Below are positions 1-64,000 of a stretch of DNA of 64,000 bases, piece after piece. Both the position numbers and the translations under genes were made by a program. The notes below the pieces were generated by a model that was given only the letters and a program-made list of their open reading frames with translations, had not been told where the DNA came from and did no database searches. Source of the DNA: Deltaproteobacteria bacterium (GTDB taxonomy: Bacteria > Desulfobacterota > Desulfobacteria > Desulfobacterales > Desulfosarcinaceae); the NCBI GenBank assembly GCA_021824175.1, contig JAKALP010000012.1:1-64000 (forward strand), read 5' to 3'. Within the stretch, counting starts at the first letter, position 1; each line of letters opens with the position of its first letter.

Positions 1-130
1 GACCCATAAAAAATCCCCCCAGACCATCATCCCGGGTCAAATGGCACAGGGGCTGTAAAAGCCCTCTATCAATATACTTGAACCACAATATCTTGGGTAG
101 GCCCATTAAAATGTCGGATGAGCCATAGTT

Positions 131-221
131 TTTAACTCAGAGGCGCAGAGTTCGCAGAGATACGCAGAGATCTTTTATAAAAAATTCTCCTCAGCGTTCC
201 TCCGCGAACTCTGTGCGTTAA
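131..221. repeat. imperfect inverted repeat (Desulfobacterota-type dyad)
   Basis: The left arm contains CAGAGTTCGCAGAGA and the right arm CCGCGAACTCTG, separated by an AT-rich loop (about 171-185). It lies just downstream of the stop of the CoA-transferase beta gene on the minus strand. A similar CACAGAGA/TCTCTGTG dyad recurs at 59013-59080, so it looks like a dispersed chromosomal repeat. It could fold in RNA and help end transcription, but there is no clear T-tract. Confidence 0.55.
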
Positions 222-242
222 ATAAATGACTCCAAAGAAGCA

Positions 243-1067
243 TCAATTTTTCGCCCGCATTTTGGCACGATGCATCACATACTGGATGGAAAGCTCCGTG
301 GCGGTCTCCCGGCCCAACGCTTCGGCTGGTGCGAAGCGGCGCACGAATTCAATTTCTTCATCTGTGGGCCGTTGAGTCTGGGTCAGGTTTGGCGAAATCA
401 TCAACTCCCAGGGTACGCGCCTGCGAATTTGATCCACGGTGACACCAGGATGGATCTGGGCCAGGTAGATTTCCTTCGTTTTTTCATCAAAGCGAAAAAC
501 GCCCTGGGTGGTCAGCAGCATGGAGGGGCCGGTGCCTTTGGGGAAGAGGCCTGACATGTCCCGGCTGTCGCCGCCATCCAGGTAACCGGGCGAAGTAAAG
601 TAGTCGAGTTTTTCCACGAACTGGCCGCCGCGCAATGTCAAGACGGTCTTTTTGGCATAGGAGATAAAGTCGGCGGCGCCGCCCGAGCCGGGCAGCCGTA
701 GCTCGGGTTGGTAGTAATCGCCGATGCAGGTGGTGTTGACGTTGCCGTATTTGTCGATCTGACCCACTCCGAGAAAGCAGACATCCACAAAACCCCGGTA
801 GGTCATGGTGAAAGCGGTAAAAAGGTCGGTAGCATAGGAAAAGCCGCGGCAGGCGTGAGCGTCGGCAATGTGGTTGAGCGGTACCAGAGGTGTGAAATCA
901 ATGATGCCCGATTCCATCATTAAATTGGCATGGGGCGCGTAGAGCGCCTTGGCCAGGGCGCCGGCCGTGGTGGGCAGACCCACGCCCAGAATCACGTTCT
1001 GATAATCCTCGATCTCCTTGGCGCAGGTGATGATCAACAGTTCATTGAGCGTGTAGCGTTTACTCAT
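243..1067 (-). CDS. CoA-transferase beta subunit (glutaconate CoA-transferase B / IpdB-like)
   Basis: This 274-residue protein is the beta chain of a class I CoA-transferase, which moves CoA between carboxylic acids through a glutamyl-CoA thioester. The MMESG segment at about residues 50-54 places the expected catalytic Glu at residue 52 (family ENG/ESG motif). The glycine-rich stretch GLPTTAGALAK near residue 30 fits the CoA-binding fold. Its start overlaps the end of the alpha-subunit gene by 8 bases, implying translational coupling. Glutaconate CoA-transferase and the IpdAB ring-opening hydrolase share this fold, so the acyl substrate is not fixed by sequence. The neighbouring acyl-CoA ligase suggests carboxylic-acid catabolism. 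Confidence 0.87.
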   Translation of the reverse strand: MSKRYTLNELLIITCAKEIEDYQNVILGVGLPTTAGALAKALYAPHANLMMESGIIDFTPLVPLNHIADAHACRGFSYATDLFTAFTMTYRGFVDVCFLGVGQIDKYGNVNTTCIGDYYQPELRLPGSGGAADFISYAKKTVLTLRGGQFVEKLDYFTSPGYLDGGDSRDMSGLFPKGTGPSMLLTTQGVFRFDEKTKEIYLAQIHPGVTVDQIRRRVPWELMISPNLTQTQRPTDEEIEFVRRFAPAEALGRETATELSIQYVMHRAKMRAKN

Positions 1068-2109
1068 AGAGCAACCCCTTTTTCTCCATCACCTCTTCGA
1101 CTTCTTCAAGCGTCAGGCCAAAGACCCGATTACGCCCCGCCTCGTCCCAGACCGAAGTAAAGGCGGCCCCATAGTTGGCTGGCGCCGAGTAGTAGGCCTT
1201 GGCCCGCAACCGGTCCAACATGTCGATGCCAAAACGGGCTGAATAGTGATCAAGATAGGCTTCGCGATCCGGGCAGCCGTAGACCCATTCCTCCAGCCAG
1301 GCCTTGGCATTGTCCGCTGTGGTGTTGGATTGGCGAAAGAGACCGTAGAAAAAACGATCCTGATTATAATGCCCCAATACTTCAGTGGGATGGGCGCCCC
1401 AAGGAACCTGTACCACGGCGTTGACGCGGAAAGCCGGAATGATGGTGAAGTGTGGGCTGGACTGGATGATGTCGTGCTCCACAATCTCTTCACAGGAGAC
1501 AATGATCTGTTTGCTGCACAGGGCCGCGGCGGCCACGCTGCCCATGGAGCCCCAGTATTGGGCGTTGCCGAGACGGTCGGCGCGCTGCACGTGAATGATG
1601 CATACATCGGGATTGGCGGCTGGCACGGTCAGGATCTTTTTGCCGGTATAAGGGCAATCGATGACACGGTACTTGTCTTCACCCATGAAACCACGCTTTC
1701 TGAACAGATCGGTGGCCATGACTCCTTCCAGCACCGGGATAAAAGTAAAACCGTGCATGCCGGCCATCAAGCGCGCATTGTAGTTGAAATTGGTGTAGTC
1801 TTCCATTTCAAGGGTGCCGGCCTGCAAGGCCCGCTCCACAGCGCCGCCGCCTTTTTTACCGCCGGAGCGCATCACATAGGTGGAGACCAGTCGCTTGACA
1901 CAGCCAGCGTTGACCAGCACATCTACATCCAGAATACCGGATTGGGAGTAAACCGTGAGACCTTGTTTTTTTTGGCGGCATACTTCAAAGACCAATTCCA
2001 CGCAGGTGCCTACGGTGTAGTTGCCGATGATCAGCTCATCACCGTCGTTCACAAAACGGCTGACGGCTTCTCTGGCGCTCATGACTTTATTATCGTTGTT
2101 GTGGGACAT
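1060..2109 (-). CDS. CoA-transferase alpha subunit (glutaconate CoA-transferase A / IpdA-like)
   Basis: This 349-residue protein is the alpha chain that partners the downstream beta chain. Features include DGDELIIGNYTVGTCVELV near the N-terminus and the central sequence PDVCIIHVQRADRLGNAQYWG, typical of GctA-like subunits. The frame is open for 16 more codons upstream, but the ATG at 2109 has AAGG seven bases before it, and the longer version would run into the DUF169 gene, so 2109 is preferred. It sits 20 bases after the DUF169 stop and overlaps the beta gene, indicating one operon. The C-terminal third (after residue 250) is longer than in minimal acetate CoA-transferases and matches the GctA type. 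Confidence 0.87.
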   Translation of the reverse strand: MSHNNDNKVMSAREAVSRFVNDGDELIIGNYTVGTCVELVFEVCRQKKQGLTVYSQSGILDVDVLVNAGCVKRLVSTYVMRSGGKKGGGAVERALQAGTLEMEDYTNFNYNARLMAGMHGFTFIPVLEGVMATDLFRKRGFMGEDKYRVIDCPYTGKKILTVPAANPDVCIIHVQRADRLGNAQYWGSMGSVAAAALCSKQIIVSCEEIVEHDIIQSSPHFTIIPAFRVNAVVQVPWGAHPTEVLGHYNQDRFFYGLFRQSNTTADNAKAWLEEWVYGCPDREAYLDHYSARFGIDMLDRLRAKAYYSAPANYGAAFTSVWDEAGRNRVFGLTLEEVEEVMEKKGLLYE

Positions 2110-2129
2110 GAAGTGCCTTGGTTGATTGG

Positions 2130-2948
2130 TTAACGAATTTTGCGCAATTGCTGCCATGTGTGTCGATAGATGAACGAGTCCGGCACATTGGCTTCCATTT
2201 CCTGAAATAGCTTGTAGGGCACGGCAAAGCTCATGAAGTCTTTCTTCAAAAGCCGCTTGAGGGCCAGCCGGGCTGAAATGTCGTTTAATCCGAGCACGGC
2301 GCGTGGTTGGTCGCGTTTGGCTTCGGCAAAGGCATAGATGCCCATGGATTGACAGCCGGCGGCAAAGGGGAAGATGACATTATCATTGGTGGGACGGTGA
2401 AAGTTGGCCAGGATGCTCATGGCGGAGATTTGATCCATATCGCCTAAAAAGACCACTGTGGCCGGCGGCGGCTCTTGTTCGGTCACGGCGCTCAGCGGTT
2501 TGAAGACCACATAGGTTTCCGGGATATCCACGATGGGCAGGTTCGCGATAAACGATTGCACCAGCTCGGGGGATTTGATGTAGCGTTCACCTTTAACAAA
2601 ATCTTCATAGGCGTCGGGCTGCAGGAAGGGTTTGACCTGGGCGCTGACCTGACGGCCCTGCTCCCATTGATCGTTGCCGATGGAGAGAAAATAGCAGAAG
2701 CAATCCTGACCGCCGGCAAACACCTGGTACTGGTTGCCGAAGCCAAGCCCTACGCCGCCGCCCTGACATCCATAGGTGTTGCGGTCAAAGACCGCGGTCT
2801 CGCCCTTGGCCGCGGCCGCGAACATGAACATGACACAACCCCAGCGCTTCTCCTTGAACTGCTTGGCGCCTTCGGGTTTTTCATTGGTAGGCACGATGGC
2901 CACTGGTTCTAAGTCGAGTCCGAGTGCTTCTTTGATTTGGCTTTTCAT
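2130..2948 (-). CDS. DUF169 family protein
   Basis: This 272-residue soluble protein is of the DUF169 (COG2043) type. It starts with the usual ...LGLDLEPVAIVPTNEKP segment, followed by the Cys-containing WGCVMFMFAAAAKGETAVF and a glycine-rich CQGGGVGLGFG. Members are common in anaerobes and archaea, often near CoA or one-carbon metabolism, but no reaction is established. Conserved cysteines (about residues 38, 61 and 83-85) could bind a metal or cofactor; that is inference. It lies between the acyl-CoA ligase and the CoA-transferase pair with gaps of 31 and 20 bases, so it is probably cotranscribed and works in the same acid-activation pathway. Confidence 0.8.
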   Translation of the reverse strand: MKSQIKEALGLDLEPVAIVPTNEKPEGAKQFKEKRWGCVMFMFAAAAKGETAVFDRNTYGCQGGGVGLGFGNQYQVFAGGQDCFCYFLSIGNDQWEQGRQVSAQVKPFLQPDAYEDFVKGERYIKSPELVQSFIANLPIVDIPETYVVFKPLSAVTEQEPPPATVVFLGDMDQISAMSILANFHRPTNDNVIFPFAAGCQSMGIYAFAEAKRDQPRAVLGLNDISARLALKRLLKKDFMSFAVPYKLFQEMEANVPDSFIYRHTWQQLRKIR

Positions 2949-2979
2949 GGATCAAACCCCTATATTTTCTATCTTATGC

Positions 2980-4635
2980 CTAAGAGTTATATTGCTTTCT
3001 CAGTTCTTTCTTATTCATTTTGCCCACGCTGGTTTTGGCAATGGCATCCACAATCAGGACACGCTTGGGGATGCCGTATTTGGGGATGACCCCTTCATCC
3101 ACAAAGCGTTTAAAGAAATCAATGAGTTCTTCTTCCGTAATTTTCTCTTTATAGGCATCCTTGGGTACTACCAGCGCCATGGGGCTTTCGCCCCATTTTT
3201 CATCCGGCGTGCCGATTACGGCCGCTTCGCTGATGGCTGGATGCTGGCTGATGATGTCTTCCAGGGTCAGGGAGGAGACCCACTCACCGCCGGTTTTAAT
3301 CACATCCTTGAGCCGGTCGGTGACTTGCAGATATCCTTCCTTGTCAAAGAAGCCGATGTCCCCCGTGTGCAGCCAACCGCCGGCCCAGAGGCTTTCGCTC
3401 TTCTCCGGGTCTTTCAAATACCCTTGAGTCAGCCAGGGCGTGCGTACGACCACCTCGCCGGTGCTGACACCATCATGGGGCAAGGGTTTGCCGTTGGGGT
3501 CCACGACGGTGACATAGGCTCCAGGGACCGGCAATCCGGTGCGGCAGCGCACGTTCAATTGTTTTTCCGCGTCCCATTTGAGCATCTCGGGTTTGAGGTT
3601 GGCCACCGTGAGCACCGGGCAGGTTTCCGACATACCGTAACCGGCATAGACATTGATGCCGCGATTCAGCGCTTCCCTGGCCAAGCCCCGCGGCAGGGCG
3701 GAACCGCCGATTATAATCTTCCAGCCTTTAAGATTGGCGTCCTTGACGGCGGGAGAAGTCAAGAGCATATGCAAAATGGTCGGTACGCAGTGAGAAAAGG
3801 TGACCTTCTCCTTTTGATGCAATTTGAGTAGAACATCCGGCTCATAGCGTCCCGGATAGACTTGTTTGGCGCCGATTAATGTCACCATGTAAGGCACCCC
3901 CCAGGCATGCACATGGAACATGGGCGTAATGGGCATGTAGACGTCGGTGGAGGTTAAATTGGCCTGGGATTTAAACGCACAGTAGGTAGCCGAGATGGCA
4001 TAGGTATGGAGCACCAACTGGCGATGGCTGAAATAGACCCCTTTGGGCAAGCCAGTGGTGCCGGTGGTGTAAAAGGTGGTGGCCACGCTGTTTTCATCGA
4101 AATCGGGGAAGTTGTAGTAGTCCGCGCTTTGGGCCAGCAGGTTTTCGTACTCGTCAGCTATGTTAAGAGTGGATTTGGGTTTGATCCCCTCGTCGGAGAG
4201 TACGATGATCTTCTTCACGGTTTCGAAACGATCCTTGACGGCTTCCAACATGGGCAGAAAATCCTGGTTGACCAGGATGACATCATCTTCGGCGTGGTTG
4301 ATAGTATAAATCAGCTGCTCGGAGGTGAGCCGGATGTTGATGGTGTGCAGTACGGCCCCCATCATGGGGATGGCGAAAAAGCACTCTAGATAGCGATGAC
4401 TGTCCCAATCCATCACCGCCACGGTTTGGCCGGGCTTGATGCCGATTCCTTCCAGGGCATTGGCCAATCGCGCCACGCGGCGGACAAAATCGGTATAAGA
4501 ATAACGGAGCTTATCGCGGTAAACGATCTCCTGATTGGGTGAGTAGGTCAAGGGTGTGGTGAGCAGGTGTTTAATTAAAAGTTGATACGAATAGGCCGAC
4601 GGTGTGGGTGGAATGATTTTGGTGGCGATAGGCAT
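2980..4635 (-). CDS. AMP-forming fatty-acid/carboxylate CoA ligase
   Basis: This 551-residue acyl-CoA ligase of the ANL superfamily would convert a carboxylic acid, ATP and CoA to acyl-CoA. The P-loop-like YTTGTTGLPKGVYFSH (about residues 180-195) and the adenine/substrate motif YAGYGMSETCPV are present. The C-terminal hinge is also seen: GDIGFFDKEGYLQVTDRLKD, followed by KTSVGKMNKKELR with the catalytic lysine. The closest recognisable type is medium/long-chain (AlkK/FadD-like). The frame extends 38 codons upstream, but the ATG at 4635 follows AGGAGG, so the shorter start is chosen. It leads the minus-strand operon with DUF169 and the CoA-transferase genes. Confidence 0.9.
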   Translation of the reverse strand: MPIATKIIPPTPSAYSYQLLIKHLLTTPLTYSPNQEIVYRDKLRYSYTDFVRRVARLANALEGIGIKPGQTVAVMDWDSHRYLECFFAIPMMGAVLHTINIRLTSEQLIYTINHAEDDVILVNQDFLPMLEAVKDRFETVKKIIVLSDEGIKPKSTLNIADEYENLLAQSADYYNFPDFDENSVATTFYTTGTTGLPKGVYFSHRQLVLHTYAISATYCAFKSQANLTSTDVYMPITPMFHVHAWGVPYMVTLIGAKQVYPGRYEPDVLLKLHQKEKVTFSHCVPTILHMLLTSPAVKDANLKGWKIIIGGSALPRGLAREALNRGINVYAGYGMSETCPVLTVANLKPEMLKWDAEKQLNVRCRTGLPVPGAYVTVVDPNGKPLPHDGVSTGEVVVRTPWLTQGYLKDPEKSESLWAGGWLHTGDIGFFDKEGYLQVTDRLKDVIKTGGEWVSSLTLEDIISQHPAISEAAVIGTPDEKWGESPMALVVPKDAYKEKITEEELIDFFKRFVDEGVIPKYGIPKRVLIVDAIAKTSVGKMNKKELRKQYNS

Positions 4636-4860
4636 TGCCCCTCCTGACGGTGATAAGTTGTATGTGCTCATCGGATCATGACGCTTCCATACATTATACG
4701 AAATATCGTGGATTGCGCAATATGGTGGCGGGTGCCTGCTTGAGGGCACGCCGTCACTGTAGGGTCGCTCTGGGCAGCCATGTCGGCCCCTGGCTGGAAG
4801 GTCGTCTGCGAGGGGTCCAATTGGCTGAACCAGTCCAATTTCGAATGAGCAGAGGGAAGG

Positions 4861-6090
4861 TCAAAGATTTTTCGCAAGTTTTAACAGGTTTTTGGCAATG
4901 GCTAAGTTCATGACGGGTCTGATGAATTCATGGGGGCTCTCCTCAAAAGGCAGATAAACCAGCAGGGCGCTGCGGGCCTGGATGCGGATATTTTTTAAAA
5001 TCTCTTCCATGTGCTGCTTGGGGCGGGCGAAACCGGCGAAGGTTAAGATGAGGCTCTCTACCGCTTCCTGGAGCGGCAGGTTGACGCTATGCAATTGACC
5101 GGGCGGCGGACCGGTCAATATCTCTTCGCGCACCTGGCATGTAGTGGCCTGGGCGGCAAAGGTCAAGAAATTTTGTGGTCTCACCTTGAAGGCCGGGCAC
5201 CAGAAGTAAAAGGGGCGTTGTTGATCTCCAGGTTGGGCCACGCGGGGAAGGTTGGCCAATCGAATCAAGTCGGCATAGTTATCGAGGGTCACCCCAGCGA
5301 TATCGCACTGGATACGCCAGAAAGGCAGATAAAGACCCTCGGGACCGGGTGCGGGCACATGGGCCGATTTGAGTGCTTCGAGTTTGCCGCCTTTGGGTCT
5401 CCATGTGCTCCGGCAGTTGGCGCAGTTCAGAACTAAGGCATTTTTATCCGCCTCTAGATCCCAGCCGCATTGAGGGCACAGGGTGGATAGAAAGGTCAGG
5501 GACCATTGGGGCGCCTGGGCCTTGGTGAGAAGCGGCGCTATGGCTTCGGCTGTTATGTTGCCCACTGGCCGGTTCAGAATGGCATCCACCAAGCGGGTGT
5601 CGAGATAAAAAGGGGCATACAAGATGCTGATAGTCTCGCCGATTTGGGCTTGGTGGAGGATTGGCTTCGGGATTTCCGCGCTAAAGCGTTCATGAAGATC
5701 CGCAATCAACTCCGCTTTGGGCAGCTCGGGCGGTAGAAAAAGGCCTTCGCATTCTTTGATTGCAAAGCGTAATTTCTGAGTTTGAGTTCGCAGCCCTAAG
5801 GAGAATGGAAAGTCGGGCGAAGCGATGGCCTGCATGCTGAAATCCACAAAGCGGTTCTTGATTTCTCCAGGCAAGCAATAGAAGAGCATCCCCTTGAAAC
5901 GCCAATAGGGGAAGTAGATCAGCTCCTTGCCGCTCGGCGCCCGATGGGGCAGGATATATTGCAACGGCCCCGGCACATCCAGACACGACTTCACCCGACA
6001 ATACCCACACTGAAAGAGGCGGTCAGTCTCTTCCAATTCCGCGGGCGCGCCGCACTGGGGGCACTGATGTTCGATAATAAAGGCGGTCAA
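4861..6090 (-). CDS. zinc-ribbon protein paired with an SPFH protein
   Basis: This 409-residue protein of unknown function begins with a zinc ribbon (CPQC near residue 10 and CGYC near residue 28). It has a second ribbon near residues 210-230 (CPQCGWDLEADKN...CANC). No signal peptide or convincing membrane segment is visible. Three stretches with YLPFWR/YFPYWRFKG-like motifs repeat around residues 60, 255 and 385, suggesting repeated units around the zinc ribbons. The gene starts 9 bases after the SPFH gene stop and is clearly cotranscribed with it. I infer a cytoplasmic partner of the SPFH membrane protein; nothing visible points to an enzyme. Confidence 0.75.
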   Translation of the reverse strand: MTAFIIEHQCPQCGAPAELEETDRLFQCGYCRVKSCLDVPGPLQYILPHRAPSGKELIYFPYWRFKGMLFYCLPGEIKNRFVDFSMQAIASPDFPFSLGLRTQTQKLRFAIKECEGLFLPPELPKAELIADLHERFSAEIPKPILHQAQIGETISILYAPFYLDTRLVDAILNRPVGNITAEAIAPLLTKAQAPQWSLTFLSTLCPQCGWDLEADKNALVLNCANCRSTWRPKGGKLEALKSAHVPAPGPEGLYLPFWRIQCDIAGVTLDNYADLIRLANLPRVAQPGDQQRPFYFWCPAFKVRPQNFLTFAAQATTCQVREEILTGPPPGQLHSVNLPLQEAVESLILTFAGFARPKQHMEEILKNIRIQARSALLVYLPFEESPHEFIRPVMNLAIAKNLLKLAKNL

Positions 6091-6099
6091 TCTATTCCT

Positions 6100-7269
6100 T
6101 TATTCATACTTCTCGCCACACTGGGTGCAGTATTTCGCGTCCCCCAAATTCTCGGCCCCGCAGCCGCTGCATTTTTTGGGTTGTGGTTTTTCTTCGGCCG
6201 GCTGGCCGCAGCGGGAGCAGAATTTGGCGCCGGCGGTAAGGTTTTTGCCGCAGCGGGTGCATTGCCGAAAAACCAGTTGTTGATGGCCGCACATCGGGCA
6301 GAACTTGGCATGCACGGGGATGGGGTTTTTACAATCCGGGCAGGTAAAATCCGTTTCCGGAACTCCGGCAGGTCCTTGAGCCGGTGGGGCTGGCGCTGCG
6401 CCGGGCGCCCGGCCTGAAGCGAGTGGATTGGCGAAGTATTGGGCCAGCATGGCCGGCATCATCAGCCCCAATCCGGCGCCCATGCCTTGACCGCTGGACT
6501 CGCTCTCCGCCGCCTTTTCCATGGCCATGGCCGTCTTCATCTGCATCAGTTTGTTCATGTCGTTGAATACGCCCAAGCGGCTGCGGTCATCCATGGCTTG
6601 TTGTACTTCGGGGGGCGGCGTCACCGAATTAATATAAAGCTGCGCCAAGCCCAGACCAAAATGAGAGAAATCTTCCTGCAGTCGTTTGGATAGACCAGCG
6701 GAGAGTTCATCATACTTGGCCGGTAGGTTGAGAATGGAGTCGATGACTTCGCCCATGAAATCATTGAAACGGGAGACGATCACCCGATTGAGATACTCTT
6801 CGACCGCCTCGGTAGTAAAGACGCCCTGGGTGCCCACCATGCGATTAATGAACAACACGGGTTGTACCACCTGCATGTTAAAGATGCCAAATGCGCGCAA
6901 GCGAATGAGCCCCATCTCGGAATCCTTGAATGCTACTGGGTCTCGGGTGCCCCATTTGAGATTGGTGAATGTCTTCATATTGACGAAGTACATTTCCGCG
7001 CGCAGGGGACTGCTCAGGCCCCAGGGGACACTGGCGATTTTAGTGAGAATTGGGATGTTGCCAGTGGTCAGGGTGTGACGACCCGGGCCAAATGCTTCCA
7101 CGGCCTTGCCTTTGTAAAAGAAGACACCCACCTGGCTTTCGCGCACGGTCAGCTGGGCCCCGTACTTGATCTCAGCCGAGCCCTCCGGTGGCAAACGGTG
7201 GACCAGCTCCTTGCCGGTTTCGTCGAACCACTCCAGGTTTTCTAAAAATATCAAATTATTGATTCCCAT
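6100..7269 (-). CDS. SPFH/Band-7 protein with C-terminal zinc ribbons (COG4260-like)
   Basis: This 389-residue protein has an N-terminal SPFH-like region (about residues 20-230: ...AQLTVRESQVGVFFYKGKAVEAFGPGRHTLTTGN...). A linker rich in Met, Ala and Pro follows, and three zinc ribbons form the last 80 residues (CPDC/CPMC, CTRC/CSRC, CSGC/CTQC). This order matches the stomatin/prohibitin-like family with a Zn-ribbon tail, once named after a poxvirus virion core protein. No transmembrane helix is evident, so membrane contact would be peripheral. The start at 7269 follows AAGGAG with seven bases spacing, and 31 upstream in-frame codons are rejected. It heads a two-gene operon with the 4861-6090 gene. 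Function is unproven; scaffold or stress roles are proposed for the family. Confidence 0.85.
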   Translation of the reverse strand: MGINNLIFLENLEWFDETGKELVHRLPPEGSAEIKYGAQLTVRESQVGVFFYKGKAVEAFGPGRHTLTTGNIPILTKIASVPWGLSSPLRAEMYFVNMKTFTNLKWGTRDPVAFKDSEMGLIRLRAFGIFNMQVVQPVLFINRMVGTQGVFTTEAVEEYLNRVIVSRFNDFMGEVIDSILNLPAKYDELSAGLSKRLQEDFSHFGLGLAQLYINSVTPPPEVQQAMDDRSRLGVFNDMNKLMQMKTAMAMEKAAESESSGQGMGAGLGLMMPAMLAQYFANPLASGRAPGAAPAPPAQGPAGVPETDFTCPDCKNPIPVHAKFCPMCGHQQLVFRQCTRCGKNLTAGAKFCSRCGQPAEEKPQPKKCSGCGAENLGDAKYCTQCGEKYE

Positions 7270-7886
7270 CGTGGTGCTCCTTAGCATTGAAGGGGGAAAG
7301 CCACCCGATCTCCCCAAATTAGAAATAATATTTTGAGCGCGAGGATAGCATGTGATTATCATGAATAAAACAAAACATGGAGGTGATCAACAAGCGAATC
7401 AGAGAGTCCCGTGCCAATTACCCATCGACATCGCCGCGGCGCTGTTTTTTTACGCCTTTGTAAACTGTAGCTATTATTATTGCGTCTGAATGATCAAATC
7501 GGCTCTGGAAGATCATAGGTCCACCTGAAACTGGATCATAATAAAGGAGGTGATTATCGATGGTGTTTTATTCAATACCAAATTGCTTAGATGAATTGCG
7601 GTGAGGCATTTTTAGAAAACTCTTGAATTCAGATCCACCCTGGGGTAAAAGGAAAATGCTCATGGTAAGTGCCTTACCAACTTAATGGAGAGAGAAAATA
7701 CTTTTTTATTTTGTATGGATGCCAATCTTCCTTGTCCGATTACATTGATCGACACTTCATGGGAATCGATTCAGGCGCCATCGTTCCATCATGGCAAATT
7801 CATACCATCAAGTTGTTAAACGCGGCAATTTTTGCTGCAAACAGCCGATGCATCTGCATGCGGTAAATTAAGAAATGGAGGGAAGT
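7270..7886. other. intergenic region, no confident gene
   Basis: This spacer separates the SPFH operon from the divergent secreted-protein gene. The only notable signal is AAAGGAGGTGAT at 7543-7554, a near-perfect anti-SD complement, six bases before an ATG at 7560 that opens only 14 codons (stop 7602-7604). This could be a leader peptide or a remnant of a lost gene. Longer frames here (for example 7669-7866) have no ribosome-binding site or protein-like composition. Confidence 0.5.
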
Positions 7887-8264
7887 ATGAGAAGGACTGT
7901 GAAACTTGGTTTGGTAGCGGTTGCATTTTTGGGTTTGTTGATGAGTGCTGGAATGGTTGTCGCGGCTGATGCGCCCAATATGACCGGCACCTGGAATCTG
8001 GATGTCCAAACCCCCAGCGGCAGCGGCACTCCGGTGATGGTGCTGAAGCAAGAGGGCGAAAAGTTGAGCGGCACCTATTCTGGCCAGTTGGGTGAAACCG
8101 AGGTAACCGGTTCCATTAAGGACAACAAATGGACCATTAAATTCGACTCCGCCGGCGTTGAGATCGTTTACAAAGGCACGGTTGATGGCGACGCCTGCAA
8201 AGGCAACGTGGATCTGGGCGCCTACGGCATGGGCACCTTCACTGGCAAAAGAACCAAAAAGTAA
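7887..8264 (+). CDS. small secreted beta-rich protein
   Basis: This 125-residue protein has a clear Sec signal peptide: MRRTVKLGLVAVAFLGLLMSAGMVVAA, with cleavage expected after the AA near residue 27. The mature part alternates polar and hydrophobic residues with many Gly, Thr and Lys (TGTWNLDVQTP..., GTYSGQLGETEVTG, GTFTGKRTKK), which suggests a small beta-barrel or lipocalin-like fold in the periplasm. The ATG at 7887 follows GGAGG with five bases spacing; an ATG four codons earlier lacks this. A strong terminator follows at 8289, so it is a single-gene unit. No function is assigned. Confidence 0.8.
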   Translation: MRRTVKLGLVAVAFLGLLMSAGMVVAADAPNMTGTWNLDVQTPSGSGTPVMVLKQEGEKLSGTYSGQLGETEVTGSIKDNKWTIKFDSAGVEIVYKGTVDGDACKGNVDLGAYGMGTFTGKRTKK

Positions 8265-8288
8265 TCCTGTAAAATCGACTTGACATTA

Positions 8289-8343
8289 CCGGGCTGTCGC
8301 GGAAAGCAACCAGATGGTTGAAGAGCGCAGCCCGGTTTTTTTT
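8289..8343 (+). terminator. rho-independent terminator after secreted-protein gene
   Basis: CCGGGCTG (8289-8296) pairs with CAGCCCGG (8328-8335), followed by eight T residues. The 31-base loop is long and contains a further short pairing (AACCA/TGGTT). It separates the 7887 gene from the export operon. Confidence 0.8.
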
Positions 8344-8432
8344 GCCGCTATGGGATCTCATTTGGATTATATTGAGTGGCAGTGACACTATTTTGAATTT
8401 AACGGTTTTCCTCCATACGAAAGTGCCGGGTT

Positions 8433-9587
8433 ATGCTTCGACGGATCGTACGCTGGGCAATGGTGGTGCTGGTCGTACTCATCGGAATCGTTATGCTTGT
8501 GCGCGCCACGCGTCCAAAGCCAGTACAGGTATCCGTCAAGGCCGTAACCCGCGGCACGGTGGAACGTACTGTTTCCAACACCCGGGCTGGAACCGTCAAA
8601 GCCTGCCGCTGGGCCAAACTGTCTCCCAGCGCAGGGGGGCAGATCTATAACTTACCCATCAAGGAAGGCGATGCGGTCAAGGCGGGACAATTGTTGCTGG
8701 AGCTTTGGAATGATGATCTCAAAGCCCAGCTTTTATTGGTCCAGCGGGAGATGGCCGCGGCCCGCAACCGTTCCAGGGCCGCTTGCTTGAAATCGGAGGC
8801 GGCCCGGCGCAGTGCGGAGCGGCTGGTCGCCCTGCGCAAAAAAGATGTGGTGCCCGAAGATCGCACCGAAAATGCCGTGGCCGAGGCCACGGCCCTGGAA
8901 GCTGAGTGCCGGGCCGGCCAGACTGAGGTCAGCGTCTTGGAAGCCAAGGTGGCCCTTACTCAAGCCAACATCGAGCGCACGCGTTTACTGGCGCCCTTTG
9001 ATGGCGTGATTGCCCAGATCAACAACAAGCTATATGAGTTCGTCACGCCTTCTCCCGTAGGCATCCCCACGCCGCCGGCCGTGGAGATTATCGATAACTC
9101 CTGCTTCTATGTGACAGCCCCCATTGATGAAGTGGATGCTTCCGAGATTCGGGACCAGATGCCGGCTCGTATCACCATGGATGCCTTCAGAGATCGGCAC
9201 TTCGACGGTCGGGTGCGCCGAATCGCCGATTTTGTGCTCGATCTCGAAAAGCAGGCCCGTACCGTGGATGTCGAGGTGGCCTTCAACCGGTCCGAAGACC
9301 TCAAAGATCTGCTGGCCGGATATAGCGCCGATATCGAAGTCATTCTGGATGCTCGACAGGATGTGGTCCGGGTGCCCACCGAAGCCGTGATGGAAGGAAA
9401 GAAGGTCTATGTGTATCTGCCCGATCGCCACAAATTAAGTTTGCGGACCATTCGCGCCGGCCTGAGCAATTGGGATTGGACGGAAGTTATCGATGGGCTG
9501 ACTCCCGGCGATTGGGTGGTGACCAATACAGATGCTCCCGGAATCCAGGATGGGGCTGCCGCTGAACGAATGGCGGAGGCGCCATGA
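8433..9587 (+). CDS. periplasmic adaptor (membrane-fusion) subunit of MacAB-like exporter
   Basis: This 384-residue HlyD/MacA-type adaptor has one N-terminal membrane anchor (about residues 7-24). A biotinyl-lipoyl-like half follows (KLSPSAGGQIYNLPIKEGDAVKAGQLLLEL), then an alpha-helical hairpin rich in Ala, Arg and Glu (residues 95-180), the second lipoyl half (LLAPFDGVIAQINNKLYEFVTP) and beta-barrel and membrane-proximal domains. It would link the inner-membrane ABC permeases to an outer-membrane channel. No TolC-like gene lies in the window. Its stop overlaps the ATPase start by four bases, so the operon order is adaptor, ATPase, permease, permease. Confidence 0.87.
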   Translation: MLRRIVRWAMVVLVVLIGIVMLVRATRPKPVQVSVKAVTRGTVERTVSNTRAGTVKACRWAKLSPSAGGQIYNLPIKEGDAVKAGQLLLELWNDDLKAQLLLVQREMAAARNRSRAACLKSEAARRSAERLVALRKKDVVPEDRTENAVAEATALEAECRAGQTEVSVLEAKVALTQANIERTRLLAPFDGVIAQINNKLYEFVTPSPVGIPTPPAVEIIDNSCFYVTAPIDEVDASEIRDQMPARITMDAFRDRHFDGRVRRIADFVLDLEKQARTVDVEVAFNRSEDLKDLLAGYSADIEVILDARQDVVRVPTEAVMEGKKVYVYLPDRHKLSLRTIRAGLSNWDWTEVIDGLTPGDWVVTNTDAPGIQDGAAAERMAEAP

Positions 9588-10261
9588 TCATTCGCCTGGA
9601 GCGCATCGAGCGCACCTTTCAGGTCGGCGATGAACAGGTGCGCGCCTTGCGCCAGATCAGTTTGGGAGTGCAAGCAGGTGAGTACCTTTCCATCATGGGG
9701 CCTTCAGGATCCGGAAAATCTACCCTTCTTAACATTTTGGGGTTGTTGGACCGTCCGGATCAAGGCACCTACTGGCTGGAAGAGCGCAACACCACCGACT
9801 TGAACGATCGCCAACAAGCCGAAATTCGGCGCCATCGCATCGGTTTCATCTTTCAGTTTTTTCATCTCATCCCACGTTTGAGCGCAGCGGAAAATGTCGA
9901 GCTGCCCCTTACCTTGGCCGGCATTGATCCAACCCTTCGCAAGCAACGCGTGGATCAGGCCTTGGATCGGCTGGGTCTGGCTGATCGCGCCAAACATCGA
10001 CCCGATCAGCTTTCGGGTGGTCAACGGCAGCGGGTGGCTATCGCCCGCGCCACCATCATGCACCCCTCCATCATCCTGGCGGACGAACCTACCGGTAATC
10101 TTGATCGCAGCTCGGGCAACGAGGTGATCCAGGTTGTTGAATCCCTGCACCGGGAAGGAATGACCGTGGTGATGGTCACCCACGACCCCGAACTGGGCCA
10201 ACGCGCCCGTCGACGAGTTAAGATGATGGATGGGCTCATCGTCGAAGATCGTGAGGGTTGA
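9584..10261 (+). CDS. ABC transporter ATPase (MacB/LolD type)
   Basis: This 225-residue nucleotide-binding protein has Walker A GPSGSGKST (about residues 39-47), Q-loop FQFFHLIPRL, signature LSGGQRQRVAIARA, Walker B IILADEPTGNLD and the switch His in MVTHDPELG. The length and the LNILGLLDRPDQG segment are typical of MacB/LolD/FtsE-type ATPases that power FtsX-fold permeases without moving substrate through a canonical channel. It is coupled to the adaptor by a four-base overlap and to the first permease by a one-base gap. Confidence 0.93.
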   Translation: MIIRLERIERTFQVGDEQVRALRQISLGVQAGEYLSIMGPSGSGKSTLLNILGLLDRPDQGTYWLEERNTTDLNDRQQAEIRRHRIGFIFQFFHLIPRLSAAENVELPLTLAGIDPTLRKQRVDQALDRLGLADRAKHRPDQLSGGQRQRVAIARATIMHPSIILADEPTGNLDRSSGNEVIQVVESLHREGMTVVMVTHDPELGQRARRRVKMMDGLIVEDREG

Positions 10262-10262
10262 G

Positions 10263-11468
10263 ATGAAAATCAAGGATGTGGTCCTTTTCTGTGTCCGATC
10301 CCTGGCTGGATACCCTCTGCGCACTGGGTTGATGCTGCTGGCCATGGCCATCGGCGTGGCCGCGGTGGTGTTATTAACCTCTTTGGGTGAGGGGGCGCGA
10401 CGATATGTTACCGATCAATTCTCTTCCCTGGGTACCCATCTGCTGATTGTGTTACCGGGCCGCTCTGAAACTGTGGGCGGTCCTCCGCCCCTGTTGGGGC
10501 AGACGCCTCGTGACTTGACGCTGTCCGACGCCATGTCGTTGAAGAGCAGCAGTGCCATTCACCATGTGGCCCCCCTTATGGTAGGCGCGGCGCCGGTGGG
10601 ACATGGTCATTTGATCCGGGAAGTCATCGTATTAGGCTCCACCGCTGAATTGTATATAGTGCGCGGCCTTACCATGGCCCAGGGCCGTTTTATCCCCACT
10701 GGCGATGTCAACCGGGCCGAGGCGCTGTGTGTATTGGGATATAAACTCAAATCCGAGTTGTTTGGCAGCGATTCTCCGCTGGGGCAGTTTGTACGCATTG
10801 CGGATCGGCGGTACCGTGTTGTCGGCGTGTTGTCCAAAAAAGGCCAATCCCTGGGCTTTGATATGAGTGATGTGGCCATCATTCCGGTGGCATCGGCATC
10901 GGCGCTCTTTAACCGCTCTTCGCTATTTCGGATCATGGTCCAAGCCAGCGGACGGGAAGCCATCCCAAAAGCCAAAGCGGCGATACTTAAGATTATCCGC
11001 GAGCGTCACGACGATGAAGACGATGTGACGGTTATCACCCAAGACGCCCTGTTGGCCACCTTTGACCGGATCTTCAAGTCTCTGACATTGGCCGTGGCCG
11101 GGATCGCTTCCATCAGTCTGGCCGTGGCTGGGATTTTAATCATGAATGTAATGCTCATTGCCGTGTCCCAGCGCACCGCGGAGGTCGGGCTGCTCAAGGC
11201 GGTGGGCACCCCTGGCCGGCAGATCCAGCGTCTCTTTTTATCGGAAGCGGCCATGCTCTCTTTGATCGGCGCTGGTGCCGGTCTGCTGTTGGCCATGGGC
11301 GGAAAAATGGTGTTAATCAGAATCTTTCCCGCCTTTCCGGTCACCATTCCCTATTGGGCACCGGCGGCCGCGGTGGGCCTGGCATTGGTAAGCGGCTTGA
11401 TCTTCGGAGTACTGCCAGCCCGCCGGGCTGCGCGGTTGGACCCGGTGGCGGCACTGTCGCGGCGTTGA
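10263..11468 (+). CDS. FtsX/MacB-type ABC permease, first paralogue
   Basis: This 401-residue permease has an N-terminal membrane helix (LRTGLMLLAMAIGVAAVVLLTSLGEG), a large periplasmic MacB_PCD-like domain (about residues 45-270) and three C-terminal helices ending in the usual GLIFGVLPARRAARLDPVAAL motif. The start at 10263 follows GAGGGTTGAG directly after the ATPase stop; an 11-codon upstream extension inside the ATPase gene is rejected. It is clearly homologous to the second permease at 11691 (shared segments such as GVAAVVLLTSLGEG and KGQ-LGFD). The two probably form a heterodimer driven by the one ATPase. Confidence 0.9.
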   Translation: MKIKDVVLFCVRSLAGYPLRTGLMLLAMAIGVAAVVLLTSLGEGARRYVTDQFSSLGTHLLIVLPGRSETVGGPPPLLGQTPRDLTLSDAMSLKSSSAIHHVAPLMVGAAPVGHGHLIREVIVLGSTAELYIVRGLTMAQGRFIPTGDVNRAEALCVLGYKLKSELFGSDSPLGQFVRIADRRYRVVGVLSKKGQSLGFDMSDVAIIPVASASALFNRSSLFRIMVQASGREAIPKAKAAILKIIRERHDDEDDVTVITQDALLATFDRIFKSLTLAVAGIASISLAVAGILIMNVMLIAVSQRTAEVGLLKAVGTPGRQIQRLFLSEAAMLSLIGAGAGLLLAMGGKMVLIRIFPAFPVTIPYWAPAAAVGLALVSGLIFGVLPARRAARLDPVAALSRR

Positions 11469-11503
11469 CTGGACCCGGCCAATTTTGGCTGGTCGTGACA
11501 TGA

Positions 11504-11625
11504 AACGCTATTGGGGCACCAGGATTCCTGCCACACAGAGGCCGTGGGATTCGCGGTTGAGAACAGCTGGCCTGGGGAAAGTGAAAATCCGATGAGCATT
11601 GGTTTCTGTACCCCAATATAGCGTT
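11504..11625 (+). ncRNA. candidate structured RNA element between the two permease genes
   Basis: The outer arms AACGCTATTGGGG (11504-11516) and CCCCAATATAGCGTT (11611-11625) pair, apart from two extra bases on the right. Inside, GGATT (11522-11526) can pair with AATCC (11586-11590), and AGGCC (11539-11543) with GGCCT (11569-11573). A second GGATT at 11548-11552 offers an alternative partner. Short pieces recall cobalamin-riboswitch core strings (GGGAA, GTGAAAATCC, CTGT), but the order and the CCCGC piece do not fit. It lies in a 222-base gap inside an otherwise tight operon, ahead of the second permease. Confidence 0.35.
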
Positions 11626-11690
11626 GCTGCCTCTGATTAGATCATCAGTATCCATGAACCCTATGCCTTGAAAGAGGACGCGTTTTATCA

Positions 11691-12890
11691 ATGAATCTGG
11701 GTGATGCCGTAAACCTCTCTTTGCAAGCGGTGATTAGTCACCGGTTGCGCAGCTTTCTCACCGCTTTAGGAATTGCCGTGGGCGTGGCTGCCGTGGTGTT
11801 GCTCACATCCGTAGGCGAGGGAATTCACCGCTTTGTGTTGGCCGAATTCACGCAATTCGGCACCAATCTGATCGGCATTACCCCTGGCAAAGCCACCACG
11901 ATCGGCATATCCGGTGGGATCATCAGCAATGTCCGGCCCCTGAGCATTGCCGATGCCCTGGCCTTGCAGGCTCTGCCGCGGGTCATTGCCACGGTGCCGG
12001 TGGTACAGGGCAATGCCGCGGTGGAATACGAGCGCCACAGTCGCCGCACCTATGTGTTCGGGGTGGGCCCGGCCGCCCCCCAGGTCTGGTCCATGCGGGT
12101 GGCCCAAGGTCGGTTCCTGCCGGATGATGATCCACGCACGGCCCGGGCCTTCGCGGTTTTGGGCAGCAAGGTCAAACAGGAACTGTTTGGCTCCGACAAT
12201 CCATTGGGCCGGCGCATCCGCATCGGCGGCGAGCACTATCGCATTACGGGAGTAATGGAGTCCAAAGGGCAGATGCTTGGATTTGATCTTGACGATGCGG
12301 TTTACATTCCAGCCGGCCGATCGCTGGCTCTTTATAACCGTGAAAGTCTCATGGAGATCGACTTGCTTTACGCGGCGGGCAGCAACTCCGCCGATGTGGC
12401 CAAGGCGGCCAAGGAATTGCTCACCGCGCGGCACGGCAGCGATGACACGACGATCGTCACCCAGGATCAGATGCTCGATGTGCTCGGCTCGGTACTCAAT
12501 ATATTAACTTTGGCGGTGGGCGCCTTGGGCGGGATCTCGCTTCTGGTGGGTGGTGTGGGAATACTTACAATCATGACCATTGCCGTCCAGGAACGCACCG
12601 CTGAAATCGGGCTGCTCCGGGCCATGGGGGCAGACCACCGGCAGGTGCTTTTTCTTTTCCTGGGCGAAGCCATTGTGTTGGCCAGCCTGGGCGGATTGGC
12701 CGGTTTGACGCTGGGTGTTGGCGGCGCCTGGCTGCTGGGCAAGCTCCTACCCGCCTTGCCGACCCATACACCCTGGAGTTATGTGCTTTTCTCTGAATTG
12801 TTGGCCGCCCTGATCGGATTGCTGGCTGGCATATTGCCTGCCCAGCATGCGGCTCACCTCGATCCCATCGAAGCCTTGCGGGCAGAATAG
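11691..12890 (+). CDS. FtsX/MacB-type ABC permease, second paralogue
   Basis: This 399-residue permease has the same layout as the first: an N-terminal helix (LTALGIAVGVAAVVLLTSVGEG), a periplasmic domain and three C-terminal helices with GLLAGILPAQHAAHLDPIEALRAE. The KGQMLGFDLDDAVYIPA segment matches the first paralogue and MacB_PCD domains. It is separated by 222 bases from the first permease, unlike the abutting genes upstream. The ribosome-binding site is weak (GAGGA about 13 bases before the ATG), so expression may depend on the RNA structure upstream. Confidence 0.9.
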   Translation: MNLGDAVNLSLQAVISHRLRSFLTALGIAVGVAAVVLLTSVGEGIHRFVLAEFTQFGTNLIGITPGKATTIGISGGIISNVRPLSIADALALQALPRVIATVPVVQGNAAVEYERHSRRTYVFGVGPAAPQVWSMRVAQGRFLPDDDPRTARAFAVLGSKVKQELFGSDNPLGRRIRIGGEHYRITGVMESKGQMLGFDLDDAVYIPAGRSLALYNRESLMEIDLLYAAGSNSADVAKAAKELLTARHGSDDTTIVTQDQMLDVLGSVLNILTLAVGALGGISLLVGGVGILTIMTIAVQERTAEIGLLRAMGADHRQVLFLFLGEAIVLASLGGLAGLTLGVGGAWLLGKLLPALPTHTPWSYVLFSELLAALIGLLAGILPAQHAAHLDPIEALRAE

Positions 12891-13013
12891 AAATGTATGT
12901 TAGTCGCTGCCCTTTGATTTGACTGGCCGATGGGCGGCAATCCGTTTGATCACCGCATCTTCCCCGGATCACCTTCTACTATCATCCTGCCACCGTTTAC
13001 CATTTTTGTAATA

Positions 13014-13062
13014 CGTCACTCATTTTGACGAATATCGTCAGTAAATTGGATCAGGGTTGACG
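13014..13062. promoter_or_regulatory. cluster of TGACG/CGTCA half-sites
   Basis: CGTCA (13014-13018), a perfect palindrome TGACGA-ATA-TCGTCA (13026-13040) and TGACG (13058-13062) occur within 50 bases in an AT-rich 348-base gap (12891-13238). They lie about 180 bases upstream of the small Cys-rich gene. This arrangement is typical of an operator for a dimeric regulator; which protein binds is unknown. Nothing else gene-like was seen in this gap. Confidence 0.35.
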
Positions 13063-13238
13063 TGTATTTGGTTATATATTTGAAATAGCTTAATAATATT
13101 TCAAAGTTAAATTGTGGTGCAATAATTGCAAAAGATAGGGGTGTCCCTGAATGTGATTCAATCACTGAGGGAAAAGAAAGCGGTAGATGACGGAGGTCGA
13201 GGATTTCGAAAAAGTACCCCAACCGAAAAGGAGATCCC

Positions 13239-13433
13239 ATGATATCCTCTCCCTGCAAACAGTGTTACAGACTCTTTCTACCCAAGGACGAATGTATAGA
13301 GACTTGCGAAATGATCCGGGCGATCCAAAGCTTTCAATTCACCATGCCGACCATGCCATACTCTTCCATCGACAGCACTGACTCCAATCGATACCACCTA
13401 GCCTTGCCGGTTGGAACGCAGATGTACGATTGA
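13239..13433 (+). CDS. small Cys-rich protein
   Basis: This 64-residue protein begins MISSPCKQCYRLFLPKDECIETC, giving C-x2-C-x10-C-x3-C, a plausible zinc or iron-sulfur knuckle. The start follows a strong AAGGAG seven bases upstream, which argues for real translation despite the small size. The C-terminal half is polar with no recognisable motif. I know no named family for it. It stands alone between the exporter operon and the convergent YqeY gene. Confidence 0.55.
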   Translation: MISSPCKQCYRLFLPKDECIETCEMIRAIQSFQFTMPTMPYSSIDSTDSNRYHLALPVGTQMYD

Positions 13434-13594
13434 TTTTGGGTTGGCTCGGAGGCGCAACCTCGCTCCAGGGCGTATTTGGCTGTGTCGCTCTGGAGCGCTG
13501 GAATCTATTAAGCCCTAATCCCATATGTTGCTGCTTCCAGCCTGGCTCCCCGTTCCCATCGGGGGTGCCGGGTGGGGATCACCGTCGGAACTGG

Positions 13595-13993
13595 CTATAC
13601 CTGTTGCAACACCTTTTTCACCAGATTGCCATCGGCGCCGGCGCCAAAATGGGCCATTATCGGTTTCATGGCCTGCATCTTATTGTTAAATTTTGAAAAA
13701 TCGATATTGGCCTTGATCCATGCGAGTATTTCGGCCTCAGTGGCCATCTTGGGCAGGTAGCTTTCAGCCACTACGATAAAACGGTTGCTCTCGCCGCCGC
13801 CGGTCTGAGCCAACACCTCTTTTTCCGATTTGATTAATTTCTTGACGACTTGAACCACTTCATCATCGGTTAGGCTTTTTTGGGCCTGCCGGCCGAATTC
13901 ACCCATGATCACCCTTAGGATGCTTTTTTTCTCTTCATCTTTGGCCTTCATGGCCTGCGCTAAATCCTGCTTGATCCGATCTTGTAAACCCAT
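13595..13993 (-). CDS. YqeY/GatB-tail domain protein
   Basis: This 132-residue protein is shorter than typical full-length YqeY proteins (about 148). It has the expected pattern: MGLQDRIKQDLAQAMKAKDEEKKSILRVIMGE at the start, the LTDDEVVQVVKKLIKSEKE helix, and VVAESYLPKMATEAEILAWI before a glycine-poor tail MKPIMAHFGAGADGNLVKKVL. The family resembles the tRNA-binding tail of the GatB amidotransferase subunit, but its role as a free protein is unclear. GGAGG lies six bases before the ATG. It is a monocistronic minus-strand gene. Confidence 0.85.
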   Translation of the reverse strand: MGLQDRIKQDLAQAMKAKDEEKKSILRVIMGEFGRQAQKSLTDDEVVQVVKKLIKSEKEVLAQTGGGESNRFIVVAESYLPKMATEAEILAWIKANIDFSKFNNKMQAMKPIMAHFGAGADGNLVKKVLQQV

Positions 13994-14264
13994 ATGGCCT
14001 CCTGCCCTTTATAAATCGTTGTCTATTTGCTTCTTTTACTGTGGTGAGGGGATAATTGCAATGCCACCGCTCCCTTGGGGATTGATCGAATGGTCTAATG
14101 GCTGAGTGGTTTTATAACCGATTCGGTCCAAAATTCGATGGTCTCGGTGTTTGATGAATCAATTGTTCTCCTTTTTAACGAATTGACATTTAAAAGAAAA
14201 TTACAGATAAAATTCAAAGTATTTGACGTATACGGACAAAGGACCACAGACAAAGGAAAACACC

Positions 14265-14942
14265 ATGCGTCTGCTTTTCATCGAGGATGATCCCAAAATC
14301 GCCTCATTTGTCATCAAGGGGTTTGAATCGGCCGGATTTGCCGTGGACCATGCGCCTGACGGCGAAAGTGGGTTGGATTTGGCTCTGGTGGAGCCTTATG
14401 ATGTCATTATTATCGATTTAATGCTTCCCAAAAGGGATGGCTTGTCGGTCATCCGGCATCTGCGTCGCGAAAAAGTCAAAACACCGGTCATCATTCTGAG
14501 CGCCAAGGACTCTGTGGATGATCGTGTCCGAGGCCTTGAAATCGGCAGCGATGACTATCTGCCCAAGCCATTTGCCTTTGCCGAGCTGCTGGCCAGAGTA
14601 CAAGCGCTGGTACGCCGGGCCAGCGGGGCAGCCGAACCCACCCGTCTGACAGTGGGCGATCTGAGTCTTGACCTGGTCACTCGGGAAGTATTTCGGGGCG
14701 GCCGCCGTATCGACCTGCAACCGCTGGAATTTTCTTTACTGGCTTACCTTATGCGCAATGCTGATAAAGTTGTTTCAAAGACCATGATTATGGAGCATGT
14801 GTGGCATTACAATTTTGACCCCCAGACCAATGTGGTCGAGGCGCGCATCTGCCGGTTGCGGGACAAAATCGATAAAGGCTTGGAAGATAAACTGCTGCAT
14901 ACGGTGCGCGGGGTCGGTTATGTTCTTCGCCAGGATCAATAG
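14265..14942 (+). CDS. OmpR-family response regulator
   Basis: This 225-residue DNA-binding response regulator has a receiver domain at residues 1-115, with acidic pocket EDD (7-9), phospho-acceptor Asp51 in IIIDLMLPKRDG and the conserved Lys in YLPKPFAF. A winged-helix output domain follows (about 125-223, ending HTVRGVGYVLR). The start at 14265 follows AAAGGA; 14 upstream codons in frame are rejected. It overlaps the histidine kinase gene by 23 bases, so the two form a coupled two-component system. The target genes are not evident. Confidence 0.93.
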   Translation: MRLLFIEDDPKIASFVIKGFESAGFAVDHAPDGESGLDLALVEPYDVIIIDLMLPKRDGLSVIRHLRREKVKTPVIILSAKDSVDDRVRGLEIGSDDYLPKPFAFAELLARVQALVRRASGAAEPTRLTVGDLSLDLVTREVFRGGRRIDLQPLEFSLLAYLMRNADKVVSKTMIMEHVWHYNFDPQTNVVEARICRLRDKIDKGLEDKLLHTVRGVGYVLRQDQ

Positions 14943-16335
14943 GCTTCGCCATTCGTTGGCTTTCCGTTTGACCCTATGGTACGTTTTTGTCTTCGTGCTG
15001 TCGGCCACGGTGGCCTTTGCGCTGTTTTATCTTCTCATCCTGCGTTTGATTTCCCAACGCACCGACGAGGACCTGATAACCAACGCCAACCGACTGGCCC
15101 AGGTGTATGCCCTGGAAGGCGGTGAAATGCTGCGCCGGGCTGCGTTGTTGCAAGTCCAGACGACTGGCGAGCAGAAGATGTTCTTTCGCCTTTTTTATCC
15201 CAGCGGCGTTTTTTTCTCCTCCTCAAATATGACTTACTGGAAAAACATCGGCATCGATCGCAAGGCTGTGGATGCGGTATTGGAAGAGGGACGGTTGTTC
15301 AGCCTGGTCACCCAGCCCATTCCCAGAAGACCTTATAACGCCCGTATCATCTACAAGCGCATTGGTATTAACGTGGTGCTACAATTGGGCGTTTCACTGC
15401 AGAATGAAAGCCACTTGGTGGAAACATTTAAACGCACTTTTGTCATCACCATGAGCGTTTTGCTTCTGATTGCCGTGGGGCTGGGATGGATTATGGCGCG
15501 CAGCGCCCTTGCGGGAGTAGCGTCAGTGACCCAGACCGCGCAGAAGATATCGGAAGAAGATTTGGATACTCGGGTGCCGGTACTGCACCGACATGATGAA
15601 ATCGACCAATTGGCGGTTACCTTTAACCAAATGCTTGACCGCATCAAGCAGCTGATCAGTGGTATCCGTCAAATGAACGATAACATCGCCCACGACTTAC
15701 GTAGCCCCATCGCCCGAATCCGAGGCCTGGCCGAAGTGACCCTGACCAGTGACGGCGGCATGGAAGAATATGCTCAGATGGCGGCCAGCACCATCGAAGA
15801 GTGCGACCGCTTGCTACAGATGATCAATACGATGTTGACCATCTCGCGTACCGAAGCCGGTGTTGATCCCATCACGCTGGAAAATGTGGATTTGGCCAAA
15901 GTGGCTCGCGAAGCGTGTGTCCTCTTCCAACCGTTGGCGGAAGATAAACAGATCAGTCTGCACTGCAGCGCCGATTCTCCATGTAGCGTGCGAGGCAATG
16001 AACAAATGCTGCAACGTTTGATAGCCAACCTGGTGGACAATGCCATCAAATACACCGATATGAACGGGTCGGTGTGGGTCACGGTGAACTCCGCCGACGG
16101 CAATGTTGTAATGGAGGTTAGGGATAATGGCCCCGGCATCCCGCCGGAGGATCACAGACGCATCTTCCAACGCTTTTTCCGCGGTGATCAAAGTCGCTCC
16201 GTGGGCGGCGCAGGCCTTGGCCTCAGTCTGGCTCAAGCTATTGTTCGGGCCCATGGCGGCTCCATCATCCTGCAAAGCATGCCAGGGCAGGGCAGTACTT
16301 TCACCATTGCTCTTCCGCGGCAAGATTCACATTAG
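14920..16335 (+). CDS. membrane sensor histidine kinase
   Basis: This 471-residue kinase partners the upstream regulator. Two membrane helices (about residues 14-36 and 170-192) flank a periplasmic sensor of about 130 residues. A HAMP region follows (ARSALAGVASVTQTAQKISEEDLDTRVPV). The H-box DNIAHDLRSPIARIRGLAEV has the phosphorylated His near residue 257. N-box NLVDNAIKYTD, G1 DNGPGIP and G2 GGAGLGLSLAQAIV complete the ATPase domain. The ATG at 14920 lies inside the regulator gene in another frame and gives MFFARINRLRHSLAFRL; longer upstream frame is only the shadow of the regulator. Confidence 0.92.
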   Translation: MFFARINRLRHSLAFRLTLWYVFVFVLSATVAFALFYLLILRLISQRTDEDLITNANRLAQVYALEGGEMLRRAALLQVQTTGEQKMFFRLFYPSGVFFSSSNMTYWKNIGIDRKAVDAVLEEGRLFSLVTQPIPRRPYNARIIYKRIGINVVLQLGVSLQNESHLVETFKRTFVITMSVLLLIAVGLGWIMARSALAGVASVTQTAQKISEEDLDTRVPVLHRHDEIDQLAVTFNQMLDRIKQLISGIRQMNDNIAHDLRSPIARIRGLAEVTLTSDGGMEEYAQMAASTIEECDRLLQMINTMLTISRTEAGVDPITLENVDLAKVAREACVLFQPLAEDKQISLHCSADSPCSVRGNEQMLQRLIANLVDNAIKYTDMNGSVWVTVNSADGNVVMEVRDNGPGIPPEDHRRIFQRFFRGDQSRSVGGAGLGLSLAQAIVRAHGGSIILQSMPGQGSTFTIALPRQDSH

Positions 16336-16340
16336 ATACT

Positions 16341-16484
16341 ACAAGCCATCTCAAAATAGTTTTTTGGTCCAAACTCTTTGTTGGAGGCAAATTTTAAATC
16401 CTCGAAATACTTCAGTATGTCTGCGGTTTAAAATTTGCCTCCGCCGCGATTTTGGCCCAAAACCCTTATTTTGAGATGGCTTGT
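16341..16484. repeat. 144-bp nested palindrome (MITE-like repeat)
   Basis: Three nested dyads share one centre: an 18-base perfect outer pair (ACAAGCCATCTCAAAATA at 16341-16358 with its complement at 16467-16484), a 16-base perfect inner pair (GGAGGCAAATTTTAAA at 16383-16398 with 16427-16442) and an ATAC/GTAT core near 16412. The compact, almost fully self-complementary shape is that of a dispersed mobile repeat rather than a simple terminator. No second copy was seen in the window. Confidence 0.7.
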
Positions 16485-16490
16485 AATTGT

Positions 16491-16524
16491 CGCCAAAAAG
16501 AAATCCCCCTGAGCAGGGGGATTT
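16491..16524 (-). terminator. terminator of the class II aldolase gene
   Basis: AAATCCCCCT (16501-16510) pairs with AGGGGGATTT (16515-16524). Read on the minus strand the hairpin is followed by CTTTTTGG. It lies about 65 bases beyond the stop of the aldolase gene. Confidence 0.8.
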
Positions 16525-16588
16525 CAGTAAAGTCTGCAATTGGGTCTTTTACATGATAGCTTCAACCTTCCGCTACTTCATCTACTGA

Positions 16589-17875
16589 TCAATCATCAAA
16601 ATTCCCCGCCGGACCCTTACTCGAATTAATGTTTTTGGTCCGTTCGACTATTTTCTCCGGGGTCCAATCGGCCGCTTTTTCGATTTGTTTGCCTTTGGGG
16701 CCTGGGTCATGACTGCCGGCTTTAAGAATAGCGGCCACGGCCAAGGGGGCGGTGTCCTGGGCGTTAAAGACATTGATCAGCATATTGTAGACAAACTCTT
16801 CCACGCGCTTGGCCATGCGCTCGCGAATATCCTTGGGCTGGGCCAACAGTTTGCTTTCAAAGGGCAGGTTGAGTTTTTTGTAGTCGCCGCTTTTATAGCT
16901 CTTGCCTTGGGCATAGGTTTTCATCTGGGTCCACATCTCTTCGGTGGCCCCCTGGTTCTTTACTTTAATGAACTCTTTGTTGCTGTCCAGAATGGCATTG
17001 CCGTAGTCGTTGACCTCCAAACCCCAGGAGATCATCTGCAGAGCCGTGGCCACATTGGCTTTGGTGGTGCGGGTCTGTTGGGCGATCTGGCGCAAGCGTT
17101 CAGAGCTATTGCCCGATGTGCCGTGCTGGGCACCGGAGACATTGTAAGGTTTCAAGGCATTGTGGATATCAGCGGTCAAATCCACCTGAATGCCCTGGGC
17201 GCTCTCTTCGATACCGTGGGTGGTGCCATTATTCAAAGCAATCCAATTGGGGAAGATGCTGTGGGCATTCAACCCTTGGATCAAAAAGAGGGCTTCCGGT
17301 TTAGTGGAGAGCCCTTCCTTGCCCTTGATTTCGCCGACTTCAGTTTCAAGGCCGGCCCACTTGGGCACATAGGGATTCAAGGCGATACTGGCCAGCAGGT
17401 TTTGATCATCCGGCATGTGGGAAGCATCGATGGCAATGGAGGTGATGCCGGCATCGAACATGGAAGGAATTTCGGTTTTGGCAATATTGATGTCTTTCTC
17501 TCCTTTGATGCCGTAATGGTCGGCATGAATGGCCACGGGGATGGTGATATTCATTTCATTGCACAAGGCATCGACGGTGCGCGCCATGTTCCAATAGTTG
17601 ATCGCACAATACGCATCCGTACCACCCTCGGATTTGGCGATTTCGATGATCAGCGTAGAATTGGCCCGCTGGGCGGCCCGCAAAGCCCCCTGGATCACGA
17701 AGATATTACGGCCGTTGGCGGCCATGCAAATGCTTTTGCCTTTGGCCAGCATGGCCAGATCGATATATTTGCCGCTAACGATCAGCGCTTTGGAGTTTGG
17801 GAAAAGGGCCTTGATGTTGGGGGGACGGCCTACCGCCAGGGCCTGGTTGAACTCTTTTTGGTCGATACTGGGCAT
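16589..17875 (-). CDS. class II fructose-bisphosphate aldolase-like protein
   Basis: This 428-residue protein has the class II (zinc) aldolase signature. VAIHADHYG (about residues 133-141) supplies the metal-binding/catalytic HADH motif, with a glutamate-rich segment GLETEVGEIKGKEG and NGTTHGIEESAQG and VSGAQHGTSGNSSERL further metal/phosphate-binding loops. At 428 residues it is longer than the usual 300-360, with an extra C-terminal region after about residue 310. It would cleave or form fructose-1,6-bisphosphate or a related ketose bisphosphate in the cytosol. It is monocistronic with its own terminator; the ATG is preceded by AAGGAGG. Confidence 0.8.
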   Translation of the reverse strand: MPSIDQKEFNQALAVGRPPNIKALFPNSKALIVSGKYIDLAMLAKGKSICMAANGRNIFVIQGALRAAQRANSTLIIEIAKSEGGTDAYCAINYWNMARTVDALCNEMNITIPVAIHADHYGIKGEKDINIAKTEIPSMFDAGITSIAIDASHMPDDQNLLASIALNPYVPKWAGLETEVGEIKGKEGLSTKPEALFLIQGLNAHSIFPNWIALNNGTTHGIEESAQGIQVDLTADIHNALKPYNVSGAQHGTSGNSSERLRQIAQQTRTTKANVATALQMISWGLEVNDYGNAILDSNKEFIKVKNQGATEEMWTQMKTYAQGKSYKSGDYKKLNLPFESKLLAQPKDIRERMAKRVEEFVYNMLINVFNAQDTAPLAVAAILKAGSHDPGPKGKQIEKAADWTPEKIVERTKNINSSKGPAGNFDD

Positions 17876-17965
17876 TTTTCTTCCTCCTTGTTAAAGTGAA
17901 ATAAACCTGCTTCACCCTCAATTCAAGAATTTCGGGTGATGGGTTTCATGAGTATGTTTATGGAT

Positions 17966-18469
17966 TTACTTTTTTTCAGGTTGTTCCGGTTTTGATTTTA
18001 CTTTTTCATTATAGGCTTTGACCTTTTCTCCATGGGCATCGAACTTATCCTGAAGTGCCGTGGCGCGGGTATTATATTCAACAATTTGATCGTTGTATTG
18101 CTTGATCTGTTCAGGGGTGACGGCGCTTTTTTTGGCCTCATCCAGCGCATCCCGCTGCTTCTTCAAATCATTGTATTCGCGATCCAATCCTTTTTTTTCA
18201 TCTTCCAGTTGCTGACGCTCTTTTTCGATTTCCTCTCCCGATTTCTCCCCGGCGATTTTTTTCTTCTCAGGTTTTACAACCGGAGCGGCCGTGCTGCGGG
18301 ATTCTTCATAAGGCTGCGCGGTTTTCCGCTGATCAGCTGGGATTTTGCTGACATCATCGGTGTAAAGCACATTGCCGTGCTTGTCCACGTAACGATAAAA
18401 TTCCGCTGCCGCCGGCGGCCCAAAAATCAGCAGCAGCATAAGAGCCAAGACAATCGAGGGTAATCTCAT
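17966..18469 (-). CDS. DUF4124 periplasmic protein with coiled coil
   Basis: This 167-residue exported protein has a signal peptide (MRLPSIVLALMLLLIFGPPAAA) and then the DUF4124 motif EFYRYVDKHGNVLYTDDVSKIP. A long charged coiled coil (residues about 80-155) ends in a Lys/Pro-rich tail. DUF4124 proteins are periplasmic and mostly uncharacterised. A strand-flanking gap of 90 bases separates it from the aldolase gene, so it may share its transcript. Nothing visible suggests catalysis. Confidence 0.85.
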   Translation of the reverse strand: MRLPSIVLALMLLLIFGPPAAAEFYRYVDKHGNVLYTDDVSKIPADQRKTAQPYEESRSTAAPVVKPEKKKIAGEKSGEEIEKERQQLEDEKKGLDREYNDLKKQRDALDEAKKSAVTPEQIKQYNDQIVEYNTRATALQDKFDAHGEKVKAYNEKVKSKPEQPEKK

Positions 18470-18731
18470 TTTTCTTCCACCTTTGGTTGCTCTCCACCCA
18501 AGCCGGGTGAATGGTTGAGTTGGTTGCGATGTACGCTCTGAATGGCCGGCATATCGAGTGTAAACTCGCTTTACTATATGGTTTTACAAAGTATTCTGTC
18601 AAGTTCCGCAGTCGGGGCATCCAGACCTTCAAGAACGGTTTGACAATATTTAGCAATCGTGTAGATATGGGGCCTTAGGGCGCCTTTGGCGCGTTATTGT
18701 TTTACCTCGGAAGAGCGTTAGGAATCGCAAG

Positions 18732-20810
18732 TTGTTTAAGTACATTCAGGCTTTAACCAGGCACGCCGGTCGTATTTGGCTGTTGGTCACTTTTTTGGTG
18801 ATAGGTGCCTGCGTCAGCCAACCGCAGAAACCCGCGGAGACCGCGCGGTCAATCATAGATGCCGATGATGCCGCTTTTCAGCAAGCCGAGGATTTGCTTG
18901 GGCGCGGACAAAGCAAGGAAGCTCTGGGGTATTACAGCCGTTATCTTTCTCAATACGCGAATGGCCGTCACGCCCCACAGGCGTTTTTGCGCATTGGGAC
19001 AATCTACCAGCAGCATGGTGAACTCGGCGCGGCTGAGGCTTTCTACCGCGGCGCCATTGAGAAATTTCCTCAAAGCCATGAAGCTTCCCAAGCTCACCTG
19101 GCCCTCATCGACTTGTTAATCCAGGCCAATCGCTCGGCCGAAGCTGGCGAGGTGGCCACCGCTATGTTGGGGCAACCGTTGGACCAAACATTGCGGCATG
19201 ATCTGCTGCAGCGCTTGGTCAAACTTTCCAGTTCCACCAAGGACTCAGCCCACACGGCTTTATATTCCTATCTGTTATACACCTCCCTGCCGTCCCCCGA
19301 AAACGCCTCTTGGCATAAACTGCTCATAGAAACCATAGCCTCATTGGATGAAAAAGACATCATCTCCTTGTGGGATCGGCTGGAAGCTCCGGAGATCCGG
19401 GGTTATATGATGTATCGATATGCGGAGGTCCAGGCAATTGCTGAAAATGACGATGATGCCTTGGACGTGCTCAGCGTATTTCGTGCCCGATTTCCAGACC
19501 ATCCTTATAGCGTCCAGGCCCAGCAGCTTTTGGAAATCCTTGAACAACGGCTCTCCTTTGAGCCCCGTACCATTGGTTGTTTGTTGCCGCTGAGTGGTGC
19601 CTACGAGGCCTATGGTCAGCGCGCATTGAATGCCATCCAAATGGCCTTGAGTCAGCAAAAAGGCACCGAAAACCAACAAATAATCAAATTGGTGGTTAAG
19701 GATAGCGCTTCCAACGATGAACGTGCGGTGGCAGCCGTGCGCGAGTTAAGTCAAGCCCGGGTGGGTGCTATTATTGGTCCCATGGTGACTGCTCCGGCCG
19801 CAACCCGCGAGGCTCAGCAGTTGCACATTCCCATGGTGACCTTCACCCAGAAGCCGGAGATCACCACCGGTGACTTTATTTTTCGCCACTTTATTACCCC
19901 CCACAATCAAGTAAAAACTCTGGTGCAGTACTTTGTACATGATTTGGGATTGCGCGATTTTGCCGTGATGTACCCCAAGGAAGCCTATGGCAAAACCTTT
20001 ATGATGCTCTTTTGGGATGAGATCATCCGTCAAGGCGGGCGAATGATGGGCGTGGAGTCCTATTCCCCGGAGCAGACCGATTTTGCCGAGACCATCAAGC
20101 GCCTGACCGGCAATTACTACCCAATTCCGTCGGATTTAAAGGCGCGGCCCGTGGTCCAGGTCAAGGAGCCTTCTTATTTCTTTGGCAACCGTCCTTCCGC
20201 TGATTCGCTGGAAGGCCTGATACCTGATCCGGTGCCGCGGCTGACCGGGCTATATTTTGAGGACTCGGATCAAGAACGCAACAGGGCCGCTAATCTTGGC
20301 CGTCGTATCTCTCAGGAAGTTAAAGAGCCAATTGTCGACTTCGATGTGCTATTTATCCCCGATGCGCCTAAAACCTCTGGTTTGATTCTTCCACAACTTG
20401 CTTACTACGATGTAAAGAATATCTATCTGGCGGGCACCAATTTATGGCATTCACAACAGCTGATCGATATGACAGGTGACTATGCCCAGAGTGCAATCAT
20501 GGTGGATGGTTTCTATAAAGACAGCCAATCCGATACGGTACGCCGTTTCGTTGAGGGGTATCGGTCAATCTATGGCACTGATCCGGGATTGATGGAAGCA
20601 TTTGCTTTTGACACGGCCAATTTTTTGTTCGAATTGATCATGCGTCCTGAAATTCAAAAGCGAAATGAACTGCGCGATGCCATGAAACAGCTTTGCTTTA
20701 TTGACGGTGTAACCGGCGCCACCGCTTTTGCTCCTGACGGCGAGGCCATTAAACGGCTCAGCCTACTGCGCATCAAGGGGAATCGATTCGTTGAAATCGA
20801 ACATCCATGA
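18732..20810 (+). CDS. LpoA/YraM-like lipoprotein (TPR plus periplasmic-binding fold)
   Basis: This 692-residue lipoprotein starts with a signal peptide and lipobox VIGAC (Cys27). An N-terminal helical TPR-type region (about residues 40-270: ADDAAFQQAEDLLGRGQSKEALGYYSRYL...) precedes a type 1 periplasmic-binding-protein domain (IGCLLPLSGAYEAYGQRALNAIQMA... to the end). This order matches LppC/LpoA proteins, which in gammaproteobacteria activate penicillin-binding proteins. A branched-chain amino-acid-binding role is the alternative. The likely start is TTG at 18732, with AGGA nine bases before. It overlaps waaA by four bases. Confidence 0.8.
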   Translation: MFKYIQALTRHAGRIWLLVTFLVIGACVSQPQKPAETARSIIDADDAAFQQAEDLLGRGQSKEALGYYSRYLSQYANGRHAPQAFLRIGTIYQQHGELGAAEAFYRGAIEKFPQSHEASQAHLALIDLLIQANRSAEAGEVATAMLGQPLDQTLRHDLLQRLVKLSSSTKDSAHTALYSYLLYTSLPSPENASWHKLLIETIASLDEKDIISLWDRLEAPEIRGYMMYRYAEVQAIAENDDDALDVLSVFRARFPDHPYSVQAQQLLEILEQRLSFEPRTIGCLLPLSGAYEAYGQRALNAIQMALSQQKGTENQQIIKLVVKDSASNDERAVAAVRELSQARVGAIIGPMVTAPAATREAQQLHIPMVTFTQKPEITTGDFIFRHFITPHNQVKTLVQYFVHDLGLRDFAVMYPKEAYGKTFMMLFWDEIIRQGGRMMGVESYSPEQTDFAETIKRLTGNYYPIPSDLKARPVVQVKEPSYFFGNRPSADSLEGLIPDPVPRLTGLYFEDSDQERNRAANLGRRISQEVKEPIVDFDVLFIPDAPKTSGLILPQLAYYDVKNIYLAGTNLWHSQQLIDMTGDYAQSAIMVDGFYKDSQSDTVRRFVEGYRSIYGTDPGLMEAFAFDTANFLFELIMRPEIQKRNELRDAMKQLCFIDGVTGATAFAPDGEAIKRLSLLRIKGNRFVEIEHP

Positions 20811-22111
20811 ATCTCTTTCATCTCTTCTACAACTTGATCGGCACGACGGCTGGGGCCCTGGCAATTCCTACTTACTGGTTCTCCCAACGTAAAAATACAG
20901 AAACACTGGACCGGCTCCATCAACGTTTGGGCTGGTATCCTCCCTCCATATCCAATCAATTACAGACTCGGCATCATGTTTGGCTGCACGCGGTCTCCGT
21001 GGGCGAAGTGGGTGTGGCTTGCGCTATTACTGAGGCTTTGGGCCGATTGTTACCCCGTTGCCAGATGGCTGTATCAACCACTACCCGGCAAGGCTTGGCC
21101 AGAGCAAATGCTTTATTTAAAAACAGAGCAGCGTGTTTTTATGCACCCATAGACCTTCTGGGACCTACTGATCGCGCCCTGAAACTGGTTCGGCCCAAGG
21201 CTCTAGTTCTTTTGGAAACGGAATTATGGCCCAATCTCATTGTCCGAGCCCAGCGCCGTGGGATTCGGACGGTTATTTTGAACGGACGAATTTCCGTGCG
21301 AGCCATTAAACGTTACCGAAAAATACGCCCGTTAATGCGCCATGTCCTGGAACATGTCGATGTCTTCAGCATGATTTCTCAGGCTGACGCCGAACGCATT
21401 CACTCGTTAGGGGCCAGTGAAGATCGAATTGTAGTGAATGGAAACGCAAAGTTTGATGGGCCAGATCCCATTGTCGGAGGCCAGCAGGCCATTCAATGGG
21501 CCATGGAGCTTTTTGGCCTCACGGGAGATACGCCGGTCTTTGTCGCCGGTAGCACTCGGGAGCCTGAAGAGCGTACGGTCCTGGATGCCTATCTGCGTGT
21601 GCGCTCTAGTTTTCCAGAATTGGTGTTGATAATCGCGCCCCGGCATATCGAACGCGTGGCGCAAATCGAGTACTGGGTTAAAGAGAGAGGGTTGCAATGC
21701 CAGCGGCGTAGTACTTTGGATCGCCTAACCAATCCAAGACGCGCTCCAGTGGTTTTATTAGACACGATTGGAGAGTTGTCCGACACTTACAGCGTGGCGC
21801 GCTTTGTTTTTTGCGGGGGCAGTCTGGTTCCCAAAGGCGGTCAGAACCTGCTGGAAGCCGCGGCTTGGGCCAAACCCATCATGTATGGCCCTTCCATGGA
21901 GGATTTTGCCGACGCCCAACAGCTCATTGAAGCTGCGGGTGGCTCAATTATGGTGCAAAATGCGGATCAAATGGCGGCCGTGGCGGCCAATTGGCTCCGA
22001 AGGCCCCATTTGGCGCTCTATACGGGCAATGCCGGTCGTCGGGCGATTTTGGCTCATCGCGGCGCCGCTAAAAAGCATGCCGAAGTGGCGATGGGGTTGT
22101 TGATGGATTGA
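20807..22111 (+). CDS. waaA: 3-deoxy-D-manno-octulosonic acid (Kdo) transferase
   Basis: This 434-residue GT-B glycosyltransferase would add Kdo from CMP-Kdo to lipid IV-A at the inner-membrane face. An N-terminal hydrophobic anchor (about residues 8-24) is followed by HVWLHAVSVGEVGVACAITEAL, KALVLLETELWPNLI and the C-terminal FVAGSTREPEE and FVFCGGSLVPKGGQNLLEAA nucleotide-binding segments, all typical of WaaA. The length is usual (about 425). The four-base overlap with the lipoprotein gene means cotranslation. With the A5P isomerase at 23816 it supports an organism making Kdo-containing lipopolysaccharide. Confidence 0.93.
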   Translation: MNLFHLFYNLIGTTAGALAIPTYWFSQRKNTETLDRLHQRLGWYPPSISNQLQTRHHVWLHAVSVGEVGVACAITEALGRLLPRCQMAVSTTTRQGLARANALFKNRAACFYAPIDLLGPTDRALKLVRPKALVLLETELWPNLIVRAQRRGIRTVILNGRISVRAIKRYRKIRPLMRHVLEHVDVFSMISQADAERIHSLGASEDRIVVNGNAKFDGPDPIVGGQQAIQWAMELFGLTGDTPVFVAGSTREPEERTVLDAYLRVRSSFPELVLIIAPRHIERVAQIEYWVKERGLQCQRRSTLDRLTNPRRAPVVLLDTIGELSDTYSVARFVFCGGSLVPKGGQNLLEAAAWAKPIMYGPSMEDFADAQQLIEAAGGSIMVQNADQMAAVAANWLRRPHLALYTGNAGRRAILAHRGAAKKHAEVAMGLLMD

Positions 22112-22395
22112 GGTCGTGGGTGGAAGGTATAAAATTTAGGATTGAAGGTAAAAGGTCGGTGTCGTTAGCTTAGGAAAAACCTTTGAATATTGACCTTTGA
22201 ATATGGTTGTCGCTGCTCTTTTTTCCTTCGTTCCTACATTCTGTGTGCTAACGGCGTTGGAAAGAGGGAGCGAGATTAAGGGCCGTTAGCGGCCTCTTTC
22301 CTTCGGGCGGTTGAATTCTGACTTCTGAATGCCTGATGGCGGGCAATTCAAACTCCGGTCCCTCACCAAGGCTTTCGATCCGCTCACTCCTGGTG

Positions 22396-23721
22396 CTATA
22401 CAGGATTCCGTAACGATCCCTGGCCGGTAGCTTCCAACACCGCTGACCACAACTCGCCGTCTGGTGTAACTTGTTTGCGTTTGCTGGTGGTTGCTTCCAT
22501 GGGGATATGGACAAAGTGGTTGTTCCAGCTGCCGATCACCATCTTGGTCTTACCGGCCATGCCGGCGTGCACGGCATTGCGTCCAAGAAAACCACAGAAA
22601 ACGCTGTCATTGGCATTGGCCGGCAGGCTGCGGATCATGTAGCTGGGATCGATGTACTTCATATTGATTTCAATGTTCTTCGACTTGAAGTGATTGCTAA
22701 TGGCGTTGCGTAAGAAAATTCCGATGTCTTTGAGTCGAATATTGCCGGAATCATCCCGTTCCTCCGGAGCGTCTTTGAAGTACTTTTGGCCCGCGCCCTC
22801 GGCCACCACGATCACCGCATGGCTGCGGTGGGCCAGGCGTTTTTCAAGGGCGGCAAAGAGTCCATGGTGCCCCTCCAGGTCAAAATCCACTTCCGGGATT
22901 AGTACAAAATTCACATCCTGCTGGGCCAGGGCTGCCGTGGCGGCGATAAAGCCGGCATTGCGCCCCATCAGTTTGATCAAACCAACACCGTTGGGATAGC
23001 CTTCTGCTTCGTTATGGGCCCCAATGATGGCCTGTGTGGAAACATCCACGGCAGTGTCGAAACCAAAGGATCGCGATATGAGGTGAATGTCGTTATCAAT
23101 GGTCTTGGGGATGCCCACCACGCTGATTTTTAGCTTGCGCTTCAGGATTTCGTCAGCGATTTTCAACGCGGCTCGCAGTGTGCCGTCACCGCCGATCATG
23201 AACAGCAGACTGATATTCATACGTTCCAGGCAATCAATGATCTGATCGATCTCCTGGGGGCCGCGGGAAGATCCCAGGATCGATCCGCCTCGATCCAGGA
23301 TATTGGCGACGGAAGACGGACCCAGGTCCATCACTTCATGGCCATACTGGGGTATGAAACCTTGGAGGCCATAGCGTATGCCGTAGATATTGCGTACGCC
23401 ATAATGGTGATAGAGCTCCAGTACAATGGAGCGAATGATATCGTTGAGTCCCGGGCACAGGCCACCGCAGGTCACCAACGCGCAGCGCAGCTTGCTGGGG
23501 TCGAAATAAATGTTCTTGCGAGGGCCGGCTAATTCAAATGATGGCAGGGCTTTCTTTTTTTTTATATCACCCTCCAAATCCGCCATGCGGATATGGACCA
23601 GGACGCGATCCTTGTCTTCTACAAAAATTTTATGGCTTATGCTGTCTCCATTGAGCAGCGGGGAAGAGATATTCGCCTTTCCCAGATTGGTGATGGTGGT
23701 AAAGTTAGTTCCGTTAGCCAT
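22396..23721 (-). CDS. 6-phosphofructokinase (plant/protist-type group)
   Basis: This 441-residue phosphofructokinase carries an N-terminal extension of about 85 residues before the nucleotide site ALVTCGGLCPGLNDIIR. The phosphate-donor motif is GGDGTLRAA, and the catalytic loop is PKTIDNDI. Gly in GGDG points to ATP, while the Lys of PKTIDND is shared with PPi enzymes; this Gly/Lys pair is also found in ATP-dependent plant and trypanosome enzymes. I therefore lean to ATP dependence. It is 94 bases upstream of nothing on its own strand except kdsD, whose stop lies before it, so cotranscription with kdsD is possible. Confidence 0.85.
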   Translation of the reverse strand: MANGTNFTTITNLGKANISSPLLNGDSISHKIFVEDKDRVLVHIRMADLEGDIKKKKALPSFELAGPRKNIYFDPSKLRCALVTCGGLCPGLNDIIRSIVLELYHHYGVRNIYGIRYGLQGFIPQYGHEVMDLGPSSVANILDRGGSILGSSRGPQEIDQIIDCLERMNISLLFMIGGDGTLRAALKIADEILKRKLKISVVGIPKTIDNDIHLISRSFGFDTAVDVSTQAIIGAHNEAEGYPNGVGLIKLMGRNAGFIAATAALAQQDVNFVLIPEVDFDLEGHHGLFAALEKRLAHRSHAVIVVAEGAGQKYFKDAPEERDDSGNIRLKDIGIFLRNAISNHFKSKNIEINMKYIDPSYMIRSLPANANDSVFCGFLGRNAVHAGMAGKTKMVIGSWNNHFVHIPMEATTSKRKQVTPDGELWSAVLEATGQGSLRNPV

Positions 23722-23815
23722 AGCTTTTCTCCCTTGGAATCACAGCCAAGCGCCATGATCTGGCGCAATTCTCATTTCGGAGCCTATAGTAGGTTCGGTC
23801 AGGCCAAAAAAAGAG

Positions 23816-24820
23816 TCAGCGGCCGTTAAATTTAAATTCACCTTTACCTAAAATATCGTGCAGATGCAGGATACCTTGAATTTTTTTCTGGTTATCCACG
23901 ATAGGTAGGATCGTGATCTGATAATGTTCCATGGTGTTGAGTGCATCATAGGCTGGGGTTTCTGGAAAGGCATGATGGGGGGTGGCCACCATGGCTTGCT
24001 CTACTGTCATGGAAAGCAAGGGCAGGCCTTTGGCTATACCGCGCCGGATGTCGCCATCCGTGATGATGCCGGCAAGCCGGCCTTCTTTGTCATTTATGAG
24101 AATGACCCCCAGACTGTGGTGATTCATGATCTCCAGGGCGACTTTCATTTGGGCGCCGGTGTGGATGCTCGGTACGGCAGCTCCGGTAAGCATGATGTCA
24201 CCCACTTTTTGAGCCAGCCGTTGGCCTAAGGAGCCGCCGGGGTGAATCCTTCGAAAGTCATCGCTCTTAAACTGTTTGCGGTTGATTAACGCCACCGCCA
24301 AGGCATCCCCCATCGCCAACATGGCGGTGGTGGAGCTGGTGGGCGCCAACCCCAGAGGGCAGGCCTCTTTTTTCACTCCCACATCGACAATGATATCGCT
24401 TTGCTTGGCCAGGGTTGAGTATACATTGCCGGTAAAAGCGATGATAGTGCAGCCTACGGACCGGATGCGCGGCAGTAGGATATTGAGCTCATCGGTTTCG
24501 CCGCTGGCGGACAACGCCAGAAAAACATCGTCTGGAGACACAACCCCCAGGTCGCCGTGCATGGCTTCCACAGGGTGTAAAAAGAGCGAGCGTGTGCCTG
24601 TGCTGTTAAGGGTAGCGGTAATTTTACGGGCAATGATTCCCGATTTACCGATGCCGCTGATAATAAGCCGTCCCTGGGATTGGCAAATGAACTGGATCAT
24701 ACGCACAAAATTCTCATCGAGCCGCTGGCTCATTTGCAGGATGCTCTCGGCTTCCAACTTGAGCACCTCGGCGGCTTCATTGAGAATTTGTCGATCATCA
24801 TCAGTAAGGTTGTTTTTCAT
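23816..24820 (-). CDS. kdsD: arabinose-5-phosphate isomerase (KpsF/GutQ family)
   Basis: This 334-residue enzyme converts ribulose-5-phosphate to arabinose-5-phosphate, the first step of Kdo synthesis. A SIS domain (about residues 35-180) contains GIGKSGIIARKITATLNSTGTRS and LHPVEAMHGDLGVV. SASGETDEL is the sugar-phosphate loop. Two CBS repeats follow (about 205-330: GIITDGDIRRGIAKG and ILHLHDILG). The length equals the family norm. It fits with waaA in the same region for lipopolysaccharide synthesis. It is transcribed ahead of phosphofructokinase with a 94-base gap. Confidence 0.92.
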   Translation of the reverse strand: MKNNLTDDDRQILNEAAEVLKLEAESILQMSQRLDENFVRMIQFICQSQGRLIISGIGKSGIIARKITATLNSTGTRSLFLHPVEAMHGDLGVVSPDDVFLALSASGETDELNILLPRIRSVGCTIIAFTGNVYSTLAKQSDIIVDVGVKKEACPLGLAPTSSTTAMLAMGDALAVALINRKQFKSDDFRRIHPGGSLGQRLAQKVGDIMLTGAAVPSIHTGAQMKVALEIMNHHSLGVILINDKEGRLAGIITDGDIRRGIAKGLPLLSMTVEQAMVATPHHAFPETPAYDALNTMEHYQITILPIVDNQKKIQGILHLHDILGKGEFKFNGR

Positions 24821-25181
24821 TCAGACTCCTCATGCGATCAAAACCCTCTGGCATCTGGTGAAATGCTTTTTTGAGAGTAGCTGCCAAAGGGAATTAAGAT
24901 CGGTCGTTGAGCCCTGGTGCTTCCCTCGACGGCGGCCACCATCGCCCGAGTACGGCCCCATGACCGGCTCAAAGGGAAAAACCGTTCCACAATAGATCAA
25001 CTCCATCTTACATGCAAGGGGGCGATCCATTTGACTTGACAACTAAAAATTTGCTGGTATTTTGGCGGCAACAAAAAAGAACGGCCAGTGGTCCGCCGGG
25101 CCAGAAACTCCACCTGCATTCTCATCTGATTCCTGAATCTGGTAACGCCCGCAACAACTTTTAGGACCTTTAGGAGATAAA
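24821..25181. other. intergenic region with candidate mscS promoter
   Basis: On the plus strand TTGACA (25036-25041), a 16-base spacer and TATTTT (25058-25063) make a sigma-70-like promoter about 120 bases before the MscS gene. The GC-rich 24895-24980 stretch can form GAGCC/GGCTC (24907-24911 with 24972-24976) and GGTG/CACC pairs, so a structured leader of either gene is possible, but no known RNA family was recognised. Confidence 0.4.
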
Positions 25182-26006
25182 ATGGACTTCAAAGCATTGT
25201 TGCCAAAAGTTTGGGAACTCATCACGTTTTATGGCCTCAAGGTCTTAGCGGCCGCCGCCATTTTGGTTATCGGGCGCTGGGTTGCACAGCTTATCAGCAA
25301 TGTGATTCGGCGCATCATCCGCAAAACGGAACTCGACCCGACGGTTGCCAGTTTCATTGGTAATTTGACCTATGTGGCATTATTGGTTTTCGTGGTATTG
25401 GCCGCACTGAGTCAGCTGGGAATCCAAACCACATCGTTCATTGCGGTTTTGGGCGCGGCGGGTTTAGCCATCGGTCTGGCCCTGCAAGGGTCCTTGGCCA
25501 ATTTTGCCGCTGGTTTTCTCATGATCATTTTCAAGCCGTTTCGGGTCGGTGATTATATCGAAGGCGCCGGAGTCGGCGGCACGGTCGAAGAGATTCAAAT
25601 ATTTACCACTACCTTAAAGACGCCTGACAATAAAACCGTAATCATCCCCAATGCCAAGCTGACCAGTGATAACATAATCAACTGGACCGTAAAGGGCATC
25701 CGCCGGGTGGATATGGTCTTTGGCATTGGTTACAAAGACGATGTGGACAAAGCCAAAAAAGTCATGGGGCAGGTCTTAGCCCAAGACAGTCGGATTCTTA
25801 AAGATCCTCCCCCCCAAATCGCCCTGATGCAGTTGGGGGACAGCAGTGTCAATTTCGTAGTGCGGCCCTGGGTGAAATCCGACGATTATTGGAGCGTCTA
25901 CTTTGATACGACTGAAAATGTCAAGAAAGCCTTTGATGTCAATGGGATCAATATCCCTTATCCCCAAAGGGATGTGCATATCTATCAGCACACCACCGCT
26001 TCTTAA
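25182..26006 (+). CDS. MscS-family mechanosensitive channel
   Basis: This 274-residue small-conductance mechanosensitive channel is about the size of E. coli MscS (286). Three membrane helices cover residues about 15-135. The pore helix is AVLGAAGLAIGLALQGSLANFAAGFLMIIFKPFRVGDYIE, with the conserved Gly/Ala packing motif and the LQGSLANFAAG signature. The cytoplasmic beta domain (GTVEEIQIFTTTLKTPDNKTVIIPNAKL) and the alpha/beta vestibule follow. It would release solutes on hypo-osmotic shock. AGGAG precedes the ATG by five bases. Confidence 0.93.
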   Translation: MDFKALLPKVWELITFYGLKVLAAAAILVIGRWVAQLISNVIRRIIRKTELDPTVASFIGNLTYVALLVFVVLAALSQLGIQTTSFIAVLGAAGLAIGLALQGSLANFAAGFLMIIFKPFRVGDYIEGAGVGGTVEEIQIFTTTLKTPDNKTVIIPNAKLTSDNIINWTVKGIRRVDMVFGIGYKDDVDKAKKVMGQVLAQDSRILKDPPPQIALMQLGDSSVNFVVRPWVKSDDYWSVYFDTTENVKKAFDVNGINIPYPQRDVHIYQHTTAS

Positions 26007-26180
26007 AAAAATCCTCATGCGTCGCTATGGAATGGCGATATTCTTGCATGTAATTTAGAGTTGGGGCAAACGGGCTAAGATCGGGCCATAAAATTGACAT
26101 GGCCCAGTGAGATCCCTAAATTGCCTTGACAATATTTTGGGCCTTGATTATAGGGCGTGCGAGCATAAAATTGAACAAAT

Positions 26181-26207
26181 GGCCGGATTTTTAGTTCCGG
26201 CCTTTTT
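26181..26207 (+). terminator. rho-independent terminator after mscS
   Basis: GGCCGGA (26181-26187) pairs with TCCGGCC (26196-26202), followed by TTTTT. It lies about 175 bases after the channel stop and just before the PxxKW gene. Confidence 0.7.
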
Positions 26208-26232
26208 ATCGTAATCTGAAGGGAGCTTTACC

Positions 26233-26511
26233 ATGATTTGTCAAACCATTCGTAAGGGCAGAGAGTGCGCGTTCATGAGTGCCAAGGGCTGCACCTATAA
26301 TGGCGGGCTTTGCCATGAAATCGTCGAGGCTTGCCAAGGATGTAACCGTGCCACCCAAGTCGAGTCCGGTTGGTACTGTGGTTCTTGCCCAGAGCCAGCT
26401 GTAAAGTGGAAAAATGGCAACTGTAATTTGGCCACCCATATCGTGGCCGCGCCGGTCGCGCCCAAAACCAAGGTCAACCCCTTGAAAGCCTCCAAACGCG
26501 CCATGCAATAG
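26233..26511 (+). CDS. PxxKW family Cys-rich protein
   Basis: This 92-residue protein has 10 cysteines. It begins MICQTIRKGRECAFMSAKGC, has the central CQGCNRA pair and the name-giving PAVKW at about residues 55-59, then a Lys/Ala/Pro-rich tail. Families with this P-x-x-K-W signature are known mainly from Desulfobacterota and have no known function; cysteine spacing suggests zinc or iron-sulfur binding. GGGAG lies eight bases before the start. It is flanked by terminators on both sides, so it is a single-gene unit. Confidence 0.85.
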   Translation: MICQTIRKGRECAFMSAKGCTYNGGLCHEIVEACQGCNRATQVESGWYCGSCPEPAVKWKNGNCNLATHIVAAPVAPKTKVNPLKASKRAMQ

Positions 26512-26532
26512 AAGTAATTGTCGCCAGACATC

Positions 26533-26565
26533 AAACCCCATCCCGGTGTCCGGGATGGGGTTTTT
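26533..26565 (+). terminator. strong rho-independent terminator after PxxKW gene
   Basis: AAACCCCATCCCGG (26533-26546) pairs with CCGGGATGGGGTTT (26550-26563) around a three-base loop, with a run of T at the end. One of the clearest terminators in the window. Confidence 0.92.
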
Positions 26566-26751
26566 GTGTTGTTCAAGCTGTCTTTTTGCGGGACTGGTGC
26601 AGTGTCCTTGCGCGCCAAGGTAAGCGAGTTTCACGCGGCCATTCGGCTTGACAGGAAATGCACCGACTTGTAAGAGAAAATTTCGCTGGCTTAGGTGCTA
26701 ATGCAGCAACATCGGTTTACCACATTAAAAAAATCGGGAGATAATTGTCAT

Positions 26752-28068
26752 ATGAATTCGCTATCCCAGGAATTGAATCAAATCATCGGCCAATCCAATG
26801 GACAGATTATGGCTATGTTATCCAAGGTGGGGCAGCAGCTCTTTTTTCCTAAAGGCATCCTGAGCCAAAGTGCTGAAGCCAAGGAAAAGGCCCATCGCAT
26901 CAATGCCACCATCGGCATTGCGAAGGAAGAAGGTCACACCATGTGTTTTGGCAGCATCATGGACAATTTGCAGGGCATTCGCCCGAGCGCCTCCCTGACA
27001 TATGCCCCTTCTTTTGGTCTGCCGGCCCTGCGCCAACGTTGGCAGGAAGAGTTGTATGTCAAGAATCCGTCCTTGGCGGGCAAATCCATCAGTCTACCGG
27101 TGGTAACCTGCGGCATCACGCACGCCATCAGCATCTTTTCCGATGTGTGGGTCGATCCCGGCGATGTAGTCCTGCTGCCAGATATGATGTGGGGTAATTA
27201 CAATATGATTTTAGGGGTGCGCAAAGGCGCAACCGTTCAGACCTATTCCTTCTTGAATGCCCAAAACGGGTTTAACCTGGAGGCCTTGGAAGCCGCCGTG
27301 GCCAAGGTGGCCAAAGAGAAGAAAAAGGTCATTGCATTGCTGAATTTCCCCCAAAACCCGACCGGCTACACTGTTTCAAAGAAGGAGGCGGAGGGCATCG
27401 TTCGCATCTTGACCCAAGCAGCTGTCAATGGCAGCCATGTGCTGGCGGTGCTGGACGACGCCTATTTCGGTCTTTTCTATGAGGAAGAAACGCTCAAAGA
27501 ATCTTTGTTCGCCAAGCTTTGCGGCCAACACTCCAATCTGCTGGCTATCAAACTCGATGGCGCCACAAAGGAGAATTTTGTATGGGGCTTGCGCGTTGGG
27601 TTTATTACCTATGGATTCGCGTGCAACGGAGATCCCAAACCGGTTTACGAAGCCCTGGAGAAGAAAACGGCTGGGTGTGTGCGCGGCAACATTTCCAATG
27701 CTGCTCATTTGTCCCAGACCATTGTGCTGCAATCTATGCGAGATCCACGTTATGAATCGGAGAAAAAGGAGAAGTTCGAGATCCTCAAGTCCAGGGCCGT
27801 GAAAGTAAAAGCGGTTTTGGCCGATAAGAAATACAACTCGGCCTGGGATGTCTATCCCTTTAACTCGGGCTACTTCATGTGTCTGAAGCTTAAGACCGTG
27901 GAGGCTGAACCATTGCGGGTTCATCTGTTGAATCGCTATGGGGTGGGCTTGATCGCCCTGGGTAAGCATGATTTACGTGTGGCCTTTTCTTGCATCGATG
28001 AAGATCAGGTCCAGGAACTTTTCGATACGATTCTGAAAGGTGTGCACGACTTGGAAGCCGGCGCATAG
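26752..28068 (+). CDS. class I/II PLP-dependent aminotransferase
   Basis: This 438-residue fold-type I PLP enzyme has LTYAPSFGLPALRQRWQEEL (substrate-entry motif), VVTCGITHAISIFSDVWVDPGDVVLLPD and LLNFPQNPTGYTVS. LDDAYFGLFYEE carries the Asp that pairs with the pyridine nitrogen, and GATKENFVWGLRVGF the probable Schiff-base Lys near residue 273. The substrate cannot be named from sequence. The ATG at 26752 follows GGGAGA by ten bases; 19 earlier codons starting at 26695 lack support. The next gene, the ClC remnant, begins 24 bases later. Confidence 0.87.
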   Translation: MNSLSQELNQIIGQSNGQIMAMLSKVGQQLFFPKGILSQSAEAKEKAHRINATIGIAKEEGHTMCFGSIMDNLQGIRPSASLTYAPSFGLPALRQRWQEELYVKNPSLAGKSISLPVVTCGITHAISIFSDVWVDPGDVVLLPDMMWGNYNMILGVRKGATVQTYSFLNAQNGFNLEALEAAVAKVAKEKKKVIALLNFPQNPTGYTVSKKEAEGIVRILTQAAVNGSHVLAVLDDAYFGLFYEEETLKESLFAKLCGQHSNLLAIKLDGATKENFVWGLRVGFITYGFACNGDPKPVYEALEKKTAGCVRGNISNAAHLSQTIVLQSMRDPRYESEKKEKFEILKSRAVKVKAVLADKKYNSAWDVYPFNSGYFMCLKLKTVEAEPLRVHLLNRYGVGLIALGKHDLRVAFSCIDEDQVQELFDTILKGVHDLEAGA

Positions 28069-28091
28069 GTTGGTCTCTGAGCCAATGGGGG

Positions 28092-29462
28092 ATGCATTTC
28101 TTTTTAGAAATGTTGGCTGGTTATGTTCCCCCCTTACCGGCTGGCGAGCACCATCCACTGGCCAAAACCGTCACATCTTTCAATCGTTGGATATTGTTGC
28201 TTCTGCCTGCCGTGGGTGGGTTGGTCAGCGGCTGGCTGGTCTATACCTTCGCGCCCGAGGCCGAAGGACATGGCACGGATGCGGCCATCGATGCCTATCA
28301 CAACAAGGGCGGATTTATCCGGGGCCGTGTGCCGTTCATCAAGACTTTCGCATCGGTTATCACCCTGACAACGGGTGGGTCGGGCGGCCGCGAAGGCCCG
28401 ATTGCCCAGATCGGTGCCGGGTTCGGGTCGTTCATCGCCACGCGTTTGAAGCTTTCCGTTCGGGAACGCCGGATCATGATGGCCGCCGGGGTTGGCGCGG
28501 GCATAGGCAGTATCTTCCGCGCTCCCCTTGCTGGCGCATTGTTTGCGGCTGAGGTGCTCTATCGCGACCCCGAGTTTGAATCCGAAGTGATCATGCCTGC
28601 CGGGATCGCTTCCGTCATCGCGTACTGTGTCTTTTGTCTGGTGTTCGGTTGGGGTTCGCTTTTCGATTCTCCTCCCTTTAAATTTCAAAATCCGTTGGAG
28701 TTGGGGCCCTATCTGGTTCTGGCCTCCGTGGTGATCGGCGGCGCTTTGGGCGGGGTGGTAGGGCGTGTGTTCAACCATCTCATGCCCACGGTGGTCCTCC
28801 AGCCAGGGGCCTTTGTGGTTGTGGGCATGGCCGGTTTTTTTACCGCGGTTTCAAATGCACCCATCTCCACCATCATTTTTGTTTCGGAAATGACCAACTC
28901 TTATCATTTGCTGCTGCCCAGCTTGCTGGTTTGTTCGGTGTGTTACTTGGGGGCGCGGCGATGGACCCTTTATCATTGTCAAGTCAAGAGCAAGATCGAT
29001 TCCGCTGCCCACGCCGGTGAATTCTTCATGGATGTACTCCAGTCTTTCCGTGTCAAAGATCTTTTATCCAGCCTTCAAAAGGTGCCGGTGATCTCTCAGG
29101 ATATGCCTTTTCTGAAATTCAAGGAATATTTCTCACGGACCACCCAGCATTACTTTCCAGTGGTGGATGCCGAGGGAAGATTGGCCAATATCTTTTCCAT
29201 CAACGATGTGCGCGGCGTGCTATTCGCGCCGGAGATTGAGCATCTGGTGGTGATGAGAGATATCGGGACCTCGGACATTATCGCCATCAAGCCTTCGGAG
29301 GATCTCAATTCAGTATTGAAAAAATTTACCACCAAAAATATTGACAGCCTGCCCGTAGTCTCTGAAGAAGACCACACCCGTTTAATTGGGATGCTTAATC
29401 GGCGGGACGTAATTGCTTTCTATAACCGCAAAGTCGCGGAGATGAAGACTACCAGAACTTGA
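28092..29462 (+). pseudogene. ClC chloride channel/transporter with CBS pair, internally deleted
   Basis: The 456-residue frame encodes a ClC protein with C-terminal CBS domains (about residues 315-445). The GREGP anion motif (about residue 99) and the region GRVFNHLMPTVVLQPGAFVVVGMAGFF are recognisable. However, helices I-N of the ClC core are missing: LASVV, near helix I, runs straight into IGGALGGVVGRVFNHL, which normally follows the GSGGSGGxFAPSL filter segment. About 100-110 residues, including the GxFxP motif, are absent in frame. The N-terminus also starts after helix B. I expect no normal anion transport; an assembly error is the alternative. Confidence 0.65.
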
Positions 29463-29940
29463 GATTGATGCGTCCTTTGGCTTTGACCAATGCTTCAGTG
29501 GTCTGCCGGAGACGCCGTGAGAGAATTTCGGTCATCAAGCGGTAAAAGACATAACCAAAAGCCAGCTTTTCGTTGCCGGTCAGTTTTTCAAGGTAGAAAA
29601 TATCGGTGGCCAGACAGACGACATCGGTCAGGGCGAAGGCAGATGCCGAGCGGCGGGAACTGTCCAGGGCGCCCATCTCGCCAAACACTTCGCCTTTATT
29701 TGAGAGCACCGTCACCTCTTTGCCTTTTTTGGTGATCTGGATTTGGCCGTACATTAAAAAGTAAATCCATGTATCCGAGCGGCCCTCCTCCACGATGCAC
29801 TCGCCGGGCTTGTACTTTCTGATTTTGCTCATTTCCAATAGTTTGACCAGTTCCTGGTCATCGAACGGTTCCAGCACCGGCAAATTCTTCAAGTTGGCCA
29901 ACATCTGGCTTTTATTGTCTAAAAAGGAAGATTCCTGCAT
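29449..29940 (-). CDS. cyclic-nucleotide-binding domain protein
   Basis: This 163-residue protein is essentially one CNB domain: LPVLEPFDDQELVKLLEMSKIRKYKPGECIVEEGRSDTWIYFLMYGQIQI, then the phosphate-binding cassette GEMGALDSSRRSASAFA with Glu and Arg in place. A C-terminal helix follows but no DNA-binding domain. It may sense a cyclic nucleotide and act through a partner. Its stop overlaps the 3' end of the convergent ClC gene by 14 bases. Nothing else in the operon is visible. Confidence 0.87.
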   Translation of the reverse strand: MQESSFLDNKSQMLANLKNLPVLEPFDDQELVKLLEMSKIRKYKPGECIVEEGRSDTWIYFLMYGQIQITKKGKEVTVLSNKGEVFGEMGALDSSRRSASAFALTDVVCLATDIFYLEKLTGNEKLAFGYVFYRLMTEILSRRLRQTTEALVKAKGRINLKFW

Positions 29941-30097
29941 GGCATGTCCTCACTTTGTATTGGATTGGAGCGTACTTCGATTATTTGTTACCCTATCATG
30001 AGCTATTTGTTGCGGAACACTGGAAAAATAATTCAATCAAAACACCAAGCTTTCTTTTAAATGCTCCAGCAATTTTAGTGCCATATGTGGGGTAGGG

Positions 30098-30838
30098 TCA
30101 ATATTTGACTTGAACCAGGCATAACCCATGGGCCGGTGCAGTGGCGCTGGCCTGGCAACGTTGCCGAGAGGTCAGGATGGCCTCGATATTCTCGGGCGGC
30201 ATGAGGCCCTTGCCTATGTCCACCAAAGTCCCTACGATATTGCGTACCATATACCGCAGAAAACCTTCGGCCTCGATTTCAAACACAATGCGCCCTTGTG
30301 AATCTCGGTCCAGCTCCGCGCGCATCACATGGCGCACTGTGCTGGATCGCGGGCTTCCGGCGGCTTCAAAGGCTTTGAAGTCCCTTTGTCCGACGACATG
30401 GGCCGCGGCCGCGGACATGGCAGCCACATTCAGGGGCGCCCGCACCCACCACTCGTACTGCCGGCCGATGGCGGTTGGCAGCGGCCCCGAGCGGATAGTG
30501 TAACGGTAGGATTTGCTTCTCACATTGTAGCGCGCGTGAAAACCATGGTCCACCTCCAGGCACTCCCGGATCACGATATCCTCAGGGAGTAAACTGTTGA
30601 GCCCTTTTTGGAATGCATCGGGGGTAATGGCGGTATCGCAAAGGAAATTGGCGGTCTGACCCAGGGCATGTACGCCGGCATCCGTGCGGCCGGATCCAAT
30701 CAAGGTGATGGGCTGGCGCGTCATGGACCGGAGCACGGTTTCAATCTCCTGTTGGATGGAGCGGCCATTGGGCTGACGTTGCCAGCCACAATAGTGGGTG
30801 CCGTCATATTCCATGGTGAGCTTAAAATTTTTTATCAT
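30098..30838 (-). CDS. truA: tRNA pseudouridine(38-40) synthase
   Basis: This 246-residue enzyme isomerises uridines 38-40 in the tRNA anticodon stem. The opening MIKNFKLTMEYDGTHYCGWQRQPNGRSIQ and the catalytic loop GSGRTDAGVHALGQ (Asp53) are diagnostic. RSKSYRY and FLRYMVRNIVGTLVDIGKG match the C-terminal half. The length is usual for bacterial TruA. The start at 30838 lies 68 bases after the stop of the candidate selenoprotein gene on the same strand, so the two may be cotranscribed. Confidence 0.95.
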   Translation of the reverse strand: MIKNFKLTMEYDGTHYCGWQRQPNGRSIQQEIETVLRSMTRQPITLIGSGRTDAGVHALGQTANFLCDTAITPDAFQKGLNSLLPEDIVIRECLEVDHGFHARYNVRSKSYRYTIRSGPLPTAIGRQYEWWVRAPLNVAAMSAAAAHVVGQRDFKAFEAAGSPRSSTVRHVMRAELDRDSQGRIVFEIEAEGFLRYMVRNIVGTLVDIGKGLMPPENIEAILTSRQRCQASATAPAHGLCLVQVKY

Positions 30839-30906
30839 TCAAATAGCATGATGGCCGCAGCCCGGACCTGGAGAGAACTGCGGGGGAAAAACAATGGCTG
30901 AGAATC

Positions 30907-31095
30907 CTAAAAGCGATTGCATATCAGGCGGCCCAAAGCCGCCTCCGCGCGATCGTCCAGTTGGTCCAGCAAATCGGTCATTTCATAAATTTTGCCGCAG
31001 TCCCTGCAGCGCCATTGCACCTGCCGTCAGGAGCGGTGCTGGGCCAACGGTGTTTGACATTGCGGGCATTGAAACAAAGGGGATTCTAATCGCAT
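30907..31095 (-). CDS. small dual-CxxC selenoprotein candidate (in-frame TGA)
   Basis: From the ATG at 31095 (AAGG just upstream) this frame encodes 22 residues with CPQC at 10-13. It then meets TGA (31029-31027), and continues without another stop through RQVQWRCRDCGKIYEMTDL to TAG at 30907-30909. Read with selenocysteine at the TGA it is a 62-residue protein with two CxxC motifs and an acidic helical tail. I recall an annotated family of dual CxxC motif small (seleno)proteins with this C-terminal pattern; that recollection is unverified. A 7-bp hairpin in the expected SECIS position follows the TGA. A nonsense mutation is the main alternative. Confidence 0.65.
30994..31010 (-). promoter_or_regulatory. 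candidate bacterial SECIS hairpin
   Basis: Read on the minus strand, GCTGCAG-GGA-CTGCGGC forms seven base pairs (one G-U) closed by a GGA loop. It begins 17 bases and its loop 24 bases after the in-frame TGA, inside the window known for bacterial SECIS elements, and the loop starts with G. The same bases encode the second CxxC motif, so chance pairing cannot be excluded. Confidence 0.5.
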
Positions 31096-31281
31096 AGGAC
31101 CTTCACTTGATGACGCTCCAAATCGGGCCAATGTTCTTTTTGCGCAGGCATGTATTATCTATTGGAATTCCCATCGCTTGGCAATCGAAAAGGTAAAAAG
31201 GTAAATTGACTTTTGTTCCCTTTTGGATCATGAAGGGCCTTTCCAGACAACTCACTTTTGTGTGCCTAAACGGAGGTTCAC

Positions 31282-32472
31282 GTGACCCACGCCATTCAAT
31301 GTCAAGGATTTCAAGCCGCCGGATTGGCCGCCGGAATCAAGAAGAAGGCCGGTCTTCTTGACTTGGGGCTGATCTATTCCCAGGTGCCGGCCAATGTGGC
31401 CGGCATGTTCACTCGCAATCGCGTCATGGCCGCGCCCGTGGTGCTTACCAAAGAGCGCGTGGCTGGTGGCACGGCCCGCTTGATCGTGGCCAATGCGGGT
31501 TGCGCCAACTGCTGCACCGGCGCCCAAGGAATGGCCCACGCCCTTCAGACCACGCGCTTGGCCGCCGAGGGGCTCAAGCTGGAAGAGTCCCAGGTGCTGA
31601 CAGCCTCCACTGGCGTTATCGGCGCTCCCTTGCCCTTGGATAAGATCCAAACCGCCATGCCCAAGCTGATCAGCCAGCTTCGGCCCGATGGGTTTGAGGA
31701 TTTTTCCCAAGCCATTATGACCACCGATACGGTCCCCAAGCTGATCCAGCGCCAGGGTGCGTTGGATGGTCGCCCTTTTACCATGCTGGCCGTGGCCAAG
31801 GGGGCTGGCATGATCCGGCCGGATCTGGCCACCATGTTTTGTTTTGTCTGTACTGATGCGGCCATCCCGACGCCGGTGTTGCAAACCATGTTGCGTCAGT
31901 CCGTGGACCGTACCTTGAATTGCATCACCATTGATGGCGATACCAGCACCAACGATACCGTACTGCTGCTGGCCAACGGCATGTCGGGCGCCGAAGTGCG
32001 CACCCAGGCCCATCAGTCGATTTTTCAAACTATTCTGGATGATCTGTTGATGGAGATCAGCCGGCGGCTGGTGAAGGACGGCGAAGGGGTCACCAAGCTG
32101 GTGGAGATCAAGGTGCAAGGCGCGCCATCGGATGCCGAAGCCTATCGCATCGCCGACACCGTGGCCCACTCGCCTTTGGTCAAGACCGCCTTTTTCGGTG
32201 AAGATGCCAACTGGGGGCGCATCATGGGGGCAGTGGGCCGAGCCGGTGTGGCCATTGATCCAGAACGCATCGATATCTTCTTTGAAGGCGTCCAGATGGT
32301 GCGCAATGGCGTGGGCTGCGGCTTGGATCAAGAAAAACAGGTGACCGCCGTGATGAAGCGGGCGGAATTCAGCGTCACCATCGATCTGCATCTGGGAGCG
32401 GGCCGGGCCTCCATGCTGACCTGTGATTACTCCATTGACTACATCAAGATCAATGCGGATTATCGGTCGTAG
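31282..32472 (+). CDS. argJ: bifunctional ornithine acetyltransferase/N-acetylglutamate synthase
   Basis: This 396-residue ArgJ protein moves the acetyl group from N-acetylornithine to glutamate in the cyclic arginine pathway. Motifs include [31 protein letters not shown] and [10 protein letters not shown]. The self-cleavage region is [17 protein letters not shown], with Thr184 as the likely nucleophile exposed by A183/T184 cleavage; [13 protein letters not shown] follows. The start is GTG at 31282 with GGAGG five bases upstream. Whether it also uses acetyl-CoA cannot be told from sequence. No other arginine gene is nearby. Confidence 0.95.
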
Positions 32473-32612
32473 TTCGTTGAGTCTTTCATTCGTTGACTCG
32501 CTGAGTGGTTGAATGGTTGTGCTTGGAAGTAATCTTGCAGGTCGCCACTTAACTGCTCCGCAAATCAACAATACTACGACTCAACGAATGAACAGCTCAA
32601 TGAATCAACCCC

Positions 32613-33362
32613 ATGACGAATCAACGAATCAACCAATCAACGAATCAACCAAGCCAAAAGCTCCGACTCCAGAAATGGCTCGCCGAAGCGGGAGTGTGCT
32701 CCCGACGCCAGGGCGAAGCATATATTCAGGCTGGACGGGTGCGGGTCAACGGCAGGATCGTCACGGAGCTGGGAAGTAAAATCGATCCGGCCAAAGATCA
32801 GGTGAGCGTCGATGGGCAGCCGGTGCGGCGGCCGGCCCAGGAGCATATCTATATAGTACTGCACAAGCCCAAAGGGTATGTCACTAGTTGCCGACATGCC
32901 GGCCATAAGGTGGTGCTGGATCTGATCGAATTGCCCGAACGCATCTACCCCATCGGCCGGCTCGACCAGGAATCCACCGGTTTGCTGCTGCTCACCAACG
33001 ACGGCCCCTTGCACCATCGTTTATCCCATCCCTCCTTTGATCACGAAAAAGAGTATGAGGTGGCCGTAGAAAATCCGATCTCGGACCAGGAGCTGAAACA
33101 ATTGGCCGAAGGAATGCCCGTGCTGGGAAGTAAAACCCGGCCGGCCCAGGTCAGCCGGCTTTCGGGGCGCAGATTCCGCATAATTCTTCAAGAGGGCCGC
33201 AACCGTCAGATTCGTCGCATGGTGCGGCAGGTGGGCAACCGGGTCAAACGGCTTAAACGCATCCGCATGGCCAACATCCGCCTGGGCGATTTGCCCGAAG
33301 GGGCTTGGCGCTATCTTACCGCCGCCGAGAAGAAAAAATTGTTAAAGGGTTTGGAAGAATGA
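32613..33362 (+). CDS. 23S rRNA pseudouridine synthase (RsuA/RluB family)
   Basis: This 249-residue enzyme has an S4 RNA-binding domain (LRLQKWLAEAGVCSRRQGEAYIQAGRVRVNG) and a catalytic core with YPIGRLDQESTGLLLLTNDG, where Asp118 is the nucleophile. EGRNRQIRRMVRQVGNRVKRLKRIRM is the conserved C-terminal segment. RluB is the best match; RluE or RsuA specificity is possible. The first 16 residues (MTNQRINQSTNQPSQK) are encoded by an 8-bp tandem repeat and look non-conserved; no good ribosome-binding site precedes this ATG, so the true start could differ. Confidence 0.88.
   Translation: MTNQRINQSTNQPSQKLRLQKWLAEAGVCSRRQGEAYIQAGRVRVNGRIVTELGSKIDPAKDQVSVDGQPVRRPAQEHIYIVLHKPKGYVTSCRHAGHKVVLDLIELPERIYPIGRLDQESTGLLLLTNDGPLHHRLSHPSFDHEKEYEVAVENPISDQELKQLAEGMPVLGSKTRPAQVSRLSGRRFRIILQEGRNRQIRRMVRQVGNRVKRLKRIRMANIRLGDLPEGAWRYLTAAEKKKLLKGLEE
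32619..32650. repeat. 8-bp tandem repeat (AATCAACG/C, four copies)
   Basis: AATCAACG, AATCAACC, AATCAACG, AATCAACC occur head to tail. The region upstream (32470-32610) holds degenerate forms on both strands (TTCGTTGA, GGTTGAATGG, CTCAACGAATG). The repeat forms the 5' end of the pseudouridine synthase reading frame. Confidence 0.8.
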
Positions 33363-33364
33363 GG

Positions 33365-33428
33365 CCGTTAGCCCGTTAGCCCGTTTGCCCGTTAGTCCGT
33401 TGGCCCGTTGGCCCGTTGGCCCGTTAGC
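33365..33428. repeat. 8-bp tandem repeat (CCGTTAGC-type, eight copies)
   Basis: Eight head-to-tail units of CCGTTAGC/CCGTTGGC/CCGTTTGC/CCGTTAGT start two bases after the synthase stop. The unit length equals that of the AATCAACG array at the 5' end of the same gene. Confidence 0.85.
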
Positions 33429-33551
33429 CCAATCGCTATGTGGCAAGGGATTATAAAAGAAAATACATGACTCCTGGTGGGGCTATAGTTGGGCTTGGTC
33501 TTTTGGATTTTGAGATACAGAAGTAAAAACCCAAACTGTACAGATCCCCTC

Positions 33552-34103
33552 TTATCGAAATTGCAGATAGTCAAGAATGAATTCCACCCGTTCCCTGACG
33601 CTCATTACCGGCACCCGAATGATCGCATATCCCAGGCTGGCGTAGCTTTCCTCCAGAAGAGTTTCCAGGCGGAAGGCAAGTGCTTCATCTTCGGTGCGCA
33701 CATCATCCTTTTCAAAGCACAAACGCTCCATCAAAAAGATGGTTTGATAGCGTACCTCGCGGCTGAATCGGATTGGCTCGGCCGGGTCCAACCCTTCAAT
33801 CTGGTAGTAGGCAATACTGTCGGGAACAGCCCGGTCCATGAAGATCCGTTCATTTTTGGGCAAAGACAGCTCTGAGCGAACCTTGGCCATGAGAATATGC
33901 CGTTCAAAAGCCAAGGGATTGGCTTTGATTTCAGACAGTGAGCGCTCCTCGGCCAGCTGCTGCTCGATGTAGGCTCGGGCCGTTTCAGGCACTACCCGGA
34001 ACCCCTGCCGGCCCAAGGTATCGATGACCGCGGTTTTGCCCGAACAGGGGGCGCCAGTGATCACTTGCCAATGGGTTGGAATGTCCAGCGAGGTCAAGGT
34101 CAT
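33552..34103 (-). CDS. P-loop ATPase (AAA_28/NadR-kinase-like)
   Basis: This 183-residue NTPase has Walker A GAPCSGKTAVI (about residues 17-27) and the segment ETARAYIEQQLAEE. IFMDRAVPDSIAYYQ has the acidic Walker B/LID-like position, and ERLCFEKDDVRTEDE follows. This pattern is that of small AAA_28 kinases related to NadR and thymidylate-kinase folds, which phosphorylate small molecules. The substrate is unknown. The ATG at 34103 follows AAGGA by eight bases; 15 upstream codons are rejected. It is transcribed alone. Confidence 0.75.
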   Translation of the reverse strand: MTLTSLDIPTHWQVITGAPCSGKTAVIDTLGRQGFRVVPETARAYIEQQLAEERSLSEIKANPLAFERHILMAKVRSELSLPKNERIFMDRAVPDSIAYYQIEGLDPAEPIRFSREVRYQTIFLMERLCFEKDDVRTEDEALAFRLETLLEESYASLGYAIIRVPVMSVRERVEFILDYLQFR

Positions 34104-34356
34104 GGCGGATATCCTTTGAAAAAGCGTCGTCCCAGCCGAGACTATCACATTGATAGCGCGCGTGTGCGCTTTTCTATCAAAAGAAGATCAGACCATCGCG
34201 ATCATTTGATTTGAATTATCCATATTGCAATAATAAATACAAGATGTTAGATGTACAAACAGACGATTGGCACAACCGTTGCTTTTATGGTCTTCAGTCA
34301 GGGCAAATGCCTTGCAACTGTTTGATTGAAAAGGTTATTCGGAAAGGAAACATGCA

Positions 34357-34608
34357 ATGATCGTCGAAACGCCCAAACTGCTGCCCGAGAACGTCAGTAT
34401 GCCATGCTACGCCTGCGGGAATGAATCCGCCACTCATTTATGCAAATACAAGATGGGCGAACTTTCCATCCAGGTGTGCCTGTGCAAAGCATGTATGCAA
34501 ATGGATACCGCGCAGCTACTCAAAAACACCATTGGCATCCAGGAAGTGAGTTTCCCTCAAGTGGATCGCTATTTGCCTAGCAAAAAAGCGGTAGCGGTTG
34601 CCGGTTGA
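34357..34608 (+). CDS. small Cys-rich protein with two CxxC pairs
   Basis: This 83-residue protein has MPCYACGNESATHLCKYKMG and VCLCKACMQM, giving a C-x2-C...C...C-x-C-x2-C set likely to bind zinc. The rest is helical and polar. AAAGGAAAC lies just upstream of the ATG. It is the last chromosomal gene before the integrated element. No named family was recognised. Confidence 0.65.
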   Translation: MIVETPKLLPENVSMPCYACGNESATHLCKYKMGELSIQVCLCKACMQMDTAQLLKNTIGIQEVSFPQVDRYLPSKKAVAVAG

Positions 34609-34710
34609 GGCCCAATTCTTTTTGAAGCTGCCAACCTCTGGGGACTTTATTGGTTGTGGTGTGACCCCGTCTATCGAGTCCGCCATCGATAGGTCTTGAG
34701 AACTGAAAAT

Positions 34711-34747
34711 TCCAAAAGAAAAGGGCTTGGTGATTGCCCAAGCCCTT
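34711..34747 (-). terminator. original terminator of the tRNA transcript, displaced by the element
   Basis: AAGGGCTTGG (34721-34730) pairs with CCAAGCCCTT (34738-34747). On the minus strand it is followed by TTCTTTTGG. It lies just beyond the displaced 3' tRNA fragment, so before integration it ended the initiator tRNA transcript. Confidence 0.8.
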
Positions 34748-34757
34748 GATGACGAAT

Positions 34758-34808
34758 TTGGTAGCGGGGCCTGGATTCGAACCAGGGACCTTCGGGTTAT
34801 GAGCCCGA
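34758..34808 (-). repeat. attL: displaced 3' fragment of initiator tRNA-Met
   Basis: A 51-base direct repeat identical to 42413-42463. It contains the tRNA from the anticodon stem to the CCA end on the minus strand. After the shared CGA the sequence here continues AAAAGTAG, while at the other end it continues into the intact tRNA. Confidence 0.95.
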
Positions 34809-34913
34809 AAAAGTAGCCGTTGATCCGCATTGAAGCCCATTCTTATATTTATATAAAATCTTTTAAAAACAGTATGTTTTAAAAGGGCAAATTTTATGCC
34901 GCATTGATTTGCG

Positions 34914-34954
34914 TTGACATAAATTGTTCAAAAATGCTTACATGGTGCTTACAC
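34914..34954 (+). promoter_or_regulatory. integrase promoter overlapping an arm-type site
   Basis: TTGACA (34914-34919) with a weak TTACAT-like -10 about 18 bases later lies within TGCTTACATGGTGCTTACAC (34935-34954). That 20-mer recurs with two changes at 42322-42341 and in inverted form at 35003-35020. Binding of integrase here could both form the intasome and shut down its own promoter. Confidence 0.55.
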
Positions 34955-35030
34955 GGAAAACTTCGCGGGAACCTTCGGGGCAATAAATAGCCTTCGGTCT
35001 TTTGTAAGCGCTATGTAAACAGGGGGCAAT

Positions 35031-36341
35031 GTGGCAAGGCAAAAATTAACAGCCGGCAGAGTGCGAGACTTTGAATGTCCACATGGAACCGCTCAGGCCT
35101 TCTTGTGGGATTCGGAAGTTCCGGGCCTGGGTGTAAGGGCCACCATGGGGGCCAAGGTCTATATTTTCCAGGGGCGGCTGGTCGGCAAGACCATCCGCGT
35201 GAAGATCGGTGACGTTCGCACCTGGGCCATTGATTCAACCGATACGGCCAAGCCTGGGGCGCGACAAGAGGCCCGGCGACTGCAAGCCATGATCGATCAA
35301 GGCATTGATCCTCGTATTGAAAAAAAAGAGCGCATGGCCGAACAGGAGGCCAAGAGGGTTGAAGTCCAGCGACAGGAAGCCACCCTGGGGGAGGTCTGGC
35401 CGATTTATATTGAAGCCCATGAGCATCGATGGAGCCCCCGCCATCTTGCCGACCATGCGCGCATTGCGCAGGCAGGGGGCGAGAAGGTTAAACGCGGTAA
35501 GGGCAAGACCAGGCCCGGTCCTTTGGCAGCGCTGTTGGGCCTGAAATTGAGTGAGTTGACAACCGTGAGGGTCAAGGCCTGGGCCAATGAGGAAGCAGGC
35601 AAGCGCGGGACGCAGACCCGTATAGCCTTTGACGCCTTGCGGGCTTTCCTCAATTGGTGTGACGATCAACCAGGGTACAAGGGCCTTGCTTCCATCGAGG
35701 CGTGTTCAAGCCGGATCAAGCGGGAAGTCTTGCCCAGGAAGCGGGCCAAAGATGATTGCCTTCAACGTGAGCAGTTGCCGGCTTGGTTCAAAGCGGTCCG
35801 TGGCCTTTATAACCCTGTCATTGCCGCCTACCTTCAATCCCTGCTTTTAACCGGCGCCCGGCGTGAAGAATTGACCCATTTGAAATGGGCCGATGTTGAC
35901 TTCAAATGGAACAGCATGACCATTCACGATAAGGTGGAGGGTGAGCGAACTATCCCCCTGACGCCGTATGTTGCCTCTCTTCTTTCCCAATTGCCACGAC
36001 GCAATCAATGGGTGTTCTCAAGTCCAAGGGCCGAAACCGGCCGCCTTCAAGAGCCCCGCATACCTCATAACCGGGCCTTGGCCGTTGCGGGCATTGAGGG
36101 GCTAACCCTTCATGGCCTTCGGCGATCCTTCGGAACCCTCAGCGAATGGGTGGAAGTCCCGGCCGGGGTGGTCGCTCAGATTATGGGCCACAAACCATCG
36201 GCAACGGCAGAGAAGCACTACCGGCGGCGCCCGCTTGACCTTCTGCGCATGTGGCACGTCAAGATTGAAGCTTGGATGCTCGAACAGGCCGGCATTGCGC
36301 AACCGGAAGCGGACGATACCGGAATTCGTTTGGTAAAGTAG
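35031..36341 (+). CDS. int: tyrosine-type integrase (DUF4102/P4-like)
   Basis: This 436-residue recombinase carries an N-terminal arm-binding domain of the DUF4102 type (LTAGRVRDFECPHGTAQAFLWDSEVPGLGVR). A central SAM-like domain (about residues 110-210) is followed by a catalytic domain with Arg in LTGARREELTHLKW (about 277), HGLRRSF (about 360) and Tyr in ATAEKHYRRR (about 397). The start is GTG at 35031 directly after AGGGGGCAAT. Being next to attL and inside identical att repeats, it is the enzyme for this element. P4-type integrases commonly use tRNA genes. Confidence 0.95.
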   Translation: MARQKLTAGRVRDFECPHGTAQAFLWDSEVPGLGVRATMGAKVYIFQGRLVGKTIRVKIGDVRTWAIDSTDTAKPGARQEARRLQAMIDQGIDPRIEKKERMAEQEAKRVEVQRQEATLGEVWPIYIEAHEHRWSPRHLADHARIAQAGGEKVKRGKGKTRPGPLAALLGLKLSELTTVRVKAWANEEAGKRGTQTRIAFDALRAFLNWCDDQPGYKGLASIEACSSRIKREVLPRKRAKDDCLQREQLPAWFKAVRGLYNPVIAAYLQSLLLTGARREELTHLKWADVDFKWNSMTIHDKVEGERTIPLTPYVASLLSQLPRRNQWVFSSPRAETGRLQEPRIPHNRALAVAGIEGLTLHGLRRSFGTLSEWVEVPAGVVAQIMGHKPSATAEKHYRRRPLDLLRMWHVKIEAWMLEQAGIAQPEADDTGIRLVK

Positions 36342-36385
36342 GTTGATTCCAATCTTGATAATATACTAAAAATGGAATATTGTGC

Positions 36386-36661
36386 ATGTGGCAAGTGATC
36401 TTGAGCAGGAAGGCGAGAAAGCAGGTCGACGAGCTGCCCCGAATAGTGAAAGAAAATCTTTACGCTTTGCTTCGTGACATTGAAGAACATGGCCCAATTC
36501 GGGGTGACTGGCCAAATTATAGTAAACTGAAGCCCGGCCAACACCACTGCCACATTAAGAAGGGCAAGCCTTGTTATGTGGCCGTATGGGAAGAACGTGA
36601 CCGGACAATAAGGTTGATCGAGGTAATTTATGTTGGAACCCATGAAAAAGCACCATACTAA
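36386..36661 (+). CDS. RelE/HigB-type toxin
   Basis: This 91-residue protein has the RelE/ParE fold pattern: MWQVILSRKARKQVDELPRIVKENLYALLRDIEEHGP, the conserved WPNYSKLKPGQHHCHIKKGKPCYVAVWEERD strand segment, and a short C-terminal strand IEVIYVGTHEKAPY. Such toxins cleave mRNA at the ribosome. It precedes and overlaps its antitoxin gene by 32 bases, the HigBA order. The ATG at 36386 is chosen over a TTG two codons earlier because of GGAA eight bases upstream. Confidence 0.85.
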   Translation: MWQVILSRKARKQVDELPRIVKENLYALLRDIEEHGPIRGDWPNYSKLKPGQHHCHIKKGKPCYVAVWEERDRTIRLIEVIYVGTHEKAPY

Positions 36662-36983
36662 AACCATTGAACTTCACCTGCGCGGCCCGGCGGAAAACGC
36701 GGAAAAAGCTACGCAGATCCTTAAAAAGCTCGGTTTCGTGGACACCACGGACAGTGTGCCGTGGCGGGATGCTTTCCTGGAATTCACTGAAGAAGAAGGG
36801 CCGGCGGTCTGCCTGCGTGCCATGCGTCGTCGGGAAGGTCTGACCCAAAAGGAACTATCTGCCCGCGCCGACATTCCCCAGGCTCACATTTCATTGATGG
36901 AGCGAGGCAAGATGCCCATCGGTGTGACCCGAGCCCGGCGGCTTGGGAAGGCCCTGAATGCCGGTTACAAAATTTTTCTGTAA
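36630..36983 (+). CDS. XRE-family antitoxin (HigA-like)
   Basis: This 117-residue protein carries a C-terminal helix-turn-helix (about residues 60-112: LRAMRRREGLTQKELSARADIPQAHISLMERGKMPIGVTRARRLGKAL). The N-terminal 55 residues likely neutralise the toxin. GAGG six bases before the ATG at 36630 supports this start inside the toxin gene. Toxin-first order with overlap is typical of HigBA modules, which maintain mobile elements and may have anti-phage effects. Confidence 0.85.
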   Translation: MLEPMKKHHTKTIELHLRGPAENAEKATQILKKLGFVDTTDSVPWRDAFLEFTEEEGPAVCLRAMRRREGLTQKELSARADIPQAHISLMERGKMPIGVTRARRLGKALNAGYKIFL

Positions 36984-37084
36984 ATAGTTCGTAGTTCGGG
37001 GATAGGTGGACGCACCGAAAAGCCGGTATCCTGGCCGGCCTGCCCCGATCACCAAACCAGGAGGCGCGGCAGGAGGCGCTGAAT

Positions 37085-37897
37085 ATGCCGGATGATTCCC
37101 CCGATTTTTTCCCCGAGTTGAATTTTTCAGTTCTGGCGAGATGGGCCGAAATTAGCTTCACAAAGCACTGCAAAGCAATTCGAAAAATAATATTATACAA
37201 GGTGCCAACTCTTCCCAGTGGCGGATTCATGCACCGAAGGATGGTGCACGGGCAAACCATTATTGATGTGGACTACAGACCGGACACCACAAGCGGCTGC
37301 TATATAGACCTTCATCCCGAGCAGCCGGATGATCCTACCGTTGACGAAGTTCAAGAAAGAGAATCAATGCGGTTTGTACCGGGTAGGGTGAAGAGTGGTA
37401 CTCACAGGTATACCAACTACATACTCTTTTTTGATTTTGAAGAGATTGAACCTGATGATTTAGCGAGTCGGGCTTTGCGCGTCCATATTCAAAACTCGTC
37501 GGATGATTCACAATTCAAGATCGGCCTTTTTTCCGGCCGAGATAATTTTTTTAGACATGGGGCGCCAGCGAATTTCTATAGTGAATGGGAGCTGACAACA
37601 GAACTTCCGCCGGGTGTCAGTGAAAAATATAAGTGGATACTGTTTCAGAAAGAAGGCCACATAGCTAAAGGAAAAAAGATTAATAAACTCAGCAGACCAC
37701 AAACAATAATGGAAGAGTGCCGGAAAATAGCAATAAATATTTGGGAAAATGATAAAACAATCACTATAAAGCAAATGCATGAAAGACCTGAAATACGGGA
37801 GGACTGTGGAGATCGTTATCCCAGTTTAAAGAGATTCCGCGAATGGATGAGACCATGCAACCCTAATCCAAAACGTGGAAGGCGAAAAGGTACATAA
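37085..37897 (+). CDS. hypothetical protein, element cargo
   Basis: This 270-residue soluble protein matches no family I recognise. Visible features are an acidic N-terminus (MPDDSPDFFPELNF), an aromatic-rich middle (YTNYILFFDFEEIEPDDL, NFFRHGAPANFYSEWEL) and a basic end (RPCNPNPKRGRRKGT). The last 70 residues look helical with charged and aromatic residues (IAINIWENDKTITIKQMHERPEIRE) and may bind DNA. It is AT-richer than its neighbours, pointing to recent transfer. Its place between the toxin-antitoxin pair and the replication genes is where satellites often carry defence or accessory genes. Confidence 0.6.
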   Translation: MPDDSPDFFPELNFSVLARWAEISFTKHCKAIRKIILYKVPTLPSGGFMHRRMVHGQTIIDVDYRPDTTSGCYIDLHPEQPDDPTVDEVQERESMRFVPGRVKSGTHRYTNYILFFDFEEIEPDDLASRALRVHIQNSSDDSQFKIGLFSGRDNFFRHGAPANFYSEWELTTELPPGVSEKYKWILFQKEGHIAKGKKINKLSRPQTIMEECRKIAINIWENDKTITIKQMHERPEIREDCGDRYPSLKRFREWMRPCNPNPKRGRRKGT

Positions 37898-37934
37898 GGC
37901 CCCCAAACCCGCCCCCATTCATCCATTTTACCTC

Positions 37935-38055
37935 AATAAATACCCCAAAAATTTTGGGGTATTTATTTTTTTCTCGCATACTTCTTCACGCCAGCATTGA
38001 AAAAGAAATACCCCACTTTTCTTTTGGGGTATTTGTTTGTTTTTCTGGGGTATTT
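37935..38055. promoter_or_regulatory. palindrome and repeated GGGGTATTT boxes upstream of the replication module
   Basis: A perfect palindrome with 16-base arms (AATAAATACCCCAAAA at 37935-37950 and its complement at 37952-37967) is followed by T-rich sequence, so it can terminate the upstream gene. The 9-mer GGGGTATTT recurs at 37956, 38026 and 38047, and its complement AAATACCCC at 37938 and 38006. Five copies within 120 bases suggest an operator or iteron cluster for a regulator of the 38131 operon. Confidence 0.6.
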
Positions 38056-38130
38056 TCTTTCAATAAACTTCATGTGAGAGAGCAGAAAAACAACGCAAGC
38101 CAAACGAACCACACAAGGAGGTAAAACGCC

Positions 38131-38322
38131 ATGAGTCGAGAATTTCTTACCACTGAACAGCTTGCAGCATATCTTAAAATTAAGGCTGCCAGCGTGCGCC
38201 GCGCTCTATGCTTGAACGGCCATTATTTAGGAATTGTGCCGGTCAGACCGGGTAATAATCGTTTGCTTTGGCCGAAAGACGAGGTCGATGAGAAGTTAAC
38301 GACCACTGATTACGTGAAATAG
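38131..38322 (+). CDS. AlpA/MerR-like helix-turn-helix protein (excisionase candidate)
   Basis: This 63-residue DNA-binding protein is of the HTH_17 type: FLTTEQLAAYLKIKAASVRRALCLNGHYLGIVPVRPGNNRLLWPKDEVDEKL, the usual pattern of AlpA-type regulators and excisionases in integrated islands. AGGAGG lies nine bases upstream. It starts the operon with the replication initiator and helicase, and the GGGGTATTT boxes sit directly before it, so it may bind them. A role in excision is inference. Confidence 0.8.
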   Translation: MSREFLTTEQLAAYLKIKAASVRRALCLNGHYLGIVPVRPGNNRLLWPKDEVDEKLTTTDYVK

Positions 38323-38334
38323 TTGGAAACCTAC

Positions 38335-39015
38335 ATGGTTGAAGTGAATCATTGGCGGCGGCTCATCGCTTCAGAGAATGGCCCGAAATCACCAACAACG
38401 CGGTTAATTCTTCACACCCTGGGGGTTCACATGAATCAGGCGGGCGGGTCTTGTTTCCCATCGACAAGGACCTTGGCAGTTGAATGCGGCCTATCTGAGC
38501 GTGTTGTGTGTCGCCATTTGGCAATTGCCGTATGTGAAGGGTGGTTGCTGAGGTCGTCAGCTGGTAAGAGTGGTCAAGCCTGGAAGCGAAATCAGTACCA
38601 AGCTGCGATGCCAAAGGCACTTACCCAAAGTCAGCACCTTACCCAAAAAGGCACTGACGCAAAGTCAGCACCTCACAATGAAGGCACTGACTTTGAGTGC
38701 AAAAAGGCACTTACCCAGAGTCAGTCTAACTATACAATAGAACTATCCAGTAATAAGCCGCGAACCTTTCTTCTGAAAGATCAAACCGAGTTCATAATAG
38801 ATGACCATTTCCTTGGCATACTAAAGAAGACCTATCCCACTTTGAACATCGATGCCGAAATTCAAAAAATTTCCGCTTGGTCCTACTCTAATCCGGCTAA
38901 GCGTAAGAGCAGGGCAGGCGCGATGCGTTTTGTCAACGGCTGGATGCAAAGGGCAGTAAATGACAACGCCAACCGACAACAAGCGCCAACCGTGCCGCGA
39001 GGTTTCGAAATATGA
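38335..39015 (+). CDS. replication initiator-like protein with internal iterons (lambda-O-like arrangement)
   Basis: This 226-residue protein has an N-terminal winged-helix (PTTRLILHTLGVHMNQAGGSCFPSTRTLAVECGLSERVVCRHL, HTH_36-like, about residues 15-80). A repetitive polar linker follows (about 95-130: ALTQSQHLTQKGTD...KKALTQSQ), then a C-terminal domain (about 140-226). The linker DNA is a set of 19-bp direct repeats, as in phage lambda O, whose gene contains the origin. The helicase gene follows with a four-base overlap. ATG at 38335 has GGAA upstream; TTG at 38323 is possible. Initiator function is inferred from layout. Confidence 0.7.
   Translation: MVEVNHWRRLIASENGPKSPTTRLILHTLGVHMNQAGGSCFPSTRTLAVECGLSERVVCRHLAIAVCEGWLLRSSAGKSGQAWKRNQYQAAMPKALTQSQHLTQKGTDAKSAPHNEGTDFECKKALTQSQSNYTIELSSNKPRTFLLKDQTEFIIDDHFLGILKKTYPTLNIDAEIQKISAWSYSNPAKRKSRAGAMRFVNGWMQRAVNDNANRQQAPTVPRGFEI
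38616..38724 (+). repeat. iteron array inside the initiator gene (candidate origin)
   Basis: Four copies of a 19-mer like GGCACTTACCCAAAGTCAG occur at 38616, 38650, 38683 (most diverged) and 38706, with shorter CACC-T-ACCC motifs between them. AT-rich sequence follows (38725-38800). Four iterons next to an AT-rich stretch, all inside the initiator gene, is the layout of the lambda origin. Confidence 0.75.
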
Positions 39016-40304
39016 TGGGCTTACCCCCGCATTCTGAAGAAGTCGAACAGGCTACCCTGGGGGCCGTGCTCCTTGGCGCCGATATGGATGATGCCGAAGG
39101 TTTGACTTCCCGCGACTTCTACAGGTCCGTTCATCAGCATATCTTTACTGCCGTCGAAGAGCTACATCGAAAACGCCAGATCATCAACCAATTCACTGTG
39201 GCAGAGCAGCTACAGGCCATGGGGAAACTGGAAGAGGTAGGCGGGCGCGCTTACCTGGCACAATTGCTTGACTATGTAACCGGTGAGGCCTTCACCGAAT
39301 TGGTTAAGAAAGTATTGGCCTACTCCATCAAGCGGCAGATGATTATTACCCTTGCCAAACACACGGACAAGGTCCACAGTGGCGGCGACGCGAATGAACT
39401 GCTGGACAATGCCCAACGCGATCTTATGGCCATCGGAGCAGACCGGGCGACAGCAGCACCCGAAACCATAGCGGCAACTTGCGATGGCCTTATAGACGAC
39501 TTGGAATCGATCCAGGCCGGACGCCGTGGCCTTGGCCTGCAAACCGGATTCGCAAAGCTGGATGAAGTGACCGGCGGTCTTCAGCCCGGCGAACTCATTT
39601 TACTTGCGGCACGGCCCAGCATGGGCAAGACCGCCCTGGCTTTAATTATAGGCCAGAATGCTGCGGTTGGTGGCAAGCGAGTGCTCTTTTTCTCCCTAGA
39701 GCAGCCCCGAAAACAGCTTGCTTTGCGGTTGCTGGCCCGAGCAACCGGCATTTCTGTTTCGGCATTGCGATCCGGCAAACTATCGCCAGAAGAATGGGAG
39801 AAGATAAACGACGCCCGCGCACAAATAGTAGGCTTGCCCCTTACCATCGATGACCGGTCCGGTTTGCACATCCGCGACATTCAGCGCACAGCGCGGCGCA
39901 TGGCGCGTGATGGGCTTGGCCTTTTGGTGGTTGATTACATTCAGTTGTGCCATGGAGACAGGGCCGAACGTAAAGATCTTGAGGTGGGTCAGATTTCAGC
40001 CGGTTTAAAGTCTCTGGCCAAGGATTTAAATATCCCGGTTTTGGCTCTGTCACAGCTCTCCCGCGAAGTTGAGCGCCGAACAGACAAATGGCCTCAGCTT
40101 TCCGACCTGCGCGAATCCGGCGCTTTAGAGCAAGACGCCGATGTGGTTTGCTTCCTTTACAATCCGAACCGCTACACGAAAGCGGTGCAGGAGCACACTC
40201 AAGCGGCCGAGGTTGAGCTTTTGGTTGAGAAGAACAGGCAGGGCCGCATTGGACACTTCAAGCTGCTGTGGCGAGCTTGGTTGACTTCTTTCGATAACAT
40301 TTAA
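39012..40304 (+). CDS. DnaB-like replicative helicase
   Basis: This 430-residue helicase has the DnaB N-terminal domain (GLPPHSEEVEQATLGAVLLG...) and a RecA-like motor. Walker A is LAARPSMGKTALAL (about residue 200), with FFSLEQPRKQLALRL, the Walker B region LGLLVVDYIQLCHG, ALSQLSREVERRTDKWPQLSDLRESGALEQDADVV and the KNRQGRIGHFKLLW end. It is shorter than chromosomal DnaB (about 460-470). It overlaps the initiator gene by four bases. With the iterons this forms an autonomous replication module. Confidence 0.92.
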   Translation: MMGLPPHSEEVEQATLGAVLLGADMDDAEGLTSRDFYRSVHQHIFTAVEELHRKRQIINQFTVAEQLQAMGKLEEVGGRAYLAQLLDYVTGEAFTELVKKVLAYSIKRQMIITLAKHTDKVHSGGDANELLDNAQRDLMAIGADRATAAPETIAATCDGLIDDLESIQAGRRGLGLQTGFAKLDEVTGGLQPGELILLAARPSMGKTALALIIGQNAAVGGKRVLFFSLEQPRKQLALRLLARATGISVSALRSGKLSPEEWEKINDARAQIVGLPLTIDDRSGLHIRDIQRTARRMARDGLGLLVVDYIQLCHGDRAERKDLEVGQISAGLKSLAKDLNIPVLALSQLSREVERRTDKWPQLSDLRESGALEQDADVVCFLYNPNRYTKAVQEHTQAAEVELLVEKNRQGRIGHFKLLWRAWLTSFDNI

Positions 40305-40319
40305 GGGGGGATTTGGGAC

Positions 40320-40526
40320 ATGTTTGACAGAAAAGCAAATAATAACAAGCGATGCGCCAGCGGTGCCTTCATTGCCATTGATGACTGCGGCTACATTCGG
40401 GAAGTGTTCATCATGGCAGGCGACGACCGGCAGGCCATAGTTGTTCAGGGTGCGCTTGCCAGAATAACACAACCCCAGGCTTGGGGCTGGCTTAGGCGGT
40501 TGCTTGGACGGGGGGCGCCGCATTGA
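40320..40526 (+). CDS. small hypothetical protein of the element
   Basis: This 68-residue protein (MFDRKANNNKRCASGAFIAIDDCGYIREVFIMAGDDRQAIVVQGALARITQ...) starts after a strong GGGGGG ribosome-binding site 15 bases beyond the helicase stop. Two strand-like segments and a basic C-terminus are visible. No family was recognised. Its tight spacing suggests cotranslation with the helicase. Confidence 0.6.
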   Translation: MFDRKANNNKRCASGAFIAIDDCGYIREVFIMAGDDRQAIVVQGALARITQPQAWGWLRRLLGRGAPH

Positions 40527-40547
40527 AGATTTTTTTACCGTGGAAGT

Positions 40548-40988
40548 TTGAGGTCGCCAAATTTGGCGGGCTCAAAAAGCGGCCGCGTGGTTTTTCCCGA
40601 ATATGGGAAAAACCAATTCAGAGGCCAGCCGACCAAGGACTACGTTATAGTTTTCGCCCAAAAGGGCGAAAACCCAAAAGGTGGACGGGCAACCATCGAA
40701 TACCACATCACCATAGACGCGGCCAACGCCAGAGACCTGCATTCCTTCTTGGAGGTCCGAAAGGATTTCTCAGATTGGATTAAATATCAGATCGAGAGGG
40801 CAAGACTTGTGGAAAACCGCGACTTTTTAAAGCTCGCCCAAAAAGGCGAGCTTTCAACCACCGGTCAAACGGGCATAGAATACGTACCTACCAGGGCGAT
40901 TTGGAGGAGTTTGGAGGGGTCGCGTTTGAAACGGAACCCTTTGAGGCCGGGACCCTCAGGGGGAGGGGGTCAATGGGTCCCCCGGTAA
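40548..40988 (+). pseudogene. scrambled AntA/AntB-type antirepressor
   Basis: The 146-residue frame contains an AntA-like core, ARDLHSFLEVRKDFSDWIKYQIERARLVENRDF. The motif that normally follows this core once appears repeatedly: SPNLAGSKSGR; GKNQFRGQPTKDYVIV; FAQKGENPKGGRATIEYHIT; and LAQKGELSTTGQTGIEY. Two or three partial copies lie before the core instead of after it. The only in-frame start at the 5' end is TTG. It looks like recombined fragments of phage antirepressor genes. A second frame (40523-40783) covers the same DNA without protein-like composition. Confidence 0.5.
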
Positions 40989-41040
40989 TACCCTTCAGCG
41001 GTCCGAGCACAGGCAATTTTTGATTTTTAGGGGGGTGTCA

Positions 41041-41397
41041 ATGACGGTAAAAAGTGAAAATCGCGGTGGCAGCCGGAATGGGGCCGGGAGAAAAGCGAAA
41101 CAGATCGACTTTGATGCAAAATTCAAAAAAGAAGTTCTGGCGTCCGTTCGGCGCCTTGAGAAAAAGTATCAGCGCAAGTTTTTAGATGCCATTCTTGAGC
41201 GCGTCTTCAAGAATAATGTGATAGACACGGCGGTTGCTTCTATCTTCAAGCAGTACAGCGAAATTTTTATGGAGAAGAAAACCCAGCCGGCCGGAGATGA
41301 TCAACGCTTACCCTTCACAGGCCCGGCCATCGGACTTCCACCCATGAGGCCGGACCCGGCGCTTGAAATTGTGAAAATCGGGGACAATAGGAAATGA
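41041..41397 (+). CDS. hypothetical phage-like protein with GAGRK N-terminus
   Basis: This 118-residue protein begins MTVKSENRGGSRNGAGRKAKQID, the basic Gly-rich opening common in phage small-terminase and DNA-binding proteins. A helical segment follows (KKEVLASVRRLEKKYQRKFLDAILERVF). GGGGGG lies five bases before the ATG at 41041; a longer start at 41020 is less likely. Its stop overlaps the next ATG by four bases. Small-terminase identity is a guess. Confidence 0.6.
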   Translation: MTVKSENRGGSRNGAGRKAKQIDFDAKFKKEVLASVRRLEKKYQRKFLDAILERVFKNNVIDTAVASIFKQYSEIFMEKKTQPAGDDQRLPFTGPAIGLPPMRPDPALEIVKIGDNRK

Positions 41398-41618
41398 GCA
41401 ACGTGATCGGCCACCTTGCCGGCGTGCTTCGGGGTTATGTGCCATCGCATGAAAGCGAAGGCTATGGCTTTTGCTTTACCTTCACACCCAAAGACTCAAG
41501 AGTCTTATACATATCGTCGTTAATGCACTCTGAATATGTGTTAAATGAAGCAAGAACTTCATTTGAGTCCTTTTTAAAAATACGCACCCTTATGCTTTCT
41601 ATATATGGCCCGCCATAG
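41394..41618 (+). pseudogene. truncated element gene running into the cargo lipoprotein
   Basis: The first 23 codons (MSNVIGHLAGVLRGYVPSHESE...) have an AGGA ribosome-binding site and an ATGA overlap with the upstream gene, as expected of a genuine operon member. From about 41462 the frame is only the antisense of the lipoprotein gene and ends at 41618. I read it as the stump of a gene cut by the insertion of the convergent cargo gene. Confidence 0.5.
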
Positions 41619-42040
41619 TACTTGATTGTGCCATTTGTGGTAACAATATAATCAGCGCTTATTTCCCCATACCCCTGATATGCTTCAACTTTGGTTTCAA
41701 AAGCGCGTGCTGCCTCTAAAGAGGCGGTACTATCGCTTTTCCCTGAATATTGTACTTGGCCTGCTTCTAAAGATAGGTTTTTCTGGCCAGCGTCTACCCC
41801 TTTCGTTATCTCTACATTTTTCCTTGGTGGTGGTGCTATTACTTTAACGCCCGCAGCTATCAATGCAGATTCGGCTTGTTCCGCGCATAATATTTGAGGT
41901 TGATATTGATTAAATGGAAGTACGACAAATTCAGGGGAAGTTGGAACGTCTCTATAAACAACAAAATCTCTTACCAAAGTAGTCCGACATCCAAAGAGCC
42001 CAGGCAAAATCAAAAAGCATAAAATAAGTCTCTTTTTCAT
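41462..42040 (-). CDS. lipoprotein, element cargo
   Basis: This 192-residue lipoprotein has a signal peptide MKKRLILCFLILPGLFGC with lipobox LFGC (Cys18). The mature part (residues about 35-190) has a DUF4136-like feel: VVYRDVPTSPEFVVLPF, ESALIAAGVKVIAPPPR and a C-terminal ECINDDMYKTLESLG. I am not sure of the family. The gene is AT-rich and runs opposite to the rest of the element, directly before attR, a typical place for a late-acquired cargo gene. Function is unknown; outer-membrane location is likely. Confidence 0.75.
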   Translation of the reverse strand: MKKRLILCFLILPGLFGCRTTLVRDFVVYRDVPTSPEFVVLPFNQYQPQILCAEQAESALIAAGVKVIAPPPRKNVEITKGVDAGQKNLSLEAGQVQYSGKSDSTASLEAARAFETKVEAYQGYGEISADYIVTTNGTIKYYGGPYIESIRVRIFKKDSNEVLASFNTYSECINDDMYKTLESLGVKVKQKP

Positions 42041-42412
42041 GTTATCCCCTCACCTCCATAATCATGCCCATCGTTTTGCATACCAGAAGAAGGGCTTTTT
42101 CCAAATCCTCTAAACCGGCGAAAATTTATATCTCAAATCGATTTTCTAATATAGCACATAAATCTTGATGAGATTTTTCATAGGGGCTAAAAATTAATAC
42201 CATTTTAGCAGCCAATTCAAAAAACAACGGTCATGCCTGATGCCGTGCGAAAAGGTGTACTGGCCCCCGATCTATGTTGTTCCCCGTGCCTTGGGCCTTT
42301 GTCTCCCGTAGTGATCAAAACTGCTTACATAGCGCTTACACAAAGCCAAAAAATGCCCAAAATGGGCAAAAAAAGAGGGCTTAGAATCGCTTCTAAGCCC
42401 TTGTTTTTACTA

Positions 42413-42413
<1 letters not shown>
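42041..42413. other. element right end: arm-type site and noncoding DNA
   Basis: The gap holds no supported gene. At 42322-42341 lies TGCTTACATAGCGCTTACAC, matching the attL-side arm site at 34935 in 18 of 20 positions. The terminator at 42365-42401 follows. A frame at 42233-42457 reads through the tRNA and is rejected. Confidence 0.7.
42365..42401 (-). terminator. element-borne terminator for the reconstituted tRNA gene
   Basis: GGGCTTAGAA (42377-42386) pairs with TTCTAAGCCC (42391-42400). On the minus strand a run of seven T follows (TCTTTTTTTGCC); a weaker T-run lies on the plus strand. It sits 13 bases beyond the CCA end of the tRNA, replacing the terminator now stranded at 34721. Confidence 0.85.
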
Positions 42414-42490
<77 letters not shown>

Positions 42491-42528
42491 GCAAGAAAGA
42501 CGACTTATAACTTTTCTGTTCAAACCGG

Positions 42529-42864
42529 TCAAGGTGTTTTTTGGTCGCTGTTCCCCAGTCTGAACAATTCTTCTTTCAGTTGCTCCCGCTCTTCGATAGA
42601 CATGGCGCCGGCCTTGGCGCGCACGAGGATCTGTTTGTGGCGGGAAGTATCGCCGCTGATGATCTCCAAGGTGGATTTGGGCCGGCCCAGGGCCTTGGAT
42701 AGCAATTCGATACATTGCTTGTTGGCCGCACCCTCCACGGGTGGCGCGGTCAGCTTGATTTTGAGGGCTTTGTCATGGCTGCCCACGATGGCGGCTTTGG
42801 AGGCCCGAAGTTGCACGATCACGGAGAAGGTCACCCCTTGGGCCGTGGCTTTGACTTCAATCAT
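42529..42864 (-). CDS. DUF167 (YggU-like) protein
   Basis: This 111-residue protein has the DUF167 pattern: FSVIVQLRASKAAIVGSHDKALKIKLTAPPVEGAANKQCIELLSKALG, then KSTLEIISGDTSRHKQILVRA, with a C-terminal charged helix of 25 residues beyond the usual domain. Function is unknown for the family. ATG at 42864 is chosen over GTG at 42873. It overlaps the thioesterase gene by eight bases, so it is the last gene of a minus-strand operon that may include hom and thrH. Confidence 0.87.
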   Translation of the reverse strand: MIEVKATAQGVTFSVIVQLRASKAAIVGSHDKALKIKLTAPPVEGAANKQCIELLSKALGRPKSTLEIISGDTSRHKQILVRAKAGAMSIEEREQLKEELFRLGNSDQKTP

Positions 42865-43276
42865 CGGCCGCACCGCTCTGGCGCTGGATCAGCTCACGGA
42901 AAAAATCAGGCGGGCGAATCACCCGGCCTTCGCGATTAATAAAAGCATGGCGGGTGTAGCCCGTGGCGTGCAAGGTCTGGCCGTCTTCGCTGGTCACACG
43001 GTAGTCAATTTTGAGGCCGGCTTTTACTTCGGCATCCAGGGTCGACTCAATACGCAGTACATCATCATACCGGGCCGCAGTCATGTATTTGCAGTGGGCC
43101 TCGGAAACCGGCAGAAGAATACCGCGCGCCTCGATTTCCCGGTAGGCCAGACCCCAGGAACGCAACAACTCCGTGCGGCCGATTTCAAACCAGCGCAAGT
43201 AATTGGCGTAATAGGCGATGCCCATGTTGTCGGTGTCGCCATAAATGACGCGATATGTACTTTGATGGGAAAGCAT
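42857..43276 (-). CDS. YbgC/4HBT-type acyl-CoA thioesterase
   Basis: This 139-residue hot-dog-fold thioesterase has the active-site motif YGDTDNMGIAYYANYLRWFEIGRTE with the catalytic Asp near residue 15. Family members hydrolyse short-chain or aromatic acyl-CoA. The length is standard (about 135). It follows thrH by 11 bases and overlaps the DUF167 gene, implying cotranscription with the threonine genes. Confidence 0.9.
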   Translation of the reverse strand: MLSHQSTYRVIYGDTDNMGIAYYANYLRWFEIGRTELLRSWGLAYREIEARGILLPVSEAHCKYMTAARYDDVLRIESTLDAEVKAGLKIDYRVTSEDGQTLHATGYTRHAFINREGRVIRPPDFFRELIQRQSGAADD

Positions 43277-43287
43277 AGGGCGCGGTA

Positions 43288-43890
43288 TTATTCCAGGACC
43301 CGCTCGATGGCTGCTTTGATTTCCGCATATTCACGGGTGACCGGAAACTGCGGGTATTCGTCGATGACATTCCGCGGCGGCCGGAAGAGAAATCCATGCT
43401 GGGCGGCCTTGAGCATATTGATGTCGTTGTAAGAGTCGCCCATGGCGATGACGCTGAAATTCAGGCTTTGCAGGGCCTCCACCACGTGACGTTTGCCGTC
43501 GGGCTGGCGCAGGTGATAATCGGCGATGGCCCCATCGCCGTCGATGCTCAACGAATTGCAGAACAGGGTCGGCCATCCCAGTTTGGCCATCAGAGGCTTG
43601 GCAAACTCGATGTAGGTGTCCGATACAATGATCACCTGGGTTTTGGCTCGCAATTCATCCAGAAATTCTACCGCGCCCGGCAAAGGCGCCATGGTGGCGA
43701 TCACATCGGTGATGTCTTTGAGCTTCAATCCGTGGGTTTTTAGAATAGCCAGGCGCTTGCGCATCAAGACATCATAATCGGAGATATCGCGGGTGGTCAG
43801 GCGCAACTCGCTGATGCTGGTCTTCTGGGCCACATGGATCCAGATTTCGGGAACCAGTACGCCTTCCAAATCAGTACATACAATCTGCAT
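43288..43890 (-). CDS. thrH: bifunctional phosphoserine phosphatase/homoserine phosphotransferase
   Basis: This 200-residue HAD-family enzyme starts MQIVCTDLEGVLVPEIWIHVA with Asp7 as nucleophile and Glu9 where most HADs have Asp, the ThrH hallmark. VIIVSDTYIEFAKPL and VIAMGDSYNDINMLKAA supply motifs II-IV. ThrH can phosphorylate homoserine using phosphoserine as donor. Its place 58 bases downstream of homoserine dehydrogenase supports a role in threonine synthesis. No thrB-type kinase is visible. Confidence 0.9.
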   Translation of the reverse strand: MQIVCTDLEGVLVPEIWIHVAQKTSISELRLTTRDISDYDVLMRKRLAILKTHGLKLKDITDVIATMAPLPGAVEFLDELRAKTQVIIVSDTYIEFAKPLMAKLGWPTLFCNSLSIDGDGAIADYHLRQPDGKRHVVEALQSLNFSVIAMGDSYNDINMLKAAQHGFLFRPPRNVIDEYPQFPVTREYAEIKAAIERVLE

Positions 43891-43947
43891 CTTCTCTCTC
43901 AGCTATCACTTCTATAAGTGACGTTTTACGGTTGATGGGAAATGAGT

Positions 43948-45264
43948 TTAGGATTCCTGGTTTTCATCTTCGATGCGGATCACCATGGGCTTGGCCCCCA
44001 CTACATCCAGGCGGCCGATGACATCGAGCGCTTTTTGTACATTGGCTTCCTTGGCCCGGTGGGTCAGCATCACGATGGGCACATGGCCATCGGTCTTGCG
44101 GCCCTTTTGCTGCACCGATTTGATGCTGATGCCGTTATCGCCCAATACGCCGGCAATGGCGGCCAGCACCCCCGGCCGGTCCTGCACTGCAAAGCGGAAA
44201 TAGTAATGGGTGACGATCTCGGTCACTGGCATGACCGGTTTGGTCTGGACCTTGTCTGGCTGCCATCCAAGCAGCGGCACGCGTCCCACGGCGCGCTGAC
44301 GCAGATTGCGCGCCAGATCCACCACATCGCTCAATACGGCGCTGGCCGTGGGCATCATGCCGGCGCCGCGGCCGGACAGGAACAGATCCTGGACCGCATG
44401 GCCGCTGATAGTCACGGCATTCAGCGAGCCGTTTACATTGGACAAGATATTGTCCATGGGGATCATGGTGGGATGAACCCGGGCCTCCACGGCTTGGCCG
44501 CGATTTTTACAGATGGCCAGCAACTTGATGCGGTAGCCAAAGTCATTGGCAAACTGAATATCCAGGGGCGTGATGGCCGAGATCCCTTCAGTATAGACAT
44601 CTTTGTAATTGATATGCATGCCATACGCCAGGGCCGTGATAATGGCCAGCTTGTGGGCCGCGTCCATCCCTTCCACATCCAGCGTGGGATCAGCTTCGGC
44701 AAAACCGTTCTCCTGGGCCTGGGCCAGGGCTTCGGCAAAGGGAAGTCCTTCTTCGGTGATTCTGGTGAGAATATAATTGCAGGTGCCGTTGAGAATGCCC
44801 ACCATGGCCTGGATTTCGTTACCCACCAGGGCCTCACGAAGCGATTTGATGATGGGCATGCATCCGCCCACGCTGGCTTCGAAGGCCAGATCCACGCCCG
44901 CGGCGGTGGCGGCCTGGAAAATTTCATTACCGCTGGTGGCTAGCAACGCCTTATTAGCCGTCACCACCTGCTTGCCCTTGGCGATGGCGGCCAGGATCAG
45001 CTCTTTGGCAATGGTAGTGCCGCCGATCATTTCAATCACAATGTCCACCTGGGGATCATTAATGATTTGATGCGCATCCCGGATGAACACCCCGGGGGCA
45101 AAGGTGATGCCCCGGTCCGTGGTGTGATCCAGATCAGCTACGTATTTGAGTTCCAACGGTATGCCGGTGTGGCTTTCAATCAGTTGCCGCTGTTGAAGCA
45201 GCAGCTTTGCCACTCCCGTTCCCACTGTGCCACATCCCATCAGGCCCAATTGAACCGCTTGCAT
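43948..45264 (-). CDS. hom: homoserine dehydrogenase
   Basis: This 438-residue monofunctional enzyme reduces aspartate semialdehyde to homoserine. An N-terminal NAD(P) fold carries GLMGCGTVGTGVAKLL. The catalytic segment is NGTCNYILTRITEEGLPFAEALAQAQENGFAEADPTLDVEGMDAAHKLAI. A C-terminal ACT domain (about residues 350-430: RFAVQDRPGVLAAIAGVLGDNGISIKSVQQ) suggests threonine feedback. AGGAG lies nine bases before the ATG at 45264; 12 extra upstream codons are rejected. It is followed by thrH. Confidence 0.95.
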   Translation of the reverse strand: MQAVQLGLMGCGTVGTGVAKLLLQQRQLIESHTGIPLELKYVADLDHTTDRGITFAPGVFIRDAHQIINDPQVDIVIEMIGGTTIAKELILAAIAKGKQVVTANKALLATSGNEIFQAATAAGVDLAFEASVGGCMPIIKSLREALVGNEIQAMVGILNGTCNYILTRITEEGLPFAEALAQAQENGFAEADPTLDVEGMDAAHKLAIITALAYGMHINYKDVYTEGISAITPLDIQFANDFGYRIKLLAICKNRGQAVEARVHPTMIPMDNILSNVNGSLNAVTISGHAVQDLFLSGRGAGMMPTASAVLSDVVDLARNLRQRAVGRVPLLGWQPDKVQTKPVMPVTEIVTHYYFRFAVQDRPGVLAAIAGVLGDNGISIKSVQQKGRKTDGHVPIVMLTHRAKEANVQKALDVIGRLDVVGAKPMVIRIEDENQES

Positions 45265-45549
45265 GGCATATGCTCCTATGCGTGAGTAATGTCGGGGCAA
45301 TTTCGTATAACCGGACCGCCAAAGTCAATAAAAAAAGGAACCTGCGAAGAGGTGATAATTTGCTTAAAAACAGCGCTGTTAAAACCAGCGGAAAAAATCA
45401 CTTGTGGGCTTTTTGGGGTTTCGAATACACTTCCAAGGATATTAGCTATCCAGTCGATCATTTACAGCGCGGCGAAGCAGTCATCGCAAATCGAAACTCC
45501 TTCTCACCCTCCAGGGTCGACTGAAGCGATACCAAGAGAGGAAGCAATG

Positions 45550-46410
45550 ATGCCTAAGCACTCATCAGTGGTGTTGGTCAGTGGCGCGAGCAGCGGTATC
45601 GGCCGGGCGACCGTGGAATACCTGGCATCGCATGGGTTCCATGTCTTCGCGGGCGCCAGGGACCGCCGCGCCTTGGAAGAACTCAGCCGAATCCCCAACA
45701 CCACCGCCCTGCGGTTGGATGTGACCCGCCCCGAAGAGATCCGCGCCGCCCGAAAGATGATCGAAGACAAAGGCATGGGGCTGTTCGGCTTGGTGAACAA
45801 TGCCGGCATTGTCGAAGTCGGGCCGTTGATGGACCTGGAGAGCGCGTCGCTGCGGGCCCAGTTTGAGGTCAATTTCTTCGGCATCCATGAACTCACCAAA
45901 ACCTTCTTCCCCTTGCTGTTGCAAAGTCAGGGCCGGGTGGTCATGATCAGCAGCGACAGCGGTTTTTTCGCCACGCCCTTTGCCGGCCCTTATTGCGCCA
46001 GCAAATTCGCCCTGGAGGGTTATTCCGATTCCTTGCGGCGGGAGATCACCCATCATGGCGTGAAAGTAATTCTCATCGAGCCCGGACCAGTAGCGACCGC
46101 CATCTGGGGCAAGGCCGAGAAAAGCATTGACCCAGACAAGTTTCCGCACTCCATTTTTATTAAAGAAGCCAAAGCTCTGGGGGAGTACTCCATTGCCCAG
46201 GGCCAGCGGGATGCCTTGCCGCCCAGCGCGGTGGCAGAAGCAATTTATTGGGCGCTGACTTCAGCCAAACCGCGCCTGCGCTATCTCGTCGCCAAAAAAA
46301 GTTGGGAATATCGATTGATAAAGATCCTGCCAGCATACTTCGTGGACCGGCTGGTGCGCAAAAAGATACAGCAGACCATTCGAATAGCGAAGAAAATGGC
46401 CGCAGAATAG
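45550..46410 (+). CDS. short-chain dehydrogenase/reductase
   Basis: This 286-residue SDR has the cofactor motif VSGASSGIGRATVEYL (about residues 8-23), NNAG (about 81-84), the catalytic Ser in MISSDSGFF and YCASKFALEGYSDSLR. A 40-residue C-terminal extension, KILPAYFVDRLVRKKIQQTIR, resembles retinol-dehydrogenase-like SDRs that act on lipids. AGAGG lies before two adjacent ATGs; 45550 has the better spacing, 45547 is possible. The 87 upstream codons of open frame are not supported. It is a single gene. Confidence 0.88.
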   Translation: MPKHSSVVLVSGASSGIGRATVEYLASHGFHVFAGARDRRALEELSRIPNTTALRLDVTRPEEIRAARKMIEDKGMGLFGLVNNAGIVEVGPLMDLESASLRAQFEVNFFGIHELTKTFFPLLLQSQGRVVMISSDSGFFATPFAGPYCASKFALEGYSDSLRREITHHGVKVILIEPGPVATAIWGKAEKSIDPDKFPHSIFIKEAKALGEYSIAQGQRDALPPSAVAEAIYWALTSAKPRLRYLVAKKSWEYRLIKILPAYFVDRLVRKKIQQTIRIAKKMAAE

Positions 46411-46564
46411 GTGTCAGGCGGGCAACGTTGGGTTTGACACTTACCAGGGGCTCGTATGAAAGTCAGGCAGGAAGTTAAACATGCGCTTTCCACTTAATAT
46501 TTCCGCGCCCGGCCCGCTAAAAGGCAGATCAACTTTGTCTCCAACAAAGAGTTTGGGACACAGG

Positions 46565-47341
46565 CTATTTTGATACGGCTTGCAACACGATGTCCCCATA
46601 GTAGGCGACGGCCGCTTCACCCGTATTGTCCGTATCGGTCATCAGCGCAATGCCGATAATCTCGGGGGGTGCCCGCTTGAAGGCCTGCCGGTAATCTTCC
46701 ACCAGGTTTCGCTTCTCGGTGAGCCATTGCCCGCAACGCTCAGGCCCGCTCTGCACGGCAATCATCATGGTCTCTTCGGCATAGGCATTGGGCGCGATGG
46801 TGCCGATGGGCGCCTGGTTGGCCCAGATATAATTCAGAGCGGTACCGGGAAGTTCTTGGCCGGCAAGCAGAGAAGCACTTTTGTGCCTGAGTTGTTGCCA
46901 CCAGGTAGCTTTATCCGGTTCAAAGGCGAAGGCGACATATATGCGGGCCGCGTAATCGTCGCCCTGTTTGCTGCGCAGATCTCCTTTTTTCAACACATGG
47001 TCCACTTTCCATTGCCACTGGAGAATCGCAAACCGATCAGGATCGATGCGTTGCCGGTAAATCAACCCAGAGGCCGCATTTTCACTGACCGCTCGGATGA
47101 CGGTGCCGACCGAAGGGTCATTGATCAATGAATATTCCGTATGGCGCTCAATTTTGGGAAACAGCAGCGGCTGCCACTTTGGCGGCAAGCCTTTAGTGAC
47201 GTCCTGTTTTGAAAAATCACCAATAAGTAATTCATCGGCGCACAGCCGGTGGTTGGGTATCGACAAAAACTGAACGCAGAAGAAAACGATGATGAACACC
47301 ATGAAACGAGGAGGATTTTTTGGCACAATTCGGTTTGGCAT
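46565..47341 (-). CDS. DUF3047 exported protein
   Basis: This 258-residue protein starts with a membrane/signal segment (PPRFMVFIIVFFCVQFLSIPNHRLCA). The DUF3047 domain follows: HTEYSLINDPSVGTVIRAVSENAASGLIY, LQWQWKVDHVLKKGDLRSKQGDDYAARIYVAF, NYIWANQAPIGTIAPNAYAEETMMIAVQSG and a VEDYRQAF...IGIALMTDTDNTGE end. Members are probably beta-rich, periplasmic and uncharacterised. GGAGA precedes the ATG at 47341 by seven bases. The 57-codon frame extension upstream reads through a dispersed repeat and is rejected. Confidence 0.85.
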   Translation of the reverse strand: MPNRIVPKNPPRFMVFIIVFFCVQFLSIPNHRLCADELLIGDFSKQDVTKGLPPKWQPLLFPKIERHTEYSLINDPSVGTVIRAVSENAASGLIYRQRIDPDRFAILQWQWKVDHVLKKGDLRSKQGDDYAARIYVAFAFEPDKATWWQQLRHKSASLLAGQELPGTALNYIWANQAPIGTIAPNAYAEETMMIAVQSGPERCGQWLTEKRNLVEDYRQAFKRAPPEIIGIALMTDTDNTGEAAVAYYGDIVLQAVSK

Positions 47342-47874
47342 GAGACATCTCCGGCAAATTTTGTGAGACATTATAAGTAAATCAAGCGCCGGGAATTTTC
47401 TTCCGTCATGCCCGCGCAAGCCGGCACTCAGCGGGATAGAATTCTGTGGACCTGGATTCCCGCCTTCTCGGGTATGACGGACCGTTGAACGAAAAACTCC
47501 TCGCCCCCTCAAATAGTTCAGGCCTTGACTGATTCTATAATAGCACTCACCGTATGTTGAAAAAAGACATTTATCAATAGGGGTGAATTCGGGCAGCGGA
47601 TACTCTCCTTCAAAGGAATTGCCTATCCCCTTCGCGGCTCAGTCTGAAAGCGCCGACAGCAACCTTCGATAGTCGAACTATTATGGCACTATTCATTCCC
47701 TTCACAGCCCTTAGTATTGGCCGTCAACCATTGGCCGAGGTGTGTGGATGGGAAAATGAAGAACAAGCTGAATGTCACCATCGTGGTATTGCTCCAGGCC
47801 GCCGGCGTCTCCTGCTTCACGAGGCGCCTGGAGCTCATGCTTTCAATGGCCTTTCCAGGCCGCGCCCTGCGGGA
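47342..47874. other. intergenic region with dyad repeat
   Basis: Besides the repeat at 47404-47480, nothing convincing is present. A 40-codon frame (47756-47878) opens with a hydrophobic stretch but has only a weak ribosome-binding site and overlaps the end of the giant kinase gene by four bases. It is not called. Confidence 0.5.
47404..47480. repeat. REP-like dyad (CGTCATGCCCG...CGGGTATGACG)
   Basis: CGTCATGCCCG (47404-47414) faces CGGGTATGACG (47469-47479), with GGATTCCCGCCTTCTCGGG inside. This matches the widespread CGTCATTCCCGCG...GGGAATGACG bacterial repeat type. Where reading frames run through such repeats they give HTREGGNPG-like peptides, as here. Confidence 0.8.
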
Positions 47875-50800
47875 TTAAGTACCGAGCAACTCTTCGCGGA
47901 TGCGACGAAAATGGCCGTTATGGGCCATGAAGGCATCCACCACGTCCGGATCGAAATGGGAGCCGCGATCGCTTAAAATGATCTCCACGGCTTTCTGGTG
48001 GGAAAAGGCGTCTTTATAAACGCGTTTGGAGGTCAGGGCATCATAGACATCGGCCAGGGCCACGATGCGCGCCGAAAGGGGAATCGCTTCGCCCCGCAAG
48101 CCTTTGGGATAGCCGGAGCCGTTCCACTTCTCATGATGATAATAGGCGATCTCCTTGCTCAAGGTGAGGAAGGTCTGGCCCTCGATCTTCTTTTCAATAT
48201 CCCGCAGGGCATTGCCGCCCAGCGAGGAGTGGGTCTTGATGATGTCGAACTCTTCTTTGGTGAGCTTGCCGGGCTTGCGCAGGATGGCGTCGGGCACGCC
48301 CACCTTGCCGATGTCGTGCAGAATCGCCGAGATATAAATGTCTTCGATATATTCCGAAGTGATGTAGTCGCGGTATTTGGGCTTCGTGGCAAGTTCCTGG
48401 GTAATGATGCGGGCATACTCGCAAATGCGCTCCAGATGCGCGCCCGTATCCTCGTCGCGGTATTCCGCCAGTTTGGCCAGCCCTAGAATAGTGGCGGCCC
48501 TGGCTGTCTTCACATTTTTGTAGGATTCCAGCAAATCACGTTCCAGGCGCTTGCGTTCGCCCACATCGCGGCCCACCGCGCGGAAACCGATGACCGCGCC
48601 GGATGGGTCACGCATCGGCGATGCCACAATTTCCAGGTCTAGAACCGCTTTATTCTTGGCCAACAGCTTGAAGCTCAGGGGTTTGCCGGGCCGGCCGGTC
48701 ACGTAGATTTCGTGGAAGTACTTCTCGACGGCATTGTGTTCTTCGGCCAGCAGCCGGCCGCGGATATTCAAGCCGATGAGTTCGTCCGGCGCGAAACCGG
48801 TTTGGACGCTCACGATGGGGTTGACAAAGGTCAAACTGCCTCTCAAATCCATTTCGCAGTAGATATCCTGCATCTCTTCGAGGATGGTGCGGTATTTGGC
48901 TTCACTGGCGCGCATGGATTCTTCGGCCTGTTTGCGAATGGCCACCTCGGCGGTAATCTCCTCGTACAGCCGGGCATTTTGCAAGGAGATGGCCGCCTGG
49001 GAGGAGATGACCCGCAGAATTTCGAGCCGCTCGGGTGTGAAGGCATCGGCGGTCAAATTGTTCTCCAGATAGAGCAGACATTTGAGTCTGCCGTGATTCG
49101 AGATGGGCATGCACAGAATCGATTTGCACTGCCGTTGGCGCACATGCGGGTCGTTGATGAAATCCCCTTCCTGAACGGCATTTCCCAGGATCAAAGGTTC
49201 ACCACTGTGAAGCACATAGTTCACGATGGCCGGGCTGAGATCCGCGCAAGCGTCGAGGGGGGTGGCTTGCAGGACCTGTTTGTTCCCGGTATCCACGGTC
49301 TCGCTGGCCTGGACCAGGAGACGCCCGTCGGATTCCATGATCAGAAAGCCGTACTGGGCCCCGGCGTTGGCCATACACATATGCATCGTTTTTTGCAGCA
49401 GCCGGTCCAGCTTGATTTCTTTTGAAATGACCTGGGAGACCTGCATGACGGTGGACAAATCCAGGTTGTCGGTGGTGTGCGAAACCGTGCTGCCTTCTTG
49501 CGACAGGGCCGCCGCATGTTTCTCCGTGCCCGTCAGTTCCGGGAAACTGGTCCGCAGCATGTTGACCTTGGCCGTAGCGCCCCAGGTAGCATAGCAGCGA
49601 TGTGCGCGTTGCCTGTATGCGGCCGCTTCGCCGGTGATTCCGCCAGCCTGGTAGAATTGCGCCAGGCGCTCGCAGGCAATGGCTTCTTCGTGGAGGTAGC
49701 CATTCTTGCGGGCGCCTTCTATGGCTTCATGATAACATCGCAGGGCCTCCCGGTGCTGTTTCTTGATGGCCATGTCCTCGGCGCGGACCAGATCATACTT
49801 GTGCTGAAAGTTGGCGGGACACAACCTGGCCAGGCGACGCAGCTTGCGCAGATTGCGGCGAATTACGCCGCCATGGCCCTTGGCGCCGAAGTCCAGGATC
49901 AGGGCCGTCCCCACCAGGGCATCATAGAAATAGTACTCCGCGCTTTGCAGGGTGCCCAATTGGCTCTTGATATACTGCCGCAATTCAACGGCCACGCCAC
50001 GCGCTTGCTTGAGAGCGCCTTGAAGGTAGAGGATTTTGACTTTATACAACAGCGTGTAGCTCAGACCGAAGAAGTTCTTCTCTTCCTTAAGCTTGGCAAT
50101 GTGGAGAGCTTCATCATAGCCCGGACCGGTGAGGGTCTCGCTGCTCGGCGTTTCTCCCTTGAGGTTGAAGATAAGCTGCGTGTTCTCCCGGTGGCGCGCG
50201 GCGATAAAGGGATCTTTGACGACCTTCATCAAGTCCAGGTACTTTTCATTTTCCGCCAGGATGTCATCCAGCGGTTCGCCGATGGATAGTCGGCAATCTA
50301 TGGCGGCATTGATGCTGTGTCCGGCATACATGAAATCGCCGGCGTTGATGGAAAGCTGATAGGCCTTGCGGTAGATATCGAGATCGCGCCGGGCGTGGTG
50401 TTGCCAGTGGTGCAGGAAGAAAGCGAAAATGTGATGAACCACCCCGGCGACCTTGCGATCATCAAAGCGTTCATTGATTTTTATCGCCATCTCACCCAGG
50501 CGGTAGCCCAGGGTATAATTGCCGAACACGGTTTGCATGATAGTGGCCAGGGCGATCAGGCCGCTGGCCGCATAGCGCATGGTGCTGCGGCGTTTGAGCG
50601 TCATATTGAGCGCTTTGAGAACCAGCTTGGCGAACAAATGGGGGTTGAAGTAATACGCCGGTGTGCCCAGGGCAAACACGATATCCAGGCAGGCATTCAG
50701 ATCCGCGTCCTCGATGACGGGCAGATCCGCCATGGAGGAGAGTCCGATTTTCTTCAGCCGCCGCATTAACGGCAGAAGTTCCATCAGCACCCCAGGCACA

Positions 50801-53346
50801 CCGACCTCGGCGGAGATATTAATGCCGAAAAGAGAAAGAGCCTTAAGGCCGAGGGCCACGGCTTCCGCGGGACTGCGCAAAGTAGTATAAAGTACTATCA
50901 GGACATAATACGCCCTGGCCTGGTCGCGCCGGTTGGCGCAATTGGCGATGATGATCTCGAACAGCCGTTCAGCTTCCCCGAAGTCGCGATTGAGATATCG
51001 GCACTCCATCAGTTCGATATACAGGGCATATGTCAGCTCATAATCCGCCCGCCAGGCATCCTTGTTCAGCAGGGCGCTGCCTTTGACCAGATAGTTTACG
51101 GCGGCGGCATACGCGGCGGACTCCTTGGCCTTGATGCCGGCCTCCAAGTTGAGCTGCGCCAAACGGGTGCGCTCGCTGGGGCCGGCCACGCGGGCACCGG
51201 CCAGGTTAAGCTGGTCACACATGTAAAAAATGCGGTTGAAGCGCGTTTCGGCCGGCGTGCGTTCGACATCCAGGTTGCCGATGCGATAATGGATGCCTTG
51301 CCGCTCCTCGGGGTCCAGCAGCGAATAGGCCGCCTCCTGGATACGGTCATGCGAAAAGCGGTAGAGATTTCCCGCCCGGTGGATCAAGCCATCTTGTGTC
51401 AGGCGGTCGATGCCGGCCAGGAGCTTATTCATGGCGCGTCCGGTGATAAGCGCCAGGGTTTCCAGATCAAAACGGTTGCCGATACAGGCGCACACCTTGA
51501 TGGTTTCCTGAATATCCCCAGGCAAATCGTGAAGTTTGGCGGCCATGAAGGCGACCACATTCTCAGTGGCCTCAAGCTCGCGGATTTTCTCAAGGTCCCA
51601 GGTCCAGCCCGCAACCGGATCGATGCGCAGGTGCTTTTGGTCATACAGGGTCTTGAGAAACTGATGGATGAAAAAGGGACTGCCCTTGGTCTTGGCATGG
51701 ATGGCCTGGGCCAGGGGTTGGGCCGTTTCGGCGGTGCAACTCAGCAAAACGGTGATGAACTGATTGATTTGGGCGCTGTTCAGCGGCCCCAATCGAATAG
51801 TGTGAATCGGCACCCTGGCCGCCTGAATGGTATCGCGGATCTGGGTGAATAGGTGGTGGGAGGCGGCGTCCGTATCGCGGTAGGCGCCAATATAAAACAC
51901 ATGCCGCAGATGGCGATCCGTGGCAAGGGTCTGAATCAGGGTGAAGCTGGCGATGTCGGCCCACTGCAGGTCATCCAGAAAAAGAACCAGCGGATGGTCA
52001 TCGGCGGCGAACACGCGCACGAAATTCTTGAAAAACAGGTGAAAACGGTTCTGGGTCTCCTCGGGCCCCAATTCCGTAAGATCGGGTTGGTTACCGATAA
52101 TCAGCGCCACCTCCGGGATTACATCCGTGATCACTTTGCCGTTAGGGCCCAAAGCCGCCAGCAGCTTCCGCCGCCACTGTTGCAGCTTCGTGTCGCTTTC
52201 GGCCAGCAGTTGCCGCACCAGCCCTTGAAAGGCTTGAATGATGGCGCTGTAAGGCACGGCGCGGTGAAACCGGTCAAATTTACCCGCGATAAAATAGCCC
52301 CGCTTGGCCGCAATGGGCTTATAAAGCTCATGGACCAGGGCCGATTTCCCGATGCCCGGCTCACCGCTGACCAATACGATCTCCGCGGCGCCTTGGCTAG
52401 CCCTTTCAAAGGCCGCGTGCAACACGGCGAGTTCTTCGTCGCGTCCCACCAGATGGTTGGGAATGATAAAGCGCAGCGAAATATCTTTGGTGCCCAAGGT
52501 GAAAGGCGTGATGCGGCCAGTGGTCTGCCACTGCCGCCGGCACTCCCGCAGGTCGGCCGCCAGCCCGAAGCCGTTCTGATAGCGCTCGGCCGCTGATTTG
52601 GCCAGAAGTTTCATGACGATATCCGACACAGCGGCCGGTATTTCGCGTTTGAATTCCCTTGGCGGTGGCGGCATTTTGGCGATATGGGCGTGAATGATTT
52701 CCAAGGGATCTTTGGATTGAAACGGCACCGTGCCCGTGAGCATCTCGTAGAAGGTCACCCCCAGGGAATACAGGTCAGTCCGGTAATCCACGCCGCAATT
52801 CATGCGGCCGGTCTGTTCCGGCGAGATGTAGGCCAGGGTTCCCTCCACAAGGGCCGGGTGGGAAACGCTCCTACCGAGTTCGGACATCTGGCTGGAAATG
52901 CCGAAGTCGGCGATTTTCAGTACGTCCGAATCAGGGTTCAACAAAATATTGAAGGGGTTGACATCCCGGTGGAATATGTTGCTTTGGTGGAGCTGCCCCA
53001 GGATTTGCGCCAGGCGAATGGCCAGATCGAGAAATCGTTCCAGCGTAAAGCCCTGCGTCAGAACCTGTTTGAGCGCCACGCCGCCGAAGTCCTCCAGGAC
53101 AAGCGCCAGGCGGCCATCACCGTCAATGATGTCCAGAACGCGGATAATTCCTTGAATGTCAATGGCGCTGATCAGCGTGTATTCATGCCTGAACCTGGCA
53201 ATCTCCGCGGCCGAAGGCGCCCCGTTGTTCAAGGCCTTGAGGACGACTGTGCGGCTATGGTCCTGTGTTTGGGCCCGATAGACCACCGAATGGGGTGTCT
53301 CGCCCAGCTGTTCAAGAATCTGGTACCCTGGAAACTCCCTCACCAT
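47875..53346 (-). CDS. giant sensor: Ser/Thr kinase - AAA ATPase - GAF - PAS - HD-GYP
   Basis: This 1823-residue protein has, in order, a protein-kinase-like domain (residues about 5-265; HRDVNPFN in the catalytic loop, where Asn replaces the usual Lys, and DFGISS) and an AAA_16 ATPase (Walker A GEPGIGKSALVHEL at about 335). A TPR-like helical region of about 600 residues, a GAF domain (about 1320-1460) and a PAS domain (about 1480-1600) follow. The HD-GYP domain (about 1635-1823) has HDIGKVGVPDAIL, HHEKWNGSGYPKGLRG and ALADVYDAL intact. It should be a c-di-GMP phosphodiesterase controlled by kinase/AAA sensing. ATG at 53346 follows AGGGA; GTG at 53361 is possible. Confidence 0.9.
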   Translation of the reverse strand: MVREFPGYQILEQLGETPHSVVYRAQTQDHSRTVVLKALNNGAPSAAEIARFRHEYTLISAIDIQGIIRVLDIIDGDGRLALVLEDFGGVALKQVLTQGFTLERFLDLAIRLAQILGQLHQSNIFHRDVNPFNILLNPDSDVLKIADFGISSQMSELGRSVSHPALVEGTLAYISPEQTGRMNCGVDYRTDLYSLGVTFYEMLTGTVPFQSKDPLEIIHAHIAKMPPPPREFKREIPAAVSDIVMKLLAKSAAERYQNGFGLAADLRECRRQWQTTGRITPFTLGTKDISLRFIIPNHLVGRDEELAVLHAAFERASQGAAEIVLVSGEPGIGKSALVHELYKPIAAKRGYFIAGKFDRFHRAVPYSAIIQAFQGLVRQLLAESDTKLQQWRRKLLAALGPNGKVITDVIPEVALIIGNQPDLTELGPEETQNRFHLFFKNFVRVFAADDHPLVLFLDDLQWADIASFTLIQTLATDRHLRHVFYIGAYRDTDAASHHLFTQIRDTIQAARVPIHTIRLGPLNSAQINQFITVLLSCTAETAQPLAQAIHAKTKGSPFFIHQFLKTLYDQKHLRIDPVAGWTWDLEKIRELEATENVVAFMAAKLHDLPGDIQETIKVCACIGNRFDLETLALITGRAMNKLLAGIDRLTQDGLIHRAGNLYRFSHDRIQEAAYSLLDPEERQGIHYRIGNLDVERTPAETRFNRIFYMCDQLNLAGARVAGPSERTRLAQLNLEAGIKAKESAAYAAAVNYLVKGSALLNKDAWRADYELTYALYIELMECRYLNRDFGEAERLFEIIIANCANRRDQARAYYVLIVLYTTLRSPAEAVALGLKALSLFGINISAEVGVPGVLMELLPLMRRLKKIGLSSMADLPVIEDADLNACLDIVFALGTPAYYFNPHLFAKLVLKALNMTLKRRSTMRYAASGLIALATIMQTVFGNYTLGYRLGEMAIKINERFDDRKVAGVVHHIFAFFLHHWQHHARRDLDIYRKAYQLSINAGDFMYAGHSINAAIDCRLSIGEPLDDILAENEKYLDLMKVVKDPFIAARHRENTQLIFNLKGETPSSETLTGPGYDEALHIAKLKEEKNFFGLSYTLLYKVKILYLQGALKQARGVAVELRQYIKSQLGTLQSAEYYFYDALVGTALILDFGAKGHGGVIRRNLRKLRRLARLCPANFQHKYDLVRAEDMAIKKQHREALRCYHEAIEGARKNGYLHEEAIACERLAQFYQAGGITGEAAAYRQRAHRCYATWGATAKVNMLRTSFPELTGTEKHAAALSQEGSTVSHTTDNLDLSTVMQVSQVISKEIKLDRLLQKTMHMCMANAGAQYGFLIMESDGRLLVQASETVDTGNKQVLQATPLDACADLSPAIVNYVLHSGEPLILGNAVQEGDFINDPHVRQRQCKSILCMPISNHGRLKCLLYLENNLTADAFTPERLEILRVISSQAAISLQNARLYEEITAEVAIRKQAEESMRASEAKYRTILEEMQDIYCEMDLRGSLTFVNPIVSVQTGFAPDELIGLNIRGRLLAEEHNAVEKYFHEIYVTGRPGKPLSFKLLAKNKAVLDLEIVASPMRDPSGAVIGFRAVGRDVGERKRLERDLLESYKNVKTARAATILGLAKLAEYRDEDTGAHLERICEYARIITQELATKPKYRDYITSEYIEDIYISAILHDIGKVGVPDAILRKPGKLTKEEFDIIKTHSSLGGNALRDIEKKIEGQTFLTLSKEIAYYHHEKWNGSGYPKGLRGEAIPLSARIVALADVYDALTSKRVYKDAFSHQKAVEIILSDRGSHFDPDVVDAFMAHNGHFRRIREELLGT

Positions 53347-53361
53347 CTCAATTTCCCTCAC

Positions 53362-53741
53362 TCGATCAATATCGGCGAAACGCCTGGGATCTTTAGATGA
53401 AAACCTTTTTGCCGGGCCGCGTGGACAGGCGTACCTACTCGCGCGCCGTTAAATGGGTAATTTACTGCATTGCCAATAATGGTAGCTCCCCTTACTATCC
53501 ATTCCAACAAACAACTAAGGACGTCGATCATGCTACGCGTTTAAACTTCACTTCAGATCTCGCATCGTTGCCCAGCGCACCCAGCGCCAATCATCATTTT
53601 ATTCTCAGAAATGTGGTTCGATGGGACAATAAGTACAGTGGAATCATTTCCCTGAAAGCAAATGGGTGATCGACATTTCGTTTGACCCCTATTTTAAGGC
53701 TGAACGAAAAGAAAAACGCTTCAATAATTAGGAGGAATGTC
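53362..53741. other. intergenic region, nothing recognised
   Basis: This AT/GC-mixed spacer lies between the divergent kinase and secreted-protein genes. A frame at 53397-53669 starts without ribosome-binding support and has random composition. Promoters for both genes presumably lie here, but none is clear. Confidence 0.4.
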
Positions 53742-54068
53742 ATGAAGAGTTCAATGAAAAATATCAAAATAACAAGCACCATTTTTGCCGTCATGCTGAT
53801 CATCGGTCTATTGACCGTCCCGGCCGCAATGGCCGCCGAAAATGAGGTCCAAGGTGTTCTTTTCAAATCGGACAACGGCGGCATCTCCCTGCTGGAGGAT
53901 CAGACCGCAACAAGATATTCGCTTGAATCCGGCAAGAGTCTCTCCAATATGGTGGGTGATCATGTCACCGTCACCGGTAACCTGGAAGAGAAATCAAACG
54001 GCAAGTCGATTAAAGTAGTATCAATTGAACGAAGCGACCGGCCGACCGGCGCTGGCGGAGCCGACTAA
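53742..54068 (+). CDS. small secreted protein
   Basis: This 108-residue exported protein has a signal peptide MKSSMKNIKITSTIFAVMLIIGLLTVPAAMAA (cleavage near residue 32). The mature part, NEVQGVLFKSDNGGISLLEDQTATRYSLESGKSLSNMVGDHVTVTGNLEEKSNGKSIKVVSIE, has strand-turn-strand periodicity and looks like a small OB- or beta-barrel domain. AGGAGG lies six bases before the ATG at 53742; 20 upstream codons are rejected. A terminator follows. No named family was recognised. Confidence 0.78.
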   Translation: MKSSMKNIKITSTIFAVMLIIGLLTVPAAMAAENEVQGVLFKSDNGGISLLEDQTATRYSLESGKSLSNMVGDHVTVTGNLEEKSNGKSIKVVSIERSDRPTGAGGAD

Positions 54069-54139
54069 ATCTGGCCGGATAAATAAAAAAATGGTGGCGG
54101 ATCTTGATTCACAAACCAGCCACTATTTTCATTTACCCT

Positions 54140-54183
54140 CGGCGGCTAATGGAGAGGTAGTTTCTCTTTTGGCCGCCGTTTTT
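54140..54183 (+). terminator. rho-independent terminator after secreted-protein gene
   Basis: CGGCGGC (54140-54146) pairs with GCCGCCG (54172-54178), with GGAGA/TCTC-type pairing inside and a run of T after. It lies 72 bases after the stop. The rest of the gap to 54539 holds no supported gene. Confidence 0.75.
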
Positions 54184-54539
54184 ATTGCGCGGGTCATTCC
54201 TCCCTCCTCTTTGACATAATCGCATTTAAAAATTCGAGTCCCGATCTTCTCTAAAATATAGTCAGGAGTGCTTTTGCTACTTTGCGCGAAGCAAGAGCCA
54301 GAAGCCAGTTTGGCCGGAAGAACGTGCCATAACATAAAGATTATCGGAATTCTTTCCATCTGATTTTTGGAAAATCTTCGCTCATAATGAATTCAGTCAT
54401 AGCTGGCCTCCTTTTGGTATTATTGAAGCCAGCTTAGCATGCGGGGGTGACAGATACGGTCACACCCGGAAAAATTCACTGGAGCGAACTGCATAACCAA
54501 GAACCGCAATTACATTTACAAGTTCGTATAGTTTCGTTC

Positions 54540-55184
54540 TTAAATTCGATCGGGATAAGGGATATCCGGCCCGCGCCAGGGGTCGGGCGGCCCGATCAGC
54601 ACGAACGGCATGGGGTTGAACTTGCCGAAGATAATGGTCAGACGGCCGATGCCGAGAAAGAGATGGTCATTCACTTTGCGTACTTCGTCGGTCATGGTGT
54701 TGGTGAAGAAAGAATTATACTCCCGGTAGCTGAGCTGAAATGACGGCCGGCCGTCGAAAACCGAACTTACGATGGCGGTCTTGTTGAGCATGAGGCGGGC
54801 CAGCCGCTGGGGGTTGCTGGGCCGGAAAAACGATAGCGCCAGGCTGGCGAGCTTCATGAACAAAGCCTTGAAGTAATTCTCGTGCAGCCGGGGCTGGGTC
54901 GTGATGAAGGCATTGTAGCCGTGGCCGTGATCGTCTCCCAGGGGCTCGAAGGCCTTGTGCTGCCAGGTGCCCCAGAGGAAGTAGAGAAAGGGCCAGGCCA
55001 GAAGCGTATTGATGACATGACCGCAGTCCAGGAGCGCGGCGCGATATTCACCCCGCATCTCGGCCATGGCCGGCGCGTCCAGCCGGCGGAACAGCTCCAT
55101 GAGTTCTGCGCGCCGCAGATGCATGAGGTCCTCGTACCTAAAATCCTGCAAATTCTTTCCATTATACTGCGCCGCCAAAGTCAT
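54540..55184 (-). CDS. hypothetical protein downstream of the hydrolase
   Basis: This 214-residue soluble protein matches no family I can name with confidence. Visible features are MRGEYRAALLDCG (about residue 45), WGTWQHKAFEP, the core FDGRPSFQLSYREYNSFFTNTMTDEVRKV and a glycine-rich strand HLFLGIGRL. The last segment and length resemble small lipocalin- or DUF4334-like proteins, but I would not call it. ATG at 55184 follows GGAG by six bases; GTG at 55196 is possible. It starts 13 bases after the hydrolase stop, so it shares that transcript. Confidence 0.65.
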   Translation of the reverse strand: MTLAAQYNGKNLQDFRYEDLMHLRRAELMELFRRLDAPAMAEMRGEYRAALLDCGHVINTLLAWPFLYFLWGTWQHKAFEPLGDDHGHGYNAFITTQPRLHENYFKALFMKLASLALSFFRPSNPQRLARLMLNKTAIVSSVFDGRPSFQLSYREYNSFFTNTMTDEVRKVNDHLFLGIGRLTIIFGKFNPMPFVLIGPPDPWRGPDIPYPDRI

Positions 55185-55197
55185 ATCCTGCTCCACT

Positions 55198-56166
55198 CTA
55201 TTTGAGATGGGCTTGAAGAAAATCCGCCATCTTCACCACCAGTTGATCAAAAGGCTCCCCGACGTACGGTTCGAAATGGGTCATGGGCAGACTGATGTAG
55301 GTGGCGTTGTTCATCTTTTTGGCCGCTTTGCGCGGGCCGTCCGGAGGAAACAGCGAATCCTTCTCAGCGCCGATCACCAGGGCCGGGCAGGTGATCTTTT
55401 TGGCGTGTCGCACCGGCCGGTAGAAGGTGAGGGTAAAAGCAATATCGGCCGGGCAGAAGTTATGCTGCTCATACTCCGATGCATCTGTGACGCCCATCAC
55501 CTTGAGCATGCCGTCGAAAGCGTCCGGCGTACTCATCATGCCGAAGGCGCCATCCGGTTTGCCGGCAATGAGCACATGATGGCGCTTACCGGTAAAAAAG
55601 GCGGCCAACAAGTCGCGCAGCCCATGATAGATGCACTTGAGCTGAAAGGGCAGGCTGTAGTTCAGGGCCGTGGTGGCGCCGTCGGTGAAGGGCACCTGCA
55701 GGACAATGGCGGACATATCGGGGTCGCGGGCCGCAATGACCATCACGTGCCCGGCGCTGAAAGAGGTGCCCCATAATGCGATGCGCCGGGTATCCACCAT
55801 CTCCAGGGTGCGGACATGGGCCACGGCCGCGGTCCAGTCCTTGATATGCCGGGTAGGGTTGACGTAATTGCGCGGCTGGCCCTGGCTGTCATTGAAGCCC
55901 CGATAATCGAACACAAAAACCGCCAGGCCCCGCTGGGCAAAGCGTTCGGCATAGGCCGGCAGCCGCATCCAGCGCTGGCCGCCGAAGCCATGGGCCATGA
56001 CCACCACCGGCGGCCGCACAACGCCCTCAGGCAGATAGAGCCAGGCCCCGCAGCGGGTGCCCTGGCTCACGAAACTCTGGTCATGCCGGGTGAAGCGCAA
56101 GCCGTTTTGGGCGGGCCGGGTTTGGGTGTCCGGTAATTCCAAGGCGCTATCAGTCTGTCCAGTCAT
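55198..56166 (-). CDS. alpha/beta-hydrolase (esterase/lipase-like)
   Basis: This 322-residue serine hydrolase has the oxyanion motif VVVMAHGFGGQRW (about residues 54-66), nucleophile elbow LWGTSFSAGH (Ser near 135), acid GAEKDSLFPPDG and His in PMTHFEPYVGEPF. The fold and DYRGFNDSQGQPR loop are typical of dienelactone-hydrolase/peptidase S15-like proteins. The substrate is unknown. It is divergent from the TetR gene and precedes the 54540 gene, forming a regulated two-gene unit. Confidence 0.88.
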   Translation of the reverse strand: MTGQTDSALELPDTQTRPAQNGLRFTRHDQSFVSQGTRCGAWLYLPEGVVRPPVVVMAHGFGGQRWMRLPAYAERFAQRGLAVFVFDYRGFNDSQGQPRNYVNPTRHIKDWTAAVAHVRTLEMVDTRRIALWGTSFSAGHVMVIAARDPDMSAIVLQVPFTDGATTALNYSLPFQLKCIYHGLRDLLAAFFTGKRHHVLIAGKPDGAFGMMSTPDAFDGMLKVMGVTDASEYEQHNFCPADIAFTLTFYRPVRHAKKITCPALVIGAEKDSLFPPDGPRKAAKKMNNATYISLPMTHFEPYVGEPFDQLVVKMADFLQAHLK

Positions 56167-56241
56167 GGTGGGCCTCCTTATCAGCTATGGCCAAAGCGAT
56201 GGGTGCATCAACATGTGATCAGCGGATCTCAAGACTTATAT

Positions 56242-56257
56242 ATGAAACATATTTCAT
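56242..56257. promoter_or_regulatory. candidate TetR operator (ATGAAA-CATA-TTTCAT)
   Basis: A perfect 6-4-6 palindrome lies in the divergent gap between the hydrolase and TetR genes, 75-80 bases from each start. Size and position suit autoregulation by the TetR protein. Confidence 0.5.
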
Positions 56258-56321
56258 GTTTTCAAACAAAATCTTTATGTGCTACAAACTCGACGCATCG
56301 ATGATCCCAAGGAGGCGGGTT

Positions 56322-56942
56322 TTGGCCAAAACAATCAAGGCGCGTACGCCGGTGCAAAAACGCGGCATTGAAACCAAAGCCAAGGTGGTGGAGGCTGCCA
56401 AGGCCCTGTTCATCGAAAAAGGGTATTACAAGACCCATGCTCTTGAAATCGCGGCCCAGGCCGGCGTGGCCACAGGCACCTTCTACATGTACTTCAACGA
56501 TAAAAAGGAAGTACTGCTGGAAGTAATCCGGCAATTCTACCGCCAGGCCCTGGAAAAGGCGATGTCCGTGCTGGATCAGGACATGCTGCGCTCGGGCGAC
56601 GGCCGCAAGATCATCCACACTCTCATCCAGGCCCTCTACGAGATTCATGCGTCGCAGTACGACCTGCACCGCGCCCTGTTTCCCCTGACCTTCCTCATCG
56701 AAGACGGCATGGAGATCAGCCGCGAAGAAGAGCGGGCCGTCATTCAAACCATTGCCCTGTACTTCAAGCAGTACCAGCACCTGCTGCGCGTGACCAACCT
56801 GCAGGCCGCCGCCGAAATCGCCTTCAAGACTAGCGACGAAATCATCCACCGCGTGCTGTTCTGGGGTTCCGAATCCAATGGTAAGGAGTTGATGGGTGAG
56901 TTGGAGGAGATGCTGTTTCGGTATCTTATGGATTCGAAGTAG
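56322..56942 (+). CDS. TetR/AcrR-family regulator
   Basis: This 206-residue regulator has an N-terminal helix-turn-helix (KVVEAAKALFIEKGYYKTHALEIAAQAGVATGTFYMYFNDKKEVLLEV, about residues 18-65) and a helical ligand domain. The frame is open upstream to 56187, but AAGGAGG at 56309 stands seven bases before a TTG at 56322, giving MAKTIKARTPVQKRG. This non-ATG start is the best supported; the ATG at 56301 would overlap the ribosome-binding site. It is divergent from the hydrolase and probably controls it through the palindrome at 56242. Confidence 0.85.
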   Translation: MAKTIKARTPVQKRGIETKAKVVEAAKALFIEKGYYKTHALEIAAQAGVATGTFYMYFNDKKEVLLEVIRQFYRQALEKAMSVLDQDMLRSGDGRKIIHTLIQALYEIHASQYDLHRALFPLTFLIEDGMEISREEERAVIQTIALYFKQYQHLLRVTNLQAAAEIAFKTSDEIIHRVLFWGSESNGKELMGELEEMLFRYLMDSK

Positions 56943-57155
56943 TTGGGGCACGGAAGGCGTAGTATAGCTCAAAAGTATTGCTTAAATCGGCATCGGTATC
57001 GTAATCGAAATCGTGGCGGTTTGATCCCGATCGCGTTACCGAGCACAGATCTTTGCAACAGTCGTGACTCACCTCCCAAAAGGCATTGATACGGACCTTC
57101 TATGGGTAGGCTGGACCTGTAAGCTCCCTCTCCTCAGCGTTCTTCAGTTAATTCC

Positions 57156-57241
57156 GTACTCGTACTCAGCGAAGCGGTGCTTGTACGCGCACTCGAAGGG
57201 TCTTTTACGTTCATTTCGAGTACGAGTGCACGTACGAGTAC
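57156..57241. repeat. inverted GTACTCGTAC/GTACGAGTAC repeat
   Basis: GTACTCGTACTC (57156-57167) faces GAGTACGAGT (57218-57227) and GTACGAGTAC (57232-57241), with GTACGCGCACTCG between. The 6-bp unit GTACTC/GAGTAC is iterated. It lies in a 420-base gap (56943-57362) without supported genes. Confidence 0.6.
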
Positions 57242-57362
57242 TATTTGAATAACCATTAGTGTGCAAACAACATGTTTTACGAGGCGATGTCTAACCTATT
57301 GACATATAGTAAAATTTTAAATACTTTGTTGAAAGTTTCAACAAAGATTGGGAGGTGTTCTC

Positions 57363-57596
57363 ATGGCCACGGTCAATTACAGTGTTCCGGACGAGGTCAA
57401 AAATTCGTTTAATGCCGTCTTTGCCGGGCGTAACAAGAGCGCCGTTATCACTGCACTCATGTTGCGGGGCATTGAAGAGGAGCTGGACCGCCAAAAAAGA
57501 AGCAAAGCCATTGATCGGTTATTGGCGCGCCGCAAGACAAAGCAGCCGGTAAATCGTCTGAGCATTCAAAAAGCCAGGGAAAGTTTGCGTTCATGA
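57363..57596 (+). CDS. antitoxin of a VapBC-like module
   Basis: This 77-residue protein opens MATVNYSVPDEVKNSFNAVFAGRNKSAVITALMLRGIEEEL, a ribbon-helix-helix pattern, and ends with a basic toxin-binding tail (SKAIDRLLARRKTKQPVNRLSIQKARESL). GGGAGG lies before the ATG at 57363 by seven bases. It overlaps the PIN toxin gene by four bases. It should repress its own promoter and neutralise the toxin. Confidence 0.82.
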   Translation: MATVNYSVPDEVKNSFNAVFAGRNKSAVITALMLRGIEEELDRQKRSKAIDRLLARRKTKQPVNRLSIQKARESLRS

Positions 57597-58018
57597 ACCA
57601 TTTGGTAGTGGATGCCAGTGTCGTAGTAAAATGGGTGCTGCCGGAGCGTGGCGAAGAGGCGGATGTGGATAAGGCTTTGGGGATTCTGGAAGGAATCAAG
57701 GCCTCGAACATCGTGATCCATCAACCGCTCCACTGGCTGGCCGAAACCGCGGCGGTGATAGAGCGGCTCAGCCCTGATACCGCCGCCGCGGACATCCAGG
57801 ACCTCTACGATCTTAATTTCGAGATTGTGGATGGACGGGAGCTCTATTTGAAGGCTTGTGAAATATCGACCAAGCTGAATCACCACCTGTTCGATACCCT
57901 TTACCACGCCGCGGCGCTCCTTTTGGGGGATGCTGTTCTGGTGACCGCTGATCGGAAATATTTCAAGAAAGCCCAAGCGTATGGAAACATCGCCCTGCTT
58001 GAGAATGCCGAGTTCTAA
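57593..58018 (+). CDS. PIN-domain toxin (VapC-like)
   Basis: This 141-residue PIN ribonuclease opens MNHLVVDASVVVKWVLPERGEEAD with Asp7. It contains a central acidic residue in PLHWLAETAAVIERL, HLFDTLYHAAALLLGDAVLVTADRKYF with two further acidic residues near 99 and 119, and a C-terminal strand. All four metal-binding positions of PIN nucleases appear present. The four-base overlap with the antitoxin makes it a classic toxin-antitoxin operon, here on the chromosome outside the integrated element. Confidence 0.88.
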   Translation: MNHLVVDASVVVKWVLPERGEEADVDKALGILEGIKASNIVIHQPLHWLAETAAVIERLSPDTAAADIQDLYDLNFEIVDGRELYLKACEISTKLNHHLFDTLYHAAALLLGDAVLVTADRKYFKKAQAYGNIALLENAEF

Positions 58019-58064
58019 ATTTTGCGGGATATGATGCTTGATTCGCGCTTGATGTTAAAATCGA

Positions 58065-58138
58065 TTGCAAATGGTGCATGGAATGCGCCTTACAGGTGGG
58101 CGCTCGGAGGCAGGATGCATTCCATGCATCATTTGCAA
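58065..58138. repeat. long hairpin upstream of the class II aldolase gene
   Basis: A 22-base arm (58065-58086) pairs with 58117-58138 at 21 of 22 positions; the arms share the core TGCATGGAATGC. Inside, GCGCC faces GGCGC-like bases at 58099. The hairpin lies between the toxin gene and the aldolase gene (69 bases before its start), lacks a T-tract, and may be a mobile repeat or a cis-acting leader. Confidence 0.65.
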
Positions 58139-58206
58139 GGGCTGAACGGATTTTGATTGAATGCTTTTTGCCAAGCTTTGCGGGGCAAAGCAAAGGAGAC
58201 CTCTTC

Positions 58207-58890
58207 ATGACCCAATACGATCAATCCAAGAAAGATGTACTTGCGGCCTGTCTTTGGCTTTCGGAGCATGGCTATTTCGGCTCCCAGCGCGGTTCGGGGG
58301 GCAATGTATCGGTGCGCGGCGATGGCGCTGCCATGGTGATTACGCCTTCATCGTTGCCGTATCATCAGATGTCGCCCAATGATCTTTTCGTGCTGGGCCT
58401 GGATCTGGCGATGATCGAGGGTCAGAGCTCGCTCAAGCCTTCGGTGGAAGCTGGCATGCACAGTGTCATCTACCGCCACCGGCCCGATGTCAACGCGGTG
58501 GTTCATACCCATCAGACCTTTGGCAGTGTCTTTGCTCTGCTCAATGCGCCCATTCCCGCGCTTTTCGACGAGGTGGCTTTTGCCCTGGGAAGCATGGTGG
58601 AGATCATTCCTTATGCGCTGTCGGGCAGCCAGGAGCTGGTCAACAATGTGGAGACCAAGCTGGCCAACCATGCCAATGCCTATGTGATCCAGAACCATGG
58701 CATTCTGGCGCTGGGCAAGAATTTGGAGAAGGCGATCTTGCACGCCGAGCTTTTGGAAAAGATCGCCCAGGTGTACTGCCTGGCGCTTTCCACCGGCAAA
58801 CCGGTCTCGCAGCTGCCCCAGGCCGTGGTGGACTTGGTGAAAGCCATGCGAGACCACGAAGTCAAGCAGGCGGGCGGGGGAAAGGCTTGA
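58207..58890 (+). CDS. class II aldolase/adducin-family protein
   Basis: This 227-residue protein has the fuculose-phosphate-aldolase fold: GSGGNVSVRGDGAAMVITPSSLPYHQM, then the zinc histidines in VVHTHQTFGSVFALL and a third in IQNHGILALG. The catalytic Glu expected near residue 73 is likely in KPSVEAGMH. The family cleaves sugar phosphates or decarboxylates keto acids; the substrate is unknown. AAAGGAGA precedes the ATG at 58207; an upstream frame to 58078 is rejected. It stands alone. Confidence 0.88.
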   Translation: MTQYDQSKKDVLAACLWLSEHGYFGSQRGSGGNVSVRGDGAAMVITPSSLPYHQMSPNDLFVLGLDLAMIEGQSSLKPSVEAGMHSVIYRHRPDVNAVVHTHQTFGSVFALLNAPIPALFDEVAFALGSMVEIIPYALSGSQELVNNVETKLANHANAYVIQNHGILALGKNLEKAILHAELLEKIAQVYCLALSTGKPVSQLPQAVVDLVKAMRDHEVKQAGGGKA

Positions 58891-59012
58891 ATCGGTGAGG
58901 TATGGAGAATTCAGAAGGCAGTAGTCAGTAGTCAGAATATGGTTGCCTAATTCGTGGGCAATTTCATAAGACACTGGTGCGAAGGTGGTTTGCAGAAGTG
59001 ATAGAAATTATA

Positions 59013-59080
59013 ACCACAAGGGCACAGAGAACACAGAGATTAATCGGTTCTTCTTCTCTGAGATCTCTGTGCCCTGTGGT
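59013..59080. repeat. inverted repeat ACCACAAGGGCACAGAGA / TCTCTGTGCCCTGTGGT
   Basis: Near-perfect arms (59013-59030 and 59064-59080) lie in the 383-base gap 58891-59273, which otherwise holds no supported gene. It is related by its CACAGAGA core to the dyad at 131-221. Confidence 0.8.
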
Positions 59081-59273
59081 AGAAAAATCCCCCCTCGTTC
59101 TATTGCAAGGCGTAGGGGCCAGGATTCAGTCGCTTCTGGATACCTGCCGCAGGATATCCCGTATCCATGCAGGGCAGTAACAGCACCCATATGGACTTCT
59201 AACGAATCCGTCGGGAATAGATAATTCTGACTTCTGAGTTCTATCTCCTGACTTCTGCCTCCTGAACCCTTTT

Positions 59274-60467
59274 TTAAATAATCCCCACTTCTTTTCCCGC
59301 TTTTTTAAATATCTCCAGGGCCGCGTCCAGGTCGTCTCTGGTGTGGGTGGCCATGACTCCCAGGCGGATTCTGCATTTGGAAGGGGCCACGGCCGGGTAG
59401 ACCACGGGCGAGGCATAGACGCCCGCTTCGAAGATTGAGCGGTTGAAGAAGATAGATTTCTCCACGTCCCGGATCATGATGGGGATGATGGGGGTTTCGG
59501 AGAGGCCGGTATCAAATCCCTGGGATTTAAGCCCGGAGAGAAAATAGCGGGTGTTGGCCCACAGCAGTTCGCGCCATTGGGGCTCTTCTTCCAGCAGTTC
59601 AAAGGCTTTGAGCACGGTGGCGCACATCACGGGCGGCAGGGAGGCGGAGAAGATATAGGCCGACGCCGAGTGGCGCAAATGCAGGATAAAATCCTTGGGG
59701 CCGGTGACAAAGCCACCCACGGCGCCGGCGAATTTGGAAAAGGTGCCGGCAATGACATCCGCGCCGTCGGGCAGATCGAAATGCTCCAGAATTCCCCGGC
59801 CGTTTCTTCCCAAGACTCCTAAAGAGTGGGCTTCATCGATTAATACCAGGGCGCCGTGTTGGTCCCTGACCTTTTTGATCGCGGGCAGGGGGGCGATGTC
59901 GCCATCCATGCTGTAGACCGAATCCACGATGATCAGCTTGCGGCCATATTTGCTTTGCACGCGGGTCAGCAGGGATGAAAGATCTTCCATATTATTGTGA
60001 ACCCACACCCTCCGGGTGCTGCCGCTGAGCGTGACGCCATCCACAATACTGCGATGGACAAGACCGTCGACCATGGCGGCATCGCCTTTGCCGATGGTGG
60101 CCTGGATGGCGCCGATCAGGGCCTGGTAGCCGCTGGCGAACAAAGCGGTATCCTGCTGGCCATAGACTGCGGCGATCTTCTCCTTGAGCCGGTTGTGGAT
60201 TTCGGTGGTGCCGCACATCAAGGGCGAACCGCCCATGCCCACGCCGTATTGGCGGACGGCGGCCTCGGCGGCCTCCTGCAGTTTGGGATGGCCGGCAAAG
60301 CCCAGATAGTTATTGGAGATGAAGTTAATGCATTCGCGATTGGCCACCACGATGCGGTGGTTGCAAGGCGAAGTGACTTCAAAGCAAAATGGGTAGAGAT
60401 TTTGGCTCTGCAAGAGGGAGATGTATTCAGAGTGCTGCCGATGTTCATCGCTGACGAGTGCGGGCAT
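59274..60467 (-). CDS. alpha-oxoamine synthase (serine palmitoyltransferase/BioF/Kbl-like)
   Basis: This 397-residue PLP enzyme condenses an amino acid with an acyl thioester, releasing CO2. NFISNNYLGFAGHPKLQEAAEAAVRQYGVGMGGSPLMCGT (about residues 47-86), LIIVDSVYSMDGDIAPLPAI, LVLIDEAHSLGVLGRNGRG and the Schiff-base Lys in GTFSKFAGAVGGFV (about 245) are all in place. The family includes serine palmitoyltransferase, BioF and 2-amino-3-ketobutyrate CoA ligase. The downstream position in an operon behind an acyl carrier protein and a fatty acyl-AMP ligase favours an acyl-ACP-using, Spt-like enzyme. Confidence 0.88.
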   Translation of the reverse strand: MPALVSDEHRQHSEYISLLQSQNLYPFCFEVTSPCNHRIVVANRECINFISNNYLGFAGHPKLQEAAEAAVRQYGVGMGGSPLMCGTTEIHNRLKEKIAAVYGQQDTALFASGYQALIGAIQATIGKGDAAMVDGLVHRSIVDGVTLSGSTRRVWVHNNMEDLSSLLTRVQSKYGRKLIIVDSVYSMDGDIAPLPAIKKVRDQHGALVLIDEAHSLGVLGRNGRGILEHFDLPDGADVIAGTFSKFAGAVGGFVTGPKDFILHLRHSASAYIFSASLPPVMCATVLKAFELLEEEPQWRELLWANTRYFLSGLKSQGFDTGLSETPIIPIMIRDVEKSIFFNRSIFEAGVYASPVVYPAVAPSKCRIRLGVMATHTRDDLDAALEIFKKAGKEVGII

Positions 60468-60519
60468 GGTGTAGTGGATCCTTTGATTGCTTTGGTTTGT
60501 TGTGATAACTCTCCGGCCC

Positions 60520-60771
60520 TTAAGAAAGATGCTTTACAAGTTGCTCAATTACTTCTCCAACTGTTTGCATCTTCAACATGCGTTCAATATCGGGTTCGAT
60601 ACCGAAAGCGTCGGTGATGCGCGCCAATGCTTCCATGCTTTTCAAGCTATCGAAACCCAGATCACCGATAAAACGGTCTTGTGGCCCGATCTTATCCGGC
60701 GTGGTCTCGGCCAGTCGGGCGAAGATGGCCACGACGGTTTGCTGTATTTGGTATACTTGTGATCGATCCAA
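60520..60771 (-). CDS. acyl carrier protein
   Basis: This 83-residue ACP has the phosphopantetheine site GFDSLKSMEALARITDAFGIE with Ser42. The sequence differs clearly from housekeeping AcpP (no DSLDTVEL), so it is a dedicated carrier. The start is TTG at 60771, six bases after AAGGAG; the ATG one frame over is not usable, and the longer frame to 60861 lies within the ligase gene. It sits 28 bases after the acyl-AMP ligase and 52 before the oxoamine synthase. Confidence 0.87.
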   Translation of the reverse strand: MDRSQVYQIQQTVVAIFARLAETTPDKIGPQDRFIGDLGFDSLKSMEALARITDAFGIEPDIERMLKMQTVGEVIEQLVKHLS

Positions 60772-60799
60772 GCATCTCTCCTTGCGGTGTAATGTGCCG

Positions 60800-62596
60800 C
60801 TACACCGCTGCCGCGGGGGGGCTGGCGGACATGCGCTCAGGGAGAGTTTCAAAAGAAGCAAAGAGGCCGTCCAGGTACATTTTTTTACAGATCACGCGTT
60901 GGACTTTTCCACTGGTGGTTTTGGGTACAGCGCCCTTGGCGGCCACCACGATACGGTCAGGCGCAAAGCCCAGGGTGGCCAGCATGTGGTTGGCAATCTC
61001 TTTTTTCAGGGCGGTGATGGCTTCGGTTCCCGAATAATTGGATTCGCAGACCAGCACCAGGTCTTCGGTGCCGCTATCTTTGTTCTCCACCGCAAAGGCC
61101 ACGCAGGAGCCTAATCGCACGCCGTTTACGGCGGTAGCGGCCCGTTCCACATCGTAGGGGTAGATATTCTTGCCTCTCTTGATGATCATCTCCTTGATGC
61201 GTCCGGAGATGAAGAGTTGGCTGTCCAGCATGAAGCCCAAGTCGCCGGTGTGCAGCCAGCCATCCTGGATGGCTTCGCGGGTGGCGTCGCTATTCTTGTA
61301 ATAGCCCTGGGTCAGGCTGGGGCCTTTGATCAGGATTTGCCCGATATGGCGCTCCAGCATGGTGGCGCCCTGGTCATCAATGATCTTGACTTCCTGCCCC
61401 AGCAGGGGATGGCCCACCGCCACCAGGTCAATGTAGATCTTGGGATCTTCGGAATCACAATCTACCGCGATCAGCTCTTCCTGCATCCGCCCGCGGTGGA
61501 AGCGCCGCACCACCGTGGGTTTATCCAGGGCTGGAAAGGTCGCCGCCAGGCTGTTTTCCGCCATGCCATAGACCGGCAGGAAGATATTGGAGCGCAGTCC
61601 GTAGCGTTCAAATCGGTCATGGAATTTCTTCAGCGTGACGCGATCGATGGGTTCGGCGCCGTTCAAGGCCAGGCGCCAGGAGCTTAAGTCAAGGCCCTCC
61701 AGCTCTTTTTCTTCGATGCGGCTCAAGCAGTAATGGTAGCCGAAATTGGGCGCCACGCTGATGGTGGCCTTAAAGCGGCTGATGTTTTGCAGCCACCATT
61801 GGGGTTTGAAGATAAATGCTTCGGGGCGCATGAGGATCAGCATCGTATTCCAGTAGAAAACGGTCAGCAGGGCGCCGGTCAGGCCCATGTCATGGTAGAG
61901 CGGCAGCCAGCTCACGGTCACCTCGTCCGGCGTCGTGTCCACGGCAATGCCCATGGTGTGGATGTTGTGAATGATGTTCGCATGGGTGAGCACGACGCCC
62001 TTAGGTCGGCTGGTGGTCCCGGAGGTGTATTGGATCAAGGCCACGTCGCTGGCGGCCAAGGACGGGGGGGATTCGGTCCCGCGAGCCGCGGCGGCATGGC
62101 GCAGGATTTCATCGGCAAACAGGAATTGGGTGGTGAGCGGCTTTAACTGCTCCGAAGCGCCGACGATCATCTCCATGCGGTCGTAGGTGATGAAGAATTT
62201 GGCCTCGCAGTCACGGATAATGTGGCTCACATGCGCCAAATGCTTTTCCTGGTGACCTGGCCCCGTGGCCTGGCTGACCGGCACGGGGATGCCGCCGGCC
62301 AGCAGAATGCCGAAAAAGAGATACAGAAATTCGACGCTGGTGGGCAGCATCAGGACGACGGTGTCGCCTTTTTTTAGTTCCTTGGCCATGAGGAATTGGG
62401 CCGCTTTCCGGGCCTTGGCCAAAATGTCGCCTGCCATGACCGGATGGGCTTCGTTGCGCAAATCCATCAGAATCAGGGCTTCTCTCTGGGGTCGACTGCG
62501 CTGGCTTAATAAATCGAGCAGTGTTTCGGCTCTGACGGTATAGGGTTGGAGATTTTGCTGGTGGGCAAAACGCCGCGGGGTGTCAAAAGAATCCAT
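60800..62596 (-). CDS. fatty acyl-AMP ligase / acyl-ACP synthetase
   Basis: This 598-residue ANL enzyme has the motif YTSGTTSRPKGVVLTH and the FAAL-type segment VSWLPLYHDMGLTGALL. YGMAENSLAATFP, LHTGDLGFMLDSQLFISGRIKEMIIKRGKNIYPYDVE and a C-terminal KTTSGKVQRV follow. WLPLYHDMGL and SLA are FAAL-family features, and these enzymes usually load ACP rather than CoA. With the adjacent ACP it would feed an acyl group to the oxoamine synthase. ATG at 62596 follows AAGG; 23 upstream codons are rejected. It is first in the three-gene operon. Confidence 0.88.
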   Translation of the reverse strand: MDSFDTPRRFAHQQNLQPYTVRAETLLDLLSQRSRPQREALILMDLRNEAHPVMAGDILAKARKAAQFLMAKELKKGDTVVLMLPTSVEFLYLFFGILLAGGIPVPVSQATGPGHQEKHLAHVSHIIRDCEAKFFITYDRMEMIVGASEQLKPLTTQFLFADEILRHAAAARGTESPPSLAASDVALIQYTSGTTSRPKGVVLTHANIIHNIHTMGIAVDTTPDEVTVSWLPLYHDMGLTGALLTVFYWNTMLILMRPEAFIFKPQWWLQNISRFKATISVAPNFGYHYCLSRIEEKELEGLDLSSWRLALNGAEPIDRVTLKKFHDRFERYGLRSNIFLPVYGMAENSLAATFPALDKPTVVRRFHRGRMQEELIAVDCDSEDPKIYIDLVAVGHPLLGQEVKIIDDQGATMLERHIGQILIKGPSLTQGYYKNSDATREAIQDGWLHTGDLGFMLDSQLFISGRIKEMIIKRGKNIYPYDVERAATAVNGVRLGSCVAFAVENKDSGTEDLVLVCESNYSGTEAITALKKEIANHMLATLGFAPDRIVVAAKGAVPKTTSGKVQRVICKKMYLDGLFASFETLPERMSASPPAAAV

Positions 62597-62959
62597 GGCA
62601 CCTTCTTTCATTAAGGCCAAACCAATGCATGATAGAGCCCGGCAAAGGGGGTGGATACTCAGCAATGGATGATTTGAGGATGGGGGGGATGGGATGGATA
62701 GGCGGTGAGCATGCGCATTTACGGAAGTGGTTTAACAGCGGCAACTCCCACTCCCGCCAGGGCAAAAATATGCGCAAACTTTTATTACAGGCTCTTATAC
62801 TTCAGTTCGGTTGTGCTTTATCTTGTATGGATCTCCAGCCGCCACTTTTTCTCGCTCCCGCTCCCAGCCTAAAATCAAAGCTCATTCCGTAAAGCAGTAC
62901 CTGTTTGCCTGTGACACCCCCTCATACCATCTTTATTGGTGATATGGAAGCGGTGGTTT
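62597..62959. other. intergenic region, no confident feature
   Basis: Between the acyl-AMP ligase start and the ATP-grasp gene stop. No reading frame here has ribosome-binding support. The GC-rich 62630-62700 stretch may hold the promoter of the ligase operon, but no clear -35/-10 pair was found. Confidence 0.4.
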
Positions 62960-64000
62960 TTAACTCATAACGATATTGGCATCCACTGCCACTGGGGTGC
63001 CCTGGCACACCACCACGGGGTTGATGTCGATCTGCTCGATCTGGGCATAGGCAGCGCCCAGATCTCCCAGGCGCACCAATATTTGGGCCATTGCCGATTC
63101 ATCCAGGGCCGGCTTGCCGCGGAAACCCCGCAGCAGCTTGCGGTTGCGCAAACTGTGGATCAGGTCCAGGGCGGCGGACGGAGTTAGAGGCGCCAGGGCG
63201 AAGACCACGTCCGGCTCCAGTTCCGCGAAGATTCCGCCCAGGCCGAACATCACGCAGGGCCCGAATTGAGGATCGCGCACCAAGCCGGCGATCAGCTCAT
63301 AGTCAAAGGAGAGTTGCCGTTGCACCAGAACCCGGCCCTGGCCGTTGAGCATGCGCTGGAGATTTTCAAAGGCTTGCTGAAGTTGGCTCTGGTCCGCGAT
63401 GCCCAGTTGCACCAGGCCGTGCTCGCTCTTGTGGGCTTGGCCCGGCGCCAGACCTTTGAGTACTACCGGCAAACCCTGGGCCTGGGCAAAGTTCCAGGCC
63501 TGGGAGGTGTCGGCGACAATCTGTTCCTTCACCACCGGAATGCCCCATTGGCCCAGGAGCTGTTTGCTGTCAAATTCATCCCAGACCTTGTCCGAGCAGG
63601 TGAGGGCCGGGGGAGTGGTGGCCGCGGTCGCCGGGGAAGAGTCCTGGACTGTGGCGCGATGGGCATTGAAGCGGGCCACGGCGCTGAGGCATTCGGCCAG
63701 CCGGGCGCCGTCCGAGTGCACGGCGAAACCGGCCTTGCGCGCAGCGTCGCTGAACTGGCGCTTGCCTTCGGCCAGACCCATCAGCCAGAAGACAATGGTT
63801 TTGCCCAATTGATCGGCAGTCTTTCTCAGGTTGGACAAGTCAGTGACCGACTCTTCCAGCCCGGCCACCACATGGATCACCACGGCGTCTACGCCCGGAT
63901 CGGTCAAGGCCGCTTCCAGGGCTCCCATGAAGGCGACCATCCGGCCGCGCAGGGCCACGGCCGGGAAGAGATCAATGGGATTGCTGGGCGGCATCCAGGG
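62960..64000 (-). CDS. ATP-grasp acyl-CoA synthetase (NDP-forming), 5' end beyond window
   Basis: At least 344 residues of the C-terminal part of an ADP-forming acetate/acyl-CoA ligase are present. A CoA-ligase-like segment (NPIDLFPAVALRGRMVAFMGALEAALTDPGVDAVVIH) leads into an ATP-grasp domain from about residue 130 (DSKQLLGQWGIPVVKEQIVADTSQAWNFAQAQGLPVVLKGLAPGQAHKSEHGLVQLGI). It ends LVRDPQFGPCVMFGLGGIFAELEPDVVFALAPLTPSAALDLIHSL and IEQIDINPVVV. The frame is open to the window edge, so the CoA-binding N-terminal half lies outside. It may be related to the acyl-activating gene cluster next to it or independent. Confidence 0.85.
   Translation of the reverse strand, partial: PWMPPSNPIDLFPAVALRGRMVAFMGALEAALTDPGVDAVVIHVVAGLEESVTDLSNLRKTADQLGKTIVFWLMGLAEGKRQFSDAARKAGFAVHSDGARLAECLSAVARFNAHRATVQDSSPATAATTPPALTCSDKVWDEFDSKQLLGQWGIPVVKEQIVADTSQAWNFAQAQGLPVVLKGLAPGQAHKSEHGLVQLGIADQSQLQQAFENLQRMLNGQGRVLVQRQLSFDYELIAGLVRDPQFGPCVMFGLGGIFAELEPDVVFALAPLTPSAALDLIHSLRNRKLLRGFRGKPALDESAMAQILVRLGDLGAAYAQIEQIDINPVVVCQGTPVAVDANIVMS

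Follow-up and report, generated by a model that had tools for sequence, protein, structure and literature searches.

Here, we report that the minus strand at positions 30907-31095 of the window (the whole stretch of DNA analysed, 64,000 nucleotides) very probably carries a working gene for a selenoprotein of the NF041197 (OS_HP3) family, in a bacterium of the Desulfobacterales type, as judged from read-through translation, family match and comparison with relatives. The gene encodes 62 residues when its in-frame TGA is read through. Translation starts at an ATG whose first base is 31095, preceded at a distance of 4 nt by AAGG (31103-31100), the likely ribosome-binding site, and proceeds through 22 residues, including a CPQC at residues 10-13, to the TGA (31029-31027), which most likely encodes selenocysteine (Sec) at residue 23 and is aligned with Cys in some homologues. 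Another 39 residues follow, including a CRDC at residues 30-33, and the frame is closed by a TAG (30909-30907). A bacterial SECIS-type hairpin, GCUGCAG-GGA-CUGCGGC, with seven pairs and a GGA loop, occupies bases 17-33 after the TGA (31010-30994) and overlaps the codons of the second CxxC. The same-strand gene on the 3' side is truA (30098..30838, minus strand), and the divergent neighbor on the other side is argJ (31282..32472, plus strand); both are found next to the gene in relatives too. An earlier note on this DNA had proposed precisely this layout, i.e., both halves of the frame, the hairpin and the location upstream of truA, and all of its positions were recovered. The gene, its family, the Sec/Cys column, the hairpin and the decoding machinery described below are results of computation.

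The read-through translation matches the NCBIfam model NF041197.2 at 60.5 bits, above its cut-off of 40; the match covers 53/53 model positions and spans the TGA. A search of the whole genome (6.07 Mb) gave one NF041197 match only, this gene, at 51.7 bits and with 1 internal TGA, and the same search in control genomes gave matches in 0/14. NF041197 is the small dual-CxxC seleno/cysteine family to which the earlier note had likened the C-terminal pattern; its expectation that automatic annotation would leave this region blank is dated, as NCBIfam now has a model for exactly this family. OS_HP3 was reportedly the subject of a 2007 paper, and our literature search found no functional study of the NF041197/OS_HP3 family. 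OS_HP3 is equated with NF041197 and catalogued as a selenoprotein with the motif RxU in the accessible part of one report (PMC13188914), it appears as a family in a selenoprotein table (excerpt of PMC9312934), and the OS_HP3 of Desulfosarcina widdelii PP31 is given, in an excerpt on the deep-Sep test genomes, as the one known selenoprotein that the program failed to find (PMC12013277). Because OS_HP3 is already in print, the sequence reported here adds a member to a family whose status as a selenoprotein was on record. The present data support a gene that routine gene prediction would cut in two at the TGA.

To avoid circularity, we built a second profile from the 26 Cys members that have no stop (L097 excluded). 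Among 1,218 frames of the window with TGA read through, this frame was the sole significant match to the Cys-only profile (E 9.4e-16), the runner-up being at E 0.21. The piece after the TGA is recognized by itself (E 1.7e-9), and the piece before it scores weakly (E 0.1) because it is short. In 10 same-genus sequences, the variable sites after the TGA are distributed over codon positions 1/2/3 as 22/12/33 of 39; the median dN and dS of this part are 0.24 and 1.09, respectively, and dN is below dS in 38/38 usable pairs of 45 (10 of the 11 genus sequences, L138 being excluded as its sequence is cut off). By these substitution patterns, the downstream part is under purifying selection. The terminal stop is also TGA in 5/10 of the genus genes, so the internal TGA is treated unlike the terminal one. 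The in-frame stop could also mean that the gene is a decayed pseudogene, or that a Cys gene has acquired a stop by accident, and Cys forms of the protein do exist; however, the TGA is present in 11/11 genomes of the genus, the codons behind it are under purifying selection and the hairpin is conserved, which makes this explanation extremely improbable.

The phylum scan (395 genomes) produced matches at E<=0.001 in 112 genomes, 88 of them above the family cut-off: 61 with one in-frame TGA and 27 without a stop, the latter including one partial match. At the level of the taxonomic family, 27/30 genomes are above the cut-off, all 27 with the TGA, and the good-quality genomes have a match in 16/16. 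A search with the single protein picked out three assemblies that carry the label Desulfatitalea or Desulfobacteraceae, with identities of 49-64% (3/297 candidate stretches), in keeping with a host from the Desulfobacterales. The comparative set comprises 110 members (83 TGA and 27 Cys), some of them below the family cut-off; 8/90 phylum loci were dropped as they gave no match of at least 40 columns with the seed profile. The alignment (A1) holds 76 of the 110 members, the sequence of the window included, as 61 Sec and 15 Cys rows. Homologues align across the TGA with either Cys or TGA in that column, and C10, C13, C/U23, C30 and C33 are invariant in 76/76 rows. The selenoprotein proposed at this TGA in the earlier note is thereby supported by homologue alignment, besides the family match and the sel genes. 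Please note that there are also second-type relatives (L094-L098 and L139-L141), which differ at the C-terminus and are shorter there; most of them score below the family cut-off. Of the eight sequences read, seven have TGA and one (L097) has Cys. The second-type gene is often a second copy in genomes where the main family is also present, and these sequences may form a separate small selenoprotein subfamily.

Either truA or argJ, or both, were found in the flanks of 34/111 loci, the window's included (26 with both, 5 with truA only and 3 with argJ only), and their orientation is the same as in the window in all 34; their absence elsewhere says little because flank lengths differ. In many relatives, truA starts ~1 kb further downstream; in one such locus (L124), the read-through suggested an intervening gene that we take to be an AEC-type transporter. 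Flank clustering indicated that the neighbors differ in other clades, where they presumably include orotate phosphoribosyltransferase, malonyl-CoA-ACP transacylase and RecA. One may consider that the UGA is a true stop and that the 22-residue peptide is the product, e.g., a truA leader peptide, given that the frame ends 68 nt before the truA start on the same strand. Such a peptide is very improbable: the codons after the TGA evolve as protein, truA is displaced by about a kilobase in many relatives, and the gene is kept with other neighbors in other clades. We also considered the neighborhood as a clue to the function of the selenoprotein and rejected it, as no partner emerges and neighbors vary between clades; the context therefore favors vertical inheritance over a pathway. 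Elsewhere in the window, an integrase-like ORF (35031-36341) is followed by an int-alpA RNA (36995-37064), and the region 35031-37064 is probably an integrated element. There are also two short Cys-rich ORFs, at 26233-26511 and 34357-34608.

The hairpin was evaluated with a bacterial SECIS model given in the accessible part of PMC13188914 (loop 3-9 nt, stem 4-16 bp, spacing 16-37 nt, G in the first two loop bases, energy <=-7.5 kcal/mol), the limits being applied with our own implementation. With a stem of 7, a loop of 3 (GGA), a UGA-to-loop spacing of 23 nt and -9.1 kcal/mol, the hairpin falls within all of the published limits, in line with the position in the usual bacterial SECIS window that had been noted earlier. 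As a single sequence, it is not exceptional: 347/2000 synonymous recodings also yield a model-fitting hairpin, 92/2000 are at least as stable, and the fold stability compared with shuffles is unremarkable (z -0.62 and -0.48). Stability of the single hairpin was rejected as proof of a SECIS, being not significant against either shuffles or the synonymous control, and we therefore relied on conservation.

A perfect-stem, model-fitting hairpin of -7.5 kcal/mol or below is found in 47/83 TGA members versus 2/27 Cys members, and the median hairpin energies are -8.3 and -0.9 kcal/mol, respectively (the partial L093 was excluded from all SECIS counts). This strict test is missed by 36/83 TGA members; the hairpin of L086 reaches only -3.0 kcal/mol, and those of L131 and L132 only -5.8 kcal/mol at a different register. 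At the exact register of the window, standard pairs occupy 85.5% of the pair cells in the 83 TGA members versus 55% in the Cys members; in 1000 shuffles, which ignore relatedness, the value averaged 79.0% and never exceeded 81.4%, and sliding one stem side by 1-3 nt reduced the value to 51.8% or less in the TGA members. The first loop base is G in 78/83 TGA versus 15/27 Cys members, and the second is G or U in 78/83 versus 20/27. On this comparative evidence, most TGA members share a putative SECIS hairpin whose register is fixed, and the majority of Cys members lack it. The signature of the family, i.e., G as the first loop base in nearly all TGA members, could aid detection.

The genome has selA, selB, selC and selD, as the earlier note had suggested checking: selA (620 bits), a canonical selB (379 bits), a strong tRNA-Sec (73.3 bits, UCA anticodon) and two selD genes (L049 and L050). 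Each of the two selD genes has one in-frame TGA, and both are likely selenoproteins themselves. Over the phylum, 60/61 above-cut-off TGA genomes have a tRNA-Sec match (compared by eye); in one TGA genome of the scan (G232), tRNA-Sec was not found, and in four (G106, G148, G205 and G346), the matches are weak only and could be of the selC* type described below. This co-occurrence was rejected as strong evidence, and we regard it as weak, because 351/395 phylum genomes have a tRNA-Sec match. Many phylum genomes have two to four such matches at E<=1e-8, some of which may be selC*-type tRNAs. In the taxonomic family, a tRNA-Sec match is present in 25/30 genomes and a canonical one in 23/30; the five genomes in which no match was found are represented by assemblies that are 64-86% complete. 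In two genomes (G408, 88% complete, and G412, 95% complete), the sole true tRNA-Sec-like match is of the selC* type.

A cassette of a selC* tRNA-Cys, selB* and cysS* was reportedly presented by Mukai in 2017, and one with the same arrangement is encoded in the genome studied here (G000:C22:173696-176978; L002, L053 and L203). The cassette starts with a second tRNA-Sec-like gene (C22:173696-173781) that has a UCA anticodon and, by reading, a U before CCA (U73). Directly 3' of it is a second selB (640 aa, 32% identity to the first selB), and then comes a second cysS, whose 418 aa correspond to positions 2-414 of the 466 in the model; the canonical cysS copy has 462 aa, and a third cysS-like match is part of a 773-residue frame on C1. 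From its length and model coverage, we infer that the second cysS is without an anticodon-binding domain. Formate dehydrogenase-like and selD genes are located near the cassette. The contig of the cassette is separate from that of the window (the contamination estimate of the assembly is 3.44%), and the tetranucleotide correlation between a 19-kb stretch of the cassette contig and the window is 0.92. Such cassettes have been described in Desulfobacterales and are said to insert Cys at UGA (accessible part of PMC7609411), with a proposed service when selenium is scarce (excerpt of PMC9437257). By sequence, the order tRNA, selB and cysS matches that of the published selC*/selB*/cysS* cassette. 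An A1:U72 pair is described for the Desulfobacterales selC* (also in the accessible part of PMC7609411); by reading, the 1:72 pair of the selC* found here is an A-C mismatch, and that of the loci in G408 (L194) and G412 (L195) is A-U.

With this cassette in the same genome, the UGA of the NF041197 gene might be read as Sec or Cys. That it is read as Cys, always or when selenium is scarce, would be consistent with the UCA-anticodon tRNA, the second selB and the second cysS, with the Cys insertion at UGA that PMC7609411 and PMC9437257 ascribe to such cassettes in the parts available, and with Cys being natural in the column of residue 23; moreover, both G408 (L194) and G412 (L195) have the TGA form of the gene and a selC*-type tRNA as the sole tRNA-Sec-like gene, so that either the canonical tRNA-Sec is not captured in their assemblies or selC* decodes. 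Against this reading, a close selB* with its tRNA is seen in 2/29 other genomes of the taxonomic family (G412, 48% identity; G408, 47%); the overall count for a close selB* is 3/30 genomes, besides a 110-residue fragment in G397 (77%), versus 27/30 for the TGA gene. We did not see a cysS beside selB* in G408, where the next gene follows immediately, or in G412, where the gap holds no frame of at least 250 residues. In addition, the last 70 residues of selB* are 24% identical to those of canonical SelB, compared with 68% among the canonical ones (28/30 loci aligned); with this drift of the C-terminal region, the same hairpin may not be read. The A-C mismatch at 1:72 of its own selC* is a further point against a Cys reading, which we consider quite unlikely. 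A dual use of one UGA, i.e., Sec inserted by SelB and tRNA-Sec with selenium and Cys inserted by SelB*, selC* tRNA-Cys and CysRS* without it, is in our estimation unlikely as well, though a shade less so; if it is true, a single gene would give rise to two forms of the zinc-ribbon protein. That homologues with Cys occur naturally suggests that position 23 tolerates either residue. As it co-occurs with a Cys-inserting UGA cassette, this short gene lends itself well to testing dual decoding.

Returning to the preferred reading, a selenoprotein gene, SelB with Sec-tRNA-Sec would bind the hairpin 17-33 nt after the UGA, and insertion of Sec at residue 23 would yield the 62-residue protein. The AlphaFold2 model (mean pLDDT 82.9, pTM 0.65) has strands at 16-21 and 26-30 and helices at 39-45 and 48-55; residue 23 falls in the turn of the hairpin that these strands form. 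Sequence and fold comparisons point weakly to zinc ribbons: 2jrp was matched over the first 23 positions (E 4.6e-5), PF07191 (Zn_ribbon_6) scored 19.6 bits, below the Pfam gathering score of 25, and the best match of a PDB fold search was ZifS 8yoz (E 0.022, 9.3 Å rmsd). Insertion of Sec in the cell, zinc binding, redox chemistry and a partner are what we infer from these data. The CxxC pairs (C10, C13, C30 and C33) are most likely the ligands of a single zinc ion, and Sec23 would be located in the turn of the zinc ribbon close to a conserved Arg/Lys (R21) and often to another (R24), both of which would keep the selenolate reactive. The position two before residue 23 is R or K in 55/61 Sec rows and R in 15/15 Cys rows, and the position after residue 23 is R or K in 49/61 Sec rows and R in 7/15 Cys rows. 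From the motif, the AlphaFold2 model and the weak zinc-ribbon matches, we tentatively picture a ribbon with one zinc ion in which Sec is exposed and would serve in redox or nucleophilic chemistry, with a probability somewhat short of even. Such a protein would most likely be a small adaptor that works by thiol/selenol redox chemistry or as a nucleophile.

Toward the C-terminus, E51 is conserved at 90% or more in the 76-row alignment, D or N is present near the end in 61/61 Sec rows, and R61 is present in 59/61 Sec versus 8/15 Cys rows; the D/N-R-hydrophobic end may dock on a partner. C59, present in 41/61 Sec and 8/15 Cys rows, was considered as a required resolving cysteine and rejected since it is not conserved.

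Compared with known systems, the protein is closest to NF041197 itself (CxxC_Se_CxxC, "dual CXXC motif small (seleno)protein"), with which it shares the full-model match, the RxU motif (here HRSU), the flanking CxxC pairs and the Sec/Cys exchange, and we saw no essential difference. The double zinc ribbon or YfgJ-like proteins (PF07191, 2jrp and 2jne; ZifS 8yoz) resemble it in their CxxC knuckles and beta hairpin, with weak similarity in sequence and fold; unlike them, the protein of the window has room for one ribbon only and carries an invariant Sec/Cys in the hairpin turn. The selC*/selB*/cysS* cassette is matched in the same genome by a tRNA, a second selB and a shortened cysS in the described order, but it is a system separate from the NF041197 gene.
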